64,000 bases of DNA from Taibaiella sp. (GCA_016786705.1 JAEUVV010000012.1:1-64000); one strand, 5' to 3'; positions 1 through 64,000 are shown, counted from the stretch's first letter. Translations and numbers: made by a program. Notes: a model not told the origin generated them from the sequence alone.

Positions 1-148
1 ACGAAAACCACTGTCTGAGTGCGCGAGTTTGGTTTTCGGCCGGCCGGCACGATGATTTTTAGCCAGTGATTTATACCGCCTTGATCTTTTGGCGCTACCT
101 TTTGCATCAAGGCAAAACGGTAGCAAAGTATAAAGGAATCACCATATT
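1..148. repeat. Palindromic intergenic repeat cluster
   Basis: No gene is supported here. Three dyads lie side by side: 9-bp arms cgaaaacca (2-10) and tggttttcg (30-38), a perfect palindrome gccggccggc (39-48), and a near-perfect hairpin with arms 94-105 and 112-124. The dense dyad structure downstream of a minus-strand operon suggests a REP/BIME-like dispersed element or a complex 3' end. Copy number elsewhere in the genome is not visible from this window. Confidence 0.55.
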
Positions 149-3082
149 TTATTCGCTCCTGGGGTCGGGCTTTAGCGGCATACGCGCACATTTTTCCACT
201 TCGATGGCCGGGCAGCCAAAATCGCTGACCACCTTTCCCTGTATGAGATAAATACCCTCGCCTTGCAAAGGGTATTCTTTAAGCTGCGGCGGAAAATGTA
301 CCGTATCGATAAATTCCCCGGCTTCATCCTTGAAGGTGCCGAATTTCATCAATTGCCCGTTCCGGGTATGCACTTTTTTATCACAGACAAAATCGGCCAC
401 GACCCGCACGGTTTCGCCTTCCAGGGCCGGCAGGTCCTTAGCCGTGGCAGTACCCCTGTACTCACTTTTAAGTAAGTCAAAAGCTGAAGCCGATACCGGG
501 AAACCCAGCAACTCTATTTCATCGTATATATCTTCCAGCAGGCAGCTGTCCAGGCGCGGCAATACCGGCCGCCTGAAAGGCGCTTCAAAAAGGCTGGCCC
601 TTTCCCCCGCCCGGTGCGCATTACAGAGTAAATGGGCTTCCCATAATAATTCTTTTTTACCTATACCGGTAAACCGAAAAGCGCCGCAACGGATGAGCAG
701 GATCAATTGCTCCAGTCCCGCGCCTGTCCTTAAAAGGAAATTTTCCAGGCTGGTATAGTCCCCGTTCTGCTGTTGTTCTAAAGGAATCAGCTGCGCCAAC
801 TGTTGTTCCAGGTTCAGGATGCCATCATAACCCAGGTAAATATCAATACCCCGGATACTGGTATTGTACCGGCTTTTATTCACACAGGGCAGGCAGATAT
901 TGGCACCTGATTTTTTCGCCTCGCCTACATATACCTTGCGCCGGTAAAAGCCCCCGTAATTGTTCAGCACCGCCACCATAAACTCCAAAGGATAATAGGT
1001 CTTCAGGAAAAGGCTCTGGTAGCTTTCCACCGCGAAGCTGGCGCTGTGGGCTTTATTAAAGCTAAAACCCGCAAAAGATTCCATCTGCCGCCAGATCTCC
1101 CGGGATACCGCTTCGGGGTAGCCGCTGGTCCGGCAATGATCAAAGAAACGTTGCTCAATAAGCCGCATTGCTTTGTCATCACGGGATTTCCCCGACATCA
1201 TACGCCGCAGCACATCCGCATCGGCCAGGTCCAGGCCGCCGTAATAGTGCCCGATCTTCATCACATCTTCCTGGTAAACCATGATCCCATAGGTTTCTTC
1301 CAGTTGCTCTTTAAATACCGGGTGCGGGTAAACGGCCATAGCCGGGTCATGATGCCTTTCAATATACGCTTTCATCATACCCGAAGAAGCTACACCCGGC
1401 CTGATGATGGAAGAGGCGGCTACCAGGGTGGCATAATTATCGCATTGCAGCTTGCCCAGTAATTGCCGCATCGCGGGGCTTTCAATATAAAAGCAACCTA
1501 TAGAATTGGCCGAACGCAGCTGGGCGGCTATGTTTTCGTCCCGGAACAGGCGTTCCGGCTCATCGGTACGCACCATCTCGCCCCTGTTGAGCCGGATGAG
1601 CTCCCGGCAATCCCGGATATGGCCGATGCCCCGCTGGGAAAGGATATCGAACTTCTCAAAACAGATATCTTCTGCCGTATACATATCGAACTGGGTCGTG
1701 GGTAAAGCTTTAGGCGGGTAATCCAGGGCGCAGTAATGCGTCAGCGGCAATTCCGAGATCAACACACCCGAAGCATGTATGCTGCGCTGGTTGGGCAGGT
1801 CTTCCATCTGGTTGTATACCGAGTAGATCAGCTCCGTCACTTCATTTTTATTCAGGGCATGATGCGGGTCATGCACCAGCCGGTCGATATCCGCCTTGGG
1901 CAGGCCGTAGATCTTACCCAACTCGCGGATAATGGAGCGGGAGCGGAAGGTACTCATCGTACCCATTAAAGCGACATTGCCTTTCGGGTATTTATTAAAA
2001 ATATATTCATAGATCGTATCCCTTTCGTTCCAGCTGAAATCTATATCAAAGTCGGGCGGCGTTTTACGTTTGGGATTCAAAAAGCGTTCAAAGTAAAGGC
2101 TCAGTGCTACCGGGTCCACATCGGTAATGCCCAGGCTATAAGCAACTATGGAATTGGCTCCGCTGCCCCGGCCTACATAATGAAACCGGTTAGACCGGGC
2201 AAAGCGGCAGATATCATCTGTGATGAGGAAATAGGCATTAAACTGCAGGTCATTAATGATCTGCAATTCCTTTTGCACTCTTTGCAGGGCTTCTGTATTG
2301 TTGTGCCCATATCTTCTATAAAAACCTTCCATCGTATACTGCAGTAGCAATTCTTTATCGGCATAGCGCTCACCGGTAAAAGTCTGTTTATTTTTAACCG
2401 CTTTAAAATCGAAGTTAAAACTGCATTGGGCGAATAATTGCCGCGTATTACGGATCAGCTCGGGTACCCGCTCATAGCGTTCCAGTAAATCAGGCAGCGG
2501 AACCATGATCTCATCGCCGCCTGCCATCTGCTGTGGCTCCAGCTGGGAGATCAGCAGGTTATGGTCAATAGCCCGGAGCTGTATATGCAGCTTATAGGCA
2601 TCCGGGTGAAAGGTCACCGGGTGCAGGATGACATAGCGCGCTTTAGCCGTCGCCGGGTCAAGCAGGATCTTATTGACCTGGCTGGCCTTAACGCCTATAT
2701 ATTCATTATCCTGTAACTCCCGCACCGCTTTCTTTCCATAAGGATAAACGATCAGCACATCATTCATAGGCGGTGGCGCTACCGGGTAAGGCCGGTTGTC
2801 GCGGTGCGCGGCAGTGAGCAGCTCGTTCAGTTCCCGGAAGCCCGCCGGATTTTTGGCAATACCGATATATAAAAGTTCATCCGCATTACGGAACTCCACA
2901 CCGGCAAGGCCATTCAATCCCCTTGCCTGCGCTTTATGAATAAAGTCCAGCACGGCGCTGCTGTTATTGATATCTGTGAGTACAGCGGATTCATAACCGT
3001 TGGCAATAAGGCTGTCGATCAGCCGTTCGGGGCTCAGCGTGCCGTAGCGCAGGCTGTAGTGACTATGTACATTAAGCAACAT
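149..3082 (-). CDS. dnaE: DNA polymerase III alpha subunit, short DnaE type (mutasome polymerase)
   Basis: This is a C-family DNA polymerase of 977 aa, shorter than replicative DnaE (about 1160 aa or more). It begins with a PHP domain (HSH at residues 6-8). The second PHP motif reads LTDINN where an intact one has LTDHxN, so a metal ligand appears lost. The palm carries GRGSGANS (about 305) and the catalytic aspartates in PDFDIDF (about 341-347), followed by the finger motif around YGIMVYQEDVM and an OB-fold-like C-terminus. The start overlaps the 3' end of the upstream dinB by 11 nt, so the two are translationally coupled. Together with the S24 repressor across the divergent promoter this resembles known lexA/imuB/dnaE2 damage-tolerance cassettes. 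The role as a translesion rather than replicative polymerase is inferred from length and context. Confidence 0.9.
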   Translation of the reverse strand: MLLNVHSHYSLRYGTLSPERLIDSLIANGYESAVLTDINNSSAVLDFIHKAQARGLNGLAGVEFRNADELLYIGIAKNPAGFRELNELLTAAHRDNRPYPVAPPPMNDVLIVYPYGKKAVRELQDNEYIGVKASQVNKILLDPATAKARYVILHPVTFHPDAYKLHIQLRAIDHNLLISQLEPQQMAGGDEIMVPLPDLLERYERVPELIRNTRQLFAQCSFNFDFKAVKNKQTFTGERYADKELLLQYTMEGFYRRYGHNNTEALQRVQKELQIINDLQFNAYFLITDDICRFARSNRFHYVGRGSGANSIVAYSLGITDVDPVALSLYFERFLNPKRKTPPDFDIDFSWNERDTIYEYIFNKYPKGNVALMGTMSTFRSRSIIRELGKIYGLPKADIDRLVHDPHHALNKNEVTELIYSVYNQMEDLPNQRSIHASGVLISELPLTHYCALDYPPKALPTTQFDMYTAEDICFEKFDILSQRGIGHIRDCRELIRLNRGEMVRTDEPERLFRDENIAAQLRSANSIGCFYIESPAMRQLLGKLQCDNYATLVAASSIIRPGVASSGMMKAYIERHHDPAMAVYPHPVFKEQLEETYGIMVYQEDVMKIGHYYGGLDLADADVLRRMMSGKSRDDKAMRLIEQRFFDHCRTSGYPEAVSREIWRQMESFAGFSFNKAHSASFAVESYQSLFLKTYYPLEFMVAVLNNYGGFYRRKVYVGEAKKSGANICLPCVNKSRYNTSIRGIDIYLGYDGILNLEQQLAQLIPLEQQQNGDYTSLENFLLRTGAGLEQLILLIRCGAFRFTGIGKKELLWEAHLLCNAHRAGERASLFEAPFRRPVLPRLDSCLLEDIYDEIELLGFPVSASAFDLLKSEYRGTATAKDLPALEGETVRVVADFVCDKKVHTRNGQLMKFGTFKDEAGEFIDTVHFPPQLKEYPLQGEGIYLIQGKVVSDFGCPAIEVEKCARMPLKPDPRSE

Positions 3083-4238
3083 GATTATCTGTTTTTCCGG
3101 GTAACAAAATGCCTTTTTTGATCATATCTTTTCCGTAGCGCAGGCGGATCTGGTCCATGGCCTGCATCAGGGAAAGGTCCTCGGCCACATCATTGAAGAG
3201 ATCAACCTGGTAAGCTCCGGTAACCAGTTCACTAAACTTGATACCTATGAGCCGGATCAGCATGCGGCGGGAATATAATTTTGTAAATAAACTTTTGGCC
3301 TGCTCCAGCAACACTTTTTCAGAACAGGTAAAACTGATCTTTTGCTGCCGGGTAACGGTTTCAAAATTGGAATAGCGGATCTTCAGGGTGATGCAACCCG
3401 TCAGTTTCCGTTCTTTACGCAGGTCAAAGGCCAGCTCATCGATCATTTGCGCGATAGTCCGGTTCAGGTCTCCCATATCAATCGTATCTTTTTCAAAAGT
3501 ATTTTCCTTACTCATGCTTTTCTGCTCATGAAAAGGAAGAACCGGAGCATTATCGATGCCATTAGCCTTACGCCAGATAGAGACCCCGTTTTCACCCAAT
3601 ACTCTTTGTAAGGTATCCGCTTCCATTTCCTGCAGGGTTTGTATCCGGGAGATGCCCATATTGCGGAGTTTCATATAAGTCTTATCCCCTACCATCGGGA
3701 TTTTACGGATAGACAGGGGCGCCAGGAAATGTTTCTCCGTACCCTGGTCTACCTTTCTTTCATTGCAGGGCTTGGCCTCGCCCGTGGCGATCTTGGACAC
3801 GGTTTTGTTAGCAGAAAGACCAAAAGAGATCGGCAGGTGGGTTTCTTTAATGATGCGCTGCCTTAATTCCCGGGCCCATTTCCAGCAGCCGAAATATTTA
3901 TCCATGCCCGTCAGGTCCAGGTAATGCTCATCAATACTGGCCTTTTCTACCAAAGGGGTATAGGCCTCAATGATCTCGGTCACCATCCGGGAGAACTTAC
4001 TATATTGGTCATGATCGCCCCGCACGACTATGGCCTGCGGGCATAATTGCCGGGCCAGGCGCATGGGCATGGCCGAGTGGACGCCAAACTGCCGGGCTTC
4101 ATAAGAACAGGAGGCCACGACTGCCCGGTCGGAAAACCCGCCTACCAGGATCGGCTTGCCCACCAGCTCATTGTTCAGCAGCCGTTCTACCGAAACAAAA
4201 AAAGTGTCCAGGTCGCAATGTACAATATGTCTTTCCAT
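3072..4238 (-). CDS. dinB: Y-family DNA polymerase (DNA polymerase IV/DinB)
   Basis: This 388-aa Y-family translesion polymerase starts at the internal ATG giving MERHIVHCDLDTFF. An upstream in-frame start would run into the operator region. The catalytic carboxylates are present: DLDTFF near the N-terminus and SIDEHYLD about 100 residues later. It is therefore an active polymerase and not a catalytically dead ImuB. Near the C-terminus QVDLF matches the beta-clamp-binding pentapeptide, suggesting recruitment by the sliding clamp. It is the first gene of a two-gene operon with dnaE. The promoter faces an S24-type repressor, so induction by DNA damage is likely. The pairing with DnaE suggests insertion and extension shared between the two enzymes, which is an inference. 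Confidence 0.92.
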   Translation of the reverse strand: MERHIVHCDLDTFFVSVERLLNNELVGKPILVGGFSDRAVVASCSYEARQFGVHSAMPMRLARQLCPQAIVVRGDHDQYSKFSRMVTEIIEAYTPLVEKASIDEHYLDLTGMDKYFGCWKWARELRQRIIKETHLPISFGLSANKTVSKIATGEAKPCNERKVDQGTEKHFLAPLSIRKIPMVGDKTYMKLRNMGISRIQTLQEMEADTLQRVLGENGVSIWRKANGIDNAPVLPFHEQKSMSKENTFEKDTIDMGDLNRTIAQMIDELAFDLRKERKLTGCITLKIRYSNFETVTRQQKISFTCSEKVLLEQAKSLFTKLYSRRMLIRLIGIKFSELVTGAYQVDLFNDVAEDLSLMQAMDQIRLRYGKDMIKKGILLPGKTDNHVA

Positions 4239-4253
4239 AAAAAATACTACCTT

Positions 4254-4293
4254 TGTTACAAATTGTAACATTATGTTGTTTGTAATGGTAACA
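4254..4293. promoter_or_regulatory. Two 17-bp dyad operators between dinB and the S24 repressor
   Basis: The first dyad, 4254-4270, reads TGTTAC-N5-GTAACA, a near-perfect palindrome. The second, 4277-4293, keeps the outer TGTT and AACA. They lie 23 bp apart, about two helical turns, in the 62-bp gap between the divergent starts. This is where an autoregulating LexA/CI-like repressor would bind to control both directions. The identity of the binding protein is inferred from position. Confidence 0.6.
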
Positions 4294-4300
4294 TATAAAT

Positions 4301-5092
4301 ATGGAACAACAAAAAATATTTTTTAAAGAAAATCTTAAACTGCTCCGCGAAAGGAAGCAATACAGCCAGGAAACACTGGCCGGCAAGCTGGGCTATTCAA
4401 GGGCTAAAATAGCCGCATTGGAAAGCGGGCATACCAAGGCGCCGCAACCCGAGGACTACCTGGCGCTTTCCCAGTTTTTTAAAATAAGCATGGACAGTTT
4501 ATTAAAAATCAACCTCGCCCGGCTGTCGGAATTGCAATTGCGGGAGCTGGAAGCGGGTAATGACGTTTATATGACGGGGAGCAAGGTAAGGGTACTGGCC
4601 ATCAGTGTAGACAAGGACAATAAAGAGAACAGCGAATTTGTACCGGTAAAAGCCAAAGCCGGTTACCGGGACGGCTATGCCAATCCTGAATATATCGCGG
4701 CGCTGCCTAAGTTTAACATACCGGAGCTGCCGGGGCATTTCAGCTATCGTACTTTCCCGATCACGGGAGATTCCATGCTGCCTATTACACCGGGCAGCAT
4801 GGTAACCGGTAAATACGTGGAGAACTGGCAAAACCTGAAGCCGGATACGCCCTGTATCCTGATCCTGAAAGGCGATGCGGATTTCGTGTTTAAGCTGGTG
4901 ACCGTAAATAAGGACGGCACGCTCTTGCTTCGCTCCCTGAATAAGGAATTCGAGCCCTATACTTTAGCGGCTGGCGAGGTGATCGAGATCTGGGCCTTTG
5001 CCATGTATCATTCCAGGGATTTTCCGCAGGCGGCGACGGAACTGGAGGAAATCAAGGCCATGCTCGTCTCAATGAACCAACGGCTGCGGTGA
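4301..5092 (+). CDS. XRE-HTH / peptidase S24 self-cleaving repressor (LexA-like)
   Basis: This 263-aa protein has an N-terminal Cro/CI-type helix-turn-helix (about 9-66) and a C-terminal S24 domain. The autoproteolysis elements can be placed: a scissile Ala120-Gly121, Ser158 in TGDSMLP as nucleophile, and Lys198 in FVFKLV as general base. The spacings (37 and 40 residues) are close to those of E. coli LexA (A84-G85, S119, K156). The fold is CI-like, unlike the winged helix of classical LexA. It is transcribed divergently from dinB-dnaE across two dyads. The likely role is to repress the cassette until RecA filaments trigger self-cleavage. The trigger is inferred from the family. Confidence 0.9.
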   Translation: MEQQKIFFKENLKLLRERKQYSQETLAGKLGYSRAKIAALESGHTKAPQPEDYLALSQFFKISMDSLLKINLARLSELQLRELEAGNDVYMTGSKVRVLAISVDKDNKENSEFVPVKAKAGYRDGYANPEYIAALPKFNIPELPGHFSYRTFPITGDSMLPITPGSMVTGKYVENWQNLKPDTPCILILKGDADFVFKLVTVNKDGTLLLRSLNKEFEPYTLAAGEVIEIWAFAMYHSRDFPQAATELEEIKAMLVSMNQRLR

Positions 5093-5162
5093 TGAATTAT
5101 TAATTGTTAATGGTTAATTATAAATGAAGATGAGCTTGCCGCGACTAGGTGTATCCAGTTAC

Positions 5163-5205
5163 TAGACCTCTACCTTCATTCGATGGAATTCAGGGTGACA
5201 GGAGA
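5163..5205 (-). repeat. Copy of a dispersed intergenic element
   Basis: On the minus strand this segment reads ctgtcaccctgaattccatc followed by gaatgaagg. It resembles the segment at 26589 (ctgtcaccctgagtttatcg, gaagaatgaa). Both lie between genes next to AT-rich attaatggttaatta-type sequence (5093-5125 here). The homology between the two sites is seen directly. Genome-wide dispersal is inferred. Confidence 0.45.
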
Positions 5206-5276
5206 TTGTGGTACTCATTACTAAAGTCAATTTATCACTATCTAGTGAATTAATTCCGTAAATATAAGCTTTGTTA

Positions 5277-5284
5277 TACTTTTG
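5277..5284 (+). promoter_or_regulatory. Candidate -7 element for the retropepsin-like gene
   Basis: TACTTTTG matches the Bacteroidota -7 consensus TAnnTTTG, 52 nt before the start codon. No convincing -33 TTTG is seen at the right distance. A 7-bp hairpin (gcctttc 5291-5297 / gaaaggc 5303-5309) lies in the would-be leader. Confidence 0.35.
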
Positions 5285-5335
5285 CTTAAGGCCTTTCTAC
5301 AGGAAAGGCTCCTTTATTTAAACTTATATTTATAG

Positions 5336-6499
5336 ATGAAGACCCTGTTTACTTTTTTATTGCTGGCACCATTATCGGTTTGTTTCTCCCAGCAAAGACT
5401 CCCGATAATAAAATCCAATACCACTGCGGTTAAAATTATCGAAAACAAAGTGCTGATCACAGATTGGCACCTGGACCCTGGCGTAAAGCCTGATATTTAC
5501 CAGACGGGAAAAAATATAAACACCAGGAATATAAAGCTCTTAACCGGTACTGATTCGCTGGAAGTCAACCTGGCAGCCGGGAAATCATTTGATTTCGTAG
5601 TATTGCTGAATGGTAAAGACTCCTGCTATACCCGGTTTCAAAGCCCTGCAGTAAAAGATTACAGCCCTATAAAACCGGCAAGACAAGATACGATCCCTTT
5701 TGTACTGACGAAAGACAATAACCTGGAAGTGCAGTCGGTGTTGAATCAAAAAGATAGTGTAAAACTGTTTTTTGACAGTGGGGCCTTTGGTTTTTATCTT
5801 TTGAAAACCGCGATCAAAAAGTACCTGAACCCGGACGGTCAACCACTAACGATGAAGGACATTAGTGATAATGATTTTTCTATCGGAAGCATGAACTGGG
5901 CGCATGAACAGGTATACCCGCTTACGATTACAGCCGGTTGCTGTGAAGGCATGTTTGGCTGGGATGCTTTTGACGGCAAGGTGGTGGAAATAGATTATGA
6001 ACAAAACCGGATGATCGTGCACACAAAGCGCCCGAAGATCTGCAAAGACTATGAAAAATTCGCTATTGAATACATGAAAGAGCATTTCTGTATCCACCTA
6101 CCGGTAGAAGTGAACCGGAAAAGATATACCGGCAGGTTTTTACTGGACCTGGGTTACCAGAGAGCGGTCATGCTGGACCAGGATATGATGCAGCAAAAAG
6201 GATTGCCCGTAAAAGCGCTTCCGGTGATCAAAGCGTCGGAGGTACGCAATTCACGCAATGAAGTCATCCCTTTAGTTACTGTAGCTATGGAAAAGCTTAT
6301 CTTCGGAAAATATGTCCTGGAGCAGGTCCCGGCCCAGGTGAACAGTGCGACACAACCCGCGGGTTATGCTACGAACTTTCTCGGGGGCGAAGTGCTCAAA
6401 CGCTTTAATATCATCCTGGATTTCCAAAAGCATGTAGTCTACATGAAGCCTAATCATTTGTTTAAGGTACCCTACGCAGAAAGCGATAAAAAGAGTTAA
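5336..6499 (+). CDS. Secreted retropepsin-like aspartic protease family protein
   Basis: The 387-aa product starts with a Sec signal peptide (about 1-19, ending CFSQ). Two aspartyl-protease-like half-sites are visible: FDSGA near residue 149 and LDLGY near residue 269. Each follows hydrophobic strands as in pepsin-like folds. The first triad is DSG, as in some active enzymes, but the second is DLG in place of D-T/S-G, so activity is uncertain. Bacteroidota have many such periplasmic or secreted proteins of unknown substrate. It is monocistronic and ends at a strong terminator. No T9SS tail is present. Confidence 0.7.
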   Translation: MKTLFTFLLLAPLSVCFSQQRLPIIKSNTTAVKIIENKVLITDWHLDPGVKPDIYQTGKNINTRNIKLLTGTDSLEVNLAAGKSFDFVVLLNGKDSCYTRFQSPAVKDYSPIKPARQDTIPFVLTKDNNLEVQSVLNQKDSVKLFFDSGAFGFYLLKTAIKKYLNPDGQPLTMKDISDNDFSIGSMNWAHEQVYPLTITAGCCEGMFGWDAFDGKVVEIDYEQNRMIVHTKRPKICKDYEKFAIEYMKEHFCIHLPVEVNRKRYTGRFLLDLGYQRAVMLDQDMMQQKGLPVKALPVIKASEVRNSRNEVIPLVTVAMEKLIFGKYVLEQVPAQVNSATQPAGYATNFLGGEVLKRFNIILDFQKHVVYMKPNHLFKVPYAESDKKS

Positions 6500-6518
6500 T
6501 TACAATACCCTATTAAAT

Positions 6519-6551
6519 GGCCGGAACAAAAAAGTTCCGGCCGTTTCTTTT
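6519..6551 (+). terminator. Intrinsic terminator
   Basis: Perfect 9-bp arms ggccggaac (6519-6527) and gttccggcc (6534-6542) with an A6 loop are followed by a T-rich run, 20 nt after the stop codon of the retropepsin-like gene. Confidence 0.85.
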
Positions 6552-6633
6552 ATACGCTGTAAGCTATTACAAGATATAGTAATGAATTAAATCCTGTTTT
6601 ATTATAGGAACAATGCTAATTTAGGGTTAATGT

Positions 6634-6665
6634 TTTGGGCAGGCAATGCCATTAGCTTAACTTTG
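6634..6665 (+). promoter_or_regulatory. Bacteroidota sigma-A-type promoter
   Basis: TTTG (6634-6637), a 20-nt spacer and TAACTTTG (6658-6665) match the -33/-7 consensus. Transcription would start near 6672, giving an untranslated leader of about 160 nt before the GNAT gene. That leader contains imperfect dyad arms (taaaggt...agacc / ggtct...accttta, about 6678-6721), which could form a regulatory hairpin. Confidence 0.6.
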
Positions 6666-6832
6666 CAACAGTTATCATAAAGGTATTTTCAGACCCCTCA
6701 TCTATTTGGTCTAACCTTTATACCGCTTCAAGATTAAATTCTTTTGGCCCCAGGCAGCATTTCACTGTCATTATTTTTTAATTGATCATTAAACATTCGC
6801 ATAAGGCATAGCAAGTCTTATGATTCTTTATT

Positions 6833-7276
6833 ATGATGCAATACAACGTTTATAAAACCCCTGATCTTTTCCCGGCAACGGAAGAAGCACAGGTACTGGA
6901 ATTTTTATTCAAACATTTAGAACAATATGGTGATGCCAAAGCCGATATCCGGAAATGCCTGGATTACGCGCGGGGCCGCAACTGGAAACCGGGCGGCATT
7001 ATCATTACTGCAAAAGAGGGGCTCCAACTTACCGGCGCCGTTATCATCAATTTTACCGGCATGCAGGATTATATCCCGGAAAACATCCTGGTCTATATCG
7101 CTACCCATAACGCTTACCGGGGCCGCGGTATCGGCAAGGAGCTCATGCAACTCGCCATAGCCCATACCGAAGGTAATATAGCCCTGCATGTAGAACCGGA
7201 TAACCCGGCAAAAAAATTATATGAAAAGGCAGGATTTACGAATAAATATCTCGAAATGAGATTGAACAAACAATAG
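6833..7276 (+). CDS. GNAT family N-acetyltransferase
   Basis: The 147-aa product is a single GNAT domain. The acetyl-CoA pyrophosphate-binding motif A is visible as YRGRGIGKELM (about 100-110), followed by the terminal DNPAKKLYEKAGF motif typical of the fold. Two consecutive ATG codons make the exact first residue ambiguous by one. The stop codon is 1 nt before the start of the amino-acid racemase gene, so the two are translationally coupled. The substrate is not deducible. The pairing makes an amino acid of D or L configuration a reasonable guess. Confidence 0.85.
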   Translation: MMQYNVYKTPDLFPATEEAQVLEFLFKHLEQYGDAKADIRKCLDYARGRNWKPGGIIITAKEGLQLTGAVIINFTGMQDYIPENILVYIATHNAYRGRGIGKELMQLAIAHTEGNIALHVEPDNPAKKLYEKAGFTNKYLEMRLNKQ

Positions 7277-7277
7277 C

Positions 7278-8348
7278 ATGGCATATACGGTACTCAACAG
7301 GAAAAAATTAAAAGACAATTATCAATATTTAAACCGGCTCTTCACCGAGCGGCAAATTGAATGGGGCGTCGTATCTAAAGTATTTTGCGGCTCCAGGACT
7401 TACCTTAAAGAGTTGATCGACCTGGGCGTGCAGCAAATCTGCGACAGCCGTATCACTAACCTAAAGATCATCAAATCCCTGAACCCGGATATCGAAACGG
7501 TTTTTATCAAACCTCCGGCAAAACGTTATATCTCCAGTGTAGTGAAATATGCCGACGCCAGCTTTAATACCGAATTTGAAACCATCAAAATGCTGTCGGA
7601 TGAAGCGGTAAAGCAATGTAAAATTCATAAGATCATTATCATGATCGAACTGGGAGAATTGCGGGAAGGCGTGATGCGCAACGAGTTCATCGATTTCTAC
7701 GCGCGGGTATTTCAATTGCCCAACATCGAAGTAGCAGGCCTGGGCACCAACCTGACCTGCATGTACGGCGTACTGCCCAGCCAGGACAAGCTCTTACAGC
7801 TCTGTCTTTATGAGCAATTGATCGAAGCAAAATTCAATAAAGTGATCCCTTATATTACGGGAGGGACTTCGGTAACGATCCCGCTGATCTCAAAAGGGCT
7901 ACTGCCTAAAGATGTCAATCACTTCAGAGTTGGCGAGACCTTGTTCCTGGGTACTGATGTGTATAACAGCGCTCCTAACCCGGAGATGCACCAGGATGTA
8001 TTTAAATTGTATGCCGAGATCATTGAATTGCGCGAAAAACCAATGATACCGGATGGAGACCTGGGGCATAATGTTTCCGGCGACCTACTGGAGTTCGACC
8101 AGGAGCGCGATCATACGCATGCTTATCGCGCGATCATTGACATCGGGCTGCTGGACGTGGAAGCCAGCCATATTAAGCCGAAAGACACGGCTTTAAAGAT
8201 CGTAGGCTCCAGTTCAGACATGATGGTGATCGACCTGGGTGAAAACGAAGCGGGATATAAAGTGGGCAGCCAGGTAGAATTTGACCTGGACTATATGGGT
8301 ATCCTGCGCCTGATGAGTTGCGATTATGTGGACAAGCTGGTGACATAA
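7278..8348 (+). CDS. Alanine/ornithine racemase family PLP-dependent enzyme
   Basis: This 356-aa protein resembles the fold-III PLP enzymes of the alanine racemase N-terminal family, closest in motif content to the ornithine-racemase-like group. The presumed PLP lysine is in WGVVSKVFCG (about residue 34). Other family signatures are GTNLTC (about 155), the phosphate-gripping TGGTSVT (about 195) and HFRVGETLFLG (about 217). It would racemise a free amino acid in the cytosol. Substrate choice cannot be read from sequence. It forms a two-gene unit with the preceding GNAT gene, which may acetylate the product or compete for it. Confidence 0.8.
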   Translation: MAYTVLNRKKLKDNYQYLNRLFTERQIEWGVVSKVFCGSRTYLKELIDLGVQQICDSRITNLKIIKSLNPDIETVFIKPPAKRYISSVVKYADASFNTEFETIKMLSDEAVKQCKIHKIIIMIELGELREGVMRNEFIDFYARVFQLPNIEVAGLGTNLTCMYGVLPSQDKLLQLCLYEQLIEAKFNKVIPYITGGTSVTIPLISKGLLPKDVNHFRVGETLFLGTDVYNSAPNPEMHQDVFKLYAEIIELREKPMIPDGDLGHNVSGDLLEFDQERDHTHAYRAIIDIGLLDVEASHIKPKDTALKIVGSSSDMMVIDLGENEAGYKVGSQVEFDLDYMGILRLMSCDYVDKLVT

Positions 8349-8364
8349 ATATAAACCGCGAAAT

Positions 8365-8631
8365 AAAGGCAGGTGCAGCTTTAGGAGCAGTATACCGATG
8401 TTTATATAGTAATAATTATATACATCATCTCCCCTATCCTTTTTAAAAAAGCAACCGTCTTTATATCATAGCAACGCAAACCCTATCGCATGAACAAGCA
8501 ATACTTTATCGAGGAGTCTTTGAGGTCTTGCCTCTTGTTCGCCGGCGAGCCATAGCGAAGCTCCCGTACTTGTACATAAGAACGGTTAATGTTTTAACCC
8601 GCATCTTTCCAGGTGCGGGTTTTTCTTTGCC
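8365..8631 (+). repeat. Tandem non-coding-like unit, copy 1
   Basis: This unit and the next (8651-8920) share a leader (ataaaggc, aattatata, then a conserved stretch ending cgcatgaac), a divergent middle and a similar terminator hairpin. Here the terminator has arms aacccgc (8596-8602) and gcgggtt (8615-8621) followed by T-rich sequence. The ATG at 8490 opens only a 21-codon frame (MNKQYFIEESLRSC...) ending in TAG, with no strong ribosome-binding site. The unit may be a small RNA or a decayed gene. Confidence 0.5.
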
Positions 8632-8650
8632 TTAGATAACCATAAAGGCC

Positions 8651-8920
8651 CAGGATCAAGCATAGGCGTTGATATACAAAAATTATATACCTTCATGCGC
8701 CTATCATTTTAGTAAAAGCCGCTGTCTTATCAAATATAACAACCTTCTTGTCGCATGAACATAAGCAACCAGTCTTCGTTACCGGCGGGTATCTATATCC
8801 TAAGTATTACTGCAGGCAATAATCAAGCCTACAGTACTAAAATAATCAAGTACTAAAATTTTTACTATCATAATTTAATGTTTAGCCCGTGCCTTTCCAG
8901 GTTCGGGTTTTTTATTACGG
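8651..8920 (+). repeat. Tandem non-coding-like unit, copy 2
   Basis: This is the second unit, aligned with copy 1 across the leader up to the shared cgcatgaac and ending in a comparable hairpin (cccg 8886-8889 / cggg 8904-8907, then T6). The middle section differs from copy 1 and encodes the short T9SS-tail frame at 8755-8856. Units with constant ends and a swapped middle suggest duplication followed by insertion or replacement. Confidence 0.5.
8755..8856 (+). CDS. Isolated T9SS C-terminal sorting tail (mini-ORF or gene remnant)
   Basis: A 33-codon frame reads MNISNQSS, then LPAGIYILSITAGNNQAYSTK, then IIKY. The pattern L-P-x-G-x-Y-x-L-x(9-11)-K-x-x-K is the end of a type A T9SS sorting domain, as in the tail of the protein at 43210 (VPAGNYILTTNVNGKTVGTK). 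Only the last strand pair of the usual 70-90-residue domain is present and there is no signal peptide. Export is therefore unlikely if it is translated alone. An in-frame TAA lies five codons upstream of the ATG. It is most simply a remnant of a secreted protein gene trapped in the repeated unit. Translation is unproven. Confidence 0.4.
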   Translation: MNISNQSSLPAGIYILSITAGNNQAYSTKIIKY

Positions 8921-8958
8921 TATAAAGCTAAGAGCGTAGTTAATAAAAATTAAAATTA

Positions 8959-9011
8959 TTGCAACAAAGTTGCAATTAAACAAAAGGTCTTATATTTGCA
9001 ACACAATTGCA
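8959..9011. promoter_or_regulatory. Palindromic operators, candidate metalloregulator (Fur/Zur-type) sites
   Basis: A 17-bp dyad TTGCAAC-AAA-GTTGCAA (8959-8975) overlaps the -33 element of the promoter. A second, weaker copy (8996-9011, TTGCAAC...ATTGCA) overlaps the -7 element and start region. Dyads of this size covering both core elements are typical of repression by a dimeric regulator. The MerC-family gene and a His-rich small protein downstream suggest a metal signal, possibly zinc. The regulator itself is not in the window. Confidence 0.55.
8970..8998 (+). promoter_or_regulatory. Promoter of the merC operon
   Basis: TTG (8970-8972), an 18-nt spacer and a perfect -7 TATATTTG (8991-8998) predict a start near 9005. 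This is about 47 nt upstream of the first gene. Both elements are covered by the palindromic operators. Confidence 0.6.
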
Positions 9012-9051
9012 TTATCATGAATGCCATGTACTACTTCTAATCAATCAATAT

Positions 9052-9216
9052 ATGCGACAAAAACTATCCTTTACCCTCTTGCTCCTCTATTGCTGTACCC
9101 TTAATAATACCTGCGGACAACGGCATCACAATGCGGCTACCCCGGAAAATACATCCATACCCGGCTCTTCTTCATCTACCTTTAAAATCATAAACTCCCA
9201 TCAACATGCCCATTAA
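9052..9216 (+). CDS. Small secreted or lipoprotein-like protein with His-rich tail
   Basis: This is a 54-aa product starting at ATG 9052. A longer reading would need a TTG start inside the operator. It has a hydrophobic signal segment (FTLLLLYCC), a possible lipobox cysteine in LNNTCG, a Ser/Thr/Asn-rich middle, and it ends in HQHAH. Histidine clustering in a short exported peptide under a metalloregulator-type operator suggests metal binding in the periplasm or at the envelope. It overlaps the merC start by 11 nt. No family is recognised. Confidence 0.55.
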   Translation: MRQKLSFTLLLLYCCTLNNTCGQRHHNAATPENTSIPGSSSSTFKIINSHQHAH

Positions 9217-9616
9217 ATATAAAACAAAATATTTCGATTTCCTGGGCTTGTCCGCGGCCCTGCTGTGCCTGGTCCATTGCCTGGTATTCCCATTGCTCAT
9301 TTTCATACCCCTGGGTATAAGCCATAACCCCTATATAGACCTCATCTTCCTCACCCTGGGCATATGGAGCGTTTATAAAACCAGCAAAGGCAGTAAATCC
9401 ACCAGCGTAAAATACCTGCTTGGGACCGGCATCTTACTCATCAGCATTTCGGTAGGTATGGATATTTTTTTACACCGGCATAGCCCGCTCATGTATGCCG
9501 GTGCTGTGGCATTAATAGCCGGTCACCTGATCAACCTGAAAGCGCATCACAGGCCAAAGCCAAATGCAGCAGCGAAAAAAATACAGGAGGAAGCCCCCTA
9601 TGAACAAAAATATTAA
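9206..9616 (+). CDS. MerC domain-containing membrane protein
   Basis: This 136-aa protein has four hydrophobic segments and the MerC hallmark near the N-terminus, with cysteines and a histidine in CLVHC (residues 21-25) at the start of helix 1. Classical MerC imports Hg(II). In Bacteroidota, members often sit in metal-homeostasis settings without mer genes, and no merA, merR or merT is present here. The C-terminal tail is soluble and Ala/Lys/Glu-rich. It overlaps both neighbours (11 nt upstream, 17 nt downstream). A role in metal acquisition or sensing is inferred from the operator. Confidence 0.8.
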   Translation: MPIKYKTKYFDFLGLSAALLCLVHCLVFPLLIFIPLGISHNPYIDLIFLTLGIWSVYKTSKGSKSTSVKYLLGTGILLISISVGMDIFLHRHSPLMYAGAVALIAGHLINLKAHHRPKPNAAAKKIQEEAPYEQKY

Positions 9617-10613
9617 CAGGAATACATTTATTAAAATCAGTAGCTTAGCCATAGCCGCTATGGCTGTGCCGCTTAGCCTGAAAACATTTGCTACTATGCA
9701 TACGACAACAGAAAAAAATCAATTCGACGTAATTATTATCGGTGGCAGCTATGCCGGCCTTTCTGCAGCCATGGCCCTGGGCCGCTCTTTAAGGAAAGTA
9801 CTGGTTATTGATCATGGTCAGGCCTGCAATCGCTATACCCCCCACTCCCATAATTTCATCACACACGATGGGGCCGAGCCGGCAGCGATAGCACAAAAAG
9901 CCAGGGCAGAGGTATTGCAATATGATACGGTTACGTTCCTGGAAGCTGAAGCTGTTTCGGCCAGGGCACTGGAACGTGGTTTTGAGATCGGCACGCGGGA
10001 GGGCACCTGGCTGAGCGCTAAAAAACTCATTTTTGCGACCGGAATTAAGGATATTTTCCCCGACCCGGAAGGGTTCGAAGCCTGCTGGGGCAAAACGATC
10101 ATTCACTGTCCTTACTGTCATGGTTACGAGTTCCGGGGCAAGAAAACTGCGATCTGGGCAGATGGCGACCGTGCACTTCATCTTGCAGGACTGGTCCACA
10201 ACCTGAGTAAAGACATCAGTATCATCAGTCAAAACAAGGCAGGGTTTAAGCAGGAGCAGCTGGAAAAATTACAGCAGCACCGGATACCCTTTATGGATAA
10301 AACAGTAAAATCAATCATCCACGAAAACGGATCGGTCCGCAAACTGGTCTTTGAGGATGGCCATGAGGAACATTTTGATGCGGTTTATGCCGCTCTCCCC
10401 TTCCGGCAACAGAGCGCAGTCCCCGAAGCGCTGGGCTGTGAACTTACAGAATCAGGGCATATTAAAGTAGATGCTTTCCAGAAAACAGCAGTACCGGGCA
10501 TTTACGCCTGTGGCGATAACAGCAGTATGATGCGTTCTGTAGCCAATGCCGTTTATACCGGCAACCTGAGTGGCGCTATGGTGAACCATGAGCTAAGCCA
10601 GGAGTCATTTTAA
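9600..10613 (+). CDS. Thioredoxin-reductase-like FAD/NAD(P) oxidoreductase with N-terminal export-like segment
   Basis: The ATG at 9600 is chosen because a perfect aggagg lies at 9585-9590, rare in this genome. The 337-aa product has an FAD-binding VIIIGGSYAGLSAAMA, the redox pair CPYC (as CPYCHGYE), a central NAD(P)-binding region and a C-terminal GIYACGDN. This is the layout of thioredoxin reductase-like enzymes. About 30 residues precede the FAD motif and look like a degenerate Tat/Sec signal (NRNTFIKISSLAIAAMAVPLS), where typical Bacteroidota Tat signals read RRxFIK. That is unusual for this family. An internal start at MHTTTEKN would give a normal cytosolic enzyme. It is co-transcribed with merC. 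Its redox partner is unknown. Confidence 0.82.
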   Translation: MNKNINRNTFIKISSLAIAAMAVPLSLKTFATMHTTTEKNQFDVIIIGGSYAGLSAAMALGRSLRKVLVIDHGQACNRYTPHSHNFITHDGAEPAAIAQKARAEVLQYDTVTFLEAEAVSARALERGFEIGTREGTWLSAKKLIFATGIKDIFPDPEGFEACWGKTIIHCPYCHGYEFRGKKTAIWADGDRALHLAGLVHNLSKDISIISQNKAGFKQEQLEKLQQHRIPFMDKTVKSIIHENGSVRKLVFEDGHEEHFDAVYAALPFRQQSAVPEALGCELTESGHIKVDAFQKTAVPGIYACGDNSSMMRSVANAVYTGNLSGAMVNHELSQESF

Positions 10614-10632
10614 TATTTAAAATTCAGCCTAT

Positions 10633-10668
10633 AAAAATCCCTCTGCCGGTACTGGCAGAGGGATTTTT
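10633..10668. terminator. Bidirectional intrinsic terminator
   Basis: Perfect 15-bp arms, aaaaatccctctgcc (10633-10647) and its complement (10654-10668), with A and T tracts on either side. It sits between convergent genes and serves both. Confidence 0.9.
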
Positions 10669-10692
10669 CATACTGTCTCTAGAAAAGGAACA

Positions 10693-11718
10693 TTACCGGA
10701 TCACTAAAGTCGCAGTTTGTTGCTTTCCGGCTACAGCTTGTAAAACAGTAAAATAAGTACCGGCAACTAAATGAGCGGGTAATTGCAAAACGGCCTGCTT
10801 TCCTACATATTGTGTATGTACCAAAGTGCCTTGCGCATTAAAAAGCTTTAAGGTACCCTCGCTACGGTTGTTCAAAGATAAAGCTTGTGCTTTGGTCACC
10901 GGGTTCGGGTAAACGGACCAAACCTTTTGATGCGTAGCACTCGCTTGCTTCATGACCACTACATTAGAATAGCTTTCCATCCCGTCATGGTCGACCTGGC
11001 GATAGCGATAATAGACTACCGGTTGTGCCGTGTTTTTATCGGGAAAAGTGTAATCTAATGCAGTTTTTGAATGACCTGTTGCTGAATGTGAAGGTACAAA
11101 ACCTATAGGGGTGAAGGTACGCGCGTCAAAAGATCTTTGTATTTCGAAGCCTTTGTTGTTATCCTCCATATAGGTTGTCCAATGCAATACATTAGTTATC
11201 CCGGCAGCTTTAATATTCAAAGCTGTACCGCTTACCGGTAATGGCGTAGCTGTTACAGAGAAGTTAGATATCGTAGCGATAACAGGTCCCAGCTGGTCAT
11301 CATTTGCCGAAACGCCGATCACCAGAAGATCTCCTGCATTAACAGGAAAACTTGCCGTGCCGGATCCTGTTGCAGATACAGAGTCTATCATTGTCGCATT
11401 TCTGCCCCAGAAGAGGTTATCAAAATCAAATCCATCCTGGTCTGTATTGTTAATGGTGTAATTAAAACTTACCATGCTGGCCTGGTTGACAACAATAGAA
11501 TACTTAATACTGGCATAGGCCATGGTACCGCTGTTCGGCCCGTTGATTAGTATACTATTCGGAGCACCGGAAACATTAACCGTTCCGGAAGCTGCGGCTG
11601 TTGAATTATTGATATTTAAATAGGTAATCGTCCAGTTCGCCGGGGCATAGGTACCCGAAAACTGGGCATGGGCCATAGAGGATAGGGCCATGCAAAAGAA
11701 CAATAAATTGCGTTTCAT
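10693..11718 (-). CDS. Secreted T9SS type A sorting domain protein
   Basis: This 341-aa product has a signal peptide (about 1-18, AHAQ), a beta-rich N-terminal half with an NTDQDGFDFDN segment, a FnIII-like middle (LHWTTYMEDNNKGFEIQRS, typical of modules preceding T9SS tails) and a C-terminal sorting domain beginning VYPNPV (about 270) and ending in a KQQTATLVIR-type strand. It is expected to cross the outer membrane by the Por/Gld machinery and be surface-anchored or released. No catalytic motif is visible, so the function is unknown. Confidence 0.85.
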   Translation of the reverse strand: MKRNLLFFCMALSSMAHAQFSGTYAPANWTITYLNINNSTAAASGTVNVSGAPNSILINGPNSGTMAYASIKYSIVVNQASMVSFNYTINNTDQDGFDFDNLFWGRNATMIDSVSATGSGTASFPVNAGDLLVIGVSANDDQLGPVIATISNFSVTATPLPVSGTALNIKAAGITNVLHWTTYMEDNNKGFEIQRSFDARTFTPIGFVPSHSATGHSKTALDYTFPDKNTAQPVVYYRYRQVDHDGMESYSNVVVMKQASATHQKVWSVYPNPVTKAQALSLNNRSEGTLKLFNAQGTLVHTQYVGKQAVLQLPAHLVAGTYFTVLQAVAGKQQTATLVIR

Positions 11719-12048
11719 ACTTGCGTTAAGATTAAAAATAAAGGGTTAAAAGGTTAAAAAATACTGCTGTTTTAAGTACAACCTAGGACTTATAGCACTT
11801 ATTTACAAGCAGTTAATATTGAAATTTCGGGCGCAAACATATAAAAGATAATGATCAAACTATAACATTTTTACTTTTTTTTGTACACATATTCCTGGCT
11901 AAAACTTATCGTTCATTACACCTACCCACTACTTTGCAGCCATTTCTGCTACAGCATCTAAGCGTTCCAACCATTTTATCTGAAATTGCATCTATGGAAT
12001 CTGGTAGATTTCGCATCTATTAACAATAGATACCCAAATAATAGCATC
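11719..12048 (+). other. Divergent intergenic region with conserved A2M leader
   Basis: The region is AT-rich and holds promoters for the minus-strand T9SS gene and the plus-strand macroglobulin gene, though no clean TAnnTTTG pair could be assigned. About 60-80 nt before the first macroglobulin gene, a segment containing caacc and ttgcatctat (about 11968-11995) recurs before the second macroglobulin gene (about 18108-18134). This indicates the duplication included the leader. The reading frames can be extended to that TTG, but ATG starts followed by signal peptides lie downstream. Confidence 0.4.
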
Positions 12049-15000
12049 ATGAAGCTTGCCTTAACGAAATATGTACTATTCCTACACCTGTTTCTTTCGT
12101 TTTTTAATGCCCTGGCACAAAATCCCCCTGCGGGGCGAGCTGAAGCGGACAAACTTAAATTCGGATCAGATTTTGCCTATATCTTTAAAGTCCCAGGTGA
12201 TTCTGTGCTGGATTATTGCTACAAAGGCAAATTACCCCAACCCGGCAGTAACTGGCTGCAAACGCCTGCTCACGTGGTCATCGCCAATAAAACGGACTCC
12301 TTACTTAATAGTCCCGGTACACAGGTAGGGCACTATGTAATAGCGCAGGTAATGGAAGGAAGCCTGACATTTAGAACCGTCAACACATCTCCCCTATCCT
12401 GTAACCTGGTGAATATGGAGCGGGATAAGCTCTTAATCATCAGGGATAAAACGGGTAAACTAATAGAGGACGCTGCTGTTAAGGTAAAAGGCAAAACGAT
12501 ACCCTTCAACCGGCAGCTGATGGCCTTTATTATAGAACCGGGCCAAAATGATACCCTGGAGGTCCGAAGCGGTTCCTCCCTGCACTATTTTATTACCGGC
12601 AATTACAATTATAGCAACAATAGCTATAGGAACAGCTATTATGATAACCAGGTATATTATCAAAGCCCCGGATATAAAGGCTACCTGGTAACCAACCAGC
12701 CCAGTTATAAACCGGGCGATACACTGAAATATAAAGCACACCTGTTAAATCAGGCCGGGAAGCCCGCCACCGACACTTTCGAGCTGCAATTGCAGGATCA
12801 CTCCCGGTACCAAAAAATGCGTTTGCATAAAATCACGCCTCAGGCGCCGGGCGTATACTTCGGTGAATTTGTACTGGGCGATACCGTGCTACCGGACCGT
12901 CAATATGCTCTAGAATTGTTTCATACTAAAAAAGGCACGGCGATCAGCCAGCAGTTTAAAGTAGAAGATTACCTCCCGGACGATACCTACCTGAAAGTGA
13001 AAAGCGAAAACCTGAAACAATACCAGCATGGCGATAGTGTTATCCTCTATGCTTTTGCACACAATGCTAACGGCTTACCCCTGACTGATGGTGAAATTGA
13101 CCTGTGGGTGCTGCGCCAATCATTTAGTGCGAAACCCGGTATACCCCAGGTTTTTGTTCCTGATACCTTGTACCAGGTAAAACTAATGGCTAACCCGGAA
13201 GGAGATACCAGGATCGCGTTCTCTACCGGTATTTTCCCGGAAGTCAGTAACATGAATTTTACTGTAAAACTCCGTTTACGGAATACACAAGGTGAGCAAA
13301 AAGATACGATGTTCACGTTGAATTATGTACCCGAGGTCAATTATTTCAAGATCGAAGAGCGGGAAAATAAGCTGAGCGTGCAATTGATCAAAAACAAGCA
13401 ATCGATCTCCGGGAAAGGCTATTTATACAACCAGAAAGACAGTATTCCGGTCCAATACCCTTTAACCATAAACATCAAACCTAACGATTCTTATTATCAG
13501 TTTACAGAAATTAATAACAGTGGCAAGGTATTAAACCGGGACCAGTTTATACTGAACGCCCGGGAGCCTTTTGTCGAAGAGCAGTATATGGAGGATACCG
13601 CGATATTCCGCCTGGTCAATCCTAAACAGAAATTAATCCGGTATGCGCTTTTTAAAGGCAATGACTTGCTGGCAAAAGGGACTGTGGCACAGGATACCTT
13701 GATAAAGATCCATACTGATCATGATGAAACGGTCACCTTCCAGTATGTTTATGAAAGCAATAATGTCTTTGAAAAAAAGAATAGTATAGCCTTTAAATTA
13801 AAATCGCACATTAATTTTAAATTAAAGAAAAAAGATATTATCTATCCCGGGCAGACGGACACTCTTGAATTATCGGTACAGGATGCGGAAAAGCGGGGAA
13901 TAGCCGGGCTTAATATGACCGTATTGGCATTTAACAGCAATTTCAGGGAAGACTTCGTACCCCGCCTGAGCAGCGCGGGCCTGATCGAACCGGGTCTAAA
14001 AGCGGCAACTACGACCAGTCATTTTACGCCATTACAGCTCAGCTCGCGCACCTTTATTATTAACCAGGCCTGGGCGAAAAACCTTTCCCTGGATACCGCC
14101 TACTTCTACAAAAACATTTTCCTGAATAAGGCTCCTTATACCAGGCATGTTTATCCGACAAAAAGGACTGATATCGCGCAACTGGCTGTATACATCAAAA
14201 CGGGTAATACCTATATACTCCCCGAGTATATCATGAATGAAAACAACACGCCGCTCTATGTAAAAAAAGCGACGATCACCACTAATCCCAACGCGGTACT
14301 TGCCTTTAAAGGCCGGCATAATATCTGGGTACGTAGCGGGCGGCAGTTGTTCCGGCTGTATAATATAGACCTGGAGGAAGGCAAAAAGACCCTGTTGTTT
14401 GTTAACCCCGACACTTTAGCACACCGGGATAAAACAATATCCGCTATAGAGCAAATGCCGGATACCTTACTGCAGTGGGAGAAAGAAGCGATTATAGCCC
14501 GTACTTTACAGATTAATAATGAAAGGGGGACTGATTATACTATCCGGCAATTCGGCTATGACTTCAGGCTGCAGGAATCCCGGAACGGCTCCGGTTATAA
14601 TTATTATGACTACGAGGATGACTATGGATACGGCTACAATGGTTATCATCGTTACAATTACCAAACGATCGCTCCTGTTCTGTTAAACCATGATGTCGAT
14701 TATTTCCAGCAGGGTAACCTTAAGATCACCTTTGCTCCTGAAGCCAATTACCTGTACGCGATCCGGCCTGGCATGTTCCGGCTGGAGAAGATGCGACCGG
14801 ATGCTTATTTGAAAGGCGGCATCAACGATTACGGGGAACGCTATAATTTTACGGAAGAATTAAAACTATTGCAGGATTGGGATTCGTTTATTGTAAATCC
14901 TGTTCCTAAAAAGCCGGAACGTCAAAGGAGCCGCTACGTTACTTTTAAAACCGAAAATTCGGTCCCAAATGCCAGTGTATATGCTACATTGCGGGTTAAC

Positions 15001-17976
15001 GCTTCGCGTCCTGGTATAGGTATGGCCACTATATTTATACCCAAGGACAAAAGCCAGCAACCTATTGTTATCGCTACCAGCTATTCCTCACAGTTAACGG
15101 TTAATCTGCCCGCCGGGACTTATGATATATACCACTATTGGAACGACAGCACCTTTAGCACCAGCAGAGATATCACTTTAAAAACCTACGGTACCCATTC
15201 AATATGGATACCGGAAGCGGCACTTAGCCGGCAGGTCCCCAAAGCCATCATTCCTTATGTTACGATCAATTATTATGTTTCAAAAGGGGTGGCCAGGCAT
15301 CGCCGGCAGGCAGCTGATGCTACAGAAACGTTACAGCTGAATGGCTGGATCACCGATGAGAATGACCGTAAGCTAAAAAAGGTAAAAGTTGAATGGTTAC
15401 AGGGCGCGCAGGTTTTCGCTAAAACAATCAGCGACGGGAAAGGGCGTTTTAGTCTTAAAAATGTGGATGGCCGTGGGGCATTGCTTAAATTCAGCGCTAA
15501 AGGGTTTAAAGGCCAGATAGTAAATATAGAACAAAGAGATCTCGGCGCTTATGGTCTTGATTTCAAGATTGTGATGGAAAAAAGAAGCAGCGTATTCCCG
15601 GAAACCATCCAGGAATACGCGGCGCAGATGCTGGAAACCTTTATAGATAACAATACAGGGCTTGTCCAGAATTATAGTGATATACCTGAAGATAATGAAG
15701 CGGCATTACGGGTAAGTGTTTATGGAAAGAAAATAGACAAAAGGACCTATACAGGTGCTTTAAATAGCGTTTCTGAAAAAGAAATGCACCAGCCTATGCG
15801 TAATTATAGCGTGACCCAAGCCCTGGAAGGCGCTGCTCCCGGGATCAATGCAACTTCCTCAAATGACGCTCCACCTATGGCTATGCCGGGTGTCAGTATC
15901 CGGGGCAATAGCAGTATGGCCGCCGAAACGCAGGTCTTAAAGGATAACGGTTCCGTATTTGGCGCTGAAGCGTTATTAAATACAGAGAAAGCCAATAACT
16001 TTATCGCGGACTTCCTGGGCAATATGCAATCCGCTTCCGGTATGCGGCGCCATTTCAGGGACTGGGCCATCTGGGAACCCAACCTATGGACCGACGCCGA
16101 TGGTAAGACTTCCTTTTCGGTACAATACCCGGATAACAGCACCGCCTGGAAAACCTATGTATTGACCATGGATAAAAAGGGCATCTCGGCCAGCAACTTT
16201 AGCCTGACCAGGGCCTTCAAGCCTTTAAGCGCAAGCCTGAGTATGCCAGCTTTCTTAAGATATGGCGACTCTGTAGAGCTTATCGGCAAAGTGATCAACC
16301 ATACCGGGAAAGCATTTAAACTGGTTACTAATTTCAAAAGCAAGGACCTGGATACCAGTTTTGCTGCTGCTGAAATACAAAATGGAAAGATCGAAAGGCA
16401 GATCATCGCGGCCTCCTTTGCCAATTCAGCTAAGGATACCAGCATTACCGCCAGTTACCAGTTAAACACTGAAGATAAATACGAGGATGGAGAGCAAAAA
16501 ACAATACCGGTTTATCCCGTCGGGCTGGTAGAGCGTAAAGGTTTCTTCACCGCGGTCCTGGGCGACACCACGATACATACTAAAGCCAGCGACCTCGACC
16601 TGCCCTTCACCGGAAATGCTTACCTAAGTATTGAAGGTAACCTGCTGGAAGTAATGCTAAGTGAAATGGAAAATTTAAAAGTCTACCCGCACGGCTGTAC
16701 CGAGCAGCTTACGAGCAAGCTACTTTCAGTGTACTATGAAGAAAAAGTAAAAAGAACAATGGGCAGCAAAGAATTTAATAATACAAAAGAGAAAAAGGAA
16801 ATCCTGGCTAAACTTATAGCAGCGCAAAACCCTGATGGCTCCTTTGGCTGGTTTGGCGGTAACAGTGCGGATTTCCGGGTGACGAATTATGTACTAAGCA
16901 CCTTACAAAAGTTAGCAGACAATAGCCTTAGCCCGATAATAAACAAAGGCTTATCCTTCCTGAATTATAATTTATCCCGGATGAACGCGCAGGACCTGAT
17001 TAGTTCGCTCAGTACCCTTTCTGCAGCGGGATATTCGAGTAATTATGAAAAAGAACTGGAACGGGTAGAAAAGGAAGAGCTAAGTATCTACAACCGGCTT
17101 GCGGTGATTAAGATCAGTAAAGAGCGTAAGCTACCTTATCGTACCGCGCTGGATAGCATTATGCTGGAAGGAGAAATGAGCAGGGCGGGCCTGAAATGGG
17201 GAGAACGAAGCTATGACTGGTACCGGAATGAACTGGCCGCTACCCTGCTCGCTTACGAGATCATTAAAGCGGATAGCATCTATGCTAACAGGAAAAACGA
17301 CATAGTAAAATACCTGCTCTCTAAACGTACCAACGGCTATTATGAGAATACGGCGGAAAGCGGCCTGATCTTAAGTACGCTTTTACCGGATATGATCGTT
17401 GGTGATCCAGAACGGTATGCTAAACGGGAACCGACCATTGTTGTTTTATCCGGCTCTAAAAATGATACCATAAAAAGCTTCCCCGCTTACCTGAAGCTCA
17501 ATGACAAAAACGCGCAGCTGGATATCCGGAAACAAGGTTTGTCCCCGGTTTATATTTCTGTAGCTTATGAATACTTCAACCAGGTTCCTGAAGTCAAAAA
17601 AGGCTCCTTTACGGTCCATACAAGCTTCCTGGACAAAAAAGATCAATCACAGCTAGTGCAAGGCGAGCAGGTCACTCTACGCGTTGCTGTTGAGGTGAAA
17701 GAAGCGTCAGAATATGTAATGATAGAAGCACCATTACCTGCGGGCTGCGTGGTCCTGAATAAGCGTAAAACCAATATTTACGAGTCCGGAAGGGCTAATT
17801 TTAAGGAAAAAACAAGCATCTATTGCGGTCAGTTGCCCAAAGGGACCCACTACTTTGACATTGAGTTACAGGCCAGGTATAAAGGCAGCTTTACCATCAA
17901 CCCGGCATCTGCCTCACTGATGTATTATGCCGATCAGCAGGGTAATAACGAGGTGAAGAAAGTAAGCATTAAGTAA
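12049..17976 (+). CDS. Alpha-2-macroglobulin family protein with eroded TonB-plug insert (A2M-1)
   Basis: The 1975-aa product (start ATG 12049) has a signal peptide ending ALAQ and no lipobox, so it is likely soluble in the periplasm or secreted. The MG2-type segment begins near YKGYLVTNQPSYKPGDTLKY (about 205). Tyr/Asn/Gly-rich low-complexity stretches occur near 185-205 and 846-872. A carboxypeptidase-regulatory-like domain lies at about 1096-1180. It is followed by an incomplete SusC-type plug (about 1220-1310), which keeps a VSVYGKKIDKRTYTG start and GVSIRGNSSM but lacks the VDG and YG-ANGVI blocks. The A2M signature RDWAIWEPNLWTD follows. The thioester motif GCTEQ has Cys at about residue 1550, and alpha-alpha toroid repeats and a receptor-binding-like end complete it. 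Bacterial A2Ms trap proteases through a bait region and thioester. Here the plug sits where bait sequence is expected. The gene is one of a tandem pair. Confidence 0.88.
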   Translation: MKLALTKYVLFLHLFLSFFNALAQNPPAGRAEADKLKFGSDFAYIFKVPGDSVLDYCYKGKLPQPGSNWLQTPAHVVIANKTDSLLNSPGTQVGHYVIAQVMEGSLTFRTVNTSPLSCNLVNMERDKLLIIRDKTGKLIEDAAVKVKGKTIPFNRQLMAFIIEPGQNDTLEVRSGSSLHYFITGNYNYSNNSYRNSYYDNQVYYQSPGYKGYLVTNQPSYKPGDTLKYKAHLLNQAGKPATDTFELQLQDHSRYQKMRLHKITPQAPGVYFGEFVLGDTVLPDRQYALELFHTKKGTAISQQFKVEDYLPDDTYLKVKSENLKQYQHGDSVILYAFAHNANGLPLTDGEIDLWVLRQSFSAKPGIPQVFVPDTLYQVKLMANPEGDTRIAFSTGIFPEVSNMNFTVKLRLRNTQGEQKDTMFTLNYVPEVNYFKIEERENKLSVQLIKNKQSISGKGYLYNQKDSIPVQYPLTINIKPNDSYYQFTEINNSGKVLNRDQFILNAREPFVEEQYMEDTAIFRLVNPKQKLIRYALFKGNDLLAKGTVAQDTLIKIHTDHDETVTFQYVYESNNVFEKKNSIAFKLKSHINFKLKKKDIIYPGQTDTLELSVQDAEKRGIAGLNMTVLAFNSNFREDFVPRLSSAGLIEPGLKAATTTSHFTPLQLSSRTFIINQAWAKNLSLDTAYFYKNIFLNKAPYTRHVYPTKRTDIAQLAVYIKTGNTYILPEYIMNENNTPLYVKKATITTNPNAVLAFKGRHNIWVRSGRQLFRLYNIDLEEGKKTLLFVNPDTLAHRDKTISAIEQMPDTLLQWEKEAIIARTLQINNERGTDYTIRQFGYDFRLQESRNGSGYNYYDYEDDYGYGYNGYHRYNYQTIAPVLLNHDVDYFQQGNLKITFAPEANYLYAIRPGMFRLEKMRPDAYLKGGINDYGERYNFTEELKLLQDWDSFIVNPVPKKPERQRSRYVTFKTENSVPNASVYATLRVNASRPGIGMATIFIPKDKSQQPIVIATSYSSQLTVNLPAGTYDIYHYWNDSTFSTSRDITLKTYGTHSIWIPEAALSRQVPKAIIPYVTINYYVSKGVARHRRQAADATETLQLNGWITDENDRKLKKVKVEWLQGAQVFAKTISDGKGRFSLKNVDGRGALLKFSAKGFKGQIVNIEQRDLGAYGLDFKIVMEKRSSVFPETIQEYAAQMLETFIDNNTGLVQNYSDIPEDNEAALRVSVYGKKIDKRTYTGALNSVSEKEMHQPMRNYSVTQALEGAAPGINATSSNDAPPMAMPGVSIRGNSSMAAETQVLKDNGSVFGAEALLNTEKANNFIADFLGNMQSASGMRRHFRDWAIWEPNLWTDADGKTSFSVQYPDNSTAWKTYVLTMDKKGISASNFSLTRAFKPLSASLSMPAFLRYGDSVELIGKVINHTGKAFKLVTNFKSKDLDTSFAAAEIQNGKIERQIIAASFANSAKDTSITASYQLNTEDKYEDGEQKTIPVYPVGLVERKGFFTAVLGDTTIHTKASDLDLPFTGNAYLSIEGNLLEVMLSEMENLKVYPHGCTEQLTSKLLSVYYEEKVKRTMGSKEFNNTKEKKEILAKLIAAQNPDGSFGWFGGNSADFRVTNYVLSTLQKLADNSLSPIINKGLSFLNYNLSRMNAQDLISSLSTLSAAGYSSNYEKELERVEKEELSIYNRLAVIKISKERKLPYRTALDSIMLEGEMSRAGLKWGERSYDWYRNELAATLLAYEIIKADSIYANRKNDIVKYLLSKRTNGYYENTAESGLILSTLLPDMIVGDPERYAKREPTIVVLSGSKNDTIKSFPAYLKLNDKNAQLDIRKQGLSPVYISVAYEYFNQVPEVKKGSFTVHTSFLDKKDQSQLVQGEQVTLRVAVEVKEASEYVMIEAPLPAGCVVLNKRKTNIYESGRANFKEKTSIYCGQLPKGTHYFDIELQARYKGSFTINPASASLMYYADQQGNNEVKKVSIK

Positions 17977-17991
17977 TTGAATTTAATTTTA

Positions 17992-18053
17992 AAAAAGCTT
18001 CAAACACAATGCTGTTAGCCTTCAAGCTTCAGGCGCTCTGTTTGAAGCTTTTT
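17992..18053 (+). terminator. Long-loop intrinsic terminator
   Basis: Arms aaaaagcttcaaac (17992-18005) and gtttgaagcttttt (18040-18053) are perfect complements enclosing a 34-nt loop, directly after the first macroglobulin gene. It separates the two tandem genes into distinct transcripts. Confidence 0.75.
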
Positions 18054-18154
18054 CATGACCTGCATACTAGGCAGTAAATATAGCCATTAATATTATGAGC
18101 CACCCCCAACCTTAAGTATTTCAGTTGCATCTATTAGCTGTTATCCAACAAAAG

Positions 18155-21100
18155 ATGAACATGAAAAATCCTGTTACAGTGCTTACGTTTACGATCTTTT
18201 TATTACTCCTGTTCAATAACCGGGCCATAGCCCAGCCCAGGCATTACCATTTTGAGCAGGCTAAAGATATGGTTTGGGGCAGCCGCCTGGTGCAGGTCTA
18301 TCAGATTCCCTGCGATTCCGTATACCAGCTTGTAATAGGCAATAAACCGCTCTCTCCCGATGCGGATTGGCTGCAACAACCCTTATTCCGGGTTGAGGTC
18401 ACACAATTTGATTCTCTTTTGAATACTTCAATACCAGAACCGGGTTATTATGTAATGGTTACGGCTGTCCAAAACGAGCTCCGCTATCAATTCCGCCGGA
18501 AAGCAGGCTTACAAGCCGAATTGATCCGCTTGCACGATAAAGATTTTATACAGGTTAAAGATGCAACAGGTAAGCTTATCGCGGATGCGACTATAAACAT
18601 TGCAGGTAAGACTGTCGCGTACGATCCAGGCCTTAAGGCATACCCCCTCAGGATGAAAAGAAAAAAACGAATCACTGTACAACGGGGAAACGACATTATG
18701 TTCTTCCACGGCAACGCCGGCAGGATTTATAATGACGCACCTTACCGGGGCTCCGATAATTACGGTAGTTACTACAATGACTATTCCGGTTATCATGCCG
18801 CCACAGTTGCTTATAAAGGTTACCTGGTCACCAATAAACCCAATTATCTCCCCGGGGATACGGTTAAATACAAAGCTTATCTTTTAGATGCCGCTACCAA
18901 TGAACCCATCAAAGAAGCTCTGGATGTTTATGTTGAAGGCGCGCAGAAAACAGCCTACATACATCCTGTGCTCACACAGGGCGATGGGGTCTATTTTAGC
19001 GAATTTGTACTGGGCGACTCCATCCTGCCCGATCAAAAGTATTCCCTGATGGTTAAAGGAAAAGAAAGCCAGGCCGTATTCCGGCAGACCTTCAAAGTAG
19101 AAGATTACCTGCTGGACGACACTTACCTGCGCGTGACTACAGAAAACCGGGACACTTATCAGAAAGGCGACAGCATCCATATGTATGCTTATGCTTATAA
19201 TGCCAATGGCCTGCCCCTAATAGATGCTACCGTGGAGCTTTTCATCAGGTCCGGCCAGGTAAAACTGAAAAAGAACAATGCGAATACCTTCATTCCGGAT
19301 ACACTTTTACACCAACATTTTGATGTGGTGCCGGATGGGGATACCCATATGAGCTTTGCTACAGCCTCGCTACCCGAGCTGGAAGCTATGGAACTGCTCG
19401 CAACCGTAAGATTAAAAAATGCCAATAACGAAATAAGAGATACCACCTTTAGCTTACAATACAGCAGTAACCGTACCTACCTTAAAGTATCGGAGCTCAG
19501 GGACTGCCTAAACGTAAATCTTATCAGTAATAAAAAAGCTATCAGTGGCAAAGGCTTTTATAAACGCAACGGGGCTTTCGCGGATAGCATCAGCTATCCT
19601 TATACCCTGCCGCTTCATTACACCGATATGAATTATACCTTCTTTGAAACAGACGATACCGGCGGCATTCTATCAAATTTCCATTACAATATAGCTAGTG
19701 ACCAGATCCAGATCAGGGAAGATTATTTTAAAGATACCGCCTATTTCCATATCCTTAACCCGCAAAAGATCTGGATGCGCTATGCGGTCTATGAAGGCGA
19801 CAAACTATTGTATTATGGGCATACCGACAAAGATACCAGCATCAGGCAACTGAGTAAGAAGGACCGTACCTTTACGCTGATCGCGGGTTATAACTGGCGC
19901 AACCAGGCGATGAGCAAGCAGGCCACAGCTTATAAGATCAAGTCAAAAATGCTGATAGACCTGCGCAAAAGCGATATCGTTTATCCCGGCCAGAAAGACT
20001 CTGTACACATTTCATTAAAAGACCTGGATGATAAGGGGATTGCTAATACAAATGTTACGGTACTCGCTTTTAATGCAAAATTTAAAGAAGACTTCACAGC
20101 CCGGTTGGAATCATCCGGCTATATACAACCAGGCCTGAACAAGGTAAAACGCTATAGCAGCCTGGATAATGCATCAGGATTTATAAGCTACCATTCTGAA
20201 AAGATCAGTAACAAGTGGTCGGCACTGCTGGGCTTGGATACTAATTTCTTTTATCGCAATATTTACAGAGACACTTCAGATTTCGTGCTGTATTCCTTTA
20301 ATACACAAGATACGGCCCGTGCCCAGGTAGCCATATATGTCAAAGAAGAAGGGCAATATGTGCAGCCGGATCTCGTTTACGCGGACAGCCGGCTTGCCTA
20401 TGCACGTGCGGCTAACCTGGGTACCGATCCTAATGCGCTACGGGTAAAGGGAACAACACAGTCCCTGAGTTTTCGCTCGGCCCGCGCTTTATATCATATC
20501 AGCAAACTGCAGCTCAAAGCAGGTACTAAAACCAATATCTTTATCAACGGAGACAGTATAGGCTACAATACCCCATATGGTAAAGAGATGCAGGTGAGTA
20601 AAAGCAGTAGCCCGGACAGTTTAAACCGATATGAAAGAGAAGCCCTGGCCAATGCTTTGTTTTATTATAAAAGTGAATACAATATTCCCTTTCTGATCCG
20701 GCAAAAAGAACGCCTTTTCCTATCCGCCCCCGGATCTGCTTTTGTCAACTCATTTAACCCCTATGTCTGGCAAAGCAACAACCAGCTCTATGCTATCGGG
20801 CCCATAGATGCCGGGGACTCCCTGCTTTTTTTCCAGCAAGGCAATGTAAAGACCTCCATTATTCATGAGCTTAACTTTACTTACAGCTTAAGACCTGGCA
20901 TGATGCGCATGCTGCAGGATACCCGCAGCCCACATCAGCGCTATAATTATAAAATTCCGCGGAGCAGCATTAGCCCCGGGTTTAACACTGTGTACCAGGC
21001 CGCTGTTGACCCGGACTCCTTGAAGCTGATTACTTATGATAGCCTTTTCCCGCAACCAGATTATACGGTAAGCTATATTCTTAATAAAGATTCAGGGAAA

Positions 21101-24100
21101 GCGCTATTCATTTATCCGGATGGTAACCTTACTTTGTTGGCGCAGGCTGAAAAACCGGTAAAGTCTTTCCTCCTTACTGCTGAGAACAGTAGTAAACCAC
21201 CCCAAATCTTTAATGGACTCTTTAATAGCAATGTCTCTTTTAAAGTAGATACCGGTAAGTATACTTTATGGATCATCTGGGCTGATTCAGGCATATCCCA
21301 ACTCCCTGGACTGGTAATAAAGGCTAAGGGCCGTAATATATATCACCTGGATGTTAAGCGGAAAAAACTTGACCCGCAGTATTTTCCGGAAGAATTAAGC
21401 CCTTTCTATAAGGTCATCAATACAAATGCCAGCCGCGGACATGCTGGTCCACACAGAAGAATTAAGGGAATGGTCATGGATAATCAGGGTGATTTACTTA
21501 TTGGTGCTACCATTACTGTATCGGGTACAGATATAGGGGTGGCCGCAGACGAAAACGGTTTATTTTCACTGGATGTGCCATTGAATAACCAAAGTATAAG
21601 TGTAGAATATTACGGGTGCATCACTCAAAAAATTGAATTGGATAGCCGTTCCGCTTATCATATCGCGTTGCAGGTAGATAACAACCAGGATGCACTGGAA
21701 AGTGTGGCAGTGTATGGTATAAAAATTGATAGACGTACTTATATCGGAAGTCTTATGAGTGTAAATGCAGAAGAGATTGAACGGCGCCCGGTAACCAATG
21801 CCGCTTATGCATTATCAGGCAGTGTACCTGGTGTGACCATAACCACAGGTAGCGGACAACCGGGCAGCACGCCGGATATTATGTTACGCGGTATGGGTAG
21901 TCTAAGCGCGGATGCAAAACCGTTGATCATAGTGGACGGTGCACCCTATTCCGGTGATATAAACAGCATTAATCCCGAAGATATAGCTTCAATGGAATCG
22001 CTGAAAGATGCCACCAGTAAAGCCGTGTACGGTGCCAGAGCTGCTAATGGCGTAATTCTTATTCAAACAAAAACCGGGGAAAAGCAGCCGGGGAAAGGCA
22101 GCTTTTTAAAATCGCAGCAGGCACAAAATTTTATTGCCGGTTTTATGGACGATATGCAGGCCGCATCCGGTATTCGCAGCGACTTCCGTGACTGGGCAAT
22201 CTGGGAGCCCAATCTCTGGACCGATAAAGAAGGTAAAGCGAGCTTTGAAGTGACCTATCCCGGAACGGCTACCGCCTGGAAGACCTATGTACTTGCCATG
22301 AACCCGCAGGGCTTTGCCGCAAGCCAGGTAGCTATGACCAAGTCCTTTAAACCTCTAGGCGCTACCTTGTCCCTACCCCGGTTTTTAAGATATGGTGATA
22401 GTGTGGAAGCAGTGGGCAATGTAGTCAATTATACCGGTACGCCTTTCCAGCTCAAAACAAGATTCAGCAGCCCGGATACATTGTTAACTTCAACACTACA
22501 GGAAGTGAATGCCGGTAAAACAGAAAAATTGCTGCTTGCGGCACCGGCAAACAATAAGATAGATACGGCCTCTTTGACGGCAAGCTTTAGTATGGAAACT
22601 CAAAACGGCTACCAGGATGGGGAAGAAAAAACAATCCCGGTGCTGCCGGTTGGTGTGATCGAGCGGAAAGGGATCTTTACCGCTTTGCCAGGCGATACCA
22701 GCTTCAGTACTATGCCGGACACTTATGGGAAGGCATATTTTACCGGGAAAACGACCATCAGCATTGAAGGTAGCCTGATCGATGTGATGCTGCAGGAAAT
22801 CGAGAGCCTGAAAGAGTATCCACATGGCTGTACCGAACAGATCACCAGCAAATTATTATCTATTCACTACGAAGAAGTGTTGAAACAACTGATGGGCAGG
22901 AAGGATTTTAATAATACCCGTACAAAAAAAATCATCCTCAACAAACTGGCTGCTGCACAAAACCGGGATGGTTCCTTTGGCTGGTTTGCCAACAACAGCG
23001 GCGATATCCGGGTAAGCAATTATGTATTGAACGTGTTAGCTAAAGTCAATACGGATGGTAGCCTCGACCCGCTCATCCGGGAAGGGTATAAATTCCTGCA
23101 AAATCACCTGCCCGATATGGATACCCTTAACCGGATTGCAAGCCTGGTAACCCTTTCTAATGCCGGTCAGAAAGCGGAATATGCCTTTTATATTGATGCC
23201 ATCAAGGCCGATAGCCTCGATTATTACAACCAGTTTGCAATACTTAAAGTTAAAAAAGCGCTGGGCATGGAGTATAAGACGCGACTGGATACTTTACTCA
23301 AAAAAGCAAACGTGGATGAGCAGGGATTAAGCTGGGGTAAAGATTCCTACGACTGGTACCGCAACCAGATGGCCACTACCTTACTGGCTTACCAATTGAT
23401 AGAAAATGATACCGCTTATACAAAGATCAAAACACAGATAGTGGATTATCTTTTGTTCAAAAGAAATAAAGGCTATTACCGGAATACGGCGGAAAGCGGG
23501 CTGGTATTGAGCACACTATTACCTGCATTAATCAAAGAACAAAAACTAAATCCCGGAAAGGGTATTAAAACCAAAGTGAATATCTCCGGCAGCTATACCG
23601 CAATGATCGATAGCTTCCCGAAACGCATTGTACTCAACGACAAAGCCGTCCACCTGGATATTCAAAAAAATGGTATGGCCCCGGCATATATTTTCGTGAA
23701 TTATGAGTTCTTCAATCCCGAAGCGGCCGAAAAAGAAGGCACCTTTATCGTGAGCAGCACTTTTAAAGACAATGGCGGTACCACCCGGGAAGTCTTAAAA
23801 CAAGGCGAATCTTTAAAACTGATCATTAAAGTGGAAGCGACCAAAGACGCGGAATATGTATTGATCGATGTACCGCTACCTGCCGGGTGTATCCCCTTAC
23901 CCAAATCAAAAACGAATCCCTTTGAAGCCAGCAGGGCCAACTTTAAAGACAAAACCAGTATTTACTGTAACACTTTACCTAAAGGCACTCATTATTTTGA
24001 AATTGAGGTACAGGCCCGCTTTAAAGGTACCTTCCAGCTGAGCCCGGCCAGCGCTGCCATGATGTATTTCCCGGATGAGCAAGGAAATACCGCGGTGAAA

Positions 24101-24118
24101 AAAGTGCGGATCCGTTAA
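18155..24118 (+). CDS. Alpha-2-macroglobulin family protein with intact SusC/TonB plug domain (A2M-2)
   Basis: This protein of about 1987 aa is a tandem paralogue of the preceding gene (ATG 18155, or 18161 two codons later). It has a signal peptide ending AIAQ, an MG2-like region beginning YKGYLVTNKPNYLPGDTVKY, and later macroglobulin domains. A carboxypeptidase-regulatory-like domain lies at about 1100-1180 (IKGMVMDNQGDLLIGATI...). A complete SusC-style plug follows at about 1182-1308: AVYGIKIDRRTYIGS, SGSVPGV, IMLRGMGS, PLIIVDGAPYSGDINSINP, and YGARAANGVILIQTKTG. It then continues into RDWAIWEPNLWTD and the thioester GCTEQ (Cys near 1559), ending with complement-like domains. No beta-barrel follows the plug, so this is not a transporter. 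A role in trapping proteases or docking at the outer membrane is inferred. Confidence 0.88.
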   Translation: MNMKNPVTVLTFTIFLLLLFNNRAIAQPRHYHFEQAKDMVWGSRLVQVYQIPCDSVYQLVIGNKPLSPDADWLQQPLFRVEVTQFDSLLNTSIPEPGYYVMVTAVQNELRYQFRRKAGLQAELIRLHDKDFIQVKDATGKLIADATINIAGKTVAYDPGLKAYPLRMKRKKRITVQRGNDIMFFHGNAGRIYNDAPYRGSDNYGSYYNDYSGYHAATVAYKGYLVTNKPNYLPGDTVKYKAYLLDAATNEPIKEALDVYVEGAQKTAYIHPVLTQGDGVYFSEFVLGDSILPDQKYSLMVKGKESQAVFRQTFKVEDYLLDDTYLRVTTENRDTYQKGDSIHMYAYAYNANGLPLIDATVELFIRSGQVKLKKNNANTFIPDTLLHQHFDVVPDGDTHMSFATASLPELEAMELLATVRLKNANNEIRDTTFSLQYSSNRTYLKVSELRDCLNVNLISNKKAISGKGFYKRNGAFADSISYPYTLPLHYTDMNYTFFETDDTGGILSNFHYNIASDQIQIREDYFKDTAYFHILNPQKIWMRYAVYEGDKLLYYGHTDKDTSIRQLSKKDRTFTLIAGYNWRNQAMSKQATAYKIKSKMLIDLRKSDIVYPGQKDSVHISLKDLDDKGIANTNVTVLAFNAKFKEDFTARLESSGYIQPGLNKVKRYSSLDNASGFISYHSEKISNKWSALLGLDTNFFYRNIYRDTSDFVLYSFNTQDTARAQVAIYVKEEGQYVQPDLVYADSRLAYARAANLGTDPNALRVKGTTQSLSFRSARALYHISKLQLKAGTKTNIFINGDSIGYNTPYGKEMQVSKSSSPDSLNRYEREALANALFYYKSEYNIPFLIRQKERLFLSAPGSAFVNSFNPYVWQSNNQLYAIGPIDAGDSLLFFQQGNVKTSIIHELNFTYSLRPGMMRMLQDTRSPHQRYNYKIPRSSISPGFNTVYQAAVDPDSLKLITYDSLFPQPDYTVSYILNKDSGKALFIYPDGNLTLLAQAEKPVKSFLLTAENSSKPPQIFNGLFNSNVSFKVDTGKYTLWIIWADSGISQLPGLVIKAKGRNIYHLDVKRKKLDPQYFPEELSPFYKVINTNASRGHAGPHRRIKGMVMDNQGDLLIGATITVSGTDIGVAADENGLFSLDVPLNNQSISVEYYGCITQKIELDSRSAYHIALQVDNNQDALESVAVYGIKIDRRTYIGSLMSVNAEEIERRPVTNAAYALSGSVPGVTITTGSGQPGSTPDIMLRGMGSLSADAKPLIIVDGAPYSGDINSINPEDIASMESLKDATSKAVYGARAANGVILIQTKTGEKQPGKGSFLKSQQAQNFIAGFMDDMQAASGIRSDFRDWAIWEPNLWTDKEGKASFEVTYPGTATAWKTYVLAMNPQGFAASQVAMTKSFKPLGATLSLPRFLRYGDSVEAVGNVVNYTGTPFQLKTRFSSPDTLLTSTLQEVNAGKTEKLLLAAPANNKIDTASLTASFSMETQNGYQDGEEKTIPVLPVGVIERKGIFTALPGDTSFSTMPDTYGKAYFTGKTTISIEGSLIDVMLQEIESLKEYPHGCTEQITSKLLSIHYEEVLKQLMGRKDFNNTRTKKIILNKLAAAQNRDGSFGWFANNSGDIRVSNYVLNVLAKVNTDGSLDPLIREGYKFLQNHLPDMDTLNRIASLVTLSNAGQKAEYAFYIDAIKADSLDYYNQFAILKVKKALGMEYKTRLDTLLKKANVDEQGLSWGKDSYDWYRNQMATTLLAYQLIENDTAYTKIKTQIVDYLLFKRNKGYYRNTAESGLVLSTLLPALIKEQKLNPGKGIKTKVNISGSYTAMIDSFPKRIVLNDKAVHLDIQKNGMAPAYIFVNYEFFNPEAAEKEGTFIVSSTFKDNGGTTREVLKQGESLKLIIKVEATKDAEYVLIDVPLPAGCIPLPKSKTNPFEASRANFKDKTSIYCNTLPKGTHYFEIEVQARFKGTFQLSPASAAMMYFPDEQGNTAVKKVRIR

Positions 24119-24121
24119 AGC

Positions 24122-24166
24122 AAAAACAGCATTGAACGATAAAGATTCAATGCTGTTTTTTATTTT
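24122..24166. terminator. Intrinsic terminator
   Basis: Perfect 15-bp arms aaaaacagcattgaa (24122-24136) and ttcaatgctgttttt (24146-24160) are followed by T-rich sequence. It lies between the convergent A2M-2 and DUF808 genes and can serve both. Confidence 0.88.
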
Positions 24167-24177
24167 AAGCTCAACAA

Positions 24178-25044
24178 TTATTTTTTGACTAATGCCACTC
24201 CTTTCTTTATTGCGGTAATGACCAGTACCGCAATAGAACCGGCAATAAGGCCAAATAAAAATTCTTTCAGCATATCCGGTAAAGCGGTCCAGGTATGATG
24301 TAAAGCATCGATCTGGTGCGCGAAAATACCGCCCGATACCAGGAGTAATGCGATAGTTCCCACAACTGCCAGAATTTTAATAATAATCGGTAAAGCCTTA
24401 ACCAGCACATGGCCGACCTTAGCCACAAAACCTTTATCTTTAGAGTGCTTGATCAATTTAAAACCTGCATCATCCATACGCACGATCAGGGCCACAATAC
24501 CATATACACCTACAGTAGCCAGCAATGCGACAATGGATACTACGATTATTTGTTCTACTAAAGGTTCTGTGAGTACCGTAGACAAGGCAATAATAACGAT
24601 CTCTACAGAGAGAATAAAGTCCGTAGAAATAGCAGACTTCACTTTCGTTTTTTCCATTTCCGCATCATTTTCCGTGGCTTCTTCCACAACTTCATGCCCT
24701 TTCTTTTCACGATGAAAAAGAAACTCAACAATCTTTTCTACGCCTTCATAAGCCAGGTAAAAGCCCCCTATGACAAGAATCACCTTAATCGCAACCGGTA
24801 AAAAAAACTGGAGCAAAAATACCACGGGAATAATGATCAGTTTATTGAGCAAAGAGCCTTTGGTAATTTTCCAGAGGACCGGTAATTCCCGGGAGGATAA
24901 GAAGCCCGTAGCTTTCTCAGCGTTTACCGCGAGGTCATCACCTAAAATACCTGCTGTTTTTTGTGTGGCGACCTTACTGGCCACTGCTACATCATCCATC
25001 AATGCCGCAATATCATCCAATATCGCAAAAAAACCTGAAGCCAT
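24178..25044 (-). CDS. DUF808 family inner-membrane protein (YedI-like)
   Basis: The 288-aa protein begins MASGFFAILDDIAALMDDVAV, the conserved opening of DUF808, and continues with a KTAGILGDDLAVNAEKA motif and six or so hydrophobic helices. A charged cytosolic loop (about 110-135, Lys/Glu-rich) is followed by the second helix bundle. The length fits the family. The function is unknown. It is monocistronic. Confidence 0.85.
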   Translation of the reverse strand: MASGFFAILDDIAALMDDVAVASKVATQKTAGILGDDLAVNAEKATGFLSSRELPVLWKITKGSLLNKLIIIPVVFLLQFFLPVAIKVILVIGGFYLAYEGVEKIVEFLFHREKKGHEVVEEATENDAEMEKTKVKSAISTDFILSVEIVIIALSTVLTEPLVEQIIVVSIVALLATVGVYGIVALIVRMDDAGFKLIKHSKDKGFVAKVGHVLVKALPIIIKILAVVGTIALLLVSGGIFAHQIDALHHTWTALPDMLKEFLFGLIAGSIAVLVITAIKKGVALVKK

Positions 25045-25110
25045 TCTATTGTTTTGTTTTTAGAGCGCAAAAATATTACTAATATTTGAATTTCTGGCTG
25101 CAAAAACAGG

Positions 25111-25707
25111 CTATTGAACATCATTTTTCTGTTGTTGCATGATCTTTCGCCAATTAAAATAACCGATCACCGCCACAATAAATAAAAAAACGCTTAATAC
25201 GGCATACAGGTAGAGCTCTTTGTGGATCATTAAGGGCACCGCAAGCAGGTTAGACACATTCAGCAGTATCCAGTTTTCCAGCTTACGCCGGGCCATCAGC
25301 CACATACCTGCCCAGGCAAAAGCACTTACCAAGGCATCCGCTACCGGTACATCGGAATCTGTAAATTGGGTAAGTGCAAACAGGAACAGCACAAAGCTGA
25401 TGAGCACAATACTTACCGACATGATCCAGTCTTTATAGTTGCTTTTAGTAATCGGCATCTGTGCAGATTCGTTCCCCCGCAACCAGTAAATCCAGCCGTA
25501 AATGCTCATCACCAGGTAATAGAGATTTAAAGTAAACTCAGCATAAAGCCCGGAGAGCGCCATTACATACAAGGTCAGTAACACCCCCGCGATACCGAAA
25601 AGGTAATTCAGAGCATTGTTCCTGCTGGCCAATACGACCTGCAACATGGAGAAAAGTACCCCCAACCACTCCTGCCAGCTGATTCGTTGTAAAAAATCCT
25701 GTATCAT
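25111..25707 (-). CDS. pnuT: PnuC-family transporter, probably thiamine-specific (PnuT-like)
   Basis: This 198-aa protein has about seven transmembrane helices. Family signatures of PnuC include LNYLFGIAGVLLTLYV, the Tyr/Trp-rich LYYLVMSIYGWIYWLRG and VADALVSAFAWAGMWLMARRKLENWILLNVSN. PnuC proteins move nicotinamide riboside by facilitated diffusion. Homologues under TPP riboswitch control are thiamine carriers (PnuT). A TPP riboswitch lies 38 nt upstream on the same strand, so thiamine is the likely substrate. No thiamine pyrophosphokinase or TonB receptor gene follows it here, although such partners are common in other Bacteroidota. Confidence 0.85.
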   Translation of the reverse strand: MIQDFLQRISWQEWLGVLFSMLQVVLASRNNALNYLFGIAGVLLTLYVMALSGLYAEFTLNLYYLVMSIYGWIYWLRGNESAQMPITKSNYKDWIMSVSIVLISFVLFLFALTQFTDSDVPVADALVSAFAWAGMWLMARRKLENWILLNVSNLLAVPLMIHKELYLYAVLSVFLFIVAVIGYFNWRKIMQQQKNDVQ

Positions 25708-25745
25708 CGTTTAATTATAGATCAGGAGATGAGAAGAGAACAGCA

Positions 25746-25840
25746 GCAATCCCTACGGCGGCATTACCCGCATCAGGTATCGAACAAAAATTCCTGGGTA
25801 TCATCTCAGCCTGCGTTTCCAAACGTAAGCACCCCATTGC
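25746..25840 (-). ncRNA. TPP (THI-box) riboswitch
   Basis: Read on the minus strand, the element contains GGGGTGC at its 5' side, GCTGAGATGATACCC, ACCTGATGCGGGTAATGCC and CGTAGGGATTGC. These are the conserved THI-box blocks in order. The outer stem pairs GCAAT with ATTGC. It ends about 38 nt before the PnuC-family gene, consistent with control of translation start or early termination by thiamine pyrophosphate. Confidence 0.92.
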
Positions 25841-25922
25841 AGAACCAAAATTGCATTTTTTTTGGCAGTCACCCAAATACAATTACAACATTTCTTTACA
25901 ACCCGCCGGTCTGAATAAGCCA

Positions 25923-25930
25923 TACCTTTG
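25923..25930 (+). promoter_or_regulatory. -7 element of the HD-domain gene
   Basis: TACCTTTG is a perfect TAnnTTTG match 23 nt before the ATG, predicting a very short leader. The -33 region is weak. Confidence 0.5.
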
Positions 25931-25953
25931 CAAGTCAAATAAAAAAGAATACC

Positions 25954-26559
25954 ATGCAAATTCAGAATGAACTGGACTTTATCATTGCTATAGACGCGCT
26001 TAAAAATGTAGAAAGACGCAATTTTAACGCGGATGATCAGCGAAGAGAGAATACGGCGGAACATAGCTGGCAGATCATCATTTTTGCACAGATACTATAC
26101 CCTTACGCGCGACAAAAAGACGCGATTGACCTGCTGCGGGTGATCCGTATGCTTTCGATCCATGACCTGGTAGAGATAGCGGTTGGTGACACTTTTATAT
26201 TTGATGATAATGGTATGGAGGGCAAGTTTGAGCGCGAAAAGCAGGCTGCTGAAAAACTTTTTGGCAGTTTGGATAATGAAACCGGTAAATTATTCCTGGA
26301 ATTATGGCTGGAGTTTGAAGACCGCAAGACCCCGGACGCTGTTTTTGCCAATGCTATTGACCGGCTTATTCCTTTTGTATTGAATTCACATACAAGCGGT
26401 AAAAGCTGGCGGGAAGCTTTGGTGACGGAAACCCAGGTAAGAAAGAGGTTGGAAGAAGCTATATCGGAAGCCGGTACCGCGTTTGAAGAAGTCTTTACCA
26501 CCCTATTGGCCAGGAACATAGCGGATGGAAAAATTCTTGCCGCCAATGTATTGAATTAA
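25954..26559 (+). CDS. HD domain phosphohydrolase (YfbR/HDDC2-like)
   Basis: The 201-aa protein has the HD-family metal ligands in ENTAEHSW (about 32-39) and in SIHDLVEIAVGD (about 70-81), with a downstream D in the NAIDRL region. This arrangement is found in the YfbR/HDDC2 5'-deoxynucleotidase group. It is likely a cytosolic, metal-dependent nucleotide phosphatase. The exact nucleotide is not predictable. It is monocistronic with a near-leaderless promoter. Confidence 0.8.
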   Translation: MQIQNELDFIIAIDALKNVERRNFNADDQRRENTAEHSWQIIIFAQILYPYARQKDAIDLLRVIRMLSIHDLVEIAVGDTFIFDDNGMEGKFEREKQAAEKLFGSLDNETGKLFLELWLEFEDRKTPDAVFANAIDRLIPFVLNSHTSGKSWREALVTETQVRKRLEEAISEAGTAFEEVFTTLLARNIADGKILAANVLN

Positions 26560-26588
26560 TGATTAATTACTATTACCATCCCCCCCTT

Positions 26589-26662
26589 CTGTCACCCTGA
26601 GTTTATCGAAGAATGAAACTGTCAAAAAACAAGATGCTTCGACAGGCTCAGCAGGACACCTA
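26589..26662 (+). repeat. Dispersed intergenic repeat (gtcaccctgag...ctcagcaggac)
   Basis: The segment begins ctgtcaccctgagtttatcg and ends gcttcgacaggctcagcagg, so its ends form an imperfect inverted repeat. It resembles the segment at 5163-5205. Adjacent AT-rich attaatggttaattac sequence also recurs at both sites. Elements of this kind are common between Bacteroidota genes. The function is unknown. Confidence 0.5.
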
Positions 26663-26773
26663 TTTACTTTAATCGGGCGCAATGTAACGAAACAGGGAAG
26701 TCTTATTGAGCTCCATCGGCAATACATAATGGTTAATTACTATCATTAACAATCAACAATTCATAATTAACCA

Positions 26774-27472
26774 TTAAAGCGGGTATTTCCGGAAGATCCC
26801 CTTATAAAAAGCCGTCCATTTACAGGCCTTAAGCCCGGCCGCTTTCAACGCGTTATTGGCCCAGGTATTACAGGTATGCAACATACTATAGCTACCCTTG
26901 GCATCATAAAAAGCATCATTCGCCCCATACTGTTTATCGGTAGCGACATATTTATACTTCCCGGTTTCATCCGTTTGAAATGAGTTTTGAATATAAGCAA
27001 CCAGGTTCCGGTATTGCTCCCGGCTGATGTCAATTTTACGGCTCCGCTCCCCTTCCTGCATACTTTTATAATAAGTAGCATGTATGGCGGTAGTACTCAG
27101 GCCAAAGGCCGCATTGATCGCTACACTGGCCTTCAGGTCTGCCCAGGTTTCTGTTTCCAGGTAAAAGCCTTTGTCCCCCCAGCCCATGGCAATCCACTCG
27201 AGAGAACTATCTTTACCCAAAGTGTTTTCAAAAGGTATCCATGCGCTCCAGTCTATTACAGAAGTGTGTACCGGCATCACGATATCCGTATGCGCACCAT
27301 TGTTTATGATATAGATAGAAAGTTCTTTTTCCTTCGTCGCTACACCCTCCACCGTCATCCTGGACAATACCGCTTCTATACCCAGGTACAATAAGATACC
27401 GCCGCTAAAGCAGAGCACAAACAGTAATATTCCTTTTAATATACGCCTGAATAAGGACTTTCTTTTCTTCAT
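26774..27472 (-). CDS. DUF2459 / TIGR02117 family protein
   Basis: The 232-aa protein has one N-terminal transmembrane helix (about 10-32) and a periplasmic domain with the family motifs NGAHTDIVMPV (about 58-68), WIAMGWGDKGFYLET (about 92-106) and HTCNTWANNALKAAGL (about 203-218). The conserved His/Cys pattern (HTD...HTCNTW) suggests a catalytic site of papain/NlpC type, but no activity is established from sequence. It lies 18 nt downstream of aroQ and is probably co-transcribed, with no obvious functional link. Confidence 0.8.
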   Translation of the reverse strand: MKKRKSLFRRILKGILLFVLCFSGGILLYLGIEAVLSRMTVEGVATKEKELSIYIINNGAHTDIVMPVHTSVIDWSAWIPFENTLGKDSSLEWIAMGWGDKGFYLETETWADLKASVAINAAFGLSTTAIHATYYKSMQEGERSRKIDISREQYRNLVAYIQNSFQTDETGKYKYVATDKQYGANDAFYDAKGSYSMLHTCNTWANNALKAAGLKACKWTAFYKGIFRKYPL

Positions 27473-27490
27473 AGGATGCTAAGATAAACT

Positions 27491-27931
27491 TTAATTGTGT
27501 GCGTTTCCGTTTTTGCCTATTAAGAACTCAATAGCCGTTTTATAACCCTCCAACCCTTTACCCGCAATGGTTACAGCAGCTAAAGGTTGTACAAAGCTAT
27601 GCTGGCGGAAGGGTTCCCGTTCATAAATATTAGAAATATGCACCTCCGCTATCGGTACAGACAGCATGGCCAAAGCATCTGCTATAGCGATACTGGTATG
27701 CGTATAAGCCGCAGGATTTATGACCAGGCCATCATAAGTGCCGTTCATCATATCCTGGATCTCATCAATAATAGCGCCTTCATGATTACTCTGGAAATAG
27801 CTTAATTCATGCCCGCTGAAAGTAGTTGCCAGGATGGAGAAATAAGCCTCAAAGCTAATACTGCCATAGATTTCCGGCTGTCTTTTTCCGAGCATATTAA
27901 GATTGGGACCATTAATTATTTTGATGCGCAT
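27491..27931 (-). CDS. aroQ: 3-dehydroquinate dehydratase, type II
   Basis: This 146-aa enzyme catalyses the third step of the shikimate pathway, dehydroquinate to dehydroshikimate. The active-site loop GPNLNMLGKRQPEIYG carries the catalytic Arg and Tyr. NPAAYTHTS and EVHISNIYEREPFRQHS carry the substrate-binding and catalytic His positions. The length is exactly that of the family, which forms dodecamers. It starts an apparent operon with the DUF2459 gene. Confidence 0.96.
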   Translation of the reverse strand: MRIKIINGPNLNMLGKRQPEIYGSISFEAYFSILATTFSGHELSYFQSNHEGAIIDEIQDMMNGTYDGLVINPAAYTHTSIAIADALAMLSVPIAEVHISNIYEREPFRQHSFVQPLAAVTIAGKGLEGYKTAIEFLIGKNGNAHN

Positions 27932-28062
27932 AACTATACCGTTTTATCAACAGGAAGACAAAGAAAAGAAAATCCCCCGATTTTTACCCCTGTCTACAGG
28001 ATAAGATATAAGTTGAATTTCCTAATTTTACCACAAACATAAAGTTATTAAAAAAATAAACT

Positions 28063-30132
28063 ATGAGATTTAATCACTTATTATTGATGGGAGGATTGGC
28101 TATTACCATTGCTGCCAGCGCTTGCGGAGATCAGAAAAATGCGGGAACAGCCAATAGTATGACGTCTAAAACCGATTTTAAATTTATTGACCCAGCCAAT
28201 ATGGACACCACTGTGCGTCCAGGTGATGATTTTTTTGAATATGCAAACGGCGGTTGGTTAAAAACTGCGGTTATACCGGGTGATAAAACCCGCTGGGGCA
28301 GTTTTGATGAGCTGGCTGACCGTACTAATAGAGCAGTAAGAGAGCTGCTGGAAGGTGTTTCCGCTAAAAATAATGCACAAAAAGGTACTAAAGAATACAA
28401 TGTTGCCAACTTCTATAAAAGTGGTATGGATTCTGCCAATATCAATAAGATCGGCATCAACGCGATCAAGCCGGAGCTGGACCAGATCAAAGCGATCACC
28501 AATCATGAGCAATTACTGGATGTGATCGTTTCCCTGACTAAAAAAGGCGTACCTACCGTATTCGGCGCTTATGTGGGACCGGATGACCGCGAGGTAACCA
28601 AGATCATTGCCCAGTTTGGACAAGCAGGTTTAGGACTGCCTTCTAAAGATTATTATACCGATAAAGATGAAAAATCTGCTGCCAACAGGGAAGCTTATAA
28701 AAAACTGATCCAGGATTATTTAAAAATGTCCGGGCAGGATGAAGCTACAGCCGCTAAAAATGCCGCTGCCGTTTTCAACATAGAAAACAAACTTGCTGCC
28801 GCTTCTATGTACCCGGCAGAAATGCGTGATCCTCAAAAATTATATAACAAATTCTCCCTGGCAGATATCAACAAAAAAACACCAAATATTGACTGGGTAA
28901 AATTGTTTGATAAATTAAGCTTTAAAGGCCAGGACAGCTTGCTGGTAAGTAACCCTAAATACTACAGCGTACTTTCGGCTGAATTGAAAGCAACCCCTAT
29001 CGAAGACTGGAAGCAATATTTAAGCTTCCACTTGCTAAGCGATATGTCTGCTTATATTGGTGATGCAGCAGAGCAATTAAGCTTTAAATTCTACGGCCAG
29101 ACCTTAAGCGGTCAAAAAGAGATGAAACCGAGATGGGAACGTGTGATGGGCATTATCAATCACAGTGTGGGTGACCAGTTAGGAGAACTCTATGTAGAGA
29201 AAAACTTTAAACCTGAAGCTAAAGAGAAAATGAAAACTTTAGTAAAAAATCTCCAGGAAGCATTTGGTGAACGTATCAAAGGGCTGGACTGGATGAGCGA
29301 TGTTACTAAAGAAAAAGCGCTGATCAAGTTAAAAAGCTTTGTAGAGAAAATCGGTTACCCGGATAAATGGAAAAACTACTCCGGCCTGGAAATCGTTCCG
29401 GATAACTATGCGCAAAATGTATTGAAAGCAAATGAATTCGCTTACAATACCGAGATCGCTAAATTCGGCAAACCGGTAGACCGTACAGAATGGTTTATGA
29501 CCCCGAATACAGTTAATGCCTACTATAACCCGGCATTCAACGAAATCGTTTTCCCGGCAGCCATCCTGCAATTCCCGTTCTTCGACTTCAATGCGGATGA
29601 CGCGATCAACTATGGCGGTATAGGCGCGGTGATCGGCCACGAAATGACGCACGGCTTTGATGACCAGGGCGCGCAATATGCCGCTGACGGCAACCTGAAA
29701 AACTGGTGGACCCCGGAAGATGAAAAGAAATTTAAAGAAAAAACCGCTGTATTGGTCAAACAATTCAACGCTTATACGGTATTAGATTCAGTACATGTAA
29801 ATGGTGAATTAACATTGGGCGAAAACATTGCTGACCTTGGTGGCCTGGCCATCGCTTACCAGGCGTTTAAGAAAACCAAGCAGGGACAAAGTGAAGAAAA
29901 AATTGACGGTTTCACACCGGACCAGAGATTCTTTATGAGCTGGGCCCAGATATGGAGAGGTAAGGCAACCAAAGAGCGTAGTTTGCAATTGATCAAGATC
30001 GATCCGCACTCTCCCGGTGTATGGAGAGCCAATGGTCCTTTAAGTAACTTTGAACCCTTCTATAAAGCATTTAATGTAAAAGAAGGCGATAAAATGTATC
30101 GCCCGGATGCTGAAAGAGCAAAGATCTGGTAA
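28063..30132 (+). CDS. M13 family zinc metallopeptidase lipoprotein (PepO/neprilysin-like)
   Basis: The 689-aa protein has a lipoprotein signal with the lipobox cysteine in ASACGDQ (about residue 21), so it is probably membrane-anchored in the periplasm or on the surface. The N-terminal M13 domain opens with NMDTTVRPGDDFFEYANGGWLK. The catalytic domain has NAYYNPAFNEIVFPAAILQ, zinc-binding GHEMTHGFDDQGAQY (about 527-540) and third-ligand GENIADLGGLAIAY. C-terminal FFMSWAQIWRGK and a terminal IW complete the family signature. It should cleave short peptides. It stands alone and ends at a terminator. Confidence 0.95.
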   Translation: MRFNHLLLMGGLAITIAASACGDQKNAGTANSMTSKTDFKFIDPANMDTTVRPGDDFFEYANGGWLKTAVIPGDKTRWGSFDELADRTNRAVRELLEGVSAKNNAQKGTKEYNVANFYKSGMDSANINKIGINAIKPELDQIKAITNHEQLLDVIVSLTKKGVPTVFGAYVGPDDREVTKIIAQFGQAGLGLPSKDYYTDKDEKSAANREAYKKLIQDYLKMSGQDEATAAKNAAAVFNIENKLAAASMYPAEMRDPQKLYNKFSLADINKKTPNIDWVKLFDKLSFKGQDSLLVSNPKYYSVLSAELKATPIEDWKQYLSFHLLSDMSAYIGDAAEQLSFKFYGQTLSGQKEMKPRWERVMGIINHSVGDQLGELYVEKNFKPEAKEKMKTLVKNLQEAFGERIKGLDWMSDVTKEKALIKLKSFVEKIGYPDKWKNYSGLEIVPDNYAQNVLKANEFAYNTEIAKFGKPVDRTEWFMTPNTVNAYYNPAFNEIVFPAAILQFPFFDFNADDAINYGGIGAVIGHEMTHGFDDQGAQYAADGNLKNWWTPEDEKKFKEKTAVLVKQFNAYTVLDSVHVNGELTLGENIADLGGLAIAYQAFKKTKQGQSEEKIDGFTPDQRFFMSWAQIWRGKATKERSLQLIKIDPHSPGVWRANGPLSNFEPFYKAFNVKEGDKMYRPDAERAKIW

Positions 30133-30157
30133 TCCGGAGCTTTGAACTGAAATAAAC

Positions 30158-30194
30158 AAATATAGGCCGTAGCTATTGCTGCGGCCTATATTTA
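30158..30194 (+). terminator. Intrinsic terminator
   Basis: Perfect 12-bp arms aaatataggccg (30158-30169) and cggcctatattt (30182-30193) lie 25 nt after the M13 peptidase stop codon. Confidence 0.8.
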
Positions 30195-30330
30195 TGAGAA
30201 TAATAAAATGTAATAAGAATAGTTCAAAGACAATAGTACCATTGGAAGCTGTAAGGAACTACATCAGCCGGTCTATCGATAATGTCAACTTCCCTGTAGT
30301 GCAATTAAACAAGAAATAGTTATTCCACCT

Positions 30331-31089
30331 TTACTTTAGTCTTAAATAAATATGCTTTACATGCTTATGGCCCCCGGCCTCTCTTTCATCAATTTGAAAC
30401 TTATCCATATAGCGGATCATATCATATAGTTTATTGAACCCATAGTTACGGGGATCAAAATCGGGTTTCTTTTTAGAAATAAAATTACCTAATGAGCCCA
30501 AAAAGGCCCAGCCGGTCTCATCGGCTAAGGCATCCACACTGTTAACGATCATTTTAACGGTTTGTTTATCTACTTTGTCAACAGTCTTTTGTACGGTGGC
30601 CTGGTTGCCCTTTACAGCGGCTTTACCGCTGACCTTAGCTTCTTCCGTTTTTTCTGCCGGTTTTAAGATCTCTATATAAATAAACTTATTACAGGCCGCG
30701 ATAAAAGGTGGTGGTGTTTTACGTTCCCCGATACCGATCACCAGCATGCCCGCTTCCCGCAAGCGGGTAGCCAGGCGGGTAAAATCGCTGTCACTGGAAA
30801 CGATACAGAATCCTGTTACTTTTTCGGAATATAAAATATCCATAGCATCAATGATCAGGGCGCTGTCGGAAGAGTTCTTTCCTGTCGTGTAGCTATACTG
30901 CTGAACGGGTGTAATAGCATTTTCGAGCAATACGTTTTTCCAGCCGGAAAGATGCGGCTTGGTCCAATCGCCATAGATACGTTTTACAGTCGGTGTACCA
31001 CTCTTTGAAACTTCTTCGAGCATTTCTTTTACATTGGCATAAGGTACATTATCGGCATCAATCAATACGGCGAGTTTATGGTCTTGCAT
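30331..31089 (-). CDS. NYN domain protein with C-terminal OST-HTH/LOTUS domain
   Basis: The 252-aa protein has an N-terminal PIN-like NYN nuclease domain with conserved acidic residues in VLIDADNVP (about 8-16), SALIIDAMDILY (about 74-85) and SSDSDFTRLATRL (about 96-108). A Lys/Ala-rich linker (about 145-180) joins it to an OST-HTH/LOTUS domain (about 180-250; SLGNFISKKKPDFDPRNYGF). This pairing is typical of bacterial LabA/DUF88 proteins thought to act on RNA. The acidic cluster is intact, so nuclease activity is possible. There are no functionally informative neighbours. Confidence 0.88.
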   Translation of the reverse strand: MQDHKLAVLIDADNVPYANVKEMLEEVSKSGTPTVKRIYGDWTKPHLSGWKNVLLENAITPVQQYSYTTGKNSSDSALIIDAMDILYSEKVTGFCIVSSDSDFTRLATRLREAGMLVIGIGERKTPPPFIAACNKFIYIEILKPAEKTEEAKVSGKAAVKGNQATVQKTVDKVDKQTVKMIVNSVDALADETGWAFLGSLGNFISKKKPDFDPRNYGFNKLYDMIRYMDKFQIDEREAGGHKHVKHIYLRLK

Positions 31090-31129
31090 GGAATATTTGT
31101 TTTATGGTATAAAGGTAAGGAGTATTTGA

Positions 31130-31215
31130 TAAGGAGTGATAGGTGATTAATGGTTAGTGAAAAGTGAATAGTGAATAGTAAGAAGTGGTGGATAGTGGTT
31201 GTTTAGTGATAAACT
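31130..31215. repeat. AT-rich degenerate short tandem repeats
   Basis: The region between divergent genes is built from variants of gtgaatagt, gattaatggttagtga and gtggatagtgg. Purine-biased short repeats of this kind resemble the attaatggttaatt stretches at 5100 and 26745. No gene is seen. Confidence 0.4.
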
Positions 31216-31327
31216 GTGCGTAAAAGCGAGGAATAGATGGGAATAAATTATGAACGGGTTTATTATTATAAGGTTAACAGGCTTTTTGTATATTTTTTTG
31301 CTACAAAGCACATAATTTAGTGGCCTG

Positions 31328-32404
31328 ATGGAATTATTGATTATTATCGGTTCAATATTACTTATCCTGCTTAGTGCTTTGCCGTTTATACAGCATCAGC
31401 ATTGGGTTTTCCGTGTGGCCGAGTTTATAAAACTGCAACTGCTGTTTATACAGCTGTTTGTTTTTATAGTGGCTTTTTTTGTACTGGAACATTCCTTATT
31501 GTTTTGGATACTCCAGGCATTACAAATCGGGTTTATTATATTCCACGTATATATATTAATGCGTTATACCAAATTCTGGCGCACACAAGCCCGGCAACTA
31601 TCGGATAAAGCATCGGATAAAATCAAGATCATCTCCTGTAACGTTTTCCAGTTTAACACCGAATATGAGCGTTTTATTGAACTGATCCGGGAAGAGCAGC
31701 CCGACGCCTTCCTTACCGCGGAAAGCAATAAGGATTGGGAAATGGCTATGGAGACGCTGGAAAAAGATTACCCGCATCACGTTAAAGTTGGCCTGGAGAA
31801 TACCTATGGCATGCACTTTTATACCCGGCTAAAGGTACACAAATTACAGGTGCATTATTTCGTTGCCGATGACCTCCCCAGTATAGAGGCCGAGCTGGAA
31901 ACTAAAGACGGGCATCGTTTTGTCTTCTTCGGGGTGCATCCGCCGCCGCCGAGCCCGACGGAGGAAGAGAATTCAAAAGAAAGAGACGGCGACCTGTTAA
32001 GCGTGGCTAAGAAAGTAAGGGATTACACACTACCGGTTCTGGTGACGGGGGACTTTAATAATGTCGCCTGGGCAAGGTCATCTATTTTGTTTAAAAAAAC
32101 CAGTAAACTCATTGATGCACGTATAGGCCGTGGTATTTTATCCACTTTCCATGCCAGGTACTGGTTCTTCAGGGTTCCCCTGGACCTATTGTTTCATAGC
32201 CCCAGTATATTTATCGATAAACTATTTATTTATCCCTCTGTAGGATCGGACCATTTTCCCATAGGTTGCACCTTCCATATCGACCAGGGCAACCCGGAGC
32301 AAAAAGCGGAAGTGAAGCATTTAGCAGCCGCAGAACTGGCCGAAGTGAACGAATTGATCGAAGAAGGACGCCGGGAAGAGAGTGAAAATAGGGAAAACCA
32401 GTAA
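31328..32404 (+). CDS. Endonuclease/exonuclease/phosphatase family membrane protein
   Basis: The 358-aa protein has three hydrophobic helices (about 1-80) followed by an EEP domain. Catalytic motifs are KIIEScN-like IKIISCNVF (about 99-107), EQPDAFLTAES (metal-binding Glu), FFGVHPPPP (His), VTGDFNNVAWA (Asp/Asn) and the terminal GSDHFPIG (Asp-His). The acidic tail after about 330 is unusual in being Glu/Arg-rich. The EEP fold hydrolyses phosphodiesters in nucleic acids, lipids or nucleotides. The membrane anchor suggests an envelope substrate. Confidence 0.85.
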   Translation: MELLIIIGSILLILLSALPFIQHQHWVFRVAEFIKLQLLFIQLFVFIVAFFVLEHSLLFWILQALQIGFIIFHVYILMRYTKFWRTQARQLSDKASDKIKIISCNVFQFNTEYERFIELIREEQPDAFLTAESNKDWEMAMETLEKDYPHHVKVGLENTYGMHFYTRLKVHKLQVHYFVADDLPSIEAELETKDGHRFVFFGVHPPPPSPTEEENSKERDGDLLSVAKKVRDYTLPVLVTGDFNNVAWARSSILFKKTSKLIDARIGRGILSTFHARYWFFRVPLDLLFHSPSIFIDKLFIYPSVGSDHFPIGCTFHIDQGNPEQKAEVKHLAAAELAEVNELIEEGRREESENRENQ

Positions 32405-32444
32405 TCTTTGCGTAAAAAAGAAAAAACAAGTCACTATATTTTAG

Positions 32445-32471
32445 TTGCAATTATTAATTTTACTATCTTTA
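32445..32471 (+). promoter_or_regulatory. Candidate promoter of the HU gene
   Basis: TTG (32445-32447) and TATCTTTA (32464-32471, one mismatch to TAnnTTTG) are separated by 16 nt, predicting a leader of about 24 nt. The spacer is slightly short. Confidence 0.4.
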
Positions 32472-32501
32472 ATCCAGAAAAATACCAATTTAATAAACAC
32501 A

Positions 32502-32801
32502 ATGAACAAAGCAGATCTTATTACCCACGTTGCAGAAGAAACAGGATTAACCAAAGCCTTGGCAGAACATGCTATCAACAGCTTTACTGGTGCAATCTCT
32601 CAATCTTTATCTAATGGAGAACCAGTTACACTGGTAGGTTTCGGTACTTTCTCTGTAGCCGAGCGCGCAGCACGTACCGGCCGTAATCCACAAACAGGAG
32701 CTGCCCTTAAAATTGCAGCAAAAAAATTACCTAAATTCTCTGCTGGTAAAGCATTGAAAGAAATGGTGGATAAGCCAAAGAAAAAAGGTAAAAAGAAATA
32801 G
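32502..32801 (+). CDS. HU family DNA-binding protein
   Basis: The start is taken at ATG 32502 because [18 protein letters not shown] is the canonical HU N-terminus. The 99-aa protein has the conserved [21 protein letters not shown] arm (about 46-66) with the Arg-Asn-Pro tip that intercalates DNA, and a Lys-rich tail. It is a nucleoid protein acting as a homodimer or with another HU. It is monocistronic and flanked by its own promoter and terminator. Confidence 0.95.
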
Positions 32802-32837
32802 AAAAATGGAACCATATGGTTCCATTTTCTTTTTTAT
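32802..32837 (+). terminator. Intrinsic terminator of the HU gene
   Basis: The perfect hairpin aaaatggaacc (32803-32813) / ggttccatttt (32818-32828) directly follows the stop codon, with a T-rich tail. Confidence 0.88.
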
Positions 32838-32895
32838 CCGGTTGCATAATCCAGGGTCTTTTATAAAATTCCGGTTAGCAATACTTAAAGGTTCA

Positions 32896-33351
32896 CTAGC
32901 CACCTTTAATAACAGATAAATAGGTCCATACAATAAAAAAGACCTGCAAGGGTATCCTGAACCACAGGTACATCAATCCATTTCCATCCGCAGTCCCTTT
33001 CTGGTAGTCTATATGCTTTATCGCTGCATGAATGTTTGCAGGCAATATCAATATAAAAAAGAGTATCAAAAGCCAGGCTACAGCGGTTCTTAAAACAGGA
33101 ATGAAAAGCCCGATCGCGGCGACAATTTCTATTATCCCGGTAAAGTATACCATCGCCGTTTTGTAAGGAATAAAACCGGGTAGCATAAGGCTCATCCCTA
33201 CCGGAAACATGAAGTGCGCTATTGCTGTAAACAGGAGCATTACGGACATGCCTATTCTTCCGGCAAAAGCCAGGTCATAAGTTCCCGACAATACCCTGAT
33301 CGAAAAAAGCGAGATCAAAAATGCCAGCAGTAGTACGATTAAAGGTTTCAT
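32896..33351 (-). CDS. DoxX-like membrane protein
   Basis: The ATG at 33351 is used, because extending upstream needs a TTG. The 151-aa protein has four transmembrane helices with the DoxX-type motif AFAGRIGMSVMLLFTAIAHF (about 25-44) and LLILFFILILPANIHAA (about 90-106). Some DoxX-type subunits take part in thiosulfate:quinone oxidation, but most Bacteroidota paralogues have no known role. It lies 56 nt downstream of a Crp/Fnr-type regulator on the same strand, which probably controls it. Confidence 0.78.
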   Translation of the reverse strand: MKPLIVLLLAFLISLFSIRVLSGTYDLAFAGRIGMSVMLLFTAIAHFMFPVGMSLMLPGFIPYKTAMVYFTGIIEIVAAIGLFIPVLRTAVAWLLILFFILILPANIHAAIKHIDYQKGTADGNGLMYLWFRIPLQVFFIVWTYLSVIKGG

Positions 33352-33407
33352 TTTTATTCTTTTGAACAAAGGTCCTGCAATTCCGGCATTGAAAAAATGA
33401 ACCTCGG

Positions 33408-33974
33408 TTAAGAAATACGTTTACGGATCCTGCTAAGGGCCTGCGGGGTGATCCCGATATAGGAAGCAATATACTTTAGGGGAATTTCTTTAATCAACTG
33501 CGGCTGCTCTGTAAATAAGTTCAGGTAGCGCTGCTCCGCAGTTTCATTCAGCAATGCTAATTCTCTTTCAGATTTTTTAAGAAACAACGCTTCACCGGCA
33601 TGCCGGCCTATCGTATTGCCAACGCTTGTTTCCCGGTAGACAGTTTGCAGGTCGCTGTGTCTTATGCGCCAGAGCTTTGTTTTCGTCAGGGCTTGTATAT
33701 TATAGCCAGAAGGCGTACGGGTAAGGAATGAATTGTAGGCGCTTACAAAACTGTGCTTAAAAGAAAAAGCAAAGGTGCGTTCCTGCTCTTCTTTTTCTAT
33801 ATAGTAACGGGTAATGCCGTGCTCTATAAACGAAAGATAGTTTTCCGTTTGTCCTGCGACCAATAACAGCTCATTCTTTGACAACTCCTGCTCTATAAGC
33901 CTTGAGGCAAAAAACTGCCAGTCTTCCTCACTTATCGTAACGGTTTGTTCAAAATATTGACGTATTACTTCCAT
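33408..33974 (-). CDS. Crp/Fnr family transcriptional regulator
   Basis: The 188-aa protein has an N-terminal cyclic-nucleotide-binding-like beta-barrel (about 20-110) and a C-terminal winged helix (EIPLKYIASYIGITPQALSRIRKRI). It lacks the RxALS phosphate-binding signature of cAMP-binding Crp, so the ligand, if any, differs. This is the common Bacteroidota type usually next to the gene it regulates, here the DoxX-like gene. Confidence 0.88.
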   Translation of the reverse strand: MEVIRQYFEQTVTISEEDWQFFASRLIEQELSKNELLLVAGQTENYLSFIEHGITRYYIEKEEQERTFAFSFKHSFVSAYNSFLTRTPSGYNIQALTKTKLWRIRHSDLQTVYRETSVGNTIGRHAGEALFLKKSERELALLNETAEQRYLNLFTEQPQLIKEIPLKYIASYIGITPQALSRIRKRIS

Positions 33975-34016
33975 ATTTTTTACGGTTTCATTGCCTGGGG
34001 ATTTACAGATCCTAAA

Positions 34017-34712
34017 TCACTCTTTACTCCCTCTGTTTATGTATTTTTTAAAAATAAGTTTTCCCGCATCACTATACAAACCATCTTCTTTCATAAGATA
34101 TTGTAGAGTGCCTAAATTTTTCTGCTTAAGTTCCCTGTCATAAGCCGCCTGGCCGAATTCGCTGTGGAACTTTATTGCTATTAATTTTTCCTCATTCTCA
34201 AAATAATATCCGATCACCTCACCCATTTTCAGATTGTACCTATACCTGTCATATTCCATCATAAAACCATAATAGTCTTTTTTAGAGAGCGTAGTTTTTC
34301 CTTGTTGATCCAATTGAATACGTTCCTCATAAAATGCAGTACCATCACGGAAAAAGGCTATTACTGTAGCCTCTATTGGTTTATTAAAATAGTCTGTAAA
34401 ATAAATCGTGACACTATCCGTTTCAGTTTTGCTATACACATACTCCACTTTCGGATATACGGAATAAGCAGAGTCGGGTAAACAGGTTACATTCAGATAG
34501 CCCTTCTTTATGCTCCATTTCGCTTTGGTAAAGGTTTCGTCCCCGCATTCACAACTACTATAGATAAAACAGGAGCTATCACTGTTAAGGTATAAAGAAT
34601 TATAAATAAACCTGTCCTCTTTACTCTCGTAACACAACATGATGTCTGCTGCAGGCTGACCACGGAGGGTCAATGCAGCTGGGATAAAGAATAAAAAAGA
34701 TAAATATTTCAT
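34017..34712 (-). CDS. Secreted protein of unknown function
   Basis: The 231-aa product has a signal peptide (about 1-18, LRGQ) and a mature domain rich in beta-strand patterns and aromatic residues. There is a CECGDE cysteine pair near 53-58 and a single Cys near 79. The tail GLYSDAGKLIFKKY resembles MORN/WG-like strands but no repeat is clear. No family is recognised. It is followed on the same strand by the Crp/DoxX pair, with no sign of co-transcription. Confidence 0.6.
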   Translation of the reverse strand: MKYLSFLFFIPAALTLRGQPAADIMLCYESKEDRFIYNSLYLNSDSSCFIYSSCECGDETFTKAKWSIKKGYLNVTCLPDSAYSVYPKVEYVYSKTETDSVTIYFTDYFNKPIEATVIAFFRDGTAFYEERIQLDQQGKTTLSKKDYYGFMMEYDRYRYNLKMGEVIGYYFENEEKLIAIKFHSEFGQAAYDRELKQKNLGTLQYLMKEDGLYSDAGKLIFKKYINRGSKE

Positions 34713-34766
34713 GTTTTTATGCTTGGGAAATTATATTTGATTTTTACGCGGATAAAAGATGCTTCA

Positions 34767-35045
34767 TTAATGATTAGTTCGTTTTTTACAGGATTTAATT
34801 AATTGTATAACTAAATAGACTCCGGCAATGATAACTTGGAGTATGCTCAAAAAAATCAAATAGAATAACCATAGTAAGGAGGAACCGCCTTCGCTGTTAA
34901 ACAACAAATTATAATACAATACTATGCTATAGATAAAATATAAAAGAAGGTTGATTAGTCCAAATAGCCTTCCATATTTAAAAGTACAGAGTATTATGAC
35001 CAAACAGATCAGGCTACCCAGATATACATAACATTCTTCGCTCAT
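34767..35045 (-). CDS. Small membrane protein of unknown function
   Basis: The 92-aa product has three hydrophobic segments (about 7-25, 30-47, 58-82) and a basic tail KSCKKRTNH. It lies 54 nt upstream of the secreted protein gene on the same strand and may be co-transcribed. Composition is Leu/Tyr/Ile-rich with no diagnostic motif. Confidence 0.5.
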   Translation of the reverse strand: MSEECYVYLGSLICLVIILCTFKYGRLFGLINLLLYFIYSIVLYYNLLFNSEGGSSLLWLFYLIFLSILQVIIAGVYLVIQLIKSCKKRTNH

Positions 35046-35313
35046 TTACAATGCAATTTAAGAAATACTAAAATATCTTATTTTTTTGTAAAACGCCCAA
35101 CAACATATCTTGCCTGTCTAGCTTAATAACAGCGCGATCAAATTGCAGTTATGGATAATCAAAACCAAAGGAAACCCCTTTACCTCACTCTCAAGATCCT
35201 AAGCTTCAACCTATACCCAGCCATACTATATTGTTGTAAAAACCCTGACTTTAGATCATTGATGGGAAACATCAATAAAGTATAAGTTATAAGAACAATT
35301 ATAGTTAAATACA

Positions 35314-35916
35314 TTAAACCGGTATATCCTGCCTCTTTAGTTGCAGCATATGCTCAAAAGCTTTTGCCGCCCGGTGTACCTGTACGTTCCAGTCTTCCGC
35401 GGCCTGGTCATCAGCCCCATCTGAAATATACTTTAAGCACAGGAAAGGAATATTTTCTTTCATCGCGATCATAGCCAATGCATAGGCTTCCATATCCACC
35501 ACATCATAAATAGTGGGCTCATGCCCCATCTCGAAACTATCCCCGGTACCACATATACCTGCAGCCAGTTTATCCATCTTTAAACCGTATTCAAGAACGA
35601 TTGGCATTCCAGACAGGGGCGTTTCATAACGGGCATAGCCCAGTCCCCTTACGTCCATGTCTCTTTGTACAAACCGGGTGCAGCAAACCACTTCACCCTT
35701 GCTAAATACATTGCTGCCGGCAGAGCCGAGATTGACAATCAATGCCGGTCTTTTCTCCCCGATGGCTTTCGTCAGCTCATAGGCGGCATTTACCTTGCCT
35801 ATACCGGTAATCAAAGTGTTGCAATGATTGAATACATCGGCCGCTTCTGCATCTAAGGCAAAGGTAAACAGGATGTCAGGGCTCAGGAAATCCTGAGTTT
35901 CGGGATTTATGGTCAT
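35314..35916 (-). CDS. Nucleoside phosphorylase/nucleosidase family protein (MTA/SAH nucleosidase-like)
   Basis: The start is set at ATG 35916. A longer reading runs through the divergent neighbour's start. The 200-aa product has the phosphorylase-superfamily motifs TGIGKVNAA (about 37-45), LIVNLGSAGS (about 59-68), a ribose-binding VVDMEAYALAMIA (about 140-152) and LKYISDGAD. The catalytic Asp lies in ISDGAD. Length and motifs fit small Bacteroidota nucleosidases that release a base from a nucleoside or its thioether. The specific substrate is uncertain. About 230 nt downstream to the next gene holds nothing convincing. Confidence 0.78.
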   Translation of the reverse strand: MTINPETQDFLSPDILFTFALDAEAADVFNHCNTLITGIGKVNAAYELTKAIGEKRPALIVNLGSAGSNVFSKGEVVCCTRFVQRDMDVRGLGYARYETPLSGMPIVLEYGLKMDKLAAGICGTGDSFEMGHEPTIYDVVDMEAYALAMIAMKENIPFLCLKYISDGADDQAAEDWNVQVHRAAKAFEHMLQLKRQDIPV

Positions 35917-36007
35917 CACGGTATAATAATATTGAGGCTGCAAAGATGCTACATTTTTAGTAATTTGGATTGGCTTCAAGCATCCGGAACCTCCAAACTC
36001 ATCAGCT

Positions 36008-36700
36008 ATGCGCCCAACTTTTGCCGATAAAGTCATTGATTTCAACCGGAACCTGCATTATACCGGCCCGTTACCGGCAGGTTTCTACGTAATGAACCCT
36101 TACCTGGGCAACCCGGAAACACTGGTCGTAATGCAACAGTTCTACCATAAATATTACAATGACCACAATCAGCGCCGGTTCATAGTAGGGATCAATCCGA
36201 GCAGGCATGGAGCCGGTGTAACGGGAGTACCTTTTACCGATACCAAAAGGCTGGAAAACGTTTGTGGCATCCGCATGCAATCGGCATACACGCATGAAAT
36301 TTCCTCGGTATTCTTATATGATATGATCGCTGCTTACGGCGGAGCCGAAAAATTTTACAAGCATTTTTATATCAATTCGCCCTTCCCGCTGGCGCTTACC
36401 CGCAAGGTGAACGGCAAAATGCTTAATGCGAATTACTAAGATGATCCGCAACTGTTTGCTATGGTCAAGCCTTTCATGATCCGCTCCCTGGAGCAGCATA
36501 TCAGTCTTGCCCTGGATACTTCAGAAGTATTTGTGCTGGGAAAGAAAAATGCGGTCTTCATCAATAAATTAAACCAGGAAGCCCGGCTTTTCGACCGCTT
36601 AACGATCCTGGAACATCCGCGCTTTATACAGCAATATAAATCCCGGGAACGACAAGCTTATATAGACAAATACTTGCTCGCATTAAACGGTAATCAATAA
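36008..36700 (+). pseudogene. SMUG2-like uracil-DNA glycosylase family gene interrupted by a nonsense codon
   Basis: The frame encodes 143 residues, meets TAA at 36437-36439, then continues in the same frame for 86 more residues to 36700. Conceptually joined, the product (about 230 aa) matches the length of SMUG2-type glycosylases. It carries IVGINPSRHGAG (about 59-70) and VPFTDTKRL. The stop falls in LNANY*DDPQLF where a tyrosine-like residue (NYYDD) is expected. No frameshift is needed. Either the gene is inactivated by one substitution, or the stop is a sequence error. The N-terminal fragment keeps the catalytic region but lacks the C-terminal third, so it is unlikely to function. Confidence 0.8.
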
Positions 36701-37096
36701 ATTACCCCTTTTACAACCGGGCGGCTGCCTCCACCAGGAAACAACATGTTGAAAATAAATAGTTTATAAACATATTGCTACTAAAATCTCGCAAAGCTTC
36801 ATCTTTTTGTATCGTTCAGACATTCCCGGCCAATCGCCGGGCCGAAAATTGTATCGTTCAGGCATTTTTTGGGTTCGTTCACACAATTTCTATCCTGATT
36901 GCTTGTATCCTGTTTCCGGGAAAGATTATTTTGTACTGAAAATCTAAATCATAATGATGGTTTCCAATGTATTAAATATCTATAAAGTTATTATCACATA
37001 AAAGCAATGCTTCAAATTATTCCCTCACTTTTAAACCCGTTTGCTTCGCACCCGGGATCTTCTATGCAAATTTTCACATAAAAAACATTTTAAAAC
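36701..37096 (+). promoter_or_regulatory. Regulatory region with phased CGTTCA direct repeats (LytTR-like)
   Basis: No gene is seen in these 396 nt. Two 18-bp direct repeats differing at one base (36807-36824 and 36849-36866, core TATCGTTCAG) are 42 bp apart. A third CGTTCA lies at 36876-36881, 21 bp further on. A GC hairpin (cccggc 36825-36830 / gccggg 36836-36841) sits between the first two. Direct repeats in 21-bp phase with a GTTCAG-like core fit LytTR-type response-regulator sites. The gene controlled would be the secreted Cys-rich protein at 37097. Confidence 0.5.
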
Positions 37097-37543
37097 ATGA
37101 AAAAACTATTTTTATCTTTAATGATTATGCTGGCTTCCCTTGCCACTTTTGCACAAGCGCCTTCCGCTTACAGCCTGGTAGTTTACAACCAGACAAAATG
37201 TACCCAATATTTTGTGGTTTTCGGTGATGAGTTCTGTGTCTGCGGCTCTACCTATTCAAGCACGATTATCGCCATTCCTCCTTCAGCTACCTTTACTTAT
37301 CCTAATAGTGTACCTTTATTCGGTGGTACACCTAAAGGTATTGTAGGCGCCAAGATACTGGACGGCACACCCGGCTGTACGCCCAACGGGGGCACTGTAG
37401 GACAAAATGTTTGCGGCCTGCCACTGTCTTACGGGTTTATGAATATTAGCGGTAACTGCACTCCATGTGCACAAACCAAAGCGACCTGGTACCCTGCGGT
37501 ACAAAGCTGCCAGGAAACTGCCAAACTGGTCTTTACCCCATAA
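37097..37543 (+). CDS. Small secreted cysteine-rich protein
   Basis: The 148-aa product has a clear signal peptide (about 1-19, TFAQ). The mature part holds ten cysteines, including CVCG, CTPC and several spaced singly, suggesting multiple disulfides in an exported protein. No T9SS tail, lipobox or known domain is recognised. It is preceded by phased direct repeats and closed by a strong terminator, so it is a regulated single-gene unit. A surface, signalling or toxin-like role is possible but unsupported. Confidence 0.7.
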   Translation: MKKLFLSLMIMLASLATFAQAPSAYSLVVYNQTKCTQYFVVFGDEFCVCGSTYSSTIIAIPPSATFTYPNSVPLFGGTPKGIVGAKILDGTPGCTPNGGTVGQNVCGLPLSYGFMNISGNCTPCAQTKATWYPAVQSCQETAKLVFTP

Positions 37544-37575
37544 GGTATTCGCTAGCCGGTACAAGCTAAGTTTAG

Positions 37576-37610
37576 AAACAGTAGCAATTAAAATTGCTAC
37601 TGTTTTTTTT
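37576..37610 (+). terminator. Intrinsic terminator
   Basis: Arms aaacagtagcaatt (37576-37589) and aattgctactgttt (37592-37605) are perfect and are followed by a run of T. Confidence 0.88.
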
Positions 37611-37693
37611 ATCTCTATGGCAGATTGCCTGCTGTAAGCTATTATCAACGATGCTACTACAGCAGCTCTAAAAGGAATGTTTTTATTACTTTT

Positions 37694-37711
37694 TGTAAAG
37701 TATTTTTTACA
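37694..37711. promoter_or_regulatory. Candidate operator for the membrane protein/XRE pair
   Basis: TGTAAA-N6-TTTACA is an 18-bp dyad 49 nt before the first gene. A second CTTTAC-containing half-site follows at 37726-37731. A small XRE regulator encoded in the same operon may bind it. This is inferred from position. Confidence 0.35.
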
Positions 37712-37759
37712 TTATGGAATATATTCTTTACTTTTACAGCAATAAAATAAATCTGAATT

Positions 37760-38230
37760 ATGGAAACAAAACTCTTATTACCTAATTATTACAAAAAGAT
37801 CGGCCTGGCTGTGCTCCTCTTCAGCACGACCTTATGGATTTACATTGCCTTTTCAGGTAACGATCAGCTGGTCCCGGAAACCAGTTTTTTCGCAGTAGTC
37901 AATGGCGATGCGGTAGGGAAAAGCAAATACTTCAAAATTGACCAGCTCAATTTAACCTACACGCTAGTCGGTTCCCTGTTTATTACCGGCAGCCTACTGA
38001 TCGCGTTTGCCCGGGAAAAAACAGAGGATGAATACATCATGAAACTCCGGCTCTCTTCTTTTCAATGGGCAGTATTGGTAAATTACCTTTTACTGTTGCT
38101 CCTGTTCCTCTTTGTTTACGGCCTGGATTTCATTACCGTGATGGTCTACAATATGTTTACCACGATCATCCTGTTTATAGTCCGGTTTAATTATTTACTC
38201 TTAAAGAATAAGCTGGCTGATGCAAAATAA
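37760..38230 (+). CDS. Four-helix membrane protein paired with an XRE regulator
   Basis: The 156-aa protein has four transmembrane helices (about 14-32, 68-84, 103-120, 128-148). It overlaps the next gene, a 66-aa XRE regulator, by 11 nt. Such membrane protein/mini-XRE pairs are widespread in Firmicutes and Bacteroidota. The membrane partner has no known activity. No catalytic motif is seen. Confidence 0.7.
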   Translation: METKLLLPNYYKKIGLAVLLFSTTLWIYIAFSGNDQLVPETSFFAVVNGDAVGKSKYFKIDQLNLTYTLVGSLFITGSLLIAFAREKTEDEYIMKLRLSSFQWAVLVNYLLLLLLFLFVYGLDFITVMVYNMFTTIILFIVRFNYLLLKNKLADAK

Positions 38231-38420
38231 TATAAAAGTAGAACGGGCCATAATGAATATAACCCAGGAAGAACTGGCTAAAGCGGTATCAGTCACCCGG
38301 CAAACCATTAATGCCATGGAGAAAAACAAGTATGTGCCCTCAACAGTGCTCGCTTTAAAGATAGCCCGGCTATTCGGTAAGCCGGTAGAAGCTATCTTTA
38401 TCCTTGAAGATTCGGACTAG
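38220..38420 (+). CDS. Small XRE-family HTH regulator (YozG-like)
   Basis: The 66-aa protein is a bare helix-turn-helix domain: RAIMNITQEELAKAVSVTRQTINAMEKNKYVPSTVLALKIARLF, ending in EAIFILEDSD. This is the YozG-type architecture, usually encoded directly after a small membrane protein as here (11-nt overlap). It likely autoregulates the pair. Degenerate tRNA-like sequence lies about 120 nt downstream. Confidence 0.9.
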   Translation: MQNNIKVERAIMNITQEELAKAVSVTRQTINAMEKNKYVPSTVLALKIARLFGKPVEAIFILEDSD

Positions 38421-38588
38421 GCTTAGCACTTACCTAAGTATTGAAGTCCTGCTAAATGGACTAAAGAGCTTATCCCGGCAGGTAATCCCGGATCGCGATA
38501 AGTTCTTTTCTTTATTAAATAACAAATTAAAACTCCGTAGCTCAATAGGTTTAACAGTAGAGCCACTTTAACTGCTTTTTACTACTGC

Positions 38589-39332
38589 TTAATTAATAAT
38601 ATCTCCTTCATTAGCCGCCAGCTTCTCCCGCCATTGCTGCAATGCTTCCGGGGTGATCTTTTCCCAATCGCTCACCACTCCTACTATTTTTAGGGGGTCC
38701 TGGCTGCGATAGGAGCGGGATGGATTGCCGGGAAATTTTTTATCGGTCACGTTAGGGTCATTTTCAAAACTGCCTGTAGGCACCACCACATAAACCCGAT
38801 CGGCGCCATCGCCTTTAGCCAGGGCGGCGGCAAGTCCGGCACCATTGACGAGGGCCGTAAAATAGATATGGTTCATTTGAAGACCATCCTTATAATTGGA
38901 GCTCCCGCCCGGTGTCAGTAATGCCCCCACCGGCAGGTCTACTTTCGTACCATGGTAAAAAGGACCTTTATCGGAGGGCTGCTTCCGGCTCTTCAGCGCT
39001 AAAGCCTGGTGTTTTTGGGCATTATCCGCATCGCCCAGCGCAGTATAGCAATCGGCGATATGGGAGTGAAGAGCAGGCAATGCACCATTAACGGAATCAT
39101 TATTAACTTTGAGCCCAAACTGTAAAGCCGTTTCAAACCACCGCAACCTTTGCGCCATCTCTTTTTCATGCCGGGCTACAAAATAGGCGGCTATATATTT
39201 TTCAAAGTCATGGGTAGCTTCCTGCCAGGCCTGCCGGAACAGGCTGTTCGCGGCATCGGGGTTATCCTTTTCCTCCTGGACCATGCCCATGACGCAGAGC
39301 CTGATGACAGGGTTTCCGGGGTTGAATTCCAT
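38589..39332 (-). CDS. arr: TPR-like domain fused to rifampin ADP-ribosyltransferase (Arr)
   Basis: The 247-aa protein has two parts. Residues 1-120 form TPR-like helix pairs (AANSLFRQAWQEATHDFEKYIAAYFVARH; LPALHSHIADCYTALGDADNAQKH). Residues from about 122 match Arr: GPFYHGTKVDLPVGALLTPG, MNHIYFTALVNGA, VYVVVPTGSFENDPNVTDKK, and FPGNPSRSYRSQDPLKIVG. Arr transfers ADP-ribose from NAD+ to a hydroxyl of rifamycins and inactivates them. Classical Arr is about 140 aa, so the N-terminal extension is extra and may recruit a partner. It is downstream of a VOC-family gene on the same strand. Resistance is inferred from homology. Confidence 0.9.
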   Translation of the reverse strand: MEFNPGNPVIRLCVMGMVQEEKDNPDAANSLFRQAWQEATHDFEKYIAAYFVARHEKEMAQRLRWFETALQFGLKVNNDSVNGALPALHSHIADCYTALGDADNAQKHQALALKSRKQPSDKGPFYHGTKVDLPVGALLTPGGSSNYKDGLQMNHIYFTALVNGAGLAAALAKGDGADRVYVVVPTGSFENDPNVTDKKFPGNPSRSYRSQDPLKIVGVVSDWEKITPEALQQWREKLAANEGDIIN

Positions 39333-39374
39333 TTATTATCTATTTATTGTTTAGTCAGAAAATATATAACTCTT

Positions 39375-39830
39375 TTATTTTCCCGGCTCCAGCGGCTCCG
39401 CCAGTCCGATCAGCAGTCCTTCTACACCACGGATATAGCAAAGCTTATAAGCATTTTCATACCGCACTACTTCACCTACCAATTCAGCACCATATTTAAG
39501 GAGCCTGGATAATAATTCATCTAAATCAGTCACCGCGAACATTACCCGTAAATACCCTAAAGCATTGACCGGAGCCATACGGTGATCGGCGATAACTGGA
39601 GGATCAATGAACCGGGAAAGCTCAAGCCGGCTATGCCCGTCCGGGGTGATCATCATCGCGATCTCCACTTGCTGTCCAGCTAAACCCGTTACCCGGCCCG
39701 CCCAATCCCCTTCAATTACAGCACGGCCTTCCAGCTTAAGGCCGATCTCAGTAAAGAAAGTGATCGCATCGTCCAGGGAGCTGACCACGATACCTACATT
39801 GTCCATCCGGAGTAATTGATTCTTTACCAT
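39375..39830 (-). CDS. VOC (glyoxalase/bleomycin-resistance) superfamily protein
   Basis: The 151-aa protein has the paired beta-alpha-beta-beta-beta modules of the VOC fold: MDNVGIVVSSLDDAITFFTEIGLKLEG at the N-terminus, SRLELSRF in the middle, LRVMFAVTDLDELLSRLLKYGAELVGEV, then a metal-ligand Glu position near VEGLLIGLAEPL. It lies 42 nt upstream of the arr gene on the same strand, so the two may form a detoxification operon. The substrate is unknown. Confidence 0.85.
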   Translation of the reverse strand: MVKNQLLRMDNVGIVVSSLDDAITFFTEIGLKLEGRAVIEGDWAGRVTGLAGQQVEIAMMITPDGHSRLELSRFIDPPVIADHRMAPVNALGYLRVMFAVTDLDELLSRLLKYGAELVGEVVRYENAYKLCYIRGVEGLLIGLAEPLEPGK

Positions 39831-40086
39831 AGCATTTCATTGATGTCATAAAGATCGTGATTTCCGCGACAACTATTTTAAGCTTTTTGTGTTTTTAACA
39901 GGAGGCAATAATGGAGAGCTCATACTCTACAAACAAGCTACCGGGAAAACATACAGGGCAAAGCGATCCCTTATCTAAAAAATGAAAGAATAAGTTTGAA
40001 AGAATCAACAAAAGAAGTGTAAGTTTATCTTTTAAAACCATACGCCATAAGCCTCCTGATACTGTTATAATAAAAAGTATTAAAAA

Positions 40087-40497
40087 ATGAAAAAAACAGC
40101 ATTTACGATCCTCTTGCTTTCCGGTACACTATTATCTGTACAGGCCCAAACCCTTGAGTCCGGCAGCCGCAGCACCATAGGCTATATCAAAGCCGATGGC
40201 ACGGTTGAAAACAGCAGCCGCTCCACCCGGGGCTATATTAAAAACGATGGTACCGTTGAAAACAGCAGTCGCAGCACCATAGGTTATATCAAACCGGACG
40301 GTACTATTGAAAACAGCAGTCGTTCCACAATAGGTTATGTAAAACCCGATGGCACCATTGAAAACAGCAGCCGTAGTACGATCGGCTATGTTAAACCGGA
40401 TGGCACTGTAGAGAATTCAAGCAGGAGCACGATCGGCTATGCCAAAGGCGTTAAAAAAGAATGGGCGGCCGTTTTCTTTTTCTTTTTTAATTTTTAA
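40087..40497 (+). CDS. Secreted 17-residue repeat protein (beta-flower-like)
   Basis: The 136-aa product has a signal peptide (about 1-20, VQAQ) followed by about six near-identical 17-residue repeats of the form NSSRSTIGYIKPDGTVE. This equals 51 nt in DNA. It ends in a short KKEWAAVFFFFFNF tail. Repeats of Gly-Tyr-x-x-x-Asp-Gly-Thr with two strands per unit resemble Bacteroidota 5-fold beta-flower proteins, whose tails are also Phe-rich. High nucleotide identity between units suggests recent expansion or gene conversion. The function is unknown. It precedes a WG-repeat lipoprotein by 67 nt. Confidence 0.7.
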   Translation: MKKTAFTILLLSGTLLSVQAQTLESGSRSTIGYIKADGTVENSSRSTRGYIKNDGTVENSSRSTIGYIKPDGTIENSSRSTIGYVKPDGTIENSSRSTIGYVKPDGTVENSSRSTIGYAKGVKKEWAAVFFFFFNF

Positions 40498-40564
40498 GTC
40501 TGCCCTTTAAACCAACCGGGTTAATCAAAATTAAAAAGCAAATAATATAGAAACGATTTATAAA

Positions 40565-41719
40565 ATGCATTTAGAGCAGAAAATAACCGGGATACTCCTT
40601 TCCCTCCTGCTGTTTCAAAGCTGTAGCTCTTTCAGCTCCAGGGATAACCAGGTATTGGACAATGCTTTTAAACAGGAGCAACTTACTGATGGTCCCCTGT
40701 CTGCTTACTACCATGTAAGCCCGTATAAAAATGGTTTTGCTGAAGTGGTGATAGACAATAAAAGAGGCTTTATTAACAAAAGAGGCAATTACGTGATCCC
40801 TTGTAAGTATGACTTTACCGTTGATTTCAAAAACGGCTTTTGCGTAGTAGAAACCAACAAGAAATATGGTTTTATAGATACTACCGGTAAAGCAATCACT
40901 CCTTTAAAGTATGATTTCGCCATGAGCTTTGAAAATGGCAGGGCTATGGTAAAGCTGGATGGGAAATGGGGGTATATTGACGAGAATGGTAAAGAAATTA
41001 TACCCATACAATACGATAATGCCAATGACTTTACCGAAGAGCTCAGCACCGTAGAGCAAAATAACCGGTGGTATATCATTGATAAAATGGGTCGTAAAAC
41101 ACCGGTGCCTAATAACTGTACCAGCCTCAGCTCCTTTAACGATGGCCTGGCCTCTATTGAAATAGACGGGAAGAGCGGCTGTATGAATAAACAGGGTAAA
41201 ATTGTTGTTGAGCCTAAATATGACCAGATATATTTCTTCGAAGATGGTTTAGCAGCAGTAGCGCTCAATGACAAGCACGGCGTTATCAATACAAAAGGTG
41301 AGGTCGTGGTACCGCTGCTATACGAGGGCAGCATGAACTTCAAAGAGGGATTAGCTGCGGTGAACCTGGATGACCAATACGGTTTTATTGACAAGACAGG
41401 AAAGATGGTTATTCCCACGCAATACAGGAGTGTATTCGATTTTCAAAACGGCCTGGCAGGAGTTTATGTCGGCAGCAAAATAGGTTTTATCAATAAGAAA
41501 GGCGAAATGATCATCCCTGCGGTTTACGAACAAATACAAACCGGAGAAGGCATATTTGGCGTTATTGCTGAAGGCAAAGCAAGGTTCCTGGATGTGCAGG
41601 GCAAAGAGCTGTTCCCGGAAGTTTATGAAGACTTATACGGCTTTAGTGATGGTGTAGCATTAGTAAAACAAAACGGGAACTGGTTTTACATCGACAAAAA
41701 AGGGAAGCGATTATTTTAA
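40565..41719 (+). CDS. WG repeat-containing lipoprotein
   Basis: The 384-aa protein has a lipoprotein signal (LLLFQSCSSF, Cys about residue 20). The rest is about twelve WG-type repeats of roughly 30 residues, for example EVVIDNKRGFINKRGNYVIPCKYD and AAVNLDDQYGFIDKTGKMVIPTQYRS. Each has the G-[FY]-I-[DN]-x-x-G pattern. WG repeats form a beta-structure for surface interactions of unknown partner. It follows the repeat protein closely and may be co-transcribed with it. Confidence 0.9.
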   Translation: MHLEQKITGILLSLLLFQSCSSFSSRDNQVLDNAFKQEQLTDGPLSAYYHVSPYKNGFAEVVIDNKRGFINKRGNYVIPCKYDFTVDFKNGFCVVETNKKYGFIDTTGKAITPLKYDFAMSFENGRAMVKLDGKWGYIDENGKEIIPIQYDNANDFTEELSTVEQNNRWYIIDKMGRKTPVPNNCTSLSSFNDGLASIEIDGKSGCMNKQGKIVVEPKYDQIYFFEDGLAAVALNDKHGVINTKGEVVVPLLYEGSMNFKEGLAAVNLDDQYGFIDKTGKMVIPTQYRSVFDFQNGLAGVYVGSKIGFINKKGEMIIPAVYEQIQTGEGIFGVIAEGKARFLDVQGKELFPEVYEDLYGFSDGVALVKQNGNWFYIDKKGKRLF

Positions 41720-41877
41720 ATCCGGAAATACAAGCTTATTCGTTTTAAAAATTAAGCATACTTACGCGCGTATTTAAACCTTTAAAAAAACAGATGCGAT
41801 AAGAAAGAAGTCTGCTTAGCAGCAACCCGAAAGACTACAGGGTTCTGATCAATGAAATTATTTCAATAAGTAACACA

Positions 41878-42294
41878 ATGGGCATTCAAACAATAGTATA
41901 CGGAAGAATCGCGTTGAAAGGCGACTTCGAAAAAAGCAGGCAATACCTCAAAAGCCTGGTCAATGATGGCGATTTTCCCTGGCTAAGAACAGAATTCTTT
42001 AGCACCGGCGCCACGGAAAGCCCCTACTACTATCAACAACCGGTAATTGGTTTCGCAGCTGATTATAAAGCTATAGAATATGACTGAAATGATTTTATTC
42101 TTAAGTTTGAACACCTGCTGCGGCACATTGAATTTGATACGGCCAAAATCGAGATGGAAACCGAATTTTATGGCAATTACAATTTCTTTTGGAAATCTAA
42201 AACCGGAACAGAATCATTCAAAGAAGAAGATGCCTTAATCGAAACAGAAGATTGGTTTTCGGATTCGGGCATAGAAATGCCTGGGGACGTTTAA
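41878..42294 (+). pseudogene. Hypothetical protein gene split by an in-frame TGA
   Basis: From ATG 41878 (MGIQTIVYGRIALKGDFEK) the frame is open to TGA at 42085-42087. It resumes immediately in the same frame with NDFILKFEHLLRHIEFDTAK to TAA at 42292-42294, giving 138 residues if read through. The continuous amphipathic pattern and codon use on both sides show one ancestral gene. A single substitution explains it. It is the second nonsense-interrupted gene within 6 kb. No family is recognised. Confidence 0.6.
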
Positions 42295-42443
42295 GAGCAC
42301 CACTCAAACCAACACATATTTTCAATATCGACTTTAGCTACCCGGTTAAGCGGCGGGGTGAAAAGGACGATCTTATATCCTAAAAAAAAACAAGTCAAAG
42401 GAAAAACAAACCGTTAATACCCGGTTATTAAACAGCAAAAAAG

Positions 42444-42848
42444 ATGACCTATATTGATAAAAGTATAGTCCCCCATTGCTTTGTCACTGAAAAGAAATTT
42501 GAATGGGGCGAACCCTATGATGACATCAGGCCTATATTTAATCTATATACCGATCCGGAACTATCTGATATAGCCTTTACCATTGAGATACTGGGACAGA
42601 ATAATTTCAAGGAGCATTTGGCAAAACTGTACAATATTCTGCTTAACCGGGAAGAACATGAGCGTATCAGTGCAACTATGGAACCGGTCAGCAACCGGCA
42701 ACAGCTATTGGAAAGGATCAATCACTTCCTGGAAGAACAGGCCCAAAACAGCGCCCCCTGGGAAGACGCGTTCAGTGCATTAGATGAAGCTTTTTATCTT
42801 AGAGCGATCGAAGGAGAGCTGGGAAGACGCTTAGTTTATGAACGGTAA
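42444..42848 (+). CDS. Hypothetical protein
   Basis: The 134-aa product (MTYIDKSIVPHCFVTEKKFEWGEPYDD...) has no signal peptide, is acidic and predicted helical in its second half (about 60-130). No motif is recognised. It lies 150 nt after the interrupted gene and may belong to the same small locus. The gene is supported by uninterrupted length and codon pattern alone. Confidence 0.5.
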   Translation: MTYIDKSIVPHCFVTEKKFEWGEPYDDIRPIFNLYTDPELSDIAFTIEILGQNNFKEHLAKLYNILLNREEHERISATMEPVSNRQQLLERINHFLEEQAQNSAPWEDAFSALDEAFYLRAIEGELGRRLVYER

Positions 42849-43209
42849 TATAATAGTCCTGCTTGCCGCGAAATTATGGCGATGCGGTATACAACCAAGA
42901 AACTTGCCTTTGAACAATCTATATATTGTGCCTGAATAAGAATATCCTAAACACGTTACTCTTTCATTTTTAAATATATATTCAAATTATATATCGAAAG
43001 AATATTTTAAATAAATAGATTAAACATTATATTTAATCTCAATTTAAAATTAGTGTACTGTAAAAACCTGTAAGGAGGCAGGCCAGATTGTCCCGGTACA
43101 CCACCACACCGTCCATATCCTCTGAAAAAATTCCGATAGCTATCCGATAAGTTTAGCAAAGCTTCTGCTTTACCCTCATTTTCTTACTTCAAAAACAAAA
43201 ACTTTTAGT
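42849..43209 (+). other. AT-rich intergenic region before a T9SS gene
   Basis: No gene is seen. The stretch at 42960-43060 is very AT-rich (atatatattcaaattatatatcg and similar), typical of upstream regions here. No convincing TAnnTTTG pair could be fixed. Part of the region may be a long leader. Confidence 0.3.
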
Positions 43210-44904
43210 ATGTTTAACTCTTTAAGAAAAGCAGCAGTTCTTTTACCCTTTTTGTCCATAGGTTTAGCGCCTGTAATGGCTCAATCTTTTACCACCCCGG
43301 TAGCCAATGAATATGTTTACGGCAGTACGCCCGATGTTACCAAACCGCAGGTGACCGCCAATTATTCCCGTGGCAATTTCCCGTCCGGCTTCGGTAATAC
43401 CGACCTTTACTTGTCTTCCTGGAGTAGTAATGACCCGGGTGGCTATAGTGAATTTATTTACACCTTCACAAGCCCTTCCGCTCCTACCTCGATCATGTCT
43501 CAGGGATCAAACATCTATAAGTATGTTGCCGATCTTGAAGTAGGCATTGTCAACGACGGTTTTGGCAGTCACCAGATACTTGTGGCTTATTATGATTATG
43601 TTGGTAGCCACAGCCCTACCGGCAGTCCCGGCCATGTCCTCGACGTTTATAAATTGACCGGGTCCCCGCTTAGCCCTATGGTATTAGTCAACCAGATCCA
43701 GCTTTCTTACTCCCCTAATTATGGCCGTATACGTATGGATAGTCATAAAGACTACGCAGTGGCTATTGTATGGGACTATCCCGGTGTAGGTATACAGACC
43801 TCGGTATGCGACCTGGGCAACTGGAGCGGAGTGACCACGCTTAATGGTACCTGGAGCGAAGAAGGACCTGATGTAGCCTTCAGCCATAGCAGCAGTAATC
43901 TTAATGTACATTTTGTTTATAAAAACCCGGGTGCCGGCCTCGTAACTGAGTCTATGCTGGACTGGCCACTGCTTTTAAGCATCCCCTTTGGTAGTACTGC
44001 AACTATTGCCCCGATCATAGAAGACATCGACGGCGTTCCATTCCAGGTCTCCAACCTGGTACTGGACTGCCCGGATCATTACGATGTAGAAAACTGGGCC
44101 TATACCTATACGGATGGAAAATATGTGTTTGTAAGGCATATAGATTATCACAGTATAGGATCTCCCGTGACTACTATCGTTAATGACGGTACATTCTCCA
44201 ATTATCCTTTGGCCAAAAAATATTATGCCAGTACGCCTACCCTGCATTACGGCGATGGCGCCCTGAGCGGCGGCAGTACCGGGCAAATATCAGTAGGTTG
44301 GTATAACTACGTACCTAATGGCGGCTTTTCTAACTATGTCGGTCTGGAAATGACGGAAGATGGCCTGTCTATGATCAGCTTACCGGATTATATGGAACTG
44401 CCCAATTCCAATCTTCCGTATGTTTCAGGATTTTCCGGCATCGCCTATAGTAAAATGAGCGATGGCGCAGGTTCCCTGGCTCCTGAATTCATGTATGCTA
44501 CTTATTTTACCGAGCAAAGCCCCGGAAGCGGCTATTATGAATTGCATCACGCCTTCCATAAATGGAACGATCCTGTTTTCAAAGGGGCCGGATCAACAAA
44601 ACATGATGTAAACTGCGAAAGTCCATCCAGGAAAGCGCAGGCTGATGTGCTGCTTACCACTACTTCTCCGAATCCGTTCAAAAACAGATTCATGCACAAC
44701 ATTACACTTAAAGAAGAGGCTGAAATACAGCTGACTCTTTTGAATGTTAGCGGCCATGTTATTGCCCGCAAAGCGGAAAAACTGGCCAGGGGTAACCATT
44801 CAATGGAAATGGCCGGGCTGGATAAAGTGCCTGCCGGCAACTACATCCTGACCACAAATGTTAATGGCAAAACCGTAGGTACTAAAGTGATGGTTAAACA
44901 TTAA
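43210..44904 (+). CDS. Secreted T9SS type A sorting domain protein
   Basis: The 564-aa product has a signal peptide (about 1-24, VMAQ). The beta-rich mature part carries GRIRMDSHKDYAVAIVW and LVLDCPDHYDVENWAYTYTDGKYV. The type A sorting domain begins SPNPFKNRFMHNITLKEEAEIQ (about 490) and ends GKTVGTKVMVKH. A paralogue sharing the RIRMDSH, NWSGVT/TWSGVT, CPDHY, HHAFH and SPNPFKN/FPNPFKN blocks lies at 62479. The repeated Asp/Tyr/Trp signature could be a lectin or beta-propeller-like fold, but no known family is recognised. It is exported and surface-bound by inference. Confidence 0.85.
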   Translation: MFNSLRKAAVLLPFLSIGLAPVMAQSFTTPVANEYVYGSTPDVTKPQVTANYSRGNFPSGFGNTDLYLSSWSSNDPGGYSEFIYTFTSPSAPTSIMSQGSNIYKYVADLEVGIVNDGFGSHQILVAYYDYVGSHSPTGSPGHVLDVYKLTGSPLSPMVLVNQIQLSYSPNYGRIRMDSHKDYAVAIVWDYPGVGIQTSVCDLGNWSGVTTLNGTWSEEGPDVAFSHSSSNLNVHFVYKNPGAGLVTESMLDWPLLLSIPFGSTATIAPIIEDIDGVPFQVSNLVLDCPDHYDVENWAYTYTDGKYVFVRHIDYHSIGSPVTTIVNDGTFSNYPLAKKYYASTPTLHYGDGALSGGSTGQISVGWYNYVPNGGFSNYVGLEMTEDGLSMISLPDYMELPNSNLPYVSGFSGIAYSKMSDGAGSLAPEFMYATYFTEQSPGSGYYELHHAFHKWNDPVFKGAGSTKHDVNCESPSRKAQADVLLTTTSPNPFKNRFMHNITLKEEAEIQLTLLNVSGHVIARKAEKLARGNHSMEMAGLDKVPAGNYILTTNVNGKTVGTKVMVKH

Positions 44905-44967
44905 AAGTATAAGGCAATCCTTATTGCCGTCTTAAAGCAATAAGGCAGCCATAATATAAAAGTATAT

Positions 44968-45001
44968 GGGCCGCTTCCTCCGGGAACGGCCCTGTTTTTT
45001 T
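44968..45001 (+). terminator. Intrinsic terminator
   Basis: Arms gggccg (44968-44973) and cggccc (44987-44992), extended by ttcc/ggaa inside, are followed by a run of T. Confidence 0.8.
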
Positions 45002-45147
45002 GGGAATAGCCAGCTACATTTCCACAGACTGGCTCTTCAAAAACTGTTGTCCATACCCGCTACAGCAATACCCATTTTGAGCAATAATTTCCACACATTA
45101 AGCTATCTATCCTGCATAAATGACTAATAAATACACACCATTAAGGT

Positions 45148-45163
45148 TTGGCCCGTTTTTAGC
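45148..45163 (+). promoter_or_regulatory. Sigma-54-like promoter
   Basis: TTGGCCCG-N4-TAGC matches the -24/-12 consensus TTGGCACG-N4-TTGC at most positions. The GG (45150-45151) and GC (45162-45163) are exactly 12 nt apart. The predicted start near 45175 is 40 nt before the PPOX gene. A similar site precedes the gene at 54581, and a sigma-54 activator gene lies at 48883. Confidence 0.5.
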
Positions 45164-45213
45164 TTTAATCATAATGAAATACCTAGCGAAACAAATCACA
45201 CAAAAGTCAATAT

Positions 45214-45720
45214 ATGAGCACAGAAAATCTTTATAACCAGGAAGCAATAGAAAAATTAAAAGAGCTGGTCAACAAAATAGACATAGGTATGGTATGTTCC
45301 TACCCCGCTACCGGTACCTATGTGCATGCAGTGCCGATGAGCCGCCAGGAAGTCGATGAGCAGGGCAATATATGGTACCTGTTTTCGGCTGAAAGCGAAA
45401 TGTATAAAAACCTGCAGGCAAGCGATAAAGTAAGCGTACTGTTTTCGCATGTTGGCGATTATAATTTTTTAAGTATTAACGGGGTGGCAGAGATCTCTTC
45501 TGATAAAGCGCGTATCGAAAAATATTGGAACAAGTTTGTGGAAGTATGGTTTGAAAAAGGGAAAGAAGACCCCAATATCAGGGTACTGAAAGTAAAAGTA
45601 GCGGATGCCCACTATTGGGACAATAAGACAAATAAACTGGTCACTTTCTTTAAACTGGCTACCAGTGCGCTAACAGGGCAAACGCTGGATATAGGCCGGG
45701 AAGGGGCGCTGAACCCGTAG
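45214..45720 (+). CDS. Pyridoxamine 5'-phosphate oxidase family protein (general stress protein 26-like)
   Basis: The 168-aa protein has the split-barrel FMN-binding fold pattern of the PPOX family: IDIGMVCSYPATGTYVHAVPMSRQEVDEQGNIWYLFSAESEMYKNL and VSVLFSHVGDYNFLSINGVAEI. The C-terminal part (DAHYWDNKTNKLVTFFKLATSALTG) is typical of GsiB/GSP26-type proteins. It is a probable flavin-binding stress protein, with no indication that it makes pyridoxal phosphate. It is preceded by a sigma-54-like site and followed 7-28 nt later by a small gene. Confidence 0.88.
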   Translation: MSTENLYNQEAIEKLKELVNKIDIGMVCSYPATGTYVHAVPMSRQEVDEQGNIWYLFSAESEMYKNLQASDKVSVLFSHVGDYNFLSINGVAEISSDKARIEKYWNKFVEVWFEKGKEDPNIRVLKVKVADAHYWDNKTNKLVTFFKLATSALTGQTLDIGREGALNP

Positions 45721-45748
45721 CGCTAAAATGATACCTCAATTTACAATT

Positions 45749-45991
45749 ATGGAAAAGCGAATATTAGCACATGTTCAAAAGATAAGGTCCAATCTTTTTG
45801 ACGATCATTATACCTTGTTTAATGATGGCTCTATTTTACATGAATACGGGAAAAACATACAGGGTTTCGATTTTATAGAACAGCTGAATACGCATGAATT
45901 AAGTCCCGAAGTAAAAGTACGCCTTTATGAAGCGGCCCGGGAAGAAGATAAGGAAGAAGTCAAAAAGGTACTTATCATGTGGGTCGTATAA
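45749..45991 (+). CDS. Small hypothetical protein downstream of the PPOX gene
   Basis: Translation from ATG 45749 gives 80 aa (MEKRILAHVQKIRSNLFDDHY...). An upstream in-frame ATG at 45728 would add seven residues. The sequence is charged and helical, with a Glu/Lys-rich end (EAAREEDKEEVKKVL). It lacks a signal peptide and is not recognised. The short gap behind the PPOX gene suggests one transcript. Confidence 0.5.
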   Translation: MEKRILAHVQKIRSNLFDDHYTLFNDGSILHEYGKNIQGFDFIEQLNTHELSPEVKVRLYEAAREEDKEEVKKVLIMWVV

Positions 45992-46133
45992 ACAATAGCA
46001 TTTTACTGGTATAGCCAGTCCATATACCCACCAATTACGAAGCAGCGATATAATTTTACCGCTGCTTTAATATATTACATTGCCTGTATGGCCATTTTAT
46101 GCTCAGCAATCTTAAAAATCTATCCTATGCAGC

Positions 46134-48008
46134 TTAGCTGAGTTTGATGCTCATCCTGATCTGGTACCCCTGCGGGTAATCATTCTCAATATTTATATCA
46201 CCATTTAATTTACCGGTCCGGTCCTGCATATTTTGTAAGCCGATACCCTGTACCGGTTGATTGGCCGGCCATCCTTGCCCATCATCTTTGTAAACGATAT
46301 ATAGTATATTGACCTTAGTTTCAAAACTGAGGTATACTTCTTTAAACTCGGCATGCTTTATAGAATTAGATAAGCACTCCTGCAAGATGGCCTTGAGGTT
46401 GGTGTATTGATAGTGACTCAGGAAACGTTTCCCGTCTGCGGAAACCTGCAGGGTATATTTAAAGTCAGAAAGGCGGCTGATCTTCGCTATCATCTCCCGT
46501 ACTTCCCGGATCAGGTCACTTAACAAAAGCTGTTGCTCCGACTTCAGGTCTTTAGACAGGCTCCGGATAAGTTCCATAGTATGATCAATATGCTGCTCGA
46601 GGGCCCCTTTTTCAGTTATGGACTGTCCCATCCGCTGCTCTTTGGCCAGCATTTTAGCATATAATAAAGCCGGGTTCGTTTCATCATGAATATTGCGGGC
46701 CAGGTTGAGCTTGAAGTTCAGGAAACGCGCCATCTGTCGGCGCCGGATGAGCAGGAACACCAATATACTGCCGCTTAACAGTAGAATAGACCCCGACACC
46801 AGGAGCAAAAACCGCTGATCCGATCTTTTCTGTTTCTTCGCCGCGTCGGCCAGCAGGAATTGCTGCTCTTCTACTTTTGTGAGCGCATACATGACCTCAT
46901 CAATTTCACTTGTATTATTAGCGACAGCATCTTCAAGAATTATCAGGGACTTTATCAGGGTATCCTCGCTTGCTTTATAAAACCCGCGGTTGTATAATAG
47001 CCTGGACTCGTACTTCTTTACCATATAGGCGTTCATCGGCACATCGATCTTCTCTCCATACATAGCGTAGAGTACCTTTATATAATGCTCCGCGCTATCA
47101 TTTATTTTCTGGTCCAGAAAATAAAGCGCCTTTTTATCCGCTATAGTAAAGCCCGCATAGCTTTTTAAATATTCCGGCATATTTTTATCATACAACAGAG
47201 AGTCGAACTGTACGATATTCTTCCATATATCAGCAGCAGTACCCATTATCCTGGCTTTTTGATGTTCTGCCATTAATATAGTATACCGCGCCCGTACCAG
47301 TACTTCCATATCGTTGGGATATACCTTTTGAATGGCAATCATCAACCGGTCCCTAAGGCTGCTCATTTCCGCTGCCAGTGCCTTATCTTTTGCATTATAA
47401 GCTCCCATCAGGAAGGTGGAAATTAATTCTCCGGAACGCATCACTTCTTTTTTATCGAATTGCTGTTGCATTACTAGCTGCGGTAGCTTTTCGAGAAATT
47501 TCCGGTGTTTGCTATATAATGCCGTTATTTTAGGATAGGCCATATTACTATAATAATAACCGGCAATAAGCGACAAGGAAGTAACCGAAGGCGTCTGCTC
47601 AATACTTTCCTGCAGTTCACTCAATCGCTCCGCGTAATAAAGCATTTCTCCATTACGTCCATCCATTTTTGCCTGGTTGCTCAGCATAGCGTAATAGGCC
47701 TTCCTGAGCTTCCCGCCGTCCTTCTTATCCCAGATAAGCTGCCGGTAAAGCGTAAGTAGCTTAAGTAACTCTTCATTGGAAAAGTGCAACCCTTCCGAAT
47801 GGAAAAGCTGTACGGTTTTATCTATAGTATCCAGGTATTTTTTTTCGGTCAAAACCTTTTTCTGGTATAAAGAAGACAGGGTCTGAACAAGCTGTACTGC
47901 AGAATCTTTGGCGGGATCTGCCAGGGCAGGTCCTATCTTGAAAAGGAATAAAATAATAACAAATAGCAGCTTCAACCTGCAGCTTTGTCTCCAATAAACA
48001 TTAACCAT
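46134..48008 (-). CDS. Orphan sensor histidine kinase (HisKA_3 type) with TPR-like sensor region
   Basis: The 624-aa protein has a signal/anchor segment (about 13-30), a long helical periplasmic region (about 35-390) with TPR-like pairs, one transmembrane helix (about 405-423) and a cytosolic kinase. The phosphorylation box reads NIHDETNPALL (His about 441), with a slightly altered HDE-x-NP context. The HATPase carries ECLSNSIKHAEF (N-box), DDGQGW and GIGLQNMQDRTGKL. No LuxR-type response regulator is adjacent. The sigma-54 activator at 48883 has a receiver lacking the phosphoacceptor, so it is not an obvious partner. Confidence 0.87.
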   Translation of the reverse strand: MVNVYWRQSCRLKLLFVIILFLFKIGPALADPAKDSAVQLVQTLSSLYQKKVLTEKKYLDTIDKTVQLFHSEGLHFSNEELLKLLTLYRQLIWDKKDGGKLRKAYYAMLSNQAKMDGRNGEMLYYAERLSELQESIEQTPSVTSLSLIAGYYYSNMAYPKITALYSKHRKFLEKLPQLVMQQQFDKKEVMRSGELISTFLMGAYNAKDKALAAEMSSLRDRLMIAIQKVYPNDMEVLVRARYTILMAEHQKARIMGTAADIWKNIVQFDSLLYDKNMPEYLKSYAGFTIADKKALYFLDQKINDSAEHYIKVLYAMYGEKIDVPMNAYMVKKYESRLLYNRGFYKASEDTLIKSLIILEDAVANNTSEIDEVMYALTKVEEQQFLLADAAKKQKRSDQRFLLLVSGSILLLSGSILVFLLIRRRQMARFLNFKLNLARNIHDETNPALLYAKMLAKEQRMGQSITEKGALEQHIDHTMELIRSLSKDLKSEQQLLLSDLIREVREMIAKISRLSDFKYTLQVSADGKRFLSHYQYTNLKAILQECLSNSIKHAEFKEVYLSFETKVNILYIVYKDDGQGWPANQPVQGIGLQNMQDRTGKLNGDINIENDYPQGYQIRMSIKLS

Positions 48009-48359
48009 AGAAAATTATCCTTATTTAATGGATCATAATTATAATGATTTCCCATTAAGGTGCTTTGTCATTATTTATTAGATAGGTTAAAAGGTTTAGT
48101 AAATTCAGAATGTAAATATAATAGACAGATCATTAATATATCAAATAAATCTCTGCCGGGAGAAAAGATTTATGACCGCAAAGAAGGAATACGGAAGCAT
48201 TATCAAAGATTACTGTACCATTTCGTCGTTTGATTTCCGGCAGCCCCTATGTTCCCCGCATACCTCATCCTGCTGGACTAGTATAAATATAAAATTTGGA
48301 CCACCTTAGCAGTCCAAAGCCTGGATACCTTTGCGGCATTCACTAAACTATTTAAAGCA
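48009..48359 (+). promoter_or_regulatory. Divergent intergenic region with a -7 element for the GNAT gene
   Basis: TACCTTTG (48326-48333) is a perfect -7 match 26 nt before the GNAT start. The nearest TTTG (48295-48298) is 27 nt upstream of it, too far for a standard -33. The AT-rich part nearer 48009-48130 should hold the kinase promoter. No gene is seen in the 351 nt. Confidence 0.4.
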
Positions 48360-48806
48360 ATGCACTACCGTATTGAAAAAGCAGGCCTGAAGGACCTGGA
48401 CACTACAGCGGCCCTGTTTAACCTGTACCGGGTCTTTTACCGCCAGGAAGACGACTATGAACGCTGCAAACAGTTCATAGCGGAAAGACTGGACCACGAC
48501 CAGTCGCATATCTTCGTCCTGTATGTGGGAGAAAAAGCGGTCGGCTTTGTACAATTGTACAAGCTGTACCATTACATCCGGCTCAAAAAGCAATGGTTGC
48601 TAAGCGACCTGTATGTACACCCCGACTACAGGGGGCAGGGATTCTCTGTGGCATTGATCGACCGGGCCAAAGAATGGTGCGCGGAAACGGGAGCCTGTGG
48701 CCTGATGCTGGAAACAGAAAAAACAAACGATATTGGTAACAGTTTGTATCCGCGTTGCGGCTTTGAGTATGATGGCGGCCACAACTATTACTATTGGTGG
48801 CAATAG
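48360..48806 (+). CDS. GNAT family N-acetyltransferase
   Basis: The 148-aa protein is a single GNAT domain with motif A visible in LLSDLYVHPDYRGQGFSVALIDRAKEW (about 80-106; the acetyl-CoA loop is YRGQGFS). The C-terminal IGNSLYPRCGFEYDGGHNYYYW is typical of small-molecule acetyltransferases. The start matches a short leader after a perfect -7 box. The substrate is unknown. It shares a bidirectional terminator with the sigma-54 activator gene. Confidence 0.9.
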   Translation: MHYRIEKAGLKDLDTTAALFNLYRVFYRQEDDYERCKQFIAERLDHDQSHIFVLYVGEKAVGFVQLYKLYHYIRLKKQWLLSDLYVHPDYRGQGFSVALIDRAKEWCAETGACGLMLETEKTNDIGNSLYPRCGFEYDGGHNYYYWWQ

Positions 48807-48840
48807 TTAAAAAGCGGGCTTTAAGGCCCGCCTTTTTAAC
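48806..48840. terminator. Bidirectional intrinsic terminator
   Basis: The GC hairpin gcgggc (48814-48819) / gcccgc (48826-48831), flanked by gttaaaaa and ctttttaac, forms A and T tracts for both strands between convergent genes. Confidence 0.85.
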
Positions 48841-48882
48841 TATTATCAGGATCAGCATTTAATCCTAAACATTTTCAATCCG

Positions 48883-50301
48883 CTAGCAATCTGCGTAAGT
48901 GCCACGGCGATGATTGTTCCCAGGGAAAGAAATTGACTTCAAACGGTTGTATAAAGTTTTGCGGTCTATACCCAGCAAGCGCGCGGCCTTTGTTTTATTA
49001 TAATTAACCATGCGTAATATTTCTTTTATTTTATTGAGAGTCACTTCTCTTGCTTTTACCGGGGTCACCGGCACCGGTAACTCTACTCCTGTAGAAAAGT
49101 TAAGCTTCCGTTCATTCATGTAGTTAAGTATTTTCACCGGTAAATGCTCACTTTTAAGCGCCTGCCCATCCCGGCACAGCAGGCAGGCCCGGCGAATAAT
49201 ATTCCGGAGCTCACGGATATTGCCCGGCCAGTTATAGCATTGCAGCATCAGCAAAGCTTCAGTGTCTGGTGATAGTACCTGTTTGCCTAATTCTTTATTG
49301 GTTTCATTAATAAAATAATCGATAAAAAGCGGCAGGTCCGTGGCCCTCGCCCGTAACGGCGGCACTACAATTTCAAATTCATTAAGCCGGTGATAGAGAT
49401 CTTCTCTAAAGGTACCTTTCTGCACCGCTTCCGCGAGATTTTCATTGGAGGCTACTATAATCCTGGTTTGTATGGCAATTTCCTGTGTGCCCCCTACCCG
49501 CCTGATTTTCTTTTCCTGTATAGCGCGCAGCAGGTAGCCCTGCACTTCATAGTCTAAATTACCGATCTCATCCAGGAAAAGTGTACCATTATTGGCCAGC
49601 TCAAATGCACCTGTCTTCTGCCCTACAGCACCGGTAAAACTACCTTTTTCATGCCCAAACAATTCGCTTAAAGCCAGCTCTTTAGACAGGCAGCCGCAGT
49701 CTACTGCAATATTCCGTTCCTTATTACCCTGATCACCGGCATTAGCCAGCATATAAGCGACAGACTCTTTACCGGTACCTGTTTCACCATAGATGATCAC
49801 ATTGAAATTTGTAGGTCCTACCAGTTCGATTTGCCTGTACATCTTAAGGGCTTCTTTGCTATTGCCTATGACATGTTTAGCCGGTGCGATATTTACCCGG
49901 TTTTCAGCCACGCTTGTTTTACGGGATTCATCTATCGCAGGCGCCTCCTTTTTAAGTTTTTGAATAACTTCCTGCAGTTTTTCCAGCGGGAAAGGCCGGT
50001 TAAAGCAACAAAATGCGCCTTGCCGCATCAGGCTCATGGCCAGGTGCACTTCGAGCTGGTCCGCGATAAAAATGATCCCGGTATTTATAGCAGCGTTTTG
50101 CAAGTCAGCCAGGATACTGAAAGGGCAGGATTGATCACAGAGGGGCAGACAACAAATTACACCATCAAAATTATTTTGTTTTAGTTGTCCTAAAGCAGCG
50201 TCCAGGTTATCACACTGTAGACAATCAACAGTTGCCGAACTGAGCTTTTTACTTAGAAAATTCCTGTAATTAACATCCTTACAGATCATTAATAAACGCA
50301 T
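48883..50301 (-). CDS. NtrC-family sigma-54 activator with degenerate receiver domain
   Basis: The 472-aa protein has a receiver-like domain (1-120), an AAA+ sigma-54 interaction domain (about 145-370) and a Fis-type HTH (about 430-462, NYNKTKAARLLGIDRKTLYNRL). The AAA+ core is intact: Walker A GETGTGKE, the sigma-54-contacting GSFTGAVG loop, Walker B LFLDEIGN and the arginine-finger region. The receiver is not. The phosphoacceptor Asp is replaced by Cys (VICCLPL, about 51), the N-terminal acidic pair is KD, and the KP loop is NRP. It is therefore unlikely to be controlled by phosphorylation. Two sigma-54-like promoters in the window are candidate targets. Confidence 0.93.
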   Translation of the reverse strand: MRLLMICKDVNYRNFLSKKLSSATVDCLQCDNLDAALGQLKQNNFDGVICCLPLCDQSCPFSILADLQNAAINTGIIFIADQLEVHLAMSLMRQGAFCCFNRPFPLEKLQEVIQKLKKEAPAIDESRKTSVAENRVNIAPAKHVIGNSKEALKMYRQIELVGPTNFNVIIYGETGTGKESVAYMLANAGDQGNKERNIAVDCGCLSKELALSELFGHEKGSFTGAVGQKTGAFELANNGTLFLDEIGNLDYEVQGYLLRAIQEKKIRRVGGTQEIAIQTRIIVASNENLAEAVQKGTFREDLYHRLNEFEIVVPPLRARATDLPLFIDYFINETNKELGKQVLSPDTEALLMLQCYNWPGNIRELRNIIRRACLLCRDGQALKSEHLPVKILNYMNERKLNFSTGVELPVPVTPVKAREVTLNKIKEILRMVNYNKTKAARLLGIDRKTLYNRLKSISFPGNNHRRGTYADC

Positions 50302-50461
50302 CGTAATCAGTTTTCAGGTTAAACGCCAGCAATTCAAAAAAATCAATAAGTGATTTCAAATTTACAGAAAATCACTACTTTAATTTTTGACAAAAATGTT
50401 AAAATGTAAATCTAAAAATCACATCATCAGTGCATTACATGTTATTGGAACCGAAGCAAAA

Positions 50462-51631
50462 CTATAATTGAGGTATTTTTTGAAAGGTGGCAGTTGAGGC
50501 AAAAGATAATTTATTAATGCAATGGTTTAGGGTTGAGCTATAAGGCTCGTCAATAGTACGCGCAAAACGCTCCGGGTCAATTTTCCAGATCCCGGAGTCG
50601 TGCCAGCGCTCCGGGAAATCCCAGTCCGGGCGGTTAAGTACCGGGTAAATACATACCCCGAATAGTTCCAGCCCCATCCGCAACATCTGCGCGCATTCTT
50701 CAGTAATAAAATGTATCCATTCACCTTTCAACGCTCCTTCATAACTGGTTTCGCTAATTACTATAGGCCTTTTGTACCGCTCAAATACTTCCCGGCACAG
50801 GTCAGACAGTTTCCGGTAGCCCGTGATCGCGGCGCCATTGCGCCAGTCTAATTGTCGCTCTGAAGGGTAATACCATTGATTATTGTGGTAATAATTGCAA
50901 CCAATGATATCCGCAAGATCGTCGTTGCCACCCAGCTCCCGGCACATATAACCGCACAGGATGTCCAACATCTGGAATTGCTCTTCGTTCTTTTGTTTGG
51001 CTTTGTTTACCAGATCGCTGTCTCCGAAATCCTCGGGGACAATATTGATGAGCGGTTCGGTAACCAGTATGCGGAGCTGGCAGTCCCGGGCTTTCAACGC
51101 TTTTACACATTGGATGTAAGCCTGCATTAAATGGTATTTTACCTCCCATCCACATTTTTTGGTATAAGGCGAGGTTGCCCCGACCTCCCCTCCAAGCCAG
51201 GCTATAAAATTAACCTCGTTTATCGGGGTGACGATCAATAAACCTTCGGGCTGCAGGCTACGGTAGAGTTCTAAAAAAGCAAGCGCGAATGCAACGAAGC
51301 GTTTGGTAAAATGGGGATGCAGCGGTGTAAGATCTGAAGGATAACCGAAATGGCAGAGGTCCCAGATGACCTGGACCTGCTGCTGGCGGGCAGCGCTTAT
51401 AAGCTGTCTTACCTTTGTCCAGTCATAAACATAGGGACTGGTTTCTACACAGCTCCATTGCAGGCCTTCCCGTACGGTGCTGATCGAAAATTCCCGTAGC
51501 CTGTTATAATCCTGCTCAATATGTTCCAGGTGCCCGGTCGCTTCCAGCAAATTCACCCGGTCTCCAAAACAATTCAACTGATCGCTGCATTCGTAGCCGG
51601 CAATCCAAAAAGAAGAAAACGGATTTTGCAT
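50462..51631 (-). CDS. Glycoside hydrolase, clan GH-A (beta-glucosidase/GH1-like)
   Basis: The 389-aa protein has a TIM-barrel glycosidase pattern. The acid/base Glu139 is in TPINEVNF and the nucleophile Glu294 is in VISETSYEG, matching the 4/7 arrangement of clan GH-A. It lacks a signal peptide, so it acts in the cytosol. It is the last gene of an operon with glf and a glycosyltransferase. Trimming or transglycosylation of a glycan intermediate is an inference. GH1 is the nearest likeness but GH5- or GH39-like families cannot be excluded. The 160 nt downstream hold nothing recognisable. Confidence 0.72.
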   Translation of the reverse strand: MQNPFSSFWIAGYECSDQLNCFGDRVNLLEATGHLEHIEQDYNRLREFSISTVREGLQWSCVETSPYVYDWTKVRQLISAARQQQVQVIWDLCHFGYPSDLTPLHPHFTKRFVAFALAFLELYRSLQPEGLLIVTPINEVNFIAWLGGEVGATSPYTKKCGWEVKYHLMQAYIQCVKALKARDCQLRILVTEPLINIVPEDFGDSDLVNKAKQKNEEQFQMLDILCGYMCRELGGNDDLADIIGCNYYHNNQWYYPSERQLDWRNGAAITGYRKLSDLCREVFERYKRPIVISETSYEGALKGEWIHFITEECAQMLRMGLELFGVCIYPVLNRPDWDFPERWHDSGIWKIDPERFARTIDEPYSSTLNHCINKLSFASTATFQKIPQL

Positions 51632-51648
51632 AATTATAGTTTTGAAGA

Positions 51649-52788
51649 TTATAGTTTTGAAGCCACCGCTTTTTTAACCGCACCGTTCAACGGCCGGTCC
51701 GAAGCGCTAAGTTTTTTAAATAAGGCCAGGGACTGCGCGACTACCTGGTCCATGTTATAATACCTGTAGGTGCCTAACCTGCCGGTAAAATGCACATCCG
51801 GAAACTTTTCTGCCAGGGCTTTATATTGGTTATAAAGCGACTGGTTTTCCTTACGTGGAATGGGATAATACGGATCTCCTTCTGCAGTCGGGTATTCCAT
51901 AACAATAGTTGTCTTGGGATGCGATTGCCCGGTGAGCCGCTTAAATTCTGTAATACGGGTATACAGTTGACTCATGGGGTAATTTATGGTCCCGCAGGGC
52001 TGGAAGTTTTCCTGCTCCAGGGTCTGGAACTTAAAGTCTATTGAGCGGTAAGGCAGTTTGCCAAACCGGTAGTTAAAAAAGGCATCTATAGGGCCGGTAT
52101 AAATGGTTTGTTTACAGATAAATGATTGCTTTACCGCTTCATAATCCGCGTTGAGCATGATATGGATATTGGGATGAGCCAGCATACGCTCAAACATATG
52201 CGTATAGCCCCTGAGCGGCATGGCCTGGTAGGTATCTGTAAAATAACGGTCATCTTTATTAATCCGGGTAGGCACGCGCGCGGTTACCGAGGCATCCAGG
52301 TCCGCAGGAGCAATGCCCCACTGCTTGATCGTATAGCCTTTAAAAAATTTCTCGTACAGTTCTTTGCCGACGCTGCCCAATACCACATCTTCTGAAGTGA
52401 GCACCTGCTGAACAGGTTCCCGTTTCGCAGCCAGGAAAACCTCCATTTCCTCCGAAGATAAATTAAGGCCATACAGTTTGTTGATCGTATTCAGGTTGAT
52501 GGGTACCGGCACCAGTTGCCCGTCGATGCTTGCCAGTACCCGGTGTTCATAAGGTCGCCATTCTGTGAAGCGGCCCAGGTATTCAAAGATCTCTTTTGAG
52601 TTGGTATGAAAAATATGCGGGCCATATTTATGCACCAGTATACCGTGCTCATCATAATAATCATAGGCGTTACCGCCAATATGGTTTCTCTTGTCAATGA
52701 TCAGGACTTTCTTGTTCCCTGCCGAAGCCAGGCGTTCCGCCAACACGGCGCCGGCAAATCCACATCCTACTATTAAATAATCATACAT
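51649..52788 (-). CDS. glf: UDP-galactopyranose mutase
   Basis: The 379-aa flavoenzyme converts UDP-galactopyranose to UDP-galactofuranose. The FAD-binding motif is YLIVGCGFAGAVLAERLA (about 4-21). RNHIGGNAYDYYDEHGILVHKYGPHIFHT is diagnostic of Glf, as are FFKGYTIKQWG and the C-terminal GRLGTYRYYNMDQV. Length is normal. It lies 4 nt after the upstream glycosyltransferase and 17 nt before the hydrolase, so they form one transcript. Its presence implies galactofuranose in a surface glycan. Confidence 0.96.
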   Translation of the reverse strand: MYDYLIVGCGFAGAVLAERLASAGNKKVLIIDKRNHIGGNAYDYYDEHGILVHKYGPHIFHTNSKEIFEYLGRFTEWRPYEHRVLASIDGQLVPVPINLNTINKLYGLNLSSEEMEVFLAAKREPVQQVLTSEDVVLGSVGKELYEKFFKGYTIKQWGIAPADLDASVTARVPTRINKDDRYFTDTYQAMPLRGYTHMFERMLAHPNIHIMLNADYEAVKQSFICKQTIYTGPIDAFFNYRFGKLPYRSIDFKFQTLEQENFQPCGTINYPMSQLYTRITEFKRLTGQSHPKTTIVMEYPTAEGDPYYPIPRKENQSLYNQYKALAEKFPDVHFTGRLGTYRYYNMDQVVAQSLALFKKLSASDRPLNGAVKKAVASKL

Positions 52789-52792
52789 AAGC

Positions 52793-53905
52793 TTATACCT
52801 TTTCTTTTTTAAGCGTTAAAACAGCCCGCAGCTGTGTTTCCATTTGCATCACCAGGTCGTCCCAGGACATCGCAGCCAGGAATTGATCTGCTTTTAGCAG
52901 CCATTCCCGGTCGTTTTGTTGCAAGAGCTTTTCTCCCTCTGTGATGAACTCCTTTGCGGTAGCCACTATAGTTGCCAGCCCGTTTTTCCCGTAAGTACGT
53001 ACTACGTCTCTTACCGGTGTCGACAAGACCGGTTTCCCGGCAGCCAGGTATTCCGGTGTTTTTGTCGGGCTGATAAATCTTGTGGCTTCATTTATAGCAA
53101 AAGGCAGCATGGCGATCTGCCAGCTCCTGATGTAGGAAGGGAGCTCTTCATAGCTTTTACTACCCAGGTAATGTATATTGGACATCCGGGGCAGCCCGCC
53201 CGGGTCTATTTTCACCACGGGCCCGATGAGCACGAAGTGCCAGTCCGGCTTCCGTTCCGCGGCTTCCCGCAGCAGGCCGGTATCAAAACGTTCATCGATC
53301 ACCCCGAAAAAACCTATACGAGGCATCGGTATACCTGCCTGGTCTTCAGGCTCTGTACCTGTTTGCCTTGCTTTACCAAAATGATCTTTATCAATACTGC
53401 TTGGCATACAGTACACTGCGGGATGTTTATCTTTTTTAGCCTCGTACAGGCTATACCCACCGGTAAATACAAGGTCGGCCACTTGTAACAGGGCAGCTTC
53501 GTTCTCCAGCAGGTCCGGAGGTGAAAATAAAAACGCGGACAATTCATCCATACAATCATAAATAACAAGAGCAGGAGCTAAGTGCCGGGTAAAGGGATAA
53601 GCCATCGGAGTATAATACCAGGCAATAAAATCGCGGATAGCTAAAGCTTTCATAATACGATGAACAATAGCTCCCTTCCTTGCGGTAATATCCTGGTCAT
53701 TATCCATTTGAAGATGGGGCCGGAACACGCGGATGCCAGGTGCTGCGGGATAATCTGTATAGCCATCCGGTTCTTCCGTGTAAACTTCTTCCTCTATGAA
53801 GGTAACTCTATAAGCATTGGCTAGCCTGGACATAATGTGCTGTGGTCTCTGGAATACAAAGTCCCAGCGGAGATGAGAAAATACGACAAGGTCTTTCATG
53901 AGCAT
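52793..53905 (-). CDS. Glycosyltransferase, GT-B type (GT1/GT4-like)
   Basis: The 370-aa protein is read from ATG 53905; an alternative ATG lies two codons later at MKDLVVFS. It has SHLRWDFVFQRPQHIMSRLA at the N-terminus, a middle SSIDKDHF, GFFGVIDERFD beginning the second Rossmann domain, and the donor-binding EATRFISPTKTPEYLAAGKPVLSTPVRDV. This is the layout of GT-B transferases annotated next to Glf in several phyla. It is probably a cytosolic transferase building a glycan or glycolipid, possibly adding Galf. Acceptor and donor are inferred. Confidence 0.85.
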   Translation of the reverse strand: MLMKDLVVFSHLRWDFVFQRPQHIMSRLANAYRVTFIEEEVYTEEPDGYTDYPAAPGIRVFRPHLQMDNDQDITARKGAIVHRIMKALAIRDFIAWYYTPMAYPFTRHLAPALVIYDCMDELSAFLFSPPDLLENEAALLQVADLVFTGGYSLYEAKKDKHPAVYCMPSSIDKDHFGKARQTGTEPEDQAGIPMPRIGFFGVIDERFDTGLLREAAERKPDWHFVLIGPVVKIDPGGLPRMSNIHYLGSKSYEELPSYIRSWQIAMLPFAINEATRFISPTKTPEYLAAGKPVLSTPVRDVVRTYGKNGLATIVATAKEFITEGEKLLQQNDREWLLKADQFLAAMSWDDLVMQMETQLRAVLTLKKEKV

Positions 53906-54524
53906 TTAGTTTTAAAGTAAGCTTTACACTACTGATTAGTAGCGTTTCCCCTTTACGTAATTAAAAGATTAATGAATATTTACTGGTAGTGTGTTATACG
54001 AGTCAATGTTTCAGGAACAATTTGAAAGAATAAATAGTTCACCTGCAACACCTATATAATCACATACAACTAAGACAGGTGCAAATTGTTTGCCATTGCC
54101 GGTTTGCACCTATTGCCGGTTACGAAAAGTCAATTGTATCAGGAGATCATAACTCGTTTTATACCGCAGAGCTATACCGTACGGGGGGCTAAAAGGTAAA
54201 AAACTATTATACTTTTTTATTTGAAGTATACTGGAAAACAGTTGCTTTTATTCTACAATTTTTAAAGGCATTGGGTAATATCCACACAACAAATTGTAAG
54301 TACTGATCATTAAAAGAAGGCAAGTCTATATCTGTCAGAAGAGGAAATACCCGTTAAAAAAAATAACCGGCCGTCACAGATATTAATGAATGAGCAGTGC
54401 TGCATGCATATTCATTTTACCTATTACCCTCAATGTGAATTTCTATACTCATATTGAGTAAGCAATTCCACACATGCCAAAAACAAAAACTATATATAAC
54501 ATTAAAATACAAGAACATTTTCCT
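53906..54524. other. Long divergent intergenic region with a perfect hairpin and a dyad
   Basis: No gene is seen in about 620 nt. It holds a perfect inverted repeat AGGTGCAAA (54077-54085) / TTTGCACCT (54103-54111), spacer 17, and a 10-bp imperfect dyad ctcaatgtga / tcatattgag (about 54431-54463). Neither is followed by a T run, so they look like operators or mRNA leader hairpins and not terminators. The glf operon promoter should lie at the low-coordinate end. Confidence 0.4.
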
Positions 54525-54540
54525 TTGGCCTGTTTTTGGC
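54525..54540 (+). promoter_or_regulatory. Sigma-54-like promoter
   Basis: TTGGCCTG-N4-TGGC, with GG (54527-54528) and GC (54539-54540) exactly 12 nt apart, fits a -24/-12 promoter. The predicted start near 54552 is about 29 nt before the small gene. A sigma-A reading (TTTG 54524-54527, 18 nt, TAGCTTTA 54546-54553) is also possible on the same bases. Confidence 0.45.
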
Positions 54541-54580
54541 GTCAATAGCTTTATTCATCAACCCCTTAAATCAATTAATT

Positions 54581-54730
54581 ATGACACAACCATTTAAGAA
54601 AGACTGCCGGCCGGTAATACTACTTTACGATCATCTATTCAACGAAATTCCTAAGCTGCGAAGTAAAGGGAGCTATCAGGATGAAGAAATATGGCATTGT
54701 ACCGAATTAAACACCCAACCTACAACATAA
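54581..54730 (+). CDS. Small hypothetical protein
   Basis: The ATG at 54581 gives 49 aa (MTQPFKKDCRPVILLYDHL, then FNEIPKLRSKGSYQDEEIW, then a polar tail). It has no signal peptide and is not recognised. It follows a sigma-54-like promoter at a suitable distance and precedes a small lipoprotein gene by 57 nt, so both may share the transcript ending at 55064. Confidence 0.45.
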   Translation: MTQPFKKDCRPVILLYDHLFNEIPKLRSKGSYQDEEIWHCTELNTQPTT

Positions 54731-54787
54731 TATTTATCCAACAATAATATAAATTCAACCGATTATTTAAAAACAAAAAAATAGATT

Positions 54788-55009
54788 ATGAAAGCTGTAA
54801 AATATGTTATGCTGTTAGTCGCATTCTTTGCTCTTAACGCCTGTGATAATAACCAGGGGCAAAACGGTTTTGACACCCAGGACAAGAATGACAATGATTA
54901 TGAAACCCCGGCAACTACCCCGCCCAACCCGGATAATACGATGCCGCCACCTACTCCACCCGCAACCAGTGATACTTCGCTTACCGACACCAGTAACACT
55001 AATCCATAA
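54788..55009 (+). CDS. Small lipoprotein with Pro/Thr/Asn-rich mature part
   Basis: The 73-aa product has a lipobox (FFALNACDNN, Cys about residue 19). The disordered acidic mature chain is built of Asp/Asn then Pro/Thr repeats (PATTPPNPDNTMPPPTPP). It is a probable outer- or inner-membrane-anchored spacer-like lipoprotein. No function is recognised. It is closed by a very strong terminator. Confidence 0.7.
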   Translation: MKAVKYVMLLVAFFALNACDNNQGQNGFDTQDKNDNDYETPATTPPNPDNTMPPPTPPATSDTSLTDTSNTNP

Positions 55010-55020
55010 AATATAAATAT

Positions 55021-55064
55021 CCCTAAACAGCAGCCGGTCATCGCCGGCTGCTGTTTAGGGTTTT
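55021..55064 (+). terminator. Intrinsic terminator
   Basis: The perfect long stem ccctaaacagcagccgg (55021-55037) and its complement (55044-55060) is followed by tttt. Confidence 0.92.
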
Positions 55065-55128
55065 AATAACTGCCACATTCGAGGCAACATATTTAAGTAC
55101 CTTAACGCGGAAACTCTTTACTCTTAAC

Positions 55129-55524
55129 CTAAAGGGTGCTTTTATGTTTCCTTTGGTAAGTGCTCAAAAATATATTAATCCACCATAGCAGGAATATGGT
55201 TTCTATTATCGCGTCCCAGAAATAAACCTGCGCAATGATACCCTTGAAATAGTAAACAAGCTCCACAATGATGAGGCCGGCAGTAGCACTTATAGCAGAG
55301 GCCGAAAGTGTTAAGGAGATTGGTTTGTTCTTTATAGCGGAGCGGTATAACAGGATCATTAAAGCGAATAATAATACGGATACGGTTTTTACCAACCATA
55401 CATCAGTCTTATAGCCGGTTACACGCATAAAACTTTCTATATGTACCAGTGGCCAAATAGCGGTAACGCTTACATAAATAGCCTGTAGTAAAGGGATGGT
55501 TCTGAATGTATCTTTCTTTCTCAT
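55129..55524 (-). CDS. Four-helix membrane protein of unknown function
   Basis: The 131-aa product has about four transmembrane helices (about 11-28, 45-60, 70-90, 98-118), basic ends and no recognised motif. It is monocistronic on the minus strand. Confidence 0.55.
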   Translation of the reverse strand: MRKKDTFRTIPLLQAIYVSVTAIWPLVHIESFMRVTGYKTDVWLVKTVSVLLFALMILLYRSAIKNKPISLTLSASAISATAGLIIVELVYYFKGIIAQVYFWDAIIETIFLLWWINIFLSTYQRKHKSTL

Positions 55525-55965
55525 AACAATAATTTAGCGCACTTATTATTTAAGGCTAAGTGTATGCGCTTATTATTACCAAAGTTGTGCCACTGTATGA
55601 TCCCATCGCTTACAGTGAATATTACCCGGTGGCTTTACCAGCAGGCTACCAGGACGCGATGAACAAACAATACTGGACCAATATTATAATAACCGGCATG
55701 TACAGAACACTGAGCAGTTAAAGTAAAATCATTAATCGCTGACGCGAAGATGTGCGGCTGTAGATATTCCACAAATCCCGCTATTAATCTACAAAGTGAG
55801 CATTACAAAGGGTGCTTGTCTATACGATTCTATTCCAGCCAGAAGTTGGTATAAAATTCGTTGTAAAGAAGCTATTAGCCGGTGGAAAAAAATAATGGGC
55901 GAATGGCCCCATTCATAGAACAATCATCACTTTTAAAATTCACTCACATTTAAATGCTATAAATT
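55525..55965. other. Intergenic region, possible small-ORF relic
   Basis: No established gene is present. From 55560 to 55721 a GTG-initiated frame of 53 codons reads VYALIITKVVPLYDPIAYSE and continues YYPVALPAGYQDAMNKQYW. It has protein-like composition but no homology or ribosome-binding site that I can recognise. The rest looks non-coding. Confidence 0.3.
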
Positions 55966-56220
55966 ATGAACGAGAAAAATAAAACCACGGGAACAGAAGG
56001 TATGGTGGCCAAAAACATAGAAGCCGTAACCTCAAAAGTACCGTCTGACGTATACCTTTGGACGGCGATAGGAGCTATGTCTGCTTCTTTATGTTTAAAA
56101 ATGATGCGCAAATCACATGCAGCCTTGTTTATAGGCCAGTGGGTAAGCCCCTTCCTGCTCATGGGCATTTACAACAAAATTGTAAAAACAGAAGGCCACG
56201 ACAAAGAAGACGATAAATAA
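55966..56220 (+). CDS. Small membrane-associated protein of unknown function
   Basis: The 84-aa product has a polar N-terminus (about 1-27), two short hydrophobic segments (about 29-45 and 53-70) and an acidic tail GHDKEDDK. Proteins of this kind are common in Bacteroidota next to envelope genes. No function is known. It ends at a terminator. Confidence 0.55.
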   Translation: MNEKNKTTGTEGMVAKNIEAVTSKVPSDVYLWTAIGAMSASLCLKMMRKSHAALFIGQWVSPFLLMGIYNKIVKTEGHDKEDDK

Positions 56221-56221
56221 T

Positions 56222-56263
56222 AAAAAGCTATGACGGGCCGGATACAGGGCCCGCATAGCTTTT
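56222..56263 (+). terminator. Intrinsic terminator
   Basis: The arms aaaagctatg-acgggcc and gggcccg-catagctttt (56222-56263) pair with a small bulge directly after the small gene. Confidence 0.8.
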
Positions 56264-56380
56264 AGACAACCTGTATTAGCAACTCCCTGAGTTCAAACAT
56301 AAGAAGACATGTTAGGGTTACCACTAAATAATAAGGTTGGCGCTAACCATGCACCAACCTTTTAAAAACACAAGCAATTT

Positions 56381-57103
56381 TTATTTAAGCTTTATTATAC
56401 CTACAAAGTTTAATAAACGCATACTTTGAAATCCCATGTCCCATTCAAACCATCTTGTAGCATTATTGGGACGTGTAGGATGTTTATGATGATTATTATG
56501 ATAGGCCTCGCCCCAAAAGACCAGGTCTACCGGAAGAATATTCTTAGAGGTGTTACTTACCGAAAAATTCTCATACCCGAACTTATGCGCCCACCAGTTA
56601 ACAACCACGCCCTGAAAGGAGCCCATTGCTAAGGTTACCGGGAACAATAGCCATTGCCACCAGGCATCAACCAGCCAGATATAAATAAAAGCATAGATCA
56701 CTACCCAGCATAGCCGCGCGATACCGCTATGAGCGATACGGTCAAAAGCTTCCCAGCTTGGCAGGTTTTTCTTGTATTTATCGGCAGCTTCCGTTTTGCC
56801 AATATACAAATTAAAATAACTGTTTCTTGTCAGCCACATCATTAAAAACGGGTTAGGTTCATTATGCGGGGAATGCGGGTCCTCGGGCTGGTCCGTATGC
56901 GCATGATGCAGGCGATGCATGAGCCCATAGGTATAAGCACTTATGTAAGAAGAACCCTGTGTGATAAAACAGCCCAGGTAAAACATACGCTCCCAGAACC
57001 GGGACATAGTAAACATGTTGTGGGCAGCATAGCGATGATGGAATACAGATTGAAAAAATAAAGAAGTATACCAATGAATGGTAAAGAAAATCAATAAAGA
57101 CAT
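56381..57103 (-). CDS. Acyl-CoA/fatty acid desaturase
   Basis: The 240-aa di-iron membrane desaturase has three histidine boxes: HHRYAAH (about 22-28), HRLHHAH (about 63-69) and HNNHH (about 202-206). Hydrophobic helices lie between boxes 2 and 3. It should introduce a cis double bond into acyl chains for membrane fluidity. Compared with the usual 250-300 aa, the N-terminus is short and starts almost at the first helix. An upstream in-frame start was not found. It is monocistronic. Confidence 0.9.
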   Translation of the reverse strand: MSLLIFFTIHWYTSLFFQSVFHHRYAAHNMFTMSRFWERMFYLGCFITQGSSYISAYTYGLMHRLHHAHTDQPEDPHSPHNEPNPFLMMWLTRNSYFNLYIGKTEAADKYKKNLPSWEAFDRIAHSGIARLCWVVIYAFIYIWLVDAWWQWLLFPVTLAMGSFQGVVVNWWAHKFGYENFSVSNTSKNILPVDLVFWGEAYHNNHHKHPTRPNNATRWFEWDMGFQSMRLLNFVGIIKLK

Positions 57104-57355
57104 TAAACTGAATGTTGTTGTGAGATTACGATGCTAAAACAACATCCAAGTGTGAGGTGAGTGCTGAATATGGGTAAATATAGACCTATTTTCTGATACT
57201 ACCAATTAAAATTCGATAATATGCCCGGTCGCTCCCCTAATGCTTACACAATATATCATCCTTAAAATGACCCGCCGGACACTATTTTAAGACACAATAT
57301 AACGGAAAAAGTTTAACAGTAATGCGTTAAATAAAAAACACTCTAAGCTAATCCT

Positions 57356-57901
57356 TTATTTTCCCGGTGTAGCCCCTACTGTTTCCAAAGCGATCTTGTA
57401 CAAAAGGGGATTACCTTTTGGGATCAACTTTAACAGGGCTTTTCCTTCTGACCGGAACTTCCTTCCAAATGCAGGATCATGGAACAGGATATCTAAACAG
57501 TTGTCGATGATATCGGCATACTTAATGGTTTGCGCATCCGCGCTTGCCTGTTCCAGCCGTTTCGCTTCGAGCTCTTTTCTTTGCTTCCGGTTCAGGTGCG
57601 GGTAAGCTTTTGAGGTATAGAGATCAGTGAGCTCAACGACCAGCTTGCCTATCTCTAAGGCTTGCGGCCGGGGCATAAGGGTTTGTAGAAAATCCACAAT
57701 TGCCGCGTTGCTTACCGGTGTATCTTCTACAACATCATGCAATAATGCAGCAGCCAGCACTTCCAGCCTGTTTTCATATTTACGGCACATTTCCATAACA
57801 CGTACCGGGTGCACGATATAGCGCTCGGGTGTATATTTCCTGGTCTGACCACCATGTGCCCGGTCCGCAAATTCCTTTATCGCTTCGAGTATAGTATCCA
57901 T
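57356..57901 (-). CDS. HD domain phosphohydrolase (MESH1/SpoT-HD-like)
   Basis: The 181-aa protein has the SpoT-type HD layout: AHGGQTRKYTPERYIVHPVRV (about 16-36), AAALLHDVVEDTPVS (about 51-65), VELTD (about 88-92) and a late D in IKYADIIDNC. There is no synthetase, TGS or ACT domain. It is a candidate small (p)ppGpp or nucleotide hydrolase. The exact substrate is uncertain. Confidence 0.82.
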   Translation of the reverse strand: MDTILEAIKEFADRAHGGQTRKYTPERYIVHPVRVMEMCRKYENRLEVLAAALLHDVVEDTPVSNAAIVDFLQTLMPRPQALEIGKLVVELTDLYTSKAYPHLNRKQRKELEAKRLEQASADAQTIKYADIIDNCLDILFHDPAFGRKFRSEGKALLKLIPKGNPLLYKIALETVGATPGK

Positions 57902-58001
57902 AAACTTAATTTTTGGCCATCAGTAACTATACTTATTTAAAAGGCTAAAATCATACCATCATGCCGGGAACAGTTGGAGCAGGATTTGCACATATAATAA
58001 T

Positions 58002-58667
58002 ATGGACAGGAAAAAATATTCATTCTTAAAAAGAAACGGCCTTAGTATCGTATTACTATCTTTAATGCTCCTGACGCTCATAGGCCAGTTTATAACCGGC
58101 TTCTTTGAAAACAACAAAGAATTGGCTGAAGACGGTTTACAGGAGATCGGCTTAATACAATACCTGCAAAGCGGGCATTTTATCCAGGCCACTTTTGAAA
58201 ACTGGGAAAGCGAATTCCTGCAAATGGCCATATATGTATTGCTCACGATTAAATTATATCAGGCCGGCTCCTCAGAATCGAAAGACCCCGACAAGAAAGA
58301 AGAAGTAGACCGGAAGCCGGAGCCTAAGCCATGCGCCCCCTGGCCGGTACGGAAAGGTGGCACCTGGTTAAAGCTCTACAGCAATTCTTTGTCTATTGTA
58401 TTTACGCTCTTATTCCTGGTTTCTTTTTGCCTCCATTTTCTGGGCAGTTTAAAAGATAATAATGAAAAATTATCCGCTAAAGGCGCCCCACCCGATACCT
58501 GGCAAAAATACCTTGGCTCATCAAGGTTTTGGTTTGAATCTTTCCAGAACTGGCAAAGCGAATTCCTGGCAGTGGCCGCCATCGTTATCTTATCCATATG
58601 GCTAAGGCAAAATGGTTCCCCGGAATCAAAACCTGTGGATGCGCCGCATTCGGCAACCGGGGGCTAA
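58002..58667 (+). CDS. DUF6766 family membrane protein with internal duplication
   Basis: The 221-aa protein consists of two similar halves joined by a Lys/Glu/Pro-rich linker (about 90-120). Half 1 has LSIVLLSLMLLTLIGQFITG...NWESEFLQMAIYVLLTIKLYQ. Half 2 has LSIVFTLLFLVSFCLHFLG...NWQSEFLAVAAIVILSIWLRQ. Each half has two helices flanking a soluble loop ending W-x-S-E-F. The function is unknown. It ends 5 nt from the convergent ClC gene. Confidence 0.85.
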   Translation: MDRKKYSFLKRNGLSIVLLSLMLLTLIGQFITGFFENNKELAEDGLQEIGLIQYLQSGHFIQATFENWESEFLQMAIYVLLTIKLYQAGSSESKDPDKKEEVDRKPEPKPCAPWPVRKGGTWLKLYSNSLSIVFTLLFLVSFCLHFLGSLKDNNEKLSAKGAPPDTWQKYLGSSRFWFESFQNWQSEFLAVAAIVILSIWLRQNGSPESKPVDAPHSATGG

Positions 58668-58672
58668 TTTTT

Positions 58673-60493
58673 TTAGTCCAGGTAAGTCAACTCCTTGTTT
58701 AACTCTTCCCGGTACCGGTTAAAAATGGCATTTTTTGTAATAAAGCCCAGGAAGCAGTCCGCTTCATTTACAATAGGGATGGTCCGCAGGCTTTTACGCT
58801 CCATCTGCTGTATAATTTCATAGATTGGGGTAGACAAGGTAGCGGATTCAATGGCCGGCTGCATAATATCTTTAATAGTACCGCTACCATCAGAAGTGCC
58901 CTCTTTAATATGTAAAGCCTCGTCCAGCAGCAGCTCGCTGTACAGCAGGCCATGAAAATGCAGGTCCTTATCTACTACGGGGAAAATATTCTTCTTTGCA
59001 TTAAGCACACTACTGAAACAATCCTGTACAGTAGCATTGATATCTATCGGGGTAAAATCGGTTTCCAGCAGCTCGGCAACGCTTACATTGGTAAGAATAT
59101 TCTTTTCTTTATCCTCCAGGGAGATCAGCGCGCCTTGTTGCGCCAGCTGGCGGGTATATATAGAGTATTTATTATACCTGCGGTTTACGTAAAAAGAAAT
59201 GGCCGATACGATCATCAGCGGTACCATAAGCTTGTAGCCACCTGTGATCTCCGCAATCAGGAAGATGCCGGTCAAAGGGGCGTGCATAATCCCGCTCAGG
59301 CAGGCGGCCATTCCCACCACGATAAAATTGGTAACATTCAACGAGGTGCCGAAAAGCACATTAGCGCCAAAAGCGAAAATAAAACCTAAAAAACCACCCA
59401 TGACCAGGCTCGGGCCGAAACTGCCCCCATTACCACCGGCCTGGACCGTAATCAGCGCCGCGAAAGATTTGCCGAATAAAGTTAATAGGGCAAAGCCCAG
59501 TATCCACAGCTCATTGTGTGCATATTCCCGGAAAAAACTCCCTTCCAGCATATGACTATAATTCTTATTTAACAGGGCCTGTATCGTTACATAGCCTTCC
59601 CCGTACAAGGCAGGCAATACGGCAATCAGGCAGCCCAGTATAAGGCCCCCGGCTAATGCCTTCACAAAAATGCTTTTTATTTTTTTGAACCGGGCCGACA
59701 TCCAGAAATTGAGCTTGGTAAAGTAATTACAAAAATAGCCCACCAGCAGACCCGCTAAAACATAGTAAGGTATCGCCTCAATTTTCCAATTTTCTGTTAC
59801 GAGTACAAACAGGGGTTCAGAGCTGATCAATTGCGCCACTACAGTTGCCGAGGCGGAAGCGATCAATAAAGGGATGAACGCGGGAATACTGAACTGGGGC
59901 AATAACAGTTCTAAAGCCAGTACCATACCGGCAACAGGGCTATTAAATACCGAGGCGATACCGGCAGCAGTACCGCAAGCCAGCAAAAGGGTACGGTCCC
60001 TGTAATTCAGGCGAAAGCCTTTACTGGTATTGGCGCCTATTGCCGCCCCGGTCACGGCGATAGGCGCTTCAAGACCCGCAGAACCGCCAAAGCCTATGGT
60101 CAGGGCGCTGGTAATTATTTGAGAATAGGTATTATGCACGGGTATTTTACTGCCGCTTTTCGAGATGCTGTAAATAAGCTGGGATAAACCATGTTCAAAC
60201 TTACTCTTACGGATAAAAGTTTTTACATAAACAACAGTCAATAATATACCGATCAAAGGAAATATAAGCAACACATAAAACTTCAGTCCCCAATCGGCCC
60301 TTTGAAGGTAGTTTTCTATGCTATGGGTCAATAGTTTCAATACCGAACCGGCAAGTCCGCCCAGGATACCTACAATTGCTGCTGCCAGCACCAGGAAATG
60401 GCTCCCGCTGATCTGTTTCTTTCGCCAATGGTTGAAGCTCCTGAGGTTAACCAGGAAACGGAGATAATAATGCCTGAATTTATTAGATTTCAT
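58673..60493 (-). CDS. ClC family chloride channel/antiporter with C-terminal CBS pair
   Basis: The 606-aa protein has about 12-14 membrane segments. The ion-pathway motif is GGSAGLEAPIAVTGAAIG (about 135-152), where E. coli ClC-ec1 has GREGP. A second filter motif is GGNGGSFGPSLVMGGFLG (about 350-367). The late helix carries MAACLSGIMHAPLTG. Two CBS domains (about 475-590) follow, as in eukaryotic ClC proteins. It moves Cl- or related anions; whether channel or H+-coupled is not decided by sequence. It is a single gene in a 5-nt convergent pair with DUF6766. Confidence 0.92.
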   Translation of the reverse strand: MKSNKFRHYYLRFLVNLRSFNHWRKKQISGSHFLVLAAAIVGILGGLAGSVLKLLTHSIENYLQRADWGLKFYVLLIFPLIGILLTVVYVKTFIRKSKFEHGLSQLIYSISKSGSKIPVHNTYSQIITSALTIGFGGSAGLEAPIAVTGAAIGANTSKGFRLNYRDRTLLLACGTAAGIASVFNSPVAGMVLALELLLPQFSIPAFIPLLIASASATVVAQLISSEPLFVLVTENWKIEAIPYYVLAGLLVGYFCNYFTKLNFWMSARFKKIKSIFVKALAGGLILGCLIAVLPALYGEGYVTIQALLNKNYSHMLEGSFFREYAHNELWILGFALLTLFGKSFAALITVQAGGNGGSFGPSLVMGGFLGFIFAFGANVLFGTSLNVTNFIVVGMAACLSGIMHAPLTGIFLIAEITGGYKLMVPLMIVSAISFYVNRRYNKYSIYTRQLAQQGALISLEDKEKNILTNVSVAELLETDFTPIDINATVQDCFSSVLNAKKNIFPVVDKDLHFHGLLYSELLLDEALHIKEGTSDGSGTIKDIMQPAIESATLSTPIYEIIQQMERKSLRTIPIVNEADCFLGFITKNAIFNRYREELNKELTYLD

Positions 60494-60801
60494 AAGCTTA
60501 TTCTATACAAAGTCTTGCATCCGGATTAATCCAATAAGATTTTCTGAAATTTATCCGGGAATGTGATGCATTAGTTGCCTTATGGTGTGTATCAGTAACA
60601 AAGTAACGTCAATTTTCACCCCGATAAAAATTTAAGCTCCATTAATTGAAAATTTTAATACGGCAATGCAATCCTATGGTATATTATTTGCAGCTTTTAA
60701 AAGGCGAGTGATTTAAATTAGAATTATCTATCTTTATTCAGCAGCAAAACATCCGGGGAGCATTGGAACAATATAAAAACAGGTATGGACCTGCCGCCAC
60801 A
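60494..60801 (+). other. Divergent intergenic region
   Basis: No gene is seen. A TATATTATTTG stretch near 60678-60690 resembles a -7 element with one extra base and could serve the SRPBCC gene. A TTG at 60763 opens the downstream frame earlier, but the ggggag before it is only 2 nt away. The ATG at 60802 is preferred. Confidence 0.3.
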
Positions 60802-61761
60802 ATGATTGGTGGTAAAAAATGGAAAGGACTTTTTTATGGAATTATTTATGGCCTGGCAGCCAAAAGCATTTTTATCTTTGCGCTCACCAGCGATGTTTTA
60901 ATCCCGGCATCCGGTATTACCACACTTTCGTTCCTGTTCCTCATTCCTTTTGTAATGGGACTTATCGTAGCCTGGCACCAGGACTCTGTAAAAGTCAGTG
61001 TCTTCATGGCCCTGCTTGCCGTAAGCGGGCTTTTTGGCGGATCCGTTTTGTGGCAACAGGAAAGTGTCCTGTATGCCCTGATGACCTTCCCGGCCTATAT
61101 CGTAATGGCCACTATAGGGAGTATCACAGGCAGGTATATATTTTCAGGGAAAAAGAACCCTTCCTTACTCCTGGCCGTCGTGCTGGCACCTTTTGTTAGC
61201 GCATCCATCGAACCGTATTTCGGTACCAGTGAAACTATTTACGCCCAACATACCACAATCAACATCAATGCAAGCGAACAACGTGTTTGGGAGCATATTG
61301 TAAACGTGGAAGCAGTAGCCGGGACAGAAAATAAAGATGCCCTTTTCCGTATGGCCGGCTTTCCACAACCTCTAAAAGCCACGTTTGATACCGTTGCCGT
61401 TGGGGGCAGGAGAATGGCGGTTTTTGACCGGGGATTAACATTTACAGAAAAGATAACGGCAGCCGTTCCCGGTCAAACCTTATCTTTTAGCATAAAGGCG
61501 GATCCCGGATCAACTCCGCTGACCACTTTGGAAAAACATGTAATCGTAGACGGCAAATACTTCGAGGTACTGAAAGGAAAATATGAATTGGAAAAAGTAA
61601 ATAATCAGCAGGTCCGGCTACACCTGACCGCTACCTATCGCATTTCCACTCATTTTAATTTTTACTGTGGCTGGTGGGCCAGGCTCATCATGGAGCATAT
61701 TCAAAAAAGCATATTACAAGTAGTAAAGCAAAACAGCGAAACTACTAACCCGGTTCATTAA
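60802..61761 (+). CDS. Membrane protein with C-terminal SRPBCC-like domain
   Basis: From ATG 60802 (MIGGKKWKGLFYGIIYGLAAK) the 319-aa protein has four transmembrane helices (about 8-130), then a SRPBCC/START-like domain (about 165-300). That domain begins QHTTININASEQRVWEHIVNVEAV and contains FDRGLTFTEKITAAVPGQTLSF. The fold usually binds hydrophobic ligands. Fusion to a membrane bundle is a known but unstudied Bacteroidota form. No neighbours suggest a role. Confidence 0.7.
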   Translation: MIGGKKWKGLFYGIIYGLAAKSIFIFALTSDVLIPASGITTLSFLFLIPFVMGLIVAWHQDSVKVSVFMALLAVSGLFGGSVLWQQESVLYALMTFPAYIVMATIGSITGRYIFSGKKNPSLLLAVVLAPFVSASIEPYFGTSETIYAQHTTININASEQRVWEHIVNVEAVAGTENKDALFRMAGFPQPLKATFDTVAVGGRRMAVFDRGLTFTEKITAAVPGQTLSFSIKADPGSTPLTTLEKHVIVDGKYFEVLKGKYELEKVNNQQVRLHLTATYRISTHFNFYCGWWARLIMEHIQKSILQVVKQNSETTNPVH

Positions 61762-62478
61762 CTTTCAGGAAACTGATTATAATGAACGGCAATAAATCTG
61801 AAGATAATGTAAACAAAAAATTTTTTGAGAACCGCCAACCTTTTTTCAAAACCTGATGTCTTAAGTTATTGAATCCCAAAGATATATATTCATGAAGGAA
61901 CTGACACTCAAGTTTTCGACATTCGTTTTGTATTCAATTGGCAGCGCTTTTTCCTCTACCCTGCAGTATCTAAAATTGTTTATTACAACAGCAATCCCGG
62001 TCCTTCTTCCCGACCGCCCCGGTTTCTTTCTTAAGCCCGAAAAGCCCGTGAATAACATGGGTGCATTTTACAGCGCTTCAACTTTCAGGTTCTAGCAACT
62101 AAGGGCCATCCGGGATAAGCAAACCGCCCTGGCCCGCTCGCTTAAAGCAAGCATTCAAAAAATTAGCTCAAGATTTTTTACCCACATAACCTCCGGTTAT
62201 TGGCTGGTAAAATAATTGCTGTTTGTACAGATCACTACCCGGCAAAAGTAGTCATTGCTTTAATCTTAATTATAGTGGCAGCATAATTTTGATTAAACCT
62301 ATAATTATTAACCTGACATCCTGATTTCCATTTTTCAATTAGCCCTGGAGGAGGCGGGGTGCTACCCTACTGCCCAATATGCCGGTCTGTAAAAAATAGC
62401 AATTCAATACTTATAAGACCATGAACAGGAGTGCAAAGCAAGTTGAAACGTTAAACCATTTTTTTAACCAGAAAAAAC
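61762..62478 (+). other. Intergenic region before a T9SS gene
   Basis: There are about 717 nt with no supported gene. A 67-codon frame at 61892-62095 (MKELTLKFSTFVLYSIGSAF...) has atypical codon use and no signal that I trust. The segment 62341-62370 is GC-rich (ggaggaggcggggtgctacc) and stands out from its surroundings, without a clear hairpin. Confidence 0.3.
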
Positions 62479-64000
62479 ATGCAATTAATTATGCGACAAT
62501 CATTAAAATGTTTAATAGTACCTTTTGCGCTGGTTTTGGGAAGCGCTACAACGAACCGTTTGGCGGCACAGATGTTTACTGACCCCGTAGCAGATGACTT
62601 TATTTATAATAATGTAAAAGTCAAATCGCCTACCGTAACTTCCAACTATTCCAGGGACCTGCAAAATGGCACTACCCTTTACCTGTCCACATGGAATACA
62701 CATAGTGTGGGCGGTGCAAGTGAATTTATTTATTTTATCTCTAATACCGGCACTCCGGCTTTGCCTATTGCACAAGGATCTTTTACTTATAAAGATGTTT
62801 CAGATTTGGAGGTAGGCCTGTATTATGACTATAGTGTCAATAACTATATAGTTCCTGTTGCCTATTATGAAAATGGTGTAGGACACAGGTTAGATCTTTA
62901 CGAATTAGTCGGTTCAACATTAGTACTAACCAATTCAATGCAGTTGTCTTTTGCTGGTAATTACGGCCGTATACGCATGGACAGTCATAATGGTTATGGT
63001 ATCGTTATTGCCTGGGAAAACCCCGGGATCGGTATAGAATTGATGGCGTGTAACACAGGTACCTGGAGTGGCGTAACACAATTGCAGGGTACTAATTCAG
63101 AAGTTGGTCCTGATGTTGCCTTTAATCATATTTCCTCAGGCCCTAACACGCTTAGGGTATGCCTTGCTTATAGAAATCCTTCAAACGATATCATTACAAC
63201 CTCCTTTGTAGAGTATTCGGACATAATGGCCACACCTCAGGGAGGTATTAATATGATAGCTCCTCAGGTGGACGACCAGTATAATTTTCCAGGTAACATT
63301 TCAAACCTATCTTTAGATTGCCCGGACCATTATTATACGGAGGACTGGGCCTATACGTTTACAGACGGAGAACAGGTAGTTGTGCGCTTTGCGAATAAGG
63401 CGAGTATGAGTCCGGCACAAACCAGAATTGTCAATGATGGCTCTTTTGGCAATGTACCCACTTTTAATGGCCAAAATACGGCACATACTCCGACACTGCA
63501 TTATGGCGATTCGGAATACGGTGCAGGCGGCTACACGGGCCAGATAAAGGTGGGCTGGTATAATGTGGATGATGTCCCAAATGGGTCGTTTATAGGTAAC
63601 GGGCGCTATATAGGTGTTGAAATGCAAGAGGATGGTGGCGCATTGATGAGCGACCCTGACTATATGGGTATTTCACAAAATCCAACTCCTGTAATAGTAG
63701 ATTTCAGATCAGGGATTTCCTTTAGTAAAATGGGAGAAGGTCACTGGGGCTCCGCACCACCGTTTTTGTACACTACTTACTTTATCGAAACAGATCCGGG
63801 TAGCGGTGATTATGAATTACACCATGCTTTCCACAGGTGGGACAATGTAAGATTCAGAGGAAGTGAACCTCCTGTGGCGGATGCAAGGCCCCATATTGAA
63901 TGTGGCCCACATATTGCTCAATTACAGGCACAGGTGGGGCTTAACGTCTTTCCTAACCCGTTCAAAAATACATTGACCAATAATGTAACGATGACGGCAG
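62479..64000 (+). CDS. Secreted T9SS protein, 3' end beyond window (paralogue of 43210 gene)
   Basis: The frame is open from ATG 62479 (alternative ATG 62491) to the window edge, 507 codons, with no stop. It has a signal peptide (MRQSLKCLIVPFALVLGS...LAAQ) and shares GRIRMDSH, TWSGVT, LDCPDHYYTEDWAYTFTDG, PTLHYGD, TGQIKVGWYN, SKMGEG and DYELHHAFHRWD with the 43210 protein. The T9SS sorting domain begins FPNPFKNTL and is truncated at the edge. It represents a lineage-specific family of exported proteins. The function is unknown. Confidence 0.87.
   Translation, partial: MQLIMRQSLKCLIVPFALVLGSATTNRLAAQMFTDPVADDFIYNNVKVKSPTVTSNYSRDLQNGTTLYLSTWNTHSVGGASEFIYFISNTGTPALPIAQGSFTYKDVSDLEVGLYYDYSVNNYIVPVAYYENGVGHRLDLYELVGSTLVLTNSMQLSFAGNYGRIRMDSHNGYGIVIAWENPGIGIELMACNTGTWSGVTQLQGTNSEVGPDVAFNHISSGPNTLRVCLAYRNPSNDIITTSFVEYSDIMATPQGGINMIAPQVDDQYNFPGNISNLSLDCPDHYYTEDWAYTFTDGEQVVVRFANKASMSPAQTRIVNDGSFGNVPTFNGQNTAHTPTLHYGDSEYGAGGYTGQIKVGWYNVDDVPNGSFIGNGRYIGVEMQEDGGALMSDPDYMGISQNPTPVIVDFRSGISFSKMGEGHWGSAPPFLYTTYFIETDPGSGDYELHHAFHRWDNVRFRGSEPPVADARPHIECGPHIAQLQAQVGLNVFPNPFKNTLTNNVTMTA

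What the first reader, a model, noticed from the sequence alone, without database searches (positions are those of the whole stretch)
18155..24118. Macroglobulin carrying a complete SusC/TonB plug domain
A full plug (VDGAP, SINPEDIASMESLKDA, YG-ANGVILIQTKTG) plus a carboxypeptidase-regulatory-like module lies inside an A2M protein, before the thioester half and without any barrel. The plug occupies the place where bait sequence is expected. It could dock to an outer-membrane partner, act as a folded bait, or connect protease trapping to SusC-type transport.
Basis: partly seen in the sequence, partly recalled or inferred. Interest (0 to 1): 0.78.

Follow-up and report, generated by a model that had tools for sequence, protein, structure and literature searches.

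The report
Protease trap carrying a transporter plug
A bacterial relative of the blood protease trap alpha-2-macroglobulin carries, exactly where proteases should bite it, the plug end of a nutrient transporter without the transporter's barrel; the design recurs across the Bacteroidota, the same piece is spliced into several unrelated envelope proteins, and no publication describing it was found.

Summary
The gene at 18155-24118 encodes a secreted thioester macroglobulin (A2M, HGCTEQ). Residues 1102-1311 are the complete N-terminal unit of a SusC/RagA transporter: NTE domain, Ton-box segment and plug (TIGR04056 1.4e-65; RagA residues 2-212, 2.7e-36). AlphaFold models match solved SusC NTE and plug structures and native A2M/C3. 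The cassette ends where the human A2M bait and the C5a anaphylatoxin end. It is not unique: of 78 named Bacteroidota A2M loci, 76 carry the NTE and 57 the plug. The plug is not hypervariable; the short linkers beside it are, so they are the likelier bait. NTE and Ton-box segment persist where the plug decays (0.98/0.96 versus 0.81 of 103 A2Ms). Trees show repeated overwriting from resident SusC genes: the window cassette pairs with its own genome's SusC (100/97). Barrel-less SusC plugs also occur in YfbK/VWA proteins, DUF4139 proteins, a type II-like A2M and a sigma-factor operon. Most likely it is a TonB- or outer-membrane-docking module grafted into the bait slot, with the linkers as bait. 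Identity and position are computed; docking is inference. A control weakens the Ton-box argument: LxEVxV also follows this domain in proteins not known to use TonB.

The parts
18155..24118 (+). A2M-NTE-plug gene (1987 aa), thioester macroglobulin with SusC N-terminal cassette
18155..18232 (+). signal peptide, type I (MNMKNPVTVLTFTIFLLLLFNNRAIA^Q), no lipobox
   Evidence: read from the sequence; naive lipobox scan of relatives
18815..19021 (+). MG2-like domain (below Pfam cut-off, 23.7 vs 32.8 bits)
21461..21712 (+). NTE / CarbopepD_reg_2 (PF13715) domain, residues 1103-1186
   Evidence: fold match to SusC NTE 9hfj Z 14.2
21695..21718 (+). Ton-box position, LESVAVYG (family consensus LxEVVVVGYG), start of a segment modelled as flexible
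21743..22054 (+). TonB-dependent receptor plug, residues 1197-1300
22076..22183 (+). post-plug linker and helix before SGIRSDFRDW; candidate bait segment
   Evidence: linker is the variable part; bait role inferred
22196..22456 (+). A2M domain PF00207, residues 1348-1434
22823..22840 (+). thioester motif HGCTEQ, Cys1559; C, E and Q invariant in 104 of 104 relatives
23780..24076 (+). bMG10 domain, residues 1876-1974
12049..17976 (+). tandem A2M paralogue; C-terminal half 52-53 % identical
15313..16032 (+). decayed NTE-plug cassette of the paralogue (VSVYGKKIDKRTYTGAL retained, plug core deleted)

Best explanation
The protein is a periplasmic type I (thioester) macroglobulin whose bait slot was filled, early in this Bacteroidota A2M clade, by the NTE, Ton-box segment and plug of a SusC-type transporter. 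The cassette is a folded docking unit rather than the bait. Its NTE and exposed Ton-box segment would recruit the trap to TonB or to the periplasmic face of the outer membrane, and the plug stabilises or contributes to that interface. The real bait would be the variable linkers flanking the cassette, mainly the one between plug and RxxFRDxAxW. A protease that reaches the periplasm cuts there, the freed segment re-docks as in E. coli A2M, the thioester is exposed and the protease is captured. Shown computationally: identity and fold of all modules, position at the bait site, intact thioester motif, retention pattern, repeated renewal from resident SusC genes. Inferred: periplasmic location, TonB or outer-membrane docking, linker as bait, protease trapping.
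For: Domain identity. Fold: NTE to SusC NTE 9hfj Z 14.2, rmsd 1.3 A over 80 residues; plug to Bt1763 Z 12.9, rmsd 2.7 A over 110 residues; SusC and RagA head the Foldseek list. Scaffold to native human A2M 7von Z 28.1, C3 about 27, Salmonella and E. coli A2M about 24. Cassette ends at the bait/anaphylatoxin border. The residues after the NTE (model 93-108, beginning with the Ton-box position) are the flexible segment, pLDDT under 50, between two confident domains, as in the NMR structure of Bt1763 NTE (PMC7782687). Occupancy over 103 A2Ms: NTE 0.98, Ton box 0.96, plug core 0.81; of 19 that lost the plug core 16 keep the box pattern. Ton-box columns are more conserved in A2Ms than in SusCs (+0.31 bits per column; bootstrap interval 0.12 to 0.71), the plug core less (-0.51; -0.51 to -0.29). 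Plug not hypervariable, linker is. The same unit, often NTE and box without plug, sits in YfbK/VWA and DUF4139 proteins that have no bait.
Against: In control proteins with this domain (DUF5686 and small CPD proteins, not known to use TonB) an LxEVxV-like stretch also follows the domain, though without the GYG, so part of the box conservation may be structural. The window protein's own box, LESVAVYG, departs from the consensus. SusC and A2M samples differ in breadth, so the bits comparison is approximate. No gene neighbour ties the A2M to TonB or SusCD. Another A2M of the same genome (L064) does without the cassette. No experiment.
Confidence: 0.45

Rival explanations
1. Folded decoy bait: the cassette imitates the cell's own SusC, so a protease (or other attacker) that damages SusC plugs is lured to cut the macroglobulin and is trapped. 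Renewal from resident SusC genes keeps the decoy up to date.
For: Exact bait position. Window cassette pairs with its own genome's SusC (100/97) and G176's cassette groups with that genome's SusC (97/85). Tandem paralogues carry different cassette states.
Against: The plug evolves no faster than the scaffold. Similar cassettes sit in proteins without any bait function. Nineteen of 103 A2Ms have lost the plug core. In most clades the cassette is inherited vertically, not refreshed.
Confidence: 0.2
2. Passenger: the slot tolerates folded inserts, and abundant SusC copies keep recombining into it. The cassette is a spacer without a selected function.
For: Repeated replacement, decay in the paralogue and in 19 of 103 A2Ms, a different occupant in L074, an outer-membrane-barrel-like DUF6089 domain.
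Against: NTE kept in 98 % and box in 96 % of 103 A2Ms at 25-30 % overall identity; plug motifs conserved; the same unit recurs in unrelated hosts.
Confidence: 0.17
3. Trans-plug or transporter partner: the A2M plug interacts with SusC/TonB-dependent receptor barrels or their assembly, so the macroglobulin guards or regulates transporters.
For: Intact plug fold, concerted evolution with resident SusC, NTE implicated in transporter biogenesis (dominant-negative deletion, PMC7782687).
Against: Plug core less constrained than in SusC and dispensable in many members; steric room for a tethered plug inside a barrel is doubtful (inference).
Confidence: 0.12

Closest known systems
Bacterial type I alpha-2-macroglobulin (E. 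coli YfhM/ECAM, Salmonella Sa-A2M)
   Same: CxEQ thioester motif, A2M and bMG10 domains, native A2M fold (Z about 24), bait position before the A2M domain
   Different: bait slot holds an NTE-Ton-box-plug cassette; no lipobox, while ECAM is anchored to the inner membrane (PMC4498604); no pbpC neighbour identified in the 18 loci viewed
SusC/RagA TonB-dependent transporters (RagA 6sli, Bt1763)
   Same: about 210 N-terminal residues: NTE, Ton-box position, plug
   Different: no barrel; TIGR04056 score 222 against a cut-off of 368; different host scaffold
Complement C3/C5 (anaphylatoxin inserted at the same point)
   Same: a folded domain inserted at the corresponding point of the macroglobulin core
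   Different: unrelated inserted domain; in C3/C5 the insert is released as a signal (general knowledge)
Barrel-less SusC cassettes in YfbK/VWA and DUF4139 proteins (found here)
   Same: NTE with or without Ton box and plug; in genus g1/g2 genomes the plugs are close to those of SusC and A2M
   Different: other hosts, function unknown

Membership tests
bacterial type I A2M | CxEQ thioester motif | tested here: met
   HGCTEQ; C, E, Q invariant in 104/104 relatives
bacterial type I A2M | A2M (PF00207) and bMG10 domains over cut-off | tested here: met
   50.5 and 53.3 bits
bacterial type I A2M | MG2 domain over Pfam cut-off | tested here: inconclusive
   23.7 bits, cut-off 32.8
bacterial type I A2M | native A2M architecture with thioester domain | tested here: met
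   model matches 7von Z 28.1, 4u48 Z 24.2, 5a42 Z 23.9
bacterial type I A2M | bait cleavage, reactive thioester, protease capture | not testable with these tools
   needs protein chemistry
SusC/RagA TonB-dependent transporter | NTE and plug | tested here: met
   TIGR04056 positions 2-209, 1.4e-65; folds Z 14.2 and 12.9
SusC/RagA TonB-dependent transporter | Ton box (Bt1763 DEVVVTG) | tested here: inconclusive
   window LESVAVYG deviates; relatives 96/103 match a permissive core pattern; LxEVxV also in control CPD proteins
SusC/RagA TonB-dependent transporter | beta-barrel and full-length score over cut-off | tested here: not met
   no barrel match, 222 vs 368 bits; cassette followed directly by the A2M domain
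bait region of A2M | located between the MG scaffold and the A2M domain | tested here: met
   profile start aligns to human A2M 730 and C5 765; bait 690-728 and C5a 678-751 from general knowledge
bait region of A2M | disordered, fast-evolving, protease-sensitive | tested here: not met
   for NTE and plug: confidently folded, 43 and 52 % identity within genera vs 49 % N half; the linker (32 %) fits; sensitivity untested

The most novel reading that the evidence does not exclude
Bacteroidota use a mobile NTE-Ton-box-plug cassette as a general TonB-engaging module in barrel-less envelope proteins. In the macroglobulin it sits in the bait slot, so that TonB force (proton-motive force) positions, cocks or releases the protease trap: a TonB-actuated macroglobulin.
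Probability: 0.2. Interest if true: 0.9.

Novelty: new variant of a known kind. Interest (0 to 1): 0.7.

Why it matters
It shows that the SusC N-terminal unit, whose NTE has no known function, lives on without a barrel in several unrelated envelope proteins and is repeatedly rewritten from resident transporters. That gives a natural, barrel-free system in which to learn what NTE and plug bind, and it suggests a link between periplasmic protease defence and the TonB/outer-membrane machinery that can be tested directly.

Tried and rejected
Misassigned plug: rejected by HMM, PDB sequence match and a separate fold model. One-off fusion or assembly artefact: rejected, the same order recurs in independent named genomes. 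Single origin of all A2M cassettes with no later exchange: rejected by AU test, log-likelihood 130.5 lower, p 6e-5; likewise one clade for the DUF4139 plugs (p 0.0012) and the VWA plugs (p 6e-83). Conserved operon partner: none seen in 18 loci. Lipoprotein anchor: none in cassette-bearing A2Ms; the four regex hits lie inside ordinary signal peptides. 'Cassette replaces a lipid anchor': dropped, because many cassette-free Bacteroidota A2Ms also have type I signals. Literature on the fusion: combined searches gave no paper; the early survey of bacterial A2Ms (Genome Biol 2004) is not held. A wider family of anti-sigma proteins with plugs: the only near-full-length match was the query itself; other hits were mostly SusC plug segments, and one 895-aa VWA protein (G032) matched over query residues 1-139.

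Full report
WHAT IS THERE. The ORF at 18155-24118 (+) encodes 1987 residues with a type I signal peptide (AIA^Q) and no lipobox. Pfam finds Plug (1.3e-19), CarbopepD_reg_2 (1.2e-11), A2M (1.9e-13) and bMG10 (4.1e-14). NCBIfam aligns residues 1102-1311 to positions 2-209 of the SusC/RagA model (1.4e-65), and the SusC signature matches as well. Against solved structures this stretch aligns to RagA residues 2-212 (2.7e-36), that is, the whole N-terminal domain plus plug. The thioester motif is HGCTEQ; its C, E and Q are invariant in all 104 aligned relatives.

STRUCTURE. A model of residues 868-1987 (mean pLDDT 81) matches native human A2M (7von, Z 28.1), C3 (Z about 27) and the Salmonella and E. 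coli A2Ms (Z about 24). A separate model of the cassette, built on 89 A2M, SusC and VWA cassettes (pLDDT 80), matches the SusC NTE 9hfj (Z 14.2, 1.3 A over 80 residues) and the plug of Bt1763 (Z 12.9, 2.7 A over 110 residues); SusC and RagA chains head the Foldseek list. Residues 93-108 of that model, which begin with the Ton-box position, are a flexible segment (pLDDT under 50) between the two folded domains. In Bt1763 the Ton box DEVVVTG was found flexible after the NTE, and deleting it abolished function (PMC7782687).

POSITION. A profile of the part after the cassette begins at residue 730 of human A2M and 765 of C5. From general knowledge the human bait region is 690-728 and C5a is 678-751, so the cassette occupies the bait/anaphylatoxin site. 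In E. coli A2M, cleavage in this region frees a segment that binds the C-terminal domain and exposes the thioester (PMC4498604).

DISTRIBUTION. Twenty-nine of 197 genomes of the same family gave a match at E <= 1e-60; some of these are SusC plugs only. The fetched A2Ms carry the cassette in intact, shortened or decayed form. A scan of named genomes with the A2M part only (cassette excluded from the query) gave 79 loci from Chitinophaga, Pedobacter, Mucilaginibacter, Hymenobacter, Pontibacter, Saprospiraceae, Bacteroidales and others. In 78 of them Pfam finds CarbopepD_reg_2 in 76 and Plug in 57. These are the best of at least 512 relatives, so the rates hold for this clade. Among 20 more distant A2Ms, three had NTE and plug, three a clear CPD only (a fourth weak), and the rest neither. 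One of the three (L310) is a different A2M type without CxEQ. Another A2M of the window's genome (L064) lacks the cassette.

WHAT IS CONSERVED. Over 103 A2Ms the NTE is present in 0.98, the Ton-box columns in 0.96 and the plug core in 0.81. Nineteen have lost the plug core, of which 16 keep the box pattern. Box columns carry more information in A2Ms than in 47 SusCs (+0.31 bits per column, bootstrap interval 0.12 to 0.71), the plug core less (-0.51, interval -0.51 to -0.29). In 136 within-group pairs mean identity was 49 % in the N half, 43 % NTE, 52 % box and plug, 32 % post-plug linker, 63 % C half. So the folded cassette does not evolve like a bait; the linker does. A control tempers the box argument: in CPD proteins not known to be TonB-dependent (DUF5686, small CPD proteins) an LxEVxV-like stretch also follows the domain, but not GYG. 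The window protein's own box, LESVAVYG, deviates from the consensus.

ORIGIN AND RENEWAL. A tree of 119 cassettes shows large A2M-only clades (21 rows, 99; 32 rows, 93), hence mostly vertical inheritance. Several A2M cassettes, however, lie among SusCs. In the careful tree the window cassette pairs with the SusC at G000:C10:455818 (100/97), and the G176 cassette groups with that genome's SusC and DUF4139 plug (97/85). One A2M clade is rejected (log-likelihood 130.5 lower, p 6e-5), as are single clades for the DUF4139 and VWA plugs. Within single genomes, unrelated host proteins thus carry similar plugs, which means repeated copying or conversion from the resident SusC. The tandem paralogue WIN1 has a decayed cassette.

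OTHER HOSTS. Pfam confirms barrel-less plugs inside DUF4139, before the VWA of YfbK-type proteins, and in solo secreted proteins. Of 30 sampled VWA loci 21 have the NTE-type domain and about 8 a plug match; of 30 DUF4139 loci 7 and 5; many keep NTE and box without plug. In the window's genome an ECF sigma gene is followed by a 385-aa protein with a predicted hydrophobic segment (read from sequence), CPD and truncated plug, and then by a 270-aa secreted NTE-like plug protein. One Cytophagaceae A2M (L074) carries a DUF6089 outer-membrane-barrel-like domain in the slot instead.

INTERPRETATION. I commit to the docking reading (0.45): NTE, Ton-box segment and plug position the trap at TonB or the outer membrane, and the flanking linkers are the bait. 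Decoy bait (0.20), passenger insert (0.17) and transporter partner (0.12) remain. Nothing here was tested biochemically.

NOVELTY. The protein meets the sequence and fold criteria of a type I bacterial A2M (its MG2 match is below cut-off) and fails membership of SusC for lack of a barrel. The combination, and the wider class of barrel-less SusC cassettes, was not found in the held literature. I rate it a new variant of a known kind.

Noticed in passing
L364 (G000:C9:63000-68500), 1646-4393 minus strand: ECF sigma factor gene followed by a 385-aa anti-sigma-like protein with CPD and truncated SusC plug, then a 270-aa secreted NTE-like plug protein: barrel-less plugs in a signalling operon.
   Followed up: partly
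L190, L191, L203 (G032, G194, G176): SusC plug inserted inside the DUF4139 domain of DUF4140/DUF4139 proteins.
   Followed up: partly
L176, L177, L194, L196: CPD and plug upstream of vWF_A/VWA/YfbK_C; in G032 and G194 a 189-aa solo plug gene lies next to it.
   Followed up: partly
L074:2340-8387 (Cytophagaceae MAG): A2M with a DUF6089/outer-membrane-barrel-like domain in the bait slot in place of NTE and plug; single example.
   Followed up: partly
L310 (G309:C1:426500-434500): A2M without CxEQ carrying NTE, LEEVVVMGYG box and plug at the slot: the cassette in a second A2M type.
   Followed up: partly
L073, L077, L080, L131, L135 (mostly Saprospiraceae) and L039: Cassettes with a different plug flavour (RGSR/RGGR...YYIDGVRV), in L073 and L077 with the plug-like part before the NTE.
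   Followed up: no
window 12049-17976 and 18155-24118; L104 2667-8414 and 8428-14277: Tandem A2M pairs whose C halves are 53-67 % identical but whose cassettes differ much more.
   Followed up: partly
L295-L297 (G369, G491, G458): A2Ms of about 1,670 aa with a CPD-like domain alone at the slot, without box or plug, possibly an older state.
   Followed up: no
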